Source: a virus
Virus record (IMG/VR): IMGVR_UViG_3300025099_000147
Location: 1 to 23,564 of that record
Strand: one strand, 5' to 3'
Length of the DNA: 23,564 bases
This document shows, piece after piece, positions 1-23,564 of this stretch (its first letter is position 1; each line of letters begins with the position of its first letter). A model generated the notes under the pieces. The model did no database searches. It was given only the letters and a program-made list of their open reading frames with translations, and was not told the origin of the DNA. A program made the position numbers and the translations under genes.

Positions 1-1968
1 GCAATAGGTGGTAATGTAGAACATAGAATAGGTGATGGTTATGGTCACTTTGATGGTTACATGGCAAGATACGAGTTTGTTGATGGGATAGCTTTAGATG
101 CAAGTTATTTTGGTGAAACAAAAAATGATGTATGGATACCAAAGAAATATACTGGCTCATATGGTACTAATGGGCATTTGCTAGAATTTAAAGAAACTGG
201 TACAGATGCTGATGCTAATGGATTAGGTGCAGATACGAGTACAAATAATAATCATTATACACCAACTGCTATATTAGGACCTGATTCAAATATGCCTGAT
301 AGTCCTGAGAATAACTTTTGTACCCTTAATTCTTTAGATAATCTTACTGCAGCAACATTAAGCGAAGGTAATTTAAAATCAGCATCAACAAGTAATTCTT
401 GGAAAAATGTTAGAAGCACTTTTGTAATGCCTACTGGTTCTTGGTATGTTGAACTTTTATCATTAGTTGGTATTGGTAATGGTAATATTGGTATTGCAAT
501 AGTACCTCAAAATAATGCGTCACCGGGCAATGCTATTTTTGGTTCTGCTTCAAATTCTTGGCAATATTTAAGTAATGGTAATTGGTATAACAATAATGGT
601 GTTGGTGGTAGTGGTGCAACATTTTCTGCTACTGATATTGTAGGTATGTCTTTTGATGGTTCAGAAGTAAAGTTCTATAAAAATAATTCTTTGATTCATA
701 CTATTAGTTCAATACCAACCAATGATTATGCAATAGGAATTTCATTATATGATACTGATGAAAGTTGTATTTTAAATTTTGGACAAGACAGTTCTTTTGC
801 AGGAAATAAAACAGCACAAGGGAACACAGATGGAAATGGTATAGGTGACTTCTACTATGAACCACCATCAGGTTTTCTAGCATTATGCACAGCTAACCTA
901 CCTGAACCAACCATAAGTCCTAATGCTGATACACAAGCTGATGATTATTTTAATACAGTTCTTTATACTGGTAATGGCTCAACACAAAGCATAACTGGTG
1001 TTGGTTTTAAGCCTGATTGGGTTTGGATTAAAGGAAGAAGTTATGGAAGTAATAATAGGGTAACGGATTCTAGTAGAGGAGCAAGCAAAGGTCTTAAAAT
1101 TAATGGAACTGATGCAGAAGATACTTCATCAACCTATTATGCAACAGCATTTGGAAGTGATGGGTTTAGTTTAAATTCTGGTGCAGGAGATGTAAATCAA
1201 AATAATGAAACTTTTGTAGCTTGGAACTGGAAAGCAAATGGTGGCACAACCTCAAGCAATACAGATGGTTCTATAACAAGTACAGTACAAGCAAACACAG
1301 ATGCAGGGTTTAGCATTGTAACTTATACATCAAATAATTCAGCAGGAGCAACAGTAGGACACGGATTAGGTGTTGCACCTCAAATGGTAATAATTAAGAA
1401 AAGGTCTGCCAGTGAAAGATGGTTTGTTTGGCACGGAGGTGACCCAACTAAATATATTTATCTAAATGAAACTTTTGCAGGAGAAACATCTAATTTAGAT
1501 GATAGATTTGGAAACAATAGTTCTACTACATTACCATCTTCAACTGTTTTAACTTTAGGAACACACAATGATGTTAATGGGTCAAGTGGAAGCACATATG
1601 TTTCGTATTGTTTCGCAGAGGTAGAGGGTTACAGTCGTATTGGCAGTTATACTGGAAATGGTTCGGCAGATGGTACGTTTGTGCCTTTAGGCTTTCGTGC
1701 TTCTCTTATTCTTACCAAGTGTTCAAGTAATAGTTCTACTAATTGGTTTTTGCATGATAAAGTAAGGAATCCAATAAACCCTGCGAATATAAATATGCAC
1801 CCAAATCTTTCAAATGATGAAGGTAGTGTAACAACAACCCATCACATTGACATACTGTCTAATGGATTTAAACCAAGAGGAACTGGTGCAGAAATAAATG
1901 GAAGTGGCAGAACATATATATACATGGCATTTGCTGAAAACCCTTTTAAATATGCTAATGCAAGATAG
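1..1968 (+). CDS. Tail fibre / adhesin with SPRY-like domain, C-terminal part (5' end cut by window edge)
   Basis: The reading frame is open from base 1. The ATG at 61 is internal, because the residues before it continue the conserved motif GYMARYEFVDG (window residues 19-29) seen at the start of LamG-like phage fibre domains. At least 655 residues are visible. A SPRY/concanavalin-like beta domain spans about residues 125-270 and ends in FGQD. It is followed by the linker FYYEPPSGFLALCTANLPEP, common in marine phage fibres. Three related modules follow at about 313-346, 436-468 and 543-573, each starting with a YTGNG or YTSNN type motif and then GF/G-x-x-P-x-x-V-x-x-K, alternating with WNWKANGG-type loops. 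Low-complexity Asn/Gly/Ser/Thr content fits an extended beta-rich fibre. The likely role is host surface recognition at the tail tip, by inference. It is followed 9 bases later by a gene with a clear GGAG ribosome site. Confidence 0.75.
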   Translation, partial: AIGGNVEHRIGDGYGHFDGYMARYEFVDGIALDASYFGETKNDVWIPKKYTGSYGTNGHLLEFKETGTDADANGLGADTSTNNNHYTPTAILGPDSNMPDSPENNFCTLNSLDNLTAATLSEGNLKSASTSNSWKNVRSTFVMPTGSWYVELLSLVGIGNGNIGIAIVPQNNASPGNAIFGSASNSWQYLSNGNWYNNNGVGGSGATFSATDIVGMSFDGSEVKFYKNNSLIHTISSIPTNDYAIGISLYDTDESCILNFGQDSSFAGNKTAQGNTDGNGIGDFYYEPPSGFLALCTANLPEPTISPNADTQADDYFNTVLYTGNGSTQSITGVGFKPDWVWIKGRSYGSNNRVTDSSRGASKGLKINGTDAEDTSSTYYATAFGSDGFSLNSGAGDVNQNNETFVAWNWKANGGTTSSNTDGSITSTVQANTDAGFSIVTYTSNNSAGATVGHGLGVAPQMVIIKKRSASERWFVWHGGDPTKYIYLNETFAGETSNLDDRFGNNSSTTLPSSTVLTLGTHNDVNGSSGSTYVSYCFAEVEGYSRIGSYTGNGSADGTFVPLGFRASLILTKCSSNSSTNWFLHDKVRNPINPANINMHPNLSNDEGSVTTTHHIDILSNGFKPRGTGAEINGSGRTYIYMAFAENPFKYANAR

Positions 1969-1977
1969 GAGACAATA

Positions 1978-2445
1978 ATGGCGTGGTTACAAAATGGAAA
2001 AACTCTAAAAGTTGGTAAGAGTTTTACTGATGATAAAGGATTTAAACATCCCTATAATTGGGTAAGTATATATTCACCTACCTATAAAAAGAAATGGGGT
2101 ATCACTTGGAAAGATGAACCTGACACTAGTTATGATAATAGATTCTATACTGCAAAAGATATTGAAAGAAAGATAGATGACCTCAAAGCTACGTGGATTG
2201 CTACTACAAAAACAACAGCTAATAACATGCTAAAGAATACTGATTGGTATGTGACTAGGAAAGCTGAAGTTGGAACTGCTATACCTTCTGATGTTACCAA
2301 ATTTAGAACAGCAGTTAGGGATGCAACAGTCACAATAGAAAAAGCTATTAATGATTGTTCAGAGTTAGATGGATTCAAGGCACTGTTTGACACACCTAAA
2401 GATGGTGGCAATGCTGTAATATATAACTTTCCCAAAGAGGGTTAA
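1978..2445 (+). CDS. Probable tail-assembly chaperone-like / fibre-associated protein
   Basis: This is a 155-aa protein starting 9 bases after the fibre gene, with a GGAG ribosome site six bases before the ATG. The C-terminal half contains LKNTDWYVTRKAEVGTAIP followed by VTKFRTAVRDA (about residues 85-115). This pattern, (TDWy-x-x-R-x-E ... iP-x-x-V-x-x-y/fR-x-x-vR), is familiar from the C-terminal domain of phage tail-fibre assembly or tail chaperone proteins. The N-terminal 60 residues are rich in Trp, Tyr and Lys, look like a small beta domain, and are not recognised. Position directly behind the fibre gene supports a role in fibre folding or attachment. The function is inferred from motif memory and context and is not certain. 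Confidence 0.6.
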   Translation: MAWLQNGKTLKVGKSFTDDKGFKHPYNWVSIYSPTYKKKWGITWKDEPDTSYDNRFYTAKDIERKIDDLKATWIATTKTTANNMLKNTDWYVTRKAEVGTAIPSDVTKFRTAVRDATVTIEKAINDCSELDGFKALFDTPKDGGNAVIYNFPKEG

Positions 2446-2448
2446 ATT

Positions 2449-2679
2449 ATGGAAATGGATGCAATGTTATTCTGGAATATAATTCTAACTATGGTTGTTG
2501 TACCATTTGGATGGGCATTTAACAAGATGTTTCAAGAGGTTAAACGAGTGCAGATACTTCTAAACAAGACACGAGAAGAGTATGCAACAAAAGAAGATGT
2601 CAGACAAGATATCGGCAGAGTCATGGAAGCTTTGCATAGATTAGAAGATAAATTAGACAGAGTGTTGAGTATTAGATAA
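2449..2679 (+). CDS. Small membrane protein with C-terminal coiled coil (possible holin or spanin-like)
   Basis: This 76-aa protein has one strongly hydrophobic segment at about residues 5-27 (LFWNIILTMVVVPFGWAF). A charged helix follows from about residue 28 to the end, with heptad-like spacing of hydrophobic residues (ILL, V, I, V, AL, L, L, V, L) that suggests a coiled coil. A GAGGG ribosome site precedes the ATG. The stop codon overlaps the next start as TAATG. Small one-pass membrane proteins next to tail genes are often holins or other lysis proteins. However, no endolysin is visible in the window, so the lysis role is only a guess. It could also be a virion membrane protein that takes part in DNA entry. 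Confidence 0.6.
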   Translation: MEMDAMLFWNIILTMVVVPFGWAFNKMFQEVKRVQILLNKTREEYATKEDVRQDIGRVMEALHRLEDKLDRVLSIR

Positions 2680-4667
2680 TGGCAGTATTTAAAGGTTTTA
2701 AACCACAAGGATTACAGAAGATAGCTACTCGCATGGGTTATGCGGGTGATATGGAGAAGTTTGATGACTACATAAAGGCAAACCCTGACAAAGAACGTGA
2801 GATGATTGTGTATAGAAGTAAGGCACAACAGATGGCTCGTGGTGGTTCTGTACGTAGGTTTGCTGAAGGTGGTGCTAACCCAAAAGGTGTTGATCTAATG
2901 CCAAAAATCCCAATACCACCGTCTGTTGGGGGTATGGAAGAATCTGCTGATCCAAGACAACTACCTCAAGCTAATGTTCCTCAAACAGACTATGAAGAAG
3001 GTGATACAATAGGAGATGTATCAGCTAAGATGTTAGAAACTCCCGGATTACCAGAGGGAGGTACAACTATACCCGTAGGCACACAAATTACAGGTAGTCA
3101 GTTAATAGACCCTAGAGGCGATGAGGGCATTGGACAAGTTGATGGCACAGTAGATGTAGATACTGCTAAAGCAGACACCACAAAAGCAGACCCTGTGGCA
3201 GCAGTAGATGCTAATCTTACAACAGCAGCTAAATCAGCTACTGGTGTTAGCACTGCATTGGATGCTTTAAACGCAGCTCAACTAGACCCTAATGACCCTA
3301 AAACTAAAGTTATTGCTGCTCAACAAACAGAATCTAGTGTAGGAAATTTAGATGCTGCTCAAGGTAAAGCAACATTATTAGAAAACCCTGTACAGAGAGA
3401 AATACAAGAAGGTGAATTAATTAGTGGTGTTGCAGATGCAGAAAAAGCCGCTAAGTTTGCTGAACAAATAGAAGCAGCTCAAGCTACACCCTCAGAAAAA
3501 GCTACAGTACAAGGACAACTTAAAACCTTAACTGAAGGCTTTGATGCTAACAATCCACCACCTTGGGCTGCGGCAACACTAAGAGGTGTTCAGTCACAGA
3601 TGGCAGCTAGAGGAATGGGTGCATCTTCAATGGCAGGACAAGCCATGATACAAGGTGCATTAGAATCAGCACTTCCTATAGCACAAGCAGATGCTCAAAC
3701 AATGGCTAGTTTTGAAGCACAGAATTTATCCAATAGACAAGCAAGAGCAATGTTGGCAGCAGAGCAACGTGCTAAATTTATAGGGCAAGAATTTGACCAA
3801 GCATTTCAAGCGAGGGTTCAGAATGCCTCTAAGATAAGTGACGTAGCTAATCAAAACTTTACAGCAGAGCAAAACATAGCTATGGAAAATAGTCGTGCAG
3901 TAAACACTATGAATCTAGCAAACTTAAATAATAATCAAGCATTAGTAATGGCTGAAGCCGCTGCTCTAGCAAACTTAGATACTGCTAATTTAAATAACAG
4001 ACAACAGGCTTCCGTTAAAAATGCACAGACTTTCTTAGACACAGAAATGGCTAACTTATCCAATAGACAGCAAACAGATTTATTTAAAACTCAACAAAGA
4101 GTGCAGTCATTATTTACTGACCAAGCTGCTGAAAATGCTGCCTCACAGTTTAATGCCACTTCAAAGAATCAAACAGATCAGTTTTTTGCTAATCTAGCAT
4201 CGCAGACATCTCAGTTCAATGCTTCACAAGCTAATGCACAATCTCAATTTAATGCAGGTCAAGAGAATGTTGTAGAGAGATTTAATGCAGAGATGAACAA
4301 TCAACGTGACCAATACAATGCAACCAACCAACTAGCTATTGCTCAAAACAATGCAGTGTGGAGAAGAGAAGTTGCTACAGCAGATACTGCGGCAATTAAT
4401 AGAGCCAACGAATTAAATGCCAATGCTGTATTAGACATATCTAAAGAAGCCTATGACAATCTTTGGTCTTACTATAGTGATACTATGGAGTGGGCATGGA
4501 CTAGTGCAGACAATCAACTAGACAGAATTAATAAATTAGCTATGGCACAATTAAGTGCTGATGCACAAAGAGATGCACAGCAGATGGCTAATGATTCTGC
4601 GGCAGGTGGAGCAGTAGGTGATTTAATTGGAGAACTTGGCAAAGAAGTAATAAAGGGGTTATTTTAA
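2679..4667 (+). CDS. Large virion protein with 11-residue repeat helix (probable internal/ejection protein)
   Basis: This 662-aa protein's start overlaps the previous stop (TAATG). Residues 1-65 are basic and end with QQMARGGSVRRFAEGG. Residues 65-300 are low-complexity, rich in Ala, Asp, Pro and Thr. Residues 349-590 form about 22 back-to-back 11-residue repeats in which position 1 is most often Asn and position 11 is often Phe, Tyr, Ala or Gln. Later repeats read QFNA, RFNA and QYNA. This pattern predicts a very long, nearly straight helical bundle (hendecad coiled coil). The last 15 residues are Gly-rich and hydrophobic. No enzymatic motif is seen. Its place among large uncharacterised virion genes suggests an internal core or DNA-ejection protein, or a long tail-needle element. 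Function is inferred, while the repeat is directly visible. Confidence 0.7.
   Translation: MAVFKGFKPQGLQKIATRMGYAGDMEKFDDYIKANPDKEREMIVYRSKAQQMARGGSVRRFAEGGANPKGVDLMPKIPIPPSVGGMEESADPRQLPQANVPQTDYEEGDTIGDVSAKMLETPGLPEGGTTIPVGTQITGSQLIDPRGDEGIGQVDGTVDVDTAKADTTKADPVAAVDANLTTAAKSATGVSTALDALNAAQLDPNDPKTKVIAAQQTESSVGNLDAAQGKATLLENPVQREIQEGELISGVADAEKAAKFAEQIEAAQATPSEKATVQGQLKTLTEGFDANNPPPWAAATLRGVQSQMAARGMGASSMAGQAMIQGALESALPIAQADAQTMASFEAQNLSNRQARAMLAAEQRAKFIGQEFDQAFQARVQNASKISDVANQNFTAEQNIAMENSRAVNTMNLANLNNNQALVMAEAAALANLDTANLNNRQQASVKNAQTFLDTEMANLSNRQQTDLFKTQQRVQSLFTDQAAENAASQFNATSKNQTDQFFANLASQTSQFNASQANAQSQFNAGQENVVERFNAEMNNQRDQYNATNQLAIAQNNAVWRREVATADTAAINRANELNANAVLDISKEAYDNLWSYYSDTMEWAWTSADNQLDRINKLAMAQLSADAQRDAQQMANDSAAGGAVGDLIGELGKEVIKGLF
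3723..4448 (+). repeat. 33-base-period coding repeat (22 hendecads)
   Basis: Cutting the 662-aa protein every 11 residues from residue 349 puts Asn at position 1 in 15 of 22 rows. Examples are NLSNRQARAML, NLNNNQALVMA, NLNNRQQASVK, NLSNRQQTDLF, NASQANAQSQF, NAGQENVVERF and NAEMNNQRDQY. At DNA level the copies are diverged, so this is an old protein-level repeat and not a recent tandem duplication. Confidence 0.85.
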
Positions 4668-4670
4668 ACA

Positions 4671-4898
4671 ATGGCATTCACAGCACCAGCAAGAAGAATA
4701 ATAAGTAATATGCAAAAACTACAGCTTCCATCAGAAAGACCAGAAAAACCAAAAACTGGTGGTATGATGGCTAGGAAAGGTAACTTTACACCTGTTGATG
4801 AGAAAGAAGATACTCCACCAACTATAAGAGCTAAAGAAATAGTAATGGCAATAAGAAAACAAAATAAAAAGAGGAATGGTTTAAATGAAACAGCTTGA
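4671..4898 (+). CDS. Small hypothetical protein with GGMMARKG motif
   Basis: This is a 75-aa basic, Pro/Lys-rich protein with no recognised domain. It starts 3 bases after the previous stop. The nearest purine-rich ribosome site (AAGGGG) is about 12 bases upstream of the ATG, so initiation may depend on coupling to the upstream gene. Residues 30-37 read GGMMARKG, which resembles the C-terminal GLMARRG of the next protein. The final 14 bases overlap the next gene in another frame. The strand was chosen because all neighbours are co-directional and tightly packed. The antisense frame in the same place has no such support. It probably belongs to the virion gene set, but its function is unknown. 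Confidence 0.6.
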   Translation: MAFTAPARRIISNMQKLQLPSERPEKPKTGGMMARKGNFTPVDEKEDTPPTIRAKEIVMAIRKQNKKRNGLNETA

Positions 4899-5427
4899 TG
4901 AAACATCCTTTGATAGACCTATTCCGGGAATGGGGATGACTCACGAACTAGGTGCTAGACCTTGGCAGACACCTCCTACTTATGTTACTGTAGATGAGGC
5001 TGCTGACTACTACATAGAAAAGATGTCTAGTCCTGAATTTAAAAACAAGCTACTTGATGTAATGGCAATGAAAGTGCCTTTAACAACAGTAGCAAACACC
5101 ATGCAATTATCTAGTGTTATGGAAGGATTGCACACAGTTGATGTTGGTATGATGATGATACCTATACTAGTAGAAGTTATGGCTTTGATAGGAGACTCTG
5201 CTGACGTAGATTATGTAACAGGTATGGATGCAAAGAAAGAAGCAAGACCTTCTATGATTAACAAAATTATTGAGGATATGAAATCTGAAATAGGCGATGT
5301 AGAAGATATGGATGAAGGCATGGAGATGCAACAACCACAAGAAGAAGCAGAGGCAATGCCTACAGAAGAGACACAAGAAGAGATGCCTATGGAACAACCC
5401 AAAGGCTTAATGGCAAGGAGAGGTTAA
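4885..5427 (+). CDS. Hypothetical virion-block protein with acidic C-terminus ending GLMARRG
   Basis: This 180-aa protein starts inside the end of the previous gene, with GAGG about 10 bases upstream of the ATG. Residues 1-60 contain an aromatic/proline segment (ARPWQTPPTYVTVDEAADYYIEKM). Residues 60-115 are predicted helical with a hydrophobic Met-rich stretch (VDVGMMMIPILVEVMALI). Residues 130-170 are a very acidic, Met/Gln/Glu-rich tail. The protein ends in KGLMARRG. No family is recognised. The acidic, flexible tail with a short basic end is compatible with a scaffold, adaptor or packaged virion protein, but this is speculation. The stop overlaps the next start as TAATG. Confidence 0.65.
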   Translation: MKQLDETSFDRPIPGMGMTHELGARPWQTPPTYVTVDEAADYYIEKMSSPEFKNKLLDVMAMKVPLTTVANTMQLSSVMEGLHTVDVGMMMIPILVEVMALIGDSADVDYVTGMDAKKEARPSMINKIIEDMKSEIGDVEDMDEGMEMQQPQEEAEAMPTEETQEEMPMEQPKGLMARRG

Positions 5428-6845
5428 TGGCATTTTTAGGTAGTTTAGGTAAATCATTAGGTTTAGATACTAACTTTGGTAAAGGTCTTGTTGGTGGTGT
5501 AGCTAAATCCATCAGTACTGGTATCCAAGAAGACAGAAAACGTACTCAAGATAATATAGACAACTTAGTTGTTGAAACATATAAAGGTGCTGTAGAAAGC
5601 AAAAAAGAATTTGACAAGATGTATAAAGAGAATAAAAAGCTTGTTGAAAACATTGCTGCTAACATGGGTGGTGAGCAAGGCATTAAACATCCTCAAGCAT
5701 TACAAGCTGCTCAAACATTAATAAACTTAAAAGGTTTGGATGGTGCATTTAAAGTAGCTCAAGATTATAATAAATCATTTAGAATGTATGGTAAGCATCC
5801 TACTAAGTCTTTACTTGCAGATGAGTCAGGAACTCCTACTGCTATAACATTAAGTGGTTTAACAAAAAGTACTCTTACTCCAATGTCTATTCCCGATGCA
5901 TCAAAGTTAGGTGAGTCAGCTGCTGTTGGATTTATGAAGATGCCTTTCTTTGGTGGCTCTGAAAAAAGAAGTTCTGAAATATCTTCTAAAGCAGAAGCTT
6001 TAATTAAAGCTAGAGGTATAGATGTAAATGCAAAAACTATTGAATTACCCCCAGCCTTAGAAGGTAAAATAGACCCTCTGATACTTGGCATAAAAGAAAA
6101 TCCTATAGAAGAAAAAGCTAGGCTTCTAACTATGTTAGCTAATGCTGAAAAAGATGGTACTTTAACTCCTAAAAAAGAAGCTGATATTAAAAGTATGATT
6201 GACATTACTGAAGGAATAGCAAAAAGTCTAAGAACTAAAAAGGGTTTAGACTATTTAACCTTAGATAGAATAGAACTTAAAACAGAAGAAACTCTTACTG
6301 GTATGTATGACATGAAACAAAAAAGAAGTAGCTACGGTGTTTATGAGGGTGCTGATACTAAAATTAAGCAGAAAGAAATATTGAATTTTTCTAAGAAATA
6401 CTATACGGACTTTATAAACAGAGCTAGTTTTGAGGGTGGAGATTTAAGAGATGGTAATGATAATTTTAGAAAGATAAATGATGCTATTATAAGAAATAAA
6501 AAATTAATAGGTACTATGATTAATGGGGAATATACAATACAAATAGATGAAAAGTCTGAGTATTTAAATTATGAACAACGAAAGATACTTAACCCTAAAT
6601 CTCCTCCACGTCAAGAAGTAGACACAGATAATACCAAGAAAGACACTACAGTACAAGTAGGCGAACTTAAATCCTCTCAAGAGTATGTAAGTGAATTAAA
6701 GGAATTGAAAAATAGATACCCTAACTTAGGACAAAATAGAATTACTGAAGTAGAGAAAAACTTTGTGAAGTCTTATCAAGCAGAAAATGAAGGAACTTCT
6801 ATGTCAGAAGCTCAAAAAGTATTTAGGCAGTTAACACAAGGGTAA
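5427..6845 (+). CDS. Hypothetical internal virion protein (472 aa)
   Basis: The start codon overlaps the previous stop (TAATG) and has AAGGAG six bases upstream. Residues 1-35 are Gly/Leu/Ser-rich and amphipathic (FLGSLGKSLGL, GLVGGVAKSI). Residues 35-85 form a charged helix likely to be coiled coil. The rest is Lys/Glu-rich and helical, without transmembrane segments or catalytic motifs that I recognise. It sits between the hendecad protein and the giant 1130-aa protein. In T7-like phages such a run of large proteins makes up the internal core that is ejected ahead of the DNA, so an ejection or core role is the best inference. Homology to T7 gp14/gp15 is not visible. Confidence 0.65.
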   Translation: MAFLGSLGKSLGLDTNFGKGLVGGVAKSISTGIQEDRKRTQDNIDNLVVETYKGAVESKKEFDKMYKENKKLVENIAANMGGEQGIKHPQALQAAQTLINLKGLDGAFKVAQDYNKSFRMYGKHPTKSLLADESGTPTAITLSGLTKSTLTPMSIPDASKLGESAAVGFMKMPFFGGSEKRSSEISSKAEALIKARGIDVNAKTIELPPALEGKIDPLILGIKENPIEEKARLLTMLANAEKDGTLTPKKEADIKSMIDITEGIAKSLRTKKGLDYLTLDRIELKTEETLTGMYDMKQKRSSYGVYEGADTKIKQKEILNFSKKYYTDFINRASFEGGDLRDGNDNFRKINDAIIRNKKLIGTMINGEYTIQIDEKSEYLNYEQRKILNPKSPPRQEVDTDNTKKDTTVQVGELKSSQEYVSELKELKNRYPNLGQNRITEVEKNFVKSYQAENEGTSMSEAQKVFRQLTQG

Positions 6846-6851
6846 ATATTA

Positions 6852-9800
6852 ATGTCCTACACGCAGATGTCTAAGGAACAATTAAATAAAGAAAACTTAA
6901 TTAATGATGTTGACTTCATCTATGATGCAAAACAGTTTTTGTATGACAGAGAAGATTATCAGTCAGACAACAATGAAGATATATATGACAGATACCTAGA
7001 ACACTTCCGTTATCAGAACGTGAATGAAGTGTCTGCTGTGCGTGATATGTATTTAGCACAAGACTATGAACGCAAAGGTGACGATGAAGGTCTTGAACGT
7101 ATGGGTAGGCTTATGTCTACATTTGAGAATCAAGATACAGAGTTTACATCAGAAACTGTGACAGACTATTTAGGTGGTGTATTTACTGCTCCATCTACTT
7201 ATGCCTCTATGTTTTCTTTTGGTGCAGGTAAAGCTGGAGCATTAGCAGCTCAACAAGGTATCAAGTTTGGCATTAAAGAAATAATAAAAGGTGGTGCTAA
7301 AGCTAGTGGTAGCAAGATGTCTACTAAAGCTTTGCAAAAAGGCACAGAACAAATGGGTAAACTAGCCACTGCTAAACAAGCATTCATAGGTGGTGGTTAT
7401 AAAACTGCCATTGGTGGTGCTACTGTTGATGCACTAGGTGGAGCAGGAACTGTTGCTGCCCAAGAACAAACTCGTGTTACTACGGATCAAAAAGATGAGA
7501 TAGATTATGGCACAGTTGCATTAGGTGGTGCTATAGCAGGTCTTCCCGGAGGTGTCTTAGGTGGTGTTACAGGTTCACGTAAAGCTTTTACCAGTAATGT
7601 AGCAGGACAATTTACTGCAAAAGAAATAAAAGCACGTACTAATAATATTAGTCATGTATACAAAACAATTAGCAGTAAAAAATTTGGTAAGGGTAAGGAT
7701 TTAAAAAGTAAAGTTGCTCAAGCTTCTGTAGGTGTATTAAAGAAGTCATTAGATGAAACTCTGGGCAGTTTTAATATGAATGTTGGTAAGAAGTTAAAGC
7801 TAGATAACGCACCTGAAAAAGGAACTCTGCTTAGTTTAGATGAAAAGATATTAAGAAACATAGGTTCTGCTGCAGGAGAAATAGTAGACAAGATTGAGCC
7901 TAGAGTAAAATTTGTTGATGGTAAAGATGTAAAGATAATCAAAGGCAGTAAAGAAGATTTAGAAGAAAGAATAACATCTCGTATAGCTAGAGGTATAGCT
8001 AGTCAACAGCTATCCACAGATAATTTTATGGGTATATTAAAAGCACATAATCTTAGTGCTACAGAGTTTGGAGCTTTGTATGCAGCAGAAATGTCTCAAG
8101 CTGGTAGAACTCTACAAACAGCTAGTACTATATCAAAGGCTCAAAGTAAAAAGTTATTTGAAGAGCTTACAGATTTAGATAAGGCTCTTGTTACATTAGG
8201 AGATACTACAGAAGCCGCTAGAAATAAAGTTATGCAACGAGCAGACAAAGGTTTAGTTTTAAACAAGGCTGGTGATTTCTTTAGGGCATTAAACAAGACA
8301 CGTATTGGTATGATGACTATTCAAGCCGCAACAACAGTTAGAAACACTACCAATGGTTACATGCGTAATTATGTATATGCTTTGGATAACTTAGGTGCAG
8401 GTGCATTCAATTATGTAAAAGGCTCATATCAACTAGCAAAAAATAGCACTGATGCCGAGTTGAGAAAATCTGCTGAGTTTGCAGTTAAAGAAGGTACAGC
8501 ACAATTAAGAGCAGGTGGTCAGTCTTTATTACTAAAAGATATGGTATTTGGATTAAAAGGAATAGATACTGAAATATTAACTAAGGTTTTTAGAGACCCC
8601 AAGCTAGGCAATTCAGATATAGCCAAACAATTATTCAGAGAGTTAGGCGATATAGGAACTTCTGTAGGTCCTGATTCTGGTAACATGTTAAAAACTGCTA
8701 GGTTTATGAACAAGTTTAATACCATGAGTGATAATGTATTTAAGTCTGCTATATTTTCTCGTGAGATAGACAAGTTAATTAAAACAGATGCAGCAGATGT
8801 CTTTGCAAAAAAGGGAATCAACGGTCTAAGTGATTTAGTTTCTAGTGGTAATTTTAAGCTTATGGATGACAAAGCATTAGCTGGAGCTATGGAAAAAGCA
8901 CTAGACTTTACATACCAAACTGGTAAGTTTAGAGGTAAGAGTGGTATATTTAATAGTGCAGCTGATACCTTTATACAAGCATCATCTAGTCAGTTAGGCT
9001 CTGCCTTTGTTCCTTTCCCAAGATATATTGTAAATCAGTTTAGATTTGTTTATGAACATGCTCCTGTACTTGGTATGCTAGACTTGGGTGGAATACTAAA
9101 TAAAACTAATTCTGCTGAAAGATTTGGAAAACAAGTAACCGGTTTAGCAATGATAGGTGCATTTCTAGGAATGAGAGCAACTCTTGGTGATGAGAACACA
9201 GGTGCTTATGAATATAAGAATCCTTTTGGTCATGGTACATTTGATGCTAGAGCATCTCTAGGACCTTTCATGGCATATGCGTTTGTCGCAGACTTTCTGT
9301 TTAGAAAAGGTAGACCCGGAGGAGAGATAGAACAATTAACAGGCACTGCTCTACATGATAATGACAAAGTATCAGGAACTATTAAAACTAGAGAAATAAC
9401 TGAAGCTTTATCGGGTGGTTTATCTAGGGCAGGTACAGGGTTACAGTTTGTTGATGGTATTGTTGATCTTTTTGTGGGAGAAAACGCACTAGAAGGTAAC
9501 AAAGCTGAAGAGGCTGCTACAAAGTTTATTGCTAACTATTTTAGTACGTACACTGTTGGTGCAGGCATGTTAAAAGATGCTGTCCAAGTTGTTGACCCAG
9601 ACACAAGATTATTAACAGATAATACAGACGTAGAATTTTTACCATACTTTTTAAAGCAGGCTACTAGATCATTTCCAATGGAGGCACATGCTGATGGGGA
9701 AGGTTTCTTTGAGAGACCTGCTCAAACTACTCCATATAAAACTACAGGCATAAGAAACACAATGCCTATGTTTAGGCAGATAACAGGTTTAACTCCTGTA

Positions 9801-10244
9801 GAACAAAAGACTACAGCACAAAAAGAGTTAGATAGGTTTCGTCTAGACTACTTTGAAGTAGCTCCTGTAAAGGTACAAGATAATATAGCTAACAGAGAAG
9901 CTAGGCAAATGGTTGCTAATGGTATCAAGTCACACTTAACAGACTTTATAAACAGTCCTGAATACGCAGGATTATCCAATGATTATGAAAGAGAAAAGAT
10001 TTTAAGAATAGAATTGAATGCTATACGCAGTGAAGCTGTAAAAGAAGCATTGGGTGAAAAAGATTATGATACAGCAGAGGATGTAATTAGAAAAGAAAAA
10101 GCTAGATTCTTTAGATTACCTGCTATGGATAGAAGAATTATAGTAGAAGGTTTTAAGAAACAATTTCCTGAAGTTGACATACAAGACGATGACTATGGAA
10201 TGTTAATGCAGTTTGGTGTGGACTATGGAATAGTTAGACGTTAA
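6852..10244 (+). CDS. Giant internal virion / DNA-ejection protein (1130 aa)
   Basis: This is the largest gene in the window, starting 6 bases after the previous stop with AAGGG upstream. The N-terminal 100 residues are acidic and Tyr-rich. Residues ~105-240 are Gly/Ala-rich and hydrophobic (for example YLGGVFTAPSTYASMF and GGAIAGLPGGVLGGV) and could insert into membranes. The centre is helical (around 480: IGMMTIQAATTVRNTTNGYMRN). Another hydrophobic part lies at about 760-820 (LAMIGAFLGMRATLG, LGPFMAYAFVADFLF). The C-terminus is charged and helical. Size, membrane-active segments and position as last gene of the virion block resemble large internal or ejection proteins of podoviruses. I see no lytic transglycosylase motif. 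The role is inferred from architecture and context. Confidence 0.65.
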   Translation: MSYTQMSKEQLNKENLINDVDFIYDAKQFLYDREDYQSDNNEDIYDRYLEHFRYQNVNEVSAVRDMYLAQDYERKGDDEGLERMGRLMSTFENQDTEFTSETVTDYLGGVFTAPSTYASMFSFGAGKAGALAAQQGIKFGIKEIIKGGAKASGSKMSTKALQKGTEQMGKLATAKQAFIGGGYKTAIGGATVDALGGAGTVAAQEQTRVTTDQKDEIDYGTVALGGAIAGLPGGVLGGVTGSRKAFTSNVAGQFTAKEIKARTNNISHVYKTISSKKFGKGKDLKSKVAQASVGVLKKSLDETLGSFNMNVGKKLKLDNAPEKGTLLSLDEKILRNIGSAAGEIVDKIEPRVKFVDGKDVKIIKGSKEDLEERITSRIARGIASQQLSTDNFMGILKAHNLSATEFGALYAAEMSQAGRTLQTASTISKAQSKKLFEELTDLDKALVTLGDTTEAARNKVMQRADKGLVLNKAGDFFRALNKTRIGMMTIQAATTVRNTTNGYMRNYVYALDNLGAGAFNYVKGSYQLAKNSTDAELRKSAEFAVKEGTAQLRAGGQSLLLKDMVFGLKGIDTEILTKVFRDPKLGNSDIAKQLFRELGDIGTSVGPDSGNMLKTARFMNKFNTMSDNVFKSAIFSREIDKLIKTDAADVFAKKGINGLSDLVSSGNFKLMDDKALAGAMEKALDFTYQTGKFRGKSGIFNSAADTFIQASSSQLGSAFVPFPRYIVNQFRFVYEHAPVLGMLDLGGILNKTNSAERFGKQVTGLAMIGAFLGMRATLGDENTGAYEYKNPFGHGTFDARASLGPFMAYAFVADFLFRKGRPGGEIEQLTGTALHDNDKVSGTIKTREITEALSGGLSRAGTGLQFVDGIVDLFVGENALEGNKAEEAATKFIANYFSTYTVGAGMLKDAVQVVDPDTRLLTDNTDVEFLPYFLKQATRSFPMEAHADGEGFFERPAQTTPYKTTGIRNTMPMFRQITGLTPVEQKTTAQKELDRFRLDYFEVAPVKVQDNIANREARQMVANGIKSHLTDFINSPEYAGLSNDYEREKILRIELNAIRSEAVKEALGEKDYDTAEDVIRKEKARFFRLPAMDRRIIVEGFKKQFPEVDIQDDDYGMLMQFGVDYGIVRR

Positions 10245-10254
10245 CTACCCATAG
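10223..10254. terminator. Imperfect hairpin at the convergent junction (candidate terminator)
   Basis: Two nested stems are visible: CTATGG (10223-10228) pairs with CCATAG (10249-10254), and TAGTTA (10231-10236) pairs with TAACTA (10242-10247). They are separated by a small internal bulge and enclose a 5-base loop. The hairpin contains the stop codon of the 1130-aa gene and lies 11 bases before the end of the converging MazG-like gene. A U-rich run follows only loosely on the plus strand and is absent on the minus strand, so intrinsic termination is plausible but weak. Confidence 0.4.
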
Positions 10255-10264
10255 CCTTATATAT

Positions 10265-10624
10265 TTATCTTTCGTCACCTGACCCTGATAATGTACCACG
10301 TTCTTTTCTACTATGTAACTTTCTCAAGTTCTCTTGCATAATAGTATTCAATGGAACACCTACCTCTTTAGCCATCATAGCACAGTACCAAAGTACGTCA
10401 CCTATCTCTGATGCAATGGCTAGTTTTTTTACTTCCAAACCTTCCACATCTGCACCATCACGTATAAGTTTCTTTACCTTACCTGCGACTTCGCCAGCCT
10501 CACTTGTCAAGCCTAGAGCTAAATACTCTAAGGCTTTTTCTTTTGGGAATATAGCTGTTTGACTAGCATAATTCTCATATAAGTCTGGTGTTATAACTTC
10601 AGTTATTATTAATTTATCCTGCAT
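10265..10624 (-). CDS. MazG-like nucleotide pyrophosphohydrolase
   Basis: This protein of about 119 aa has the MazG-like core. ALGLTSEAGEVAGKVKKLIRDG carries the SEAGE acidic helix, and ASEIGDVLWYCAMMAKEVG carries the EIGD metal-binding helix. The end is LHSRKERGTLSGSGDER, typical of phage MazG-like proteins. Known family members hydrolyse (d)NTPs to monophosphates. In phages they are proposed to tune nucleotide pools or alarmone levels, and the reductase gene just upstream fits that. I chose the ATG at 10624 because GAGGTGA lies 8 bases before it and the overlap with the upstream gene is then only 11 bases. An ATG at 10657, also with a GAGG-type site, would add 11 residues and cannot be excluded. 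It is the last gene of the minus-strand block. Confidence 0.85.
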   Translation of the reverse strand: MQDKLIITEVITPDLYENYASQTAIFPKEKALEYLALGLTSEAGEVAGKVKKLIRDGADVEGLEVKKLAIASEIGDVLWYCAMMAKEVGVPLNTIMQENLRKLHSRKERGTLSGSGDER

Positions 10625-10865
10625 GTATTTTCTCACCTCTTCTTCTAGCTTCTGCATTTTTTACCCTCTCTAATTGCACATAGTAAGCAGAATTAAAACC
10701 TCGTTGCCATTCTCGTGACTGCATAGTCTTGTCACTAAAAGGGTTTATCAACTTTCGTCTTTTGAAAGCACTGAACCCTTGATTGAATTGCAGACTAAGA
10801 GGAGCATCATACTTGCCTAAACCCCTCTCTTGTCTAGTTTTAGATTTTTTATTCTTTTTCTGCAT
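10614..10865 (-). CDS. Small basic protein resembling ribosome modulation factor (RMF/CrpP-like)
   Basis: This is an 83-aa, Lys/Arg-rich protein. After a basic N-terminal tail it has QGFSAFKRRKLINPF followed by REWQRGFNSAYYVQL (about residues 29-68). The spacing of Gly-x-x-Ala, Asn-Pro-Phe and Trp-x-x-Gly-Phe resembles the RMF/CrpP family (G-x-x-A ... C/N-P-Y ... W-x-x-G-W/F). RMF causes stationary-phase ribosome dimerisation in bacteria. Phage relatives are common but poorly studied. A strong AAGGAG site lies 8 bases before the ATG. It overlaps the MazG-like gene. The family call rests on short motifs and is moderate only. It could also be an unrelated DNA- or RNA-binding basic protein. Confidence 0.55.
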   Translation of the reverse strand: MQKKNKKSKTRQERGLGKYDAPLSLQFNQGFSAFKRRKLINPFSDKTMQSREWQRGFNSAYYVQLERVKNAEARRRGEKIHAG

Positions 10866-10892
10866 ATCATATTCTCCTTATGGAAGTTAAAG

Positions 10893-11129
10893 TTATTTTT
10901 GTTTTTTAGTTTCTTCTTCTTGTTTAGGTCTTTCTAAATATTTTACTAATACATTTAGTTTGCCATTAGCACTATCTAGTGCAGATAACTCTTTTACTAT
11001 AGTATCTACAATAGTAGGATGGTCTCCTACACCTACAGGATTAGTCATCATAACTTCTATATTAGCTATGTGACCATTCATCTCTCCTAGTAGTTTAGTC
11101 TTTATTGCTTGCAATATCATGTCTCTCAT
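10893..11129 (-). CDS. Small hypothetical helical protein (78 aa)
   Basis: The start overlaps the stop of the upstream 50-codon gene (ATGA) and is preceded by GGGAG seven bases upstream. The product is predicted mostly helical: an N-terminal amphipathic helix, a Met/Gly/Pro loop around residues 27-38 (MMTNPVGVGDHPT), a second helix with Leu/Val repeats, and a charged Lys/Glu C-terminus. No domain is recognised. Its tight coupling to the small membrane protein and the reductase gene places it in the nucleotide-metabolism operon, but nothing shows a direct role. Confidence 0.65.
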   Translation of the reverse strand: MRDMILQAIKTKLLGEMNGHIANIEVMMTNPVGVGDHPTIVDTIVKELSALDSANGKLNVLVKYLERPKQEEETKKQK

Positions 11130-11278
11130 TTGTTTCTCCCTTTTGGTTTTAGATGTAATAACTCTCTGATGTGTAACTTCCTACCTTTGAAGAACACTAT
11201 TAAATTTATGGTAGTGTTGATGGAAATGGCTATTAATAACCACCATTGCCACCAAAGTAATTGACTACCTTCTAACAT
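11126..11278 (-). CDS. Small one-pass membrane protein (50 aa), fills the gap after the reductase gene
   Basis: Translating the reverse strand gives an uninterrupted 50-codon frame. Its ATG (11278-11276) overlaps the reductase stop as TAATG, and its TGA (11128-11126) overlaps the ATG of the next gene as ATGA. That double coupling is the same packing used elsewhere in this block and strongly suggests a real gene. Residues ~7-30 are hydrophobic and Trp-rich (LLWWQWWLLIAISI followed by INLIVFF), forming a likely membrane segment. A basic tail follows (KGRKLHIREL ... KPKGRNK), which predicts a cytoplasmic C-terminus. The family is unknown. A holin, membrane-stress or superinfection-exclusion function would be possible but is not shown. 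Confidence 0.7.
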   Translation of the reverse strand: MLEGSQLLWWQWWLLIAISINTTINLIVFFKGRKLHIRELLHLKPKGRNK

Positions 11279-13191
11279 TAACTAGCCTGAATGTCAACCA
11301 TTTCACACGCATCTGCTGTACAAGCAAGTTCCCTTCCACCACTAGTTGTGTCTTCTTTCTCATAGTCTGCTAACTTAGACCAATCTATAGACGCAGGCAT
11401 CTTTTTATACAACTGCTCGTATTCTCCACCTGTTATATCTTGATAAGGTGCTTGAGCATATGTATGGTCACTAAATGGTAGGAATGATATACCTGATACT
11501 TCATCAAAGTTTTTATATACCCATGCTCCTACTTCCATCCACTCATCTTCCTTAACAGATACAGTAACAGAAGGCTTGTGTTCACACCAATGTCTTTGGA
11601 ACATGAGCCAATACTCTAACTGTTCTATAGCAGACATCTCTGTCCTAGTCGTAGCACCTGAAGGTGACTTCATAGGAAAGCTGAACACAGTTGTGCTGTC
11701 AGGCTTCATAACACATGGCTCACTTGGTATGCCACTATCTTTCATAAACTGTGTGAGTGGGTCTTTGTTATCACCACGTACAGTTCTGATGTAATAGTCA
11801 TTGTGTCTAGCATGAATACCTGAAGCACTATCAACTAATTGACTAACTGTGCCACTAGGTTTAACACAAGTTATTGCAGTTGCTTGTGGAATACCTAAGT
11901 CTTTAGCCATCTTCTTGTTAGTTTCTATTGCTACATCTCTTAGTATTTCTAATATTTCAGGTGTCCATATAGGGCAATCAAGAATACCTGTTAGGGAAAC
12001 TCCTAATAGTCTTTCTTCCTCTGTATTATCCTTCCATATCTTACGCAAGTACTTAAAGTTAGTAAGAGTTGATTGGAATGTACCTAAGATTGTAGCCATA
12101 CGTACTTTTTCTTTCAAGGATTCTAAGCCATCCGTAACTCTGCACACTACCTCTGTAAGATTACAGAACTGATATGGTCTAAGTATAATCTCACTACATG
12201 GATTACAACCAAAGTAATGGTCTGCATCTCGTCTACCATTCTCTAGTGCCTTTACTTTAGCTGCTTGTCTATTAAATATACCACGTTCACCTGACTTAGA
12301 TTCATATAATGATGTCCACTCTCGCATGAATGTACCCATCTCAGGCTTACCTTTAAATGCTACAGAGTTATTAGCTAATGCTCTCTGCCCTTCGTTCTCC
12401 CACCATTGACCTGACTTAGCATGTCTCATTTGGTCATCGCCTAAGTTAGACAATGATATAAGAGCAGACCTACGAACACCACCAACAACTACAACTTCTC
12501 CTATCTTACACATTAAATCGTGGCACTCAATAGGAAATAGTCTTCTGCCTTTAGCACCTTGAAACTTCTGTATGCAGAATCTAAATAACTCTTCTAGTGG
12601 AGCAGGTCCAGATGCCCTACCACCAAAAGTTTTTAGTCTTGCACCTGCAGGTCTTACTTGTGATGTATCCCATGTAGGAACTTGACCTACATATAACATA
12701 GCAATGAGTTCTCTTAAAGCTTTTGCCCAACCGGGTCTGCTATCTGCGACATGTATGACCGTAGTGCTGTCTTCAAAATGCTCATTAACGATAGGAAGTT
12801 TATCTACTACTTCTCTTTCTACAGAGAAACCTACACCTGTTCCACACATAAGAACATACATGCATTCGTCAAATGCACGAGGACTATCAACAGGTATATA
12901 ACTACAATTATAACCACCAACATGACATCTATCTAAAGCAGGTCCTGATGTCATCAAGGCTCTCATACTAGGCATAACTCCTAAGTTCATTATTTGTGCA
13001 GACAGTTTCTCTTTTAATGCTTTAGTTACAGTATATCCATGATTATCTTTTAAATGGCTTTCCATATAACTAAAATATCTATCTATTGTTTCAGACCAAT
13101 TTTCTCTTCTTTGTTCTTCGTCTTTCCATCTTGCATAGCGAGATAGTGCAATGAAGTTTTGATAATCTGTTGGTAGGTAATTGCTAATCAT
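11278..13191 (-). CDS. nrdJ: Ribonucleotide reductase, class II (adenosylcobalamin-dependent), monomeric type
   Basis: This 637-aa enzyme converts ribonucleotides to deoxyribonucleotides for phage DNA synthesis. Visible landmarks are NCSYIPVDS with Cys96, CNPCSEI (329-335) with the presumed thiyl-radical Cys332 and Glu334, QFCNL with Cys343, KPSGTVS (444-450), and the C-terminal redox pair CTADAC (Cys624 and Cys629). Cys96 and Cys343 match the redox pair of the Lactobacillus-type enzyme, and the C-terminal pair matches its reducing cysteines. No separate small-subunit gene lies nearby, in line with a B12-dependent class II enzyme. It is about 100 residues shorter than the Lactobacillus enzyme. 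GGAG lies six bases before the ATG, which directly follows the stop of the 55-codon gene (TAAATG). The host must supply or salvage cobalamin. Confidence 0.92.
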   Translation of the reverse strand: MISNYLPTDYQNFIALSRYARWKDEEQRRENWSETIDRYFSYMESHLKDNHGYTVTKALKEKLSAQIMNLGVMPSMRALMTSGPALDRCHVGGYNCSYIPVDSPRAFDECMYVLMCGTGVGFSVEREVVDKLPIVNEHFEDSTTVIHVADSRPGWAKALRELIAMLYVGQVPTWDTSQVRPAGARLKTFGGRASGPAPLEELFRFCIQKFQGAKGRRLFPIECHDLMCKIGEVVVVGGVRRSALISLSNLGDDQMRHAKSGQWWENEGQRALANNSVAFKGKPEMGTFMREWTSLYESKSGERGIFNRQAAKVKALENGRRDADHYFGCNPCSEIILRPYQFCNLTEVVCRVTDGLESLKEKVRMATILGTFQSTLTNFKYLRKIWKDNTEEERLLGVSLTGILDCPIWTPEILEILRDVAIETNKKMAKDLGIPQATAITCVKPSGTVSQLVDSASGIHARHNDYYIRTVRGDNKDPLTQFMKDSGIPSEPCVMKPDSTTVFSFPMKSPSGATTRTEMSAIEQLEYWLMFQRHWCEHKPSVTVSVKEDEWMEVGAWVYKNFDEVSGISFLPFSDHTYAQAPYQDITGGEYEQLYKKMPASIDWSKLADYEKEDTTSGGRELACTADACEMVDIQAS

Positions 13192-13359
13192 TTATGTCTC
13201 CGTTATTACTTTTAGTTGGGTTATTTTTGTTCCATCAATATCATAAAAAAATTCTCTTATGTAGTCTTCAAACTCTTCTGTTAATTCACCGTCTGCCGGT
13301 ATTGCATATTCGTCTGGGTCAACGGTGATGGTACAGACTATCTTAACTCTTATCGTCAT
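13192..13359 (-). CDS. Small acidic hypothetical protein (55 aa) before the reductase gene
   Basis: A 55-codon frame on the reverse strand ends immediately before the reductase start codon (TAAATG) and begins inside the last codons of the DUF3310 gene. Two ATGs are adjacent (13362 and 13359). I chose the second because the GAGG ribosome site lies six bases from it and only three from the first. The product starts with a beta-like strand (TIRVKIVCTITVD), continues with an acidic helix (EEFEDYIREFFYDIDG) and ends with another strand. Small acidic proteins with this DPDEY-x-PADG pattern seem familiar from marine phages, but I know no function for them. The tight junctions on both sides support that it is real. 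Confidence 0.65.
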   Translation of the reverse strand: MTIRVKIVCTITVDPDEYAIPADGELTEEFEDYIREFFYDIDGTKITQLKVITET

Positions 13360-13618
13360 CATATACCTCAATGAGTTTATTCAGATACCATTGTGCTTTT
13401 TTCAAGTCTTCTATACCATTCTTATACTTAAATCTCCATAAGTATTTAGCTATATTACCTTGTAGATAAGCATCAAAGCCATCACCTAACATAGCTTGCA
13501 AGGCATCAATACATTCAATTCCAGATTCATTGTAGTGTCTAGGATGATTAATCATATCTTCTTGTAACTTAGATAACTCTTTGTCTTCCATCATCTTCAT
13601 AAACTCCATATGTCTCAT
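13343..13618 (-). CDS. DUF3310 protein (SaV-like phage protein)
   Basis: This 91-aa protein has the DUF3310 signature INHPRHYNESGIECIDAL (residues ~23-40) and GNIAKYLWRFKYKNGIEDLKKAQWYLNKL (~54-82, positions approximate). The family is widespread in phages and is sometimes labelled nucleotide kinase without firm proof. The ATG at 13618 overlaps the upstream stop (TAATG) but has no ribosome site. GGAG inside the gene lies 9 bases before the Met9 codon (13594), so the true start may be there. A sigma70-like promoter lies about 70 bases upstream inside the preceding gene. Its place just before the reductase suggests nucleotide metabolism, by context only. Confidence 0.85.
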   Translation of the reverse strand: MRHMEFMKMMEDKELSKLQEDMINHPRHYNESGIECIDALQAMLGDGFDAYLQGNIAKYLWRFKYKNGIEDLKKAQWYLNKLIEVYDDDKS

Positions 13619-13962
13619 TAAGTATCAGACTTCACAAAAGACACATTAATTATATTGTCTTCATATGTTTTTTTAGGGGTGTCTTCTTTATAGAACTTCT
13701 GCTCTTCTTTGTCAAACACATTTACAACATAATCATTTATCTTGTCTCTAAGCTTAGGTTCTGTCTCTAACAAGTTAAGTGTTGAGCATAGCATCTTGCA
13801 TATATGTTCAACTTGATAGTAATCATCATCATCTAAGGGATTGTTTTCATTAGGTAATATTGCAACTTCAATACCACCGTTCCATTTACCCTTGCTGTTA
13901 AGATGTGGATTTACTTTAATAAAAAAATCTTCAGGCATTACACCTTTTCCTTTATAATCCAT
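13618..13962 (-). CDS. Hypothetical protein (114 aa)
   Basis: The protein has a clear start, with AAGGAG eight bases before the ATG and only one base after the endonuclease I stop. The N-terminal half includes the segment FFIKVNPHLNSKGKWNGGIEVAILP, which looks like beta strands with a Gly-rich turn. A Leu-rich helix follows (HICKMLCSTLNLLETEPKLRDKI). The C-terminus is charged. I do not recognise a family. It lies between the Holliday junction resolvase and the DUF3310 gene in a replication and nucleotide operon. Its 3' half also carries a promoter-like sequence for the downstream genes. Confidence 0.65.
   Translation of the reverse strand: MDYKGKGVMPEDFFIKVNPHLNSKGKWNGGIEVAILPNENNPLDDDDYYQVEHICKMLCSTLNLLETEPKLRDKINDYVVNVFDKEEQKFYKEDTPKKTYEDNIINVSFVKSDT
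13687..13715 (-). promoter_or_regulatory. Sigma70-like promoter inside the 114-aa gene, facing DUF3310 and reductase
   Basis: On the minus strand TTGACA (13715-13710) is followed after exactly 17 bases by TATAAA (13692-13687). Transcription would start near 13680, about 60 bases before DUF3310. It lies wholly within coding sequence (residues FDKEEQKFYK), so it could be partly coincidental. The exact match to the layout of the other candidates raises confidence. Confidence 0.5.
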
Positions 13963-13963
13963 A

Positions 13964-14419
13964 CTACTTTCTCCTTATCTTAGTTCCTACAAACTTAATG
14001 AAGTTTGCATGTTTATTTTTACCTTTTTCTTTCAGCCAATCTTCAGGTATAATTCTATCATAATATCTGAAACCATGTCTAATACACCATTGAGCATAGC
14101 TAGACTTAGCACCTTTACTAAGCTTGCTACTACTATTAGTAAATACAAATCTTATGTCTAGCTTAGGATGCTGTTTCTTTATTGCTAAGTGCTTACGTCT
14201 GTCAGCTGCTAAAAACCTACCCTTAGTTTCGATTATGATACCATTGTACAATATAAAATCTGGGGTATATGTTCTATATGCTAAATCTTCCCATTCAATC
14301 TTTATACTTTCATATGTATATTGACATTTCTTTTCTTTTAGATAAATAGATATCTTATGTTCTAAGCCACTACGATATCCATACTTTATAGCTTCACGTC
14401 TGACTTTGTGAGGTGACAC
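13964..14419 (-). CDS. T7-type endonuclease I (Holliday junction resolvase)
   Basis: This 151-aa protein closely follows the T7 gp3 pattern. RSGLE carries Glu20, YTPDF carries Asp54, and ETKG carries Glu64 and Lys66, which are the expected metal-binding and catalytic residues (T7: Glu20, Asp55, Glu65, Lys67). Later landmarks are the KHLAIKKQHP helix, RFVFTNSSSK and the YAQWCIRHGF segment. The enzyme cuts branched DNA such as recombination and replication intermediates, freeing concatemers for packaging and, in T7, degrading host DNA. The start codon is GTG, overlapping the exonuclease stop as TAGTG, with only a weak AAGG site upstream. There is no in-frame ATG at this end. Length and residue numbering agree with T7, so GTG is probably correct. 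Confidence 0.92.
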   Translation of the reverse strand: MSPHKVRREAIKYGYRSGLEHKISIYLKEKKCQYTYESIKIEWEDLAYRTYTPDFILYNGIIIETKGRFLAADRRKHLAIKKQHPKLDIRFVFTNSSSKLSKGAKSSYAQWCIRHGFRYYDRIIPEDWLKEKGKNKHANFIKFVGTKIRRK

Positions 14420-15276
14420 TAAGCTTCGCCTTTTAACTTAACATACTGAACCATCTTAGGTTCTTTAGCTTGAGACATCTGTGCAGGCAACTCTCTTAGT
14501 GTAGGAAAGCATGTATTTCTAAAATCACAGAACTTGCAGTTAGAGTTTAGAACCATATTACCTGTTGACACTTTCCGAAAGAACTCAGGTACAGGCTCAA
14601 AGCATCTCTTAAACTCTTTCTCTTCTGCTGTAGCTATAGTTTTCTTTATAGTGTCTAACTCTTCTTCTAAGTTCATATTACTTGCAGGAACATATTTAAA
14701 CTGTCCATTAGCTTTGTTTACAACCCACCAACCACCAACCTTGTGTCCTGATGCTTTTGCATAGCCTGCCAATTGTCCTATATAACCAAAGCCGTCACCA
14801 TCTTTAAGTGTTTCATAGGATTCAAACTTATTCTTGTATGACCAATCAGATGCAGATTTAATATCATCTACAGCATCATTCATAACAATGTCATAAGTTC
14901 CTTTGATTGATAGGTTGCCATCTAACTTTAATTCTACTTCAGTATTATCTTTGTATTCCATACCTGCTTCAGTCAGTAATCCTTTAAACACTGCTTCAAC
15001 AATATCACCTAACATCATATTCATAACGAATGTGGTAGGTTTAGGTAGTGCCTTTTCTGGATGATTCTTTTGAAACCATAGTTGGCACGAAGGTCTGCCT
15101 ACATTAGACATACGAAATCTAAACTCATCTCGTTTATTACCTCCAGCGAATTGACGTTTTAAAGCATCTTTTATTTCCTCTCCTATTCTATCAATAGTGG
15201 AGTCACTCATTCGAGTTTCTCCTTTAGTGGCATTTTCTAGATACTGATGAATCGCCAATTCCGCTGGATGGTGCAT
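14419..15276 (-). CDS. Cas4/RecB-like PD-(D/E)XK exonuclease with iron-sulfur cluster
   Basis: This 285-aa protein has a single upstream cysteine in RPSCQLWF (Cys64) and a C-terminal triplet NCKFCDFRNTC (Cys247, Cys250, Cys256). This is the split cysteine set that binds a 4Fe-4S cluster in Cas4 and AddB-type nucleases. The nuclease core is visible as GDIVE (90-94), GTYDI with Asp129, DDIKSAS with Asp138 and Lys140, and the QLAGYA helix (168-173). In podoviruses an exonuclease at this position degrades host DNA and processes recombination ends. The ATG at 15276 overlaps the upstream stop (TAATG) and has GAGG seven bases before it. Met23 at 15210 has a stronger AAGGAG eight bases upstream, so a 263-aa form is a real alternative. 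There are no cas genes around it. Confidence 0.87.
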   Translation of the reverse strand: MHHPAELAIHQYLENATKGETRMSDSTIDRIGEEIKDALKRQFAGGNKRDEFRFRMSNVGRPSCQLWFQKNHPEKALPKPTTFVMNMMLGDIVEAVFKGLLTEAGMEYKDNTEVELKLDGNLSIKGTYDIVMNDAVDDIKSASDWSYKNKFESYETLKDGDGFGYIGQLAGYAKASGHKVGGWWVVNKANGQFKYVPASNMNLEEELDTIKKTIATAEEKEFKRCFEPVPEFFRKVSTGNMVLNSNCKFCDFRNTCFPTLRELPAQMSQAKEPKMVQYVKLKGEA

Positions 15277-16187
15277 TATGCTACCTCTTCTTGATTGTCT
15301 ATATCAATAAAACTATCAACTGTATCTTTATCAGATTGACTTATGTCCTTAGATGACTTTTCACTCCAAGTGTTTATAACCCACTCGTTGTAATTCTGTA
15401 CCCAAGACATAAAATCAGAGAACATAGTTTGGTCTGCATCTGTTAAAGATATAGTATTTGTGATATCTAAACTTGCTTGTGGCAGATAAAAAGTATCACC
15501 GTTATTTGATTTATGACCCTCTGTGGTAATCACAATGTTATGTTGCACTGGTAGTCTCTTCATTTGTGCTAACTTAGTAAATGGTACACCCATAATCTTA
15601 AAAGCATCACGATTATCAATTTCCCATATGAAAGGAGACTCAGGCAAATCAACAGGCTTACCATCTGCTGTCTTAGCATCATTCAATGTTACTAATCCAA
15701 AGATAGCACGAACTCTCTTAATTGACTTCAATAAGTCCTGTTGATGTTTAGGTAGTGCTTGAAAGTCCTTGACATAACCTGCAGGCTTACCACAGTTAAA
15801 TCCACCATTAGTATCTTTCAAGTCTATGTTTAAACTATCAGCCATTACAGTCTTGACGTAATCGCCCTTTTTCTCACCTGCCTTAGCTGATAAGTTTGGA
15901 ACATATCTTTTATACATATATCTTTGCATAAAAGGTCGTATAGTTGCTGATGAAGCATAAACCACGTTGCCATCTAAAGGGTCAAGTAGATAGTTGCCGC
16001 CATCTATAACCTCAAGCTTTACTGATTTACCATTCATCTCACCCTCGCCCATAATAGGCTTATGTTGTATCTTCAGTCTTGGTAGGGTGCTACTCTTCTT
16101 TGAAGCAGAAGAATCTTCTCCAGCGATACCCATAGCTTTTGCCATAGCGGCATAGTTATTTGTATCAATAGTCGTTAAATCACTCAT
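15276..16187 (-). CDS. Putative single-stranded DNA-binding protein
   Basis: This 303-aa protein lies between DNA polymerase and exonuclease, where T7-like phages encode their replication partner proteins. The N-terminus is Ser/Lys-rich and unstructured. The middle has beta-strand patterns with aromatic and basic residues (TIRPFMQRYMYKRYVP, ESPFIWEIDNRDAF). The last ~25 residues are acidic (DKDTVDSFIDIDNQEEVA), like the acidic tail that ssDNA-binding proteins use to recruit polymerase and other partners. It has its own strong promoter and a GAGG ribosome site seven bases before the ATG, fitting a protein needed in large amounts. No OB-fold signature can be proven by eye, so the call is mainly context plus the acidic tail. 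Confidence 0.5.
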   Translation of the reverse strand: MSDLTTIDTNNYAAMAKAMGIAGEDSSASKKSSTLPRLKIQHKPIMGEGEMNGKSVKLEVIDGGNYLLDPLDGNVVYASSATIRPFMQRYMYKRYVPNLSAKAGEKKGDYVKTVMADSLNIDLKDTNGGFNCGKPAGYVKDFQALPKHQQDLLKSIKRVRAIFGLVTLNDAKTADGKPVDLPESPFIWEIDNRDAFKIMGVPFTKLAQMKRLPVQHNIVITTEGHKSNNGDTFYLPQASLDITNTISLTDADQTMFSDFMSWVQNYNEWVINTWSEKSSKDISQSDKDTVDSFIDIDNQEEVA

Positions 16188-16219
16188 ATGTGAACCTCGC
16201 TTTTATTTTAAGTTTTGTA

Positions 16220-16248
16220 GTTATATCACGCAACGTCTTTAGTGTCAA
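16220..16248 (-). promoter_or_regulatory. Sigma70-like promoter for the putative ssDNA-binding protein gene
   Basis: On the minus strand TTGACA (16248-16243), 17 bases, then TATAAC (16225-16220). The -35 box lies in the last codons of the polymerase gene and the -10 box begins right after its TGA stop. The predicted start near 16213 gives a leader of about 26 bases with a ribosome site. Confidence 0.7.
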
Positions 16249-18238
16249 GCCAATTATCTCCTATTTTTGATTCTAATAGTAGTGGAACATTAAACTTTAT
16301 TGCAAAATGTGATTCGATTAGTTGTGTCAACTCTCTATTAATTTCTGTGATAAGAAATAATACTTGTTTGACCTCTTCGGGATGAACGTCAATGACTACA
16401 GAATCATGGACACTATTAACCAAGCAAGACTTCATACTAACTAACTTATTCTCTATATGAACTAACACGAGAGGAACTATGTCAGCAGTAGCAAACGATT
16501 GCACTGGGTAATTCTTTATCTGTGTAAAGTTTGTAACCTTACCATTTGTTAATCTTTTTATATCTGGGAATGAGAACTGTCTACCTGACGGTGTTGTAAT
16601 CATACCCGTGTTCATAGCTTCCGTAGCCAATCTGGAGTGCCATGACTTGATTCCTTGATACTTTTCTGTGAAGTGTGTGTAGTATGCTGCTTCAGCTTTT
16701 GTTCTTCCAAATCCTGTTGCACCGTAGAGTGGTGCGAAGGTGTGTGCTTTTGCATCTTGGCGAGAAGTCGATTGACCCGCATCTGTAATAACTTTAGACG
16801 TATATGAGTGAACATCGAATCCAGTAGTGACTTCATCTATAGCAACCTCGTCTTGTGATAGGTAGGCAGCGGCTCGGAACTCTAACTGAGCAAAGTCAGC
16901 TTCAAGTATCTTGCCACCACTCCATCTTGATATGAATACTTTCTTAACAGGGAATGTACCACCTCTAGGCATGTTCTGCATATTAGGGTCTGCACCACTA
17001 AACCTACCTGTAGATGTTCTGTGTTGTAGAAGCCTAACATGTAACTTGCCATCAGGCTTCATATAAGTTGATATGCCATGTATAAATGATGATAGATAAG
17101 TATCTAATGCAGACAGTCTCTGTAAGTCAGTTAGAAAGCTTAATGCTTCTTGCATATCATTCTTTCGTGCAACACCTTGAAGTAATGCTAAGTTACTTTT
17201 GTTAACACTAAATCCATTAGCACTAACCCATTTAGCATTAGGTGCATTAAACTTTAATCCTGCTATCTTCTGATTTGCAATAAAATGGTAGCCACTACTA
17301 TCACAATCGTTACAGTTAGTTGGTCTAGAATAAGGAGTTCCATCTTTCTTAACCTTTCTTATTTGACCTACACCTAGACAAGTACCACACCTACGTGCAT
17401 CAGTCTTATAAACAATAGTAGAATTATTCTCTACACACTTCTTATAATCTCTTGTATCCATATAAGGAGTAAAGTTATTTGCCCATAGACTTTTATCATT
17501 AGGTTTTCTACTATATATAACCCAAGACATTTGTTCTGGACTATTAAGATTGATAGGTGTGTCACCCATTAGACTATGTACTTGCTTGTTAAGTCTTTGT
17601 TCTATATCACTTTTTTCTGTTTCAAACTCAACTCTTACTTCGTCTAACTTACTAGTGTCTACAGTAAAACCTGTTTGATATATTCTAGCTAGTGTAAGAG
17701 CAACTTTGTTAGTTAGTAAAACTGTACTCATTAACTTTGAGTAATCTTCTGTGTTTAGTTTCTTGTATAACACATCTGATAATTCTTGTGTTGCTTTTAA
17801 GTCAGCAGATAAATAATCAGACAACTCTTGTTTAGGTATCTCATCAATAGGTACTTTGTTCTTGAAGTAGTCTTTCATAGTATCTTGTTTCTTAGTAGCC
17901 AAGTCATATCTATTAGCACATGCTTCTAGAGATAGTGGTTGTTTGATACCTCGTTGTAAAACATACTCAACTAACATTGTATCAAATACAGGACCATCAT
18001 ACTTCAATCCACATTCCCATAACCATAATAAGTCGTGTACTATGTTATGTCCTATAAGGATAGTTGCTTGGTCTAATAGTTCTTGCACACCATCAAAGCT
18101 ATCTCTGTACAAATACTCCTCACCATTATCCGTAAGGCAACCTACCATAACAAGTTTGTTGTCAGTCTCAAAGGGGTCAAGATGTAACTTACCATCTCTA
18201 TGAGTAACAGTATTTTCTACATCAAGTGTTAGCTTCAT
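16226..18238 (-). CDS. Family A DNA polymerase with 3'-5' exonuclease and a DnaJ-like zinc-finger insertion
   Basis: This is the 670-aa replicative polymerase. Exonuclease motifs are DVEN (Asp6, Glu8), HNIVHD (Asp69) and YLSAD (Tyr142, Asp146). Residues 284-316 contain CGTCLGVG and CNDCDSSG, two CxxCxGxG-like knuckles as in the DnaJ cysteine-rich domain. The full DnaJ domain has four, so this is a partial one. Polymerase motif A is EADFAQLEFRAAA (Asp448). The O helix has Arg493, Lys497, Phe501 and Tyr505. Motif C is VHDS (His611, Asp612). Phe501 corresponds to E. coli Pol I Phe762. The exonuclease appears intact, while no 5'-3' exonuclease domain is present. AAGGAG lies nine bases before the ATG, within the 3' end of the HNH gene, which overlaps it by 17 bases. 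Confidence 0.95.
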   Translation of the reverse strand: MKLTLDVENTVTHRDGKLHLDPFETDNKLVMVGCLTDNGEEYLYRDSFDGVQELLDQATILIGHNIVHDLLWLWECGLKYDGPVFDTMLVEYVLQRGIKQPLSLEACANRYDLATKKQDTMKDYFKNKVPIDEIPKQELSDYLSADLKATQELSDVLYKKLNTEDYSKLMSTVLLTNKVALTLARIYQTGFTVDTSKLDEVRVEFETEKSDIEQRLNKQVHSLMGDTPINLNSPEQMSWVIYSRKPNDKSLWANNFTPYMDTRDYKKCVENNSTIVYKTDARRCGTCLGVGQIRKVKKDGTPYSRPTNCNDCDSSGYHFIANQKIAGLKFNAPNAKWVSANGFSVNKSNLALLQGVARKNDMQEALSFLTDLQRLSALDTYLSSFIHGISTYMKPDGKLHVRLLQHRTSTGRFSGADPNMQNMPRGGTFPVKKVFISRWSGGKILEADFAQLEFRAAAYLSQDEVAIDEVTTGFDVHSYTSKVITDAGQSTSRQDAKAHTFAPLYGATGFGRTKAEAAYYTHFTEKYQGIKSWHSRLATEAMNTGMITTPSGRQFSFPDIKRLTNGKVTNFTQIKNYPVQSFATADIVPLVLVHIENKLVSMKSCLVNSVHDSVVIDVHPEEVKQVLFLITEINRELTQLIESHFAIKFNVPLLLESKIGDNWLDTKDVA

Positions 18239-18692
18239 TATTAAACACTCCTTCTTCTATCTGTTTTGCAGTATGCTCTGCATGACAATTAGCACATAAA
18301 ACTCGGCACTTCCTCATTTCCATTTTTACCTTTTCTAATGAGTATAAAGTCATACTACTTATATTACATAGTTTATTTTTAACATCTATATGGTCAAATT
18401 GTAAAGCGTGAGAATGTTTGCCATAACCACATAAACAACAACGAAAACGAAGTTTTACTCTTGCTATAAACTTTTTTGCTCTTATTGATGTTTTTTTTCT
18501 ATCAAGTTCATGTCTAATTTTATACTTTTCTCTTGTTGTAGGAGAATGCCACATTTCATATATTTTATTATTTCTCATATAGTACCATGCAAAGAAGTAC
18601 CCATCATCTCGTGTTAAACCATACTTAGATTCCAAGCCTAAAGTAACGGCTTTTTTTCTATTAATGTAAGTCATTTTGTTTGGATAACTCAT
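18222..18692 (-). CDS. HNH endonuclease, free-standing (homing-type candidate)
   Basis: This 156-aa protein has a C-terminal zinc-bound HNH domain. CCLC (Cys85, Cys88), FDHID (Asp100, His101), and LCANCHAEH (Cys133, Cys136, His137, His140) form the usual beta-beta-alpha metal fold. The N-terminal 70 residues are basic and aromatic, perhaps for DNA contact. It is wedged between helicase and DNA polymerase. Its ATG overlaps the helicase stop (ATGA) and its end overlaps the polymerase start. Phage homing endonucleases often sit beside conserved replication genes, so it may be a selfish insertion, although its seamless overlaps suggest long residence. A role in packaging is less likely here. Confidence 0.85.
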   Translation of the reverse strand: MSYPNKMTYINRKKAVTLGLESKYGLTRDDGYFFAWYYMRNNKIYEMWHSPTTREKYKIRHELDRKKTSIRAKKFIARVKLRFRCCLCGYGKHSHALQFDHIDVKNKLCNISSMTLYSLEKVKMEMRKCRVLCANCHAEHTAKQIEEGVFNNEANT

Positions 18693-19912
18693 GCAGTATA
18701 CCTAGCTGTTTTATAATCCAATTGACAAGTAACACTACCATGCCAACCTGTCAACTTATTTTTAACAACATTTAAATGTCTCTCAGGACCTTCCTCATCT
18801 TGACCCTCAAGAGGTGGGTTCTTTGCAATCAATACCATCAAGTCTGCTTCAGCAGCTTTACCAGTTCTACTGCCTTCCATCATTGATTGATTAAGAACAA
18901 TCTTACCCTCTGCTTCAGCAGATAGTTGAGACATATAAAACATAGCACAGTTATGTGTTTTAGCTATTTGTCTTGCATAGATAGCATTTGCTTTGAGTGC
19001 TTCATCAGGTCTAGCAAAACCACCACTTCTGGCGAACTTATCACCCATGTCCAATACAACTACGTCAGGCTTGTATGACTTACATACACTCTCAACCCAA
19101 GCCATATCACGATTAGATGCATCTTTAATATCAATATGCTTTCTAACTTTGCCATATAACTCTTGTGCTCTTTGTGGATTGTCCTTGACTTGATGCATTG
19201 TCATGCCTGTCGCTGCCGTCAAGTAACGTGCTCCAACTCTATGAGGACCTTCTTCGTTGCACAAGATAATACATCTAGCACCTTGATGTGCAAAGCCACC
19301 GGGAGATGCAATAAGACTTGCATGAAAGGATGTCTTGCCTGTGTTTGGTCTAGCACCTACCTCAATCAAGTGTCCAGCATTTACACCTTCGACAACTCTT
19401 GTAAGGCTCGGTATCCCAAAACTCCATCGTGCTTCCAAATCATTCTTAGATAGCAAAGACTCTATACTTATGTCTTCCCATTCTATATTTAGATTTGGAG
19501 TAAAATCATCACCATACTGCTCCAAAATATGACGAAGAGGTTCAAGTGTAGATTGAGAACCATTGACATAGTCAAAGCCAAGATTAGCAATATCCTCACC
19601 CACCACTTGTTGAAACATCTTAGAAAGAACTTCTTGTGCAATGTCTTCTCCCATTGGTTGTTCACGTTTGATGCCACCAAATAAAGATGAGTATGCTTGT
19701 TTCTGTGCAGTGGTCATGGTCGGATTGTTTGACATGAACAAGGCTTCAATCTCGTCAGGTGTAACAGTCCTCTCATATGTATCCATTGCTTTGTCTAGAG
19801 CATCTTTTATCTTTCTAACATCTTTGCTAAATAATCTATTAGGGCATTTAGCACCCCTATGTTCATCATAGAACGTCTTGTCCATGAGACTTCGTATTAA
19901 TGATAACTCCAT
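18689..19912 (-). CDS. Replicative DNA helicase, DnaB/T7 gp4 helicase-like
   Basis: This 407-aa protein has a RecA-type helicase core. Walker A is GARPNTGKTS (186-195). The catalytic glutamate segment is CNEEG (218-222). Walker B is DVVVLDMGD (283-291). A sensor-like segment MFYMSQLSAEAEGK lies near 325-337, and GSRTGKAAEADLMVLI (347-362) follows the DnaB pattern. The N-terminal 150 residues are helical, as in DnaB-like proteins, and lack a primase. It is expected to form a ring that unwinds the fork ahead of the phage polymerase. AAGGAG lies six bases before the ATG, formed by the last codons of the primase gene, so the two genes are translationally linked. The final codons overlap the HNH gene. 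Confidence 0.92.
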   Translation of the reverse strand: MELSLIRSLMDKTFYDEHRGAKCPNRLFSKDVRKIKDALDKAMDTYERTVTPDEIEALFMSNNPTMTTAQKQAYSSLFGGIKREQPMGEDIAQEVLSKMFQQVVGEDIANLGFDYVNGSQSTLEPLRHILEQYGDDFTPNLNIEWEDISIESLLSKNDLEARWSFGIPSLTRVVEGVNAGHLIEVGARPNTGKTSFHASLIASPGGFAHQGARCIILCNEEGPHRVGARYLTAATGMTMHQVKDNPQRAQELYGKVRKHIDIKDASNRDMAWVESVCKSYKPDVVVLDMGDKFARSGGFARPDEALKANAIYARQIAKTHNCAMFYMSQLSAEAEGKIVLNQSMMEGSRTGKAAEADLMVLIAKNPPLEGQDEEGPERHLNVVKNKLTGWHGSVTCQLDYKTARYTA

Positions 19913-19915
19913 ATT

Positions 19916-20689
19916 TTACTCCTTTGGGGTTAGGCTTATTAAGTTTATCATATCAACAGAATGACCATACTTTAAATCATCTGTTAGTTTCAGTACCTTT
20001 ACATCTTTCACGTAAGTACGTAATTCTCTTGTGAACTGTAAAGACTTTTTTAATGCGTCAGGGTCTAAGGCAATTATTGCTGTTGAGAACTGTGAAAGAT
20101 ATTGCTTATGTGATTCACCTAAAGATGTTCCTAGCACAGCAACCCCAACAATTTTTGTGCTTGCAACCACAGCTGCACTAACACAATCCTCAACAACAAC
20201 AGCAGTTCTACCACAGCCATGAGAATAAGGCAAGGTGTTTTTTCCATATCGTTTCCATTTAGGTTTAACTCTACCTAATGCACGACCTACACCATCAACA
20301 ATCTTACCTTTGCTAGTGACAGGAAACACAACCCTATTCTCTTTGACATCGTAGTACAAGTTAAGTTGGTCAGCAGATAATTTCCACTCATCACACCACA
20401 TAGTAACTGCCTTACGATTACCATGAGGTACTATGTGTTCAGGAAAACTAAACGTCTCATCTTTTTGATTAGCTATCTGTCTGTCCATTGCAGTGCGAAT
20501 ATCATCTACACTCATTGTAACACGAGAACTACCAGATAAACTGCACGATAACTTGTAACAGTTCCATAATACTGAACCCATGTTATTGGTCACAGTAAAT
20601 GTATTGTAACTATTACAGTTAGGACAATTCATTCGTCTACTCTCACCTACAGTTAAATGTAAATCATTTATATATTGTTTTATATTCAT
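19916..20689 (-). CDS. DNA primase with zinc finger and TOPRIM domain
   Basis: This 257-aa protein matches the primase half of T7 gp4 but is a separate gene. The zinc-binding part is MNCPNC (Cys22, Cys25) with WNCYKLSC (Cys44, Cys49). The TOPRIM fold is visible as VVVEDCVSAAV (Glu167) and IIALDPDA (Asp209, Asp211). GRALGRVKPKWKRYG lies between them. It would make RNA primers for lagging-strand synthesis and act with the helicase encoded 3 bases downstream. The ATG at 20689 has only a weak AAGTGA site. Met20 has a possible AGGTGA but would cut into the zinc domain, so the longer form is preferred. The upstream leader is very AT-rich and contains a tandem 12-base repeat. Confidence 0.9.
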   Translation of the reverse strand: MNIKQYINDLHLTVGESRRMNCPNCNSYNTFTVTNNMGSVLWNCYKLSCSLSGSSRVTMSVDDIRTAMDRQIANQKDETFSFPEHIVPHGNRKAVTMWCDEWKLSADQLNLYYDVKENRVVFPVTSKGKIVDGVGRALGRVKPKWKRYGKNTLPYSHGCGRTAVVVEDCVSAAVVASTKIVGVAVLGTSLGESHKQYLSQFSTAIIALDPDALKKSLQFTRELRTYVKDVKVLKLTDDLKYGHSVDMINLISLTPKE

Positions 20690-20713
20690 ATGTATATATC
20701 ACTTATATGTATC

Positions 20714-20737
20714 ATATATATGTTAATATATATGTTA
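20714..20737. repeat. Tandem 12-bp AT repeat at the integrase-primase junction
   Basis: Two exact, adjacent copies of ATATATATGTTA (plus strand; TAACATATATAT on the minus strand) overlap the integrase stop codon. They lie in an AT-rich stretch (20685-20740), between the predicted primase promoter and the primase start. They could be protein-binding sites (integrase arm sites, repressor) or a DNA-unwinding element. Confidence 0.65.
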
Positions 20738-21868
20738 GCTGTTCGGCACTTGCCTTGTGCTTATAACAACGGATTCACGTGTTGTCAATGCTTTTTTTGC
20801 ACTAAGGTAAGTATTTTTCATGTAAGGTATCACACTATTGGGATTTGCATGTCCTGTAACAGACATTATTTGACCCATAGAAACACCAGCTTCAACCATC
20901 TCAGTTGTACCTGTCCTACGTAAGTCTGCCAATCGTAGCTCATTAGACAACCCTGCAGAGGACATAGCCTTTCTTCCTAGCTTGGATATACCATGAAGAC
21001 TATATGGCTTGTATGCTCCTCTAATCGCATTTGGCGTGGGTGCAACATATTCTTGGAATCCATAGTCTTCTTTCTGCTGTACAAGCATAGATAGCAGTTC
21101 ATCACTAATGGGAAGATGTACTGTGGCTCTCCGTTTTGATTGCTCTAGATGTAAAATACCATTGTCAAAATCTATGTATTCAAACTTTAACAATCTCATA
21201 TCGCCAATTCTTTGACACCATTCATAAGCCATTTGTACAATTAAACCTAAGTTACGTGTTTTAAAATTAGAATAGGCGTAATCTAGAAATTGTTTGACTT
21301 GTTCCCTTGTCCAAAGAGTTTTTCTAGTTTTAGTTGTTCTACATTTGAAAGTAGAGAATGGATTACTTTGTACATAACCCATCTCCATTCCATAAGAGTA
21401 CATCTTTCTTGATACAGAGCAGACATGATTAGCCATAGAAATGCCACGAGTTAGCCATACTTCATACGCTTTCTTTGCTTTAGAACTCGTCATATTTTTT
21501 AAATATATTCTTGACAAAGGTCTGCCATCAACATTAGTCAGTAACATATTTTTTATGAAGTATTGATAATCTTGTTTAGATTTATCTGCTAACATATTGA
21601 AATCACTAGATAATAAATATTCATTTGCTAAACCTTGTACAGTAGGATTGTTTTGTACAGACACAATTGCAGATTCTTGTTGCAAAAATGCATCAATCAA
21701 TTTGTTAAATTCATTAGCTTGTCTTTTTGCTATTGACAAATCAGAACCTAAGTTAGTACGTGTGACAATGCCTTCATCAATATATCTAGCAGTAGGATTA
21801 TATCTGTAAAAAACCATACCGTTTCCATATTTCTGCTCCTGTAAATATCGTGGCAATTTCTTTTTCAT
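20735..21868 (-). CDS. int: Tyrosine recombinase / phage integrase
   Basis: This is a 377-aa integrase. The N-terminal part (to ~170) has the arm- and core-binding character, with DKSKQDYQYFIKNML as the start of the SAM-like domain. Catalytic residues are Arg220 (WCQRIGDMRLLKF), Lys245 (EQSKRRATVHLPI), Arg317 (ADLRRTGTT), His340 (VTGHANPNS) and Tyr349 (IPYMKN), nine residues after His340 as usual. The first residue of box II, normally His in HxxR, is Ala314 here. Other residues are intact, so activity is likely but not certain. GGGAG lies six bases before the ATG, in the 10-base gap after DUF932. Such enzymes insert phage DNA at a host site, often a tRNA gene. No tRNA-like attP core was recognised in the window. 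Confidence 0.93.
   Translation of the reverse strand: MKKKLPRYLQEQKYGNGMVFYRYNPTARYIDEGIVTRTNLGSDLSIAKRQANEFNKLIDAFLQQESAIVSVQNNPTVQGLANEYLLSSDFNMLADKSKQDYQYFIKNMLLTNVDGRPLSRIYLKNMTSSKAKKAYEVWLTRGISMANHVCSVSRKMYSYGMEMGYVQSNPFSTFKCRTTKTRKTLWTREQVKQFLDYAYSNFKTRNLGLIVQMAYEWCQRIGDMRLLKFEYIDFDNGILHLEQSKRRATVHLPISDELLSMLVQQKEDYGFQEYVAPTPNAIRGAYKPYSLHGISKLGRKAMSSAGLSNELRLADLRRTGTTEMVEAGVSMGQIMSVTGHANPNSVIPYMKNTYLSAKKALTTRESVVISTRQVPNS
20760..20788 (-). promoter_or_regulatory. Sigma70-like promoter for primase-helicase-polymerase operon
   Basis: On the minus strand TTGACA (20788-20783), 17 bases, TATAAG (20765-20760), within the last codons of the integrase gene. The predicted start is near 20753, giving a leader of about 64 bases for primase. 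A short dyad, ACAAC with GTTGT ten bases apart, lies in the spacer and could be an operator. Confidence 0.6.
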
Positions 21869-21878
21869 ATTGAACTCC

Positions 21879-22742
21879 CTATGCTGCTACTAGTGCTTTG
21901 AACTTAGGACTAGACAACCACTTAGATACCTCATGTTCTCTCTGCCACATTGATTCAGCTTTGGTATCGTTACCAGTATCTCTTAGTATGAAACCATTCT
22001 GTGCATCTGCATAGCTTGAGTAGTTAGTGAATGCACTGTACAGACTGAACACATTAGCACCTCTTGTCTGTGCTTCTTGTGCGTAAAGACTAGCCATCTT
22101 CTCAGCTTTTCTTTCTGATGGGATAATCTCTTTTAGTATGTCTATAACATTAACTAATATAGGCATTGGTGTTTCTGCCCACCTTTGTAAGTTTTCAGAT
22201 TGAGCATAGAAGTTTTGCCTAGCATCTTTAAGTTCTTGTATGAACCTATCCATACAGAAGTTAGATGTATTCTTCATACGCATCTTATCATGTTCACCAC
22301 CAACTTGACCATTTGTACAGAAGCTATCTATCTGCCCAAAGAATACTTGATTAGAACAAGAACCGTCTACTGCATGTAATCCAATTATTCTCTCATGTAA
22401 GCTTGTCTGATGCTTGTCTGTCGTGATTAGTGACCGTACATTAGGTAGTGTGATATCAACCATACCCCATGCATTGTTACGTGACGAAAATGATTTTACC
22501 GTAGCACCCTCTAATTCATCAGCAGTTCTGTTGTCTTGTATAACATCAGCTACACCTTTGAAGAAGTCAGGATGTGAAGCACAGTTAAAACTGTTACCCA
22601 CTACACCGATATATTCTCCTGTAGTTTCATTGATAACATACTTCTTTTTATTAAACTTTGTAGGCTCAAATGAAACTTTAAAGTCTAACTCATTGTTTAT
22701 GTTAATTAATTTAGTGTCTTCCAATATACCATCTAAAGGCAT
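21879..22742 (-). CDS. DUF932 protein
   Basis: This is a protein of about 287 aa with DUF932 landmarks: FFGQIDSFCTNGQVGG near the middle, and the C-terminal block YADAQNGFILRDTGNDT followed by WQREHEVSKWLSSPKF. DUF932 proteins are common on phages and plasmids, and their function is unknown. I chose the ATG at 22742 because GGAG lies six bases before it. An ATG at 22754 would give four more residues but has no ribosome site and lies very close to the predicted transcription start. A strong sigma70-like promoter directly precedes it, so it is likely an early gene, co-transcribed with the integrase 10 bases downstream. Confidence 0.85.
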   Translation of the reverse strand: MPLDGILEDTKLININNELDFKVSFEPTKFNKKKYVINETTGEYIGVVGNSFNCASHPDFFKGVADVIQDNRTADELEGATVKSFSSRNNAWGMVDITLPNVRSLITTDKHQTSLHERIIGLHAVDGSCSNQVFFGQIDSFCTNGQVGGEHDKMRMKNTSNFCMDRFIQELKDARQNFYAQSENLQRWAETPMPILVNVIDILKEIIPSERKAEKMASLYAQEAQTRGANVFSLYSAFTNYSSYADAQNGFILRDTGNDTKAESMWQREHEVSKWLSSPKFKALVAA

Positions 22743-22773
22743 AGCATTCTCCATTGTTTAATTTTATATTATA

Positions 22774-22802
22774 GTTATAGTTTATACTGAATATAAAGTC
22801 AA
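22774..22802 (-). promoter_or_regulatory. Sigma70-like promoter for DUF932-integrase
   Basis: On the minus strand TTGACT (22802-22797), 17 bases, TATAAC (22779-22774), directly followed by a second possible -10 box TATAAT (22773-22768). It lies in the longest noncoding gap of the window (22743-22853), upstream of DUF932. The predicted start near 22767 gives a 25-base leader. The rest of the gap shows no gene and no clear terminator. Confidence 0.75.
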
Positions 22803-22853
22803 CTGATATTGTGTTGTACAGATACCCATCACCCCTATACTCAGTAGCAACTT

Positions 22854-23120
22854 TTATTCATTACCAGAAGATTTCTTAATCTTATAGTTTCGCCACCTAT
22901 TAGTATGATGACAATCGTCATGTTTAGGTAACTCTAAGTTAAATATCTCAGCTAAAAAATATTCTAAGCCACCAAGATTAATAACCTTGTGATAGTCGAT
23001 AGGACATGTATCTTGTACATCATTCACGATATCTTTTAAGTTATTAATTTCTGTAAGCAACCTTTCTTTTTGTTGCTCATTCAATTTGTCAATGATTGAC
23101 ATTTTTTTATTGATAGTCAT
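22854..23120 (-). CDS. Small hypothetical protein (88 aa)
   Basis: The start at 23120 has AAAGG about seven bases upstream, inside the end of the previous gene. Met7 lacks a ribosome site. Residues 1-35 are a charged helix (KLNEQQKERLLTEINNLKDIVNDV) that looks like coiled coil. A Leu-rich segment (VINLGGLEYFLAEIFNLELP) follows, and then a His/Asp/Cys/Arg-rich end (DDCHHTNRWRNYKIKK). The DDCHH cluster might bind metal, but no family is recognised. It belongs to the small early genes upstream of DUF932. Confidence 0.65.
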   Translation of the reverse strand: MTINKKMSIIDKLNEQQKERLLTEINNLKDIVNDVQDTCPIDYHKVINLGGLEYFLAEIFNLELPKHDDCHHTNRWRNYKIKKSSGNE

Positions 23121-23121
23121 G

Positions 23122-23150
23122 TTAATACCTTTCTTCTAGTGCTATGTCAA
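23122..23150 (-). promoter_or_regulatory. Weak promoter-like sequence before the 88-aa gene
   Basis: On the minus strand TTGACA (23150-23145), 17 bases, TATTAA (23127-23122). The -10 match is poor. The implied start near 23115 would fall inside the 88-aa gene if that gene starts at 23120, so it would fit only a Met7 start. It is listed because the -35 box and spacing equal the better candidates. Confidence 0.25.
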
Positions 23151-23361
23151 AGTCTTCACCTTCATCAGTAGAAATTAAAAAGTAGTTAAGCAAATTTTCA
23201 GTTTGTTGTTTATTCAGATACATTCTATTTGCCAATTCCTTCAAAACAAATTCCTTTTGTTTATACTCAGGTGACAAATGACGAGAATATGCATCTTCGT
23301 GTGTACTCACATCATTTACTTTATCTACTTCTAAAACAAATTTTACATTATATATAGTCAT
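23122..23361 (-). CDS. Small hypothetical protein (79 aa)
   Basis: The frame can be extended to 23403, but I chose the ATG at 23361. GGGAG lies seven bases before it, and the upstream gene ends at 23373, leaving an 11-base gap rather than a 31-base overlap. The product begins with a beta strand (TIYNVKFVLEVDKVNDV). A helix-rich middle with an alternating Leu pattern (EFVLKELANRMYLNKQQTENLLNYFLIS) follows, and the end is acidic. No family is recognised. It is followed by 1 base and the 88-aa gene, so the two are probably expressed together. Confidence 0.65.
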   Translation of the reverse strand: MTIYNVKFVLEVDKVNDVSTHEDAYSRHLSPEYKQKEFVLKELANRMYLNKQQTENLLNYFLISTDEGEDFDIALEERY

Positions 23362-23372
23362 CGTGTTTCTCC

Positions 23373-23564
23373 CTATTTGGTGTCTACATAAACCCTTAGA
23401 CACTTTGATTTATCGATTGGTTGACCCATTTCGTAACGCTTCCAACCTTCTGATTGTTTAGTCTTATCATCAAGATACTGACCACGAACCCTAATCTTGT
23501 AAGATTCCTTATTCAGATACTGTTTTAGTTGTGCAACAAAGGCTTTACCATCCGTATCGTTAGG
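23373..23564 (-). CDS. Partial hypothetical gene at right edge (C-terminal 63 residues)
   Basis: The reverse strand is open from the last base of the window to a TAG at 23375-23373. The 63 visible residues start with NDTDGKAFVAQLKQYLNK and end with CLRVYVDTK. The segment looks like an alpha/beta domain with many Lys and Tyr residues. The start lies outside the window, so neither length nor family can be judged. The 11-base spacing to the next gene, with that gene's ribosome site right after the TAG, supports it as a true gene. Confidence 0.6.
   Translation of the reverse strand, partial: PNDTDGKAFVAQLKQYLNKESYKIRVRGQYLDDKTKQSEGWKRYEMGQPIDKSKCLRVYVDTK

What the first reader, a model, noticed from the sequence alone, without database searches (positions are those of the whole stretch)
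3723..4448. Very long 11-residue (hendecad) repeat with an asparagine ladder in a virion protein
Residues 349-590 of the 662-aa protein can be cut into 22 unbroken rows of 11 with no gap. Asn is at position 1 in 15 rows and Phe/Tyr clusters at position 11 in the later rows. This goes well beyond a generic coiled-coil and predicts a straight or right-handed helical bundle roughly 36 nm long (242 residues at about 0.15 nm each). That is long enough to span a cell envelope or line an ejection tunnel. Buried Asn at each turn would set register or oligomer state. I know of no named phage protein family defined by this repeat.
Basis: partly seen in the sequence, partly recalled or inferred. Interest (0 to 1): 0.65.

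Follow-up and report, generated by a model that had tools for sequence, protein, structure and literature searches.

The report
Register-locked 11-residue-repeat phage ejection protein
An abundant group of short-tailed ocean viruses carries a very long helical protein built from 11-residue units, whose length varies widely between viruses but only by whole units; it sits beside genes for proteins of the kind injected into the host with the viral DNA, so it is probably part of the DNA-entry machinery.

Summary
The 662-aa protein (window 2679-4667) has a strong 11-residue repeat at residues 349-590. It is the homologue of HMO-2011 gp25, a 'hypothetical protein' in an abundant group of marine podophages. 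In 266 of 266 homologues the distance across the repeat differs from the window's by an exact multiple of 11, in 17 length classes from 118 to 778 residues. Flanking parts of the same protein vary freely. The unit is often a 22-mer, and a 110-residue (10-unit) block is duplicated in tandem.

AlphaFold predicts alpha-helix, but hydrophobicity lacks the 11/3 period of an ordinary hendecad coiled coil: each helix has two opposite apolar stripes with Asn/Gln in them. Length does not follow host or genome size, so an 'envelope ruler' is not supported.

The gene heads a conserved cassette whose 1130-aa member folds like podophage internal virion proteins. Best reading: a podoviral ejection protein whose helices pack side by side in register, possibly as an Asn/Gln-lined DNA conduit like the phiX174 H tube. 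No sequence homology to T7 gp14/gp15, phiX174 H or tape-measure families was found. New variant of a known kind. Virion location and oligomer remain inferred.

The parts
2679..4667 (+). gene of the 662-aa repeat protein, homologue of HMO-2011 gp25 (61% identity)
3723..4448 (+). 22 gapless 11-residue rows (residues 349-590), Asn ladder at position 1, Phe/Tyr at position 11 in later rows
4449..4526 (+). continuation of the fixed 11-residue register to invariant R616 (W561-R616 = 55 residues in 250/250 homologues)
3480..3713 (+). conserved non-repeat helical segment before the repeat (residues 268-345: TVQGQL..PPWAA..ARGMGASS..ALPIAQADAQ), anchor of the length test
2703..2843 (+). small N-terminal helical domain (residues 9-55, pLDDT about 90); absent or displaced in some homologues
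4671..4898 (+). 75-aa ORF of the cassette, not conserved in sequence
4885..5427 (+). 180-aa partner protein, found beside the repeat gene in 234 loci; one hydrophobic stretch (residues 85-103); no known family
5427..6845 (+). 472-aa protein at the place of a gp15-like ejection protein; allele exchanged between relatives
6852..10244 (+). 1130-aa protein whose predicted fold matches internal virion proteins and large polyvalent proteins of phages

Best explanation
The protein is an internal virion (DNA-ejection) protein of HMO-2011-type podophages. Shown: the repeat, its absolute register conservation, and its place at the head of a cassette with a gp16-like internal virion protein. Predicted: alpha-helix through most of 318-661. 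Inferred: several copies leave the capsid ahead of or with the DNA and their long helices lie side by side in register. Each helix has two opposite apolar stripes (positions 2-6-10 and 4-8-11) that contact its two neighbours, while Asn/Gln-rich polar faces (1-5-9 and 3-7) line the inside and outside of a tube or sheet, as Asn, Gln and Arg line the phiX174 H tube. Because neighbouring helices interlock every 11 residues, an insertion or deletion survives only if it is a whole number of units, so length drifts by tandem duplication or loss of 11-, 22- or 110-residue blocks without being tuned to the envelope or the genome.
For: Register: 254/254 (13 lengths) and then 12/12 in a set fetched afterwards, with four new lengths, differ from the window by multiples of 11; control stretches of the same protein do not (83 lengths spread evenly mod 11; and 88/93/94/96). 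At least 21 length changes on the tree of 138 non-redundant flanks. Helix 462-661 continuous at pLDDT mostly 75-85, no Pro and only two Gly in 242 residues. Two-stripe wheel with amide faces. The order repeat protein, ~75 aa, ~180 aa, ~400-800 aa, ~800-1400 aa recurs, with occasional extra or missing small genes, in phages of SAR116, Roseobacter, Pelagibacter, Rhizobium, Sinorhizobium, Vibrio, Aeromonas and Pseudoalteromonas hosts; canonical ejection operons run ~200 aa, 431-982 aa, 609-1337 aa (PMC8954989). The 1130-aa protein's model matches internal virion proteins of Pelagibacter phage EXVC018P (E 5e-8) and cyanophage S-RIP1 (E 6e-6) and a large polyvalent protein (E 8e-19). The C-terminus of the CRP-738 homologue matches PHROG 'DNA ejection protein' (E 2e-13), though this match includes its S74 domain. 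phiX174 H: hendecads, decameric helical tube, 18 of 23 lumen positions N/Q/R (PMC7354561).
Against: No virion proteomics found for any member; virion location is inferred. No sequence homology to T7 gp14, gp15 or phiX174 H, nor of the 1130-aa protein to T7 gp16. No multimer prediction was possible; monomer pTM is 0.31. The longest members (778 residues between anchors, about 117 nm if one straight helix) are hard to fit as a simple straight trans-envelope tube. A C-terminal S74 chaperone in a few members points to trimers rather than a barrel. The wheel fit is crude (R2 0.34). Duplication inside a repeat makes unit-sized changes by itself, so only the absence of other sizes speaks for constraint.
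Confidence: 0.5

Rival explanations
1. It is a structural rod of the internal core that stays in or is spooled with the packaged DNA (portal-proximal core or DNA organiser) and does not form a conduit.
For: Same gene place and predicted helix; Asn/Gln/Arg-rich faces could contact DNA; length free of host and genome size.
Against: Does not by itself explain why only whole 11-residue units are tolerated; the conserved cassette is of the ejected kind.
Confidence: 0.2
2. It is a tape-measure-like ruler that sets the length of a tail or tail extension; units of 11 residues are its marks.
For: Known tape-measure proteins vary in number of 11-residue units with aromatic markers (PMC3271669, PMC5099701); here Phe/Tyr at position 11 and copy number varies by whole units.
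Against: HMO-2011-type phages have short tails (PMC9038755); no tape-measure family matches; no tail tube or tape chaperone annotated beside it; lengths range 118-778.
Confidence: 0.1
3. It is the helical stalk of a trimeric tail fibre or spike.
For: Lies just after tail-fibre genes; a few homologues (CRP-738, CRP-235) end in the Peptidase_S74 chaperone typical of trimeric fibres.
Against: No single hydrophobic stripe as a parallel trimer needs; no receptor-binding domain in most members, whose chain ends soon after the helix; constant company of the ejection-type cassette.
Confidence: 0.12
4. The conservation of multiples of 11 is only a by-product of recombination between repeats, without structural constraint.
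For: L199 shows a 330-bp tandem array (3.6 copies, no indels); unit-sized changes arise easily in repeats.
Against: Homologues only 26-40% identical show no small indel at all across the repeat, while the N-terminal part of the same proteins has 83 lengths.
Confidence: 0.08

Closest known systems
phiX174 pilot protein H (DNA-translocating tube)
   Same: alpha-helical, 11-residue repeats, faces rich in Asn/Gln/Arg, DNA delivery (PMC7354561)
   Different: three hendecads then heptads, decamer shown by crystal structure, ssDNA microvirus; no sequence similarity; here 22 or more rows in the window's class, in dsDNA podophages
Siphovirus tape-measure proteins with 11-residue repeats
   Same: 11-residue units, aromatic marker residue, number of units varies (PMC3271669, PMC5099701)
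   Different: they measure long tails; no family match here, short-tailed phage, different gene neighbourhood
T7/P22 ejection proteins gp14, gp15, gp16 and relatives
   Same: operon order and sizes of the following genes; neighbouring 1130-aa protein folds like internal virion proteins
   Different: no sequence match; the repeat protein looks like an additional or very divergent component
HMO-2011 gp25 and homologues
   Same: same family, 61% identity to gp25
   Different: nothing essential; annotated hypothetical, repeat not described in the papers searched

Membership tests
HMO-2011 gp25 family | full-length sequence similarity | tested here: met
   60.9% over 662 residues to HMO-2011 gp25
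HMO-2011 gp25 family | conserved gene neighbourhood including the ~180-aa partner | tested here: met
Canonical hendecad coiled coil | 11-residue periodicity | tested here: met
Canonical hendecad coiled coil | single hydrophobic stripe with period 11/3 | tested here: not met
   power 0.24 at 11/3, 10.8 at 11/4, 7.0 at 11/5; two opposite stripes
phiX174 H tube | sequence homology | tested here: not met
   hhalign probability 0.2%
phiX174 H tube | helical barrel with N/Q/R lumen | not testable with these tools
   no multimer prediction; composition and wheel agree
T7 gp14-like ejection protein | profile similarity | tested here: not met
   probability 0.1-0.3%; an extremely divergent relative is not excluded
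Podoviral ejection operon | presence of a gp16-like large internal virion protein | tested here: met
   fold match to internal virion and polyvalent proteins; no sequence match to T7 gp16 itself
Podoviral ejection operon | protein present in virion and ejected | not testable with these tools
   no proteomics found
Tape-measure protein | match to a tape-measure family model | tested here: not met
   no significant Pfam, NCBIfam or PHROG match
Tape-measure protein | long tail | not tested
   literature only: HMO-2011-type phages are short-tailed (PMC9038755)

The most novel reading that the evidence does not exclude
A new class of register-locked helical DNA conduit: many copies of two-faced 11-residue-repeat helices assemble into an Asn/Gln-lined tube or sheet whose repeat region can be 118 to 778 residues long, extended in whole units by tandem duplication, in one of the most abundant groups of ocean viruses.
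Probability: 0.25. Interest if true: 0.78.

Novelty: new variant of a known kind. Interest (0 to 1): 0.55.

Why it matters
Ejection proteins of podophages are poorly understood and mostly unrecognisable by sequence. This family gives a clear sequence rule (only whole 11-residue units are allowed, any number of them) in phages that are among the most abundant in the ocean. It makes a structural hypothesis directly testable and offers natural length variants from 118 to 778 residues to test what the length of an ejection protein does.

Tried and rejected
Family libraries: no match for the repeat protein in Pfam, NCBIfam or PHROGs at significant E-values, nor in PDB sequences. Fold search of the model: only generic long-helix matches in PDB and remote viral matches, inconclusive. 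Fold search of the 1130-aa model in PDB: nothing significant. Homology to T7 gp14/15/16 and phiX174 H by profile comparison: none. Relation of length to genome size: none (Spearman -0.11, p 0.65, n 21). A strict 110-residue quantum was considered and rejected: classes 217, 239, 250, 316, 426 and 536 exist; only 11 is strict. Beta-solenoid (Asn ladder) considered: AlphaFold gives helix, and composition is helical. The original HMO-2011 paper could not be read.

Full report
WHAT WAS CLAIMED.

OBSERVATION. Confirmed. Residues 349-590 (3723-4448) form 22 rows of 11 with Asn at position 1 in 15 rows. Identity autocorrelation is z 4.5, 5.6, 5.1 and 4.4 at lags 11, 22, 33 and 44, and a phase with 15 or more Asn was never reached in 20,000 shuffles. 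Local self-similarity at multiples of 11 stands out most clearly from about 361 to 569.

WHAT THE SEQUENCE COMES FROM. The window is a 23.6-kb IMG/VR virus record. The protein is 61% identical over its length to gp25 of Puniceispirillum phage HMO-2011, and gene order agrees with that phage. Relatives occur in Roseobacter, Pelagibacter, Rhizobium, Sinorhizobium, Vibrio, Aeromonas and Pseudoalteromonas phages and in many metagenomic virus contigs (the best 80 of 391 and of 534 were kept). No Pfam, NCBIfam or PDB family matches, and PHROGs gives nothing significant for the window's protein.

REGISTER TEST. I placed two anchors outside or at the edge of the repeat (P333 and W561) with profile models and measured the distance between them without aligning the repeat. 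In 254 of 254 proteins, in 13 length classes, the distance differs from the window's 228 by a multiple of 11. A second set, fetched afterwards from bacterial genome contigs, gave 12 of 12 and four new lengths (118, 239, 250, 536), again all multiples. The 17 lengths are 118, 151, 162, 173, 184, 217, 228, 239, 250, 316, 338, 426, 448, 536, 558, 668 and 778. Controls in the same proteins behave differently: from the N-terminal domain to R240 there are 83 lengths spread evenly over all residues mod 11; from R240 to P333 there are 93, 94, 96 and 88. W561 to R616 is 55, five units, in 250 of 250. Many loci are near-duplicates; on a tree of 138 non-redundant flank sequences the length classes need at least 21 changes by parsimony, so the changes are many and not one inherited event. 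A very distant relative (Pseudoalteromonas phage Y3, only the N-anchor recognisable) still shows the 11, 22, 33, 44 periodicity. The likely source of change is tandem duplication: locus L199 has a 330-bp array (110 residues) in 3.6 copies without indels, and the longest members are made of 22-residue units in blocks of five.

WHAT SETS THE LENGTH. Not the host or the genome. Phages of Roseobacter strain FZCC0040 have 162 (CRP-3, CRP-212, CRP-235) and 217 (CRP-207); phages of FZCC0023 have 228 (CRP-1, CRP-2, CRP-13) and 217 (CRP-9); Pelagibacter phages have 162 and 316 (on different strains). Genome size does not correlate (Spearman -0.11, p 0.65). So phase is fixed and length is free.

STRUCTURE. 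AlphaFold2 with 69 sequences predicts helix through most of 318 to 661, with one 200-residue helix (462-661, pLDDT mostly 75-85, lower at the C-terminal end), breaks at 368-373, 414-417 and 460-461, and low confidence at 390-460. pTM is low (0.31), which is not surprising for one chain of a possible assembly. Over 49 diverse representatives, the wheel at 98.2 degrees per residue shows apolar stripes at positions 2-6-10 and 4-8-11, with Gln at 6 and Asn at 4 inside them, and polar faces 1-5-9 (Asn, Arg/Lys, Asp/Glu) and 3-7 (Ser, Gln). The stripes lie roughly opposite (about 165-177 degrees; the fit is crude, R2 0.34). Hydrophobic power at 11/3 is nearly nil in the window and the 11/5 and 11/4 terms dominate in all members examined. 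A helix with two opposite seams is what a helical barrel or sheet needs, and is not what a two- to four-stranded hendecad coiled coil needs (inference). The oligomer itself could not be predicted.

CASSETTE. The repeat gene is followed by proteins of about 75, 180, 470 and 1130 aa, and the same order recurs in distant phages, with occasional extra or missing small genes. The 180-aa partner is conserved beside it in 234 loci, while the 472-aa and 1130-aa proteins are exchanged between relatives. The sizes and order of the last three match the canonical ejection operon gp14-gp15-gp16 (PMC8954989), though sequence does not. The 1130-aa model (mean pLDDT 73, pTM 0.67) matches predicted structures annotated as internal virion proteins of Pelagibacter phage EXVC018P and cyanophage S-RIP1 and as large polyvalent proteins; the HTVC033P member at this place carries Pfam LPD38, and its N-terminal part aligns with the window's protein profile (hhalign probability 92%). 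I therefore place the cassette among internal virion (ejection) proteins. That the repeat protein itself is in the virion is inferred.

MECHANISM. Most likely the protein is packaged, leaves with or ahead of the DNA, and its helices line up side by side in register to form a tube or sheet. The phiX174 H tube shows that 11-residue-repeat helices with N/Q/R-lined lumens do serve as DNA conduits (PMC7354561). The longest members argue against a simple straight tube across the envelope. The rivals are an internal core rod, a tape-measure-like ruler and a fibre stalk; a few members with a C-terminal S74 chaperone keep the last one alive.

NOVELTY. 11-residue repeats in phage proteins are known from tape-measure proteins (PMC3271669, PMC5099701) and phiX174 H. 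In the papers searched I found no description of this family, of its absolute register rule, or of such a protein in podophages. I rate it a new variant of a known kind.

Noticed in passing
L260:3712-4161 (HTVC115P); L252:15094-15546 (Y3); L277:6399-6914: Directly after the repeat gene some phages carry an acyltransferase: a 'toxin-activating lysine-acyltransferase' in HTVC115P, N-acetyltransferases in Y3 and in a Luteibacter contig. It could modify ejection proteins.
   Followed up: no
L081:21900-22121 and at least 31 other homologues: Many homologues end in an extra C-terminal domain CWVAREVYG...FRxWL...AP.WF...Y..GE..A.FI..KP with no family match, resembling the CFI-box found at C-termini elsewhere (from memory).
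   Followed up: partly
L090:6486-8900 (CRP-738), L262:1318-3852 (CRP-235): These homologues end in a Peptidase_S74-like intramolecular chaperone domain, unusual for a helical ejection protein.
   Followed up: partly
window 4885-5427: 180-aa protein linked to the repeat gene in 234 loci, with one strongly hydrophobic stretch (residues 85-103) and no family match.
   Followed up: partly
L074, L082 (CRP-1), L083 (CRP-603): The N-terminal half of the repeat protein is extremely variable, with large extra segments that make some members over 1000 aa long.
   Followed up: no
window 16226-18238: Family A DNA polymerase with a DnaJ-type zinc-finger-like insert, as annotated in HMO-2011.
   Followed up: no
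L277:5479-6459 (Luteibacter MAG contig of 394 kb): A short relative (326 aa) on a long bacterial contig suggests prophage members of the wider family.
   Followed up: partly
L087:7115-9229 (HTVC033P): Two 2OG-Fe(II) oxygenases and a putative ferrochelatase gene sit between tail genes and the ejection cassette.
   Followed up: no
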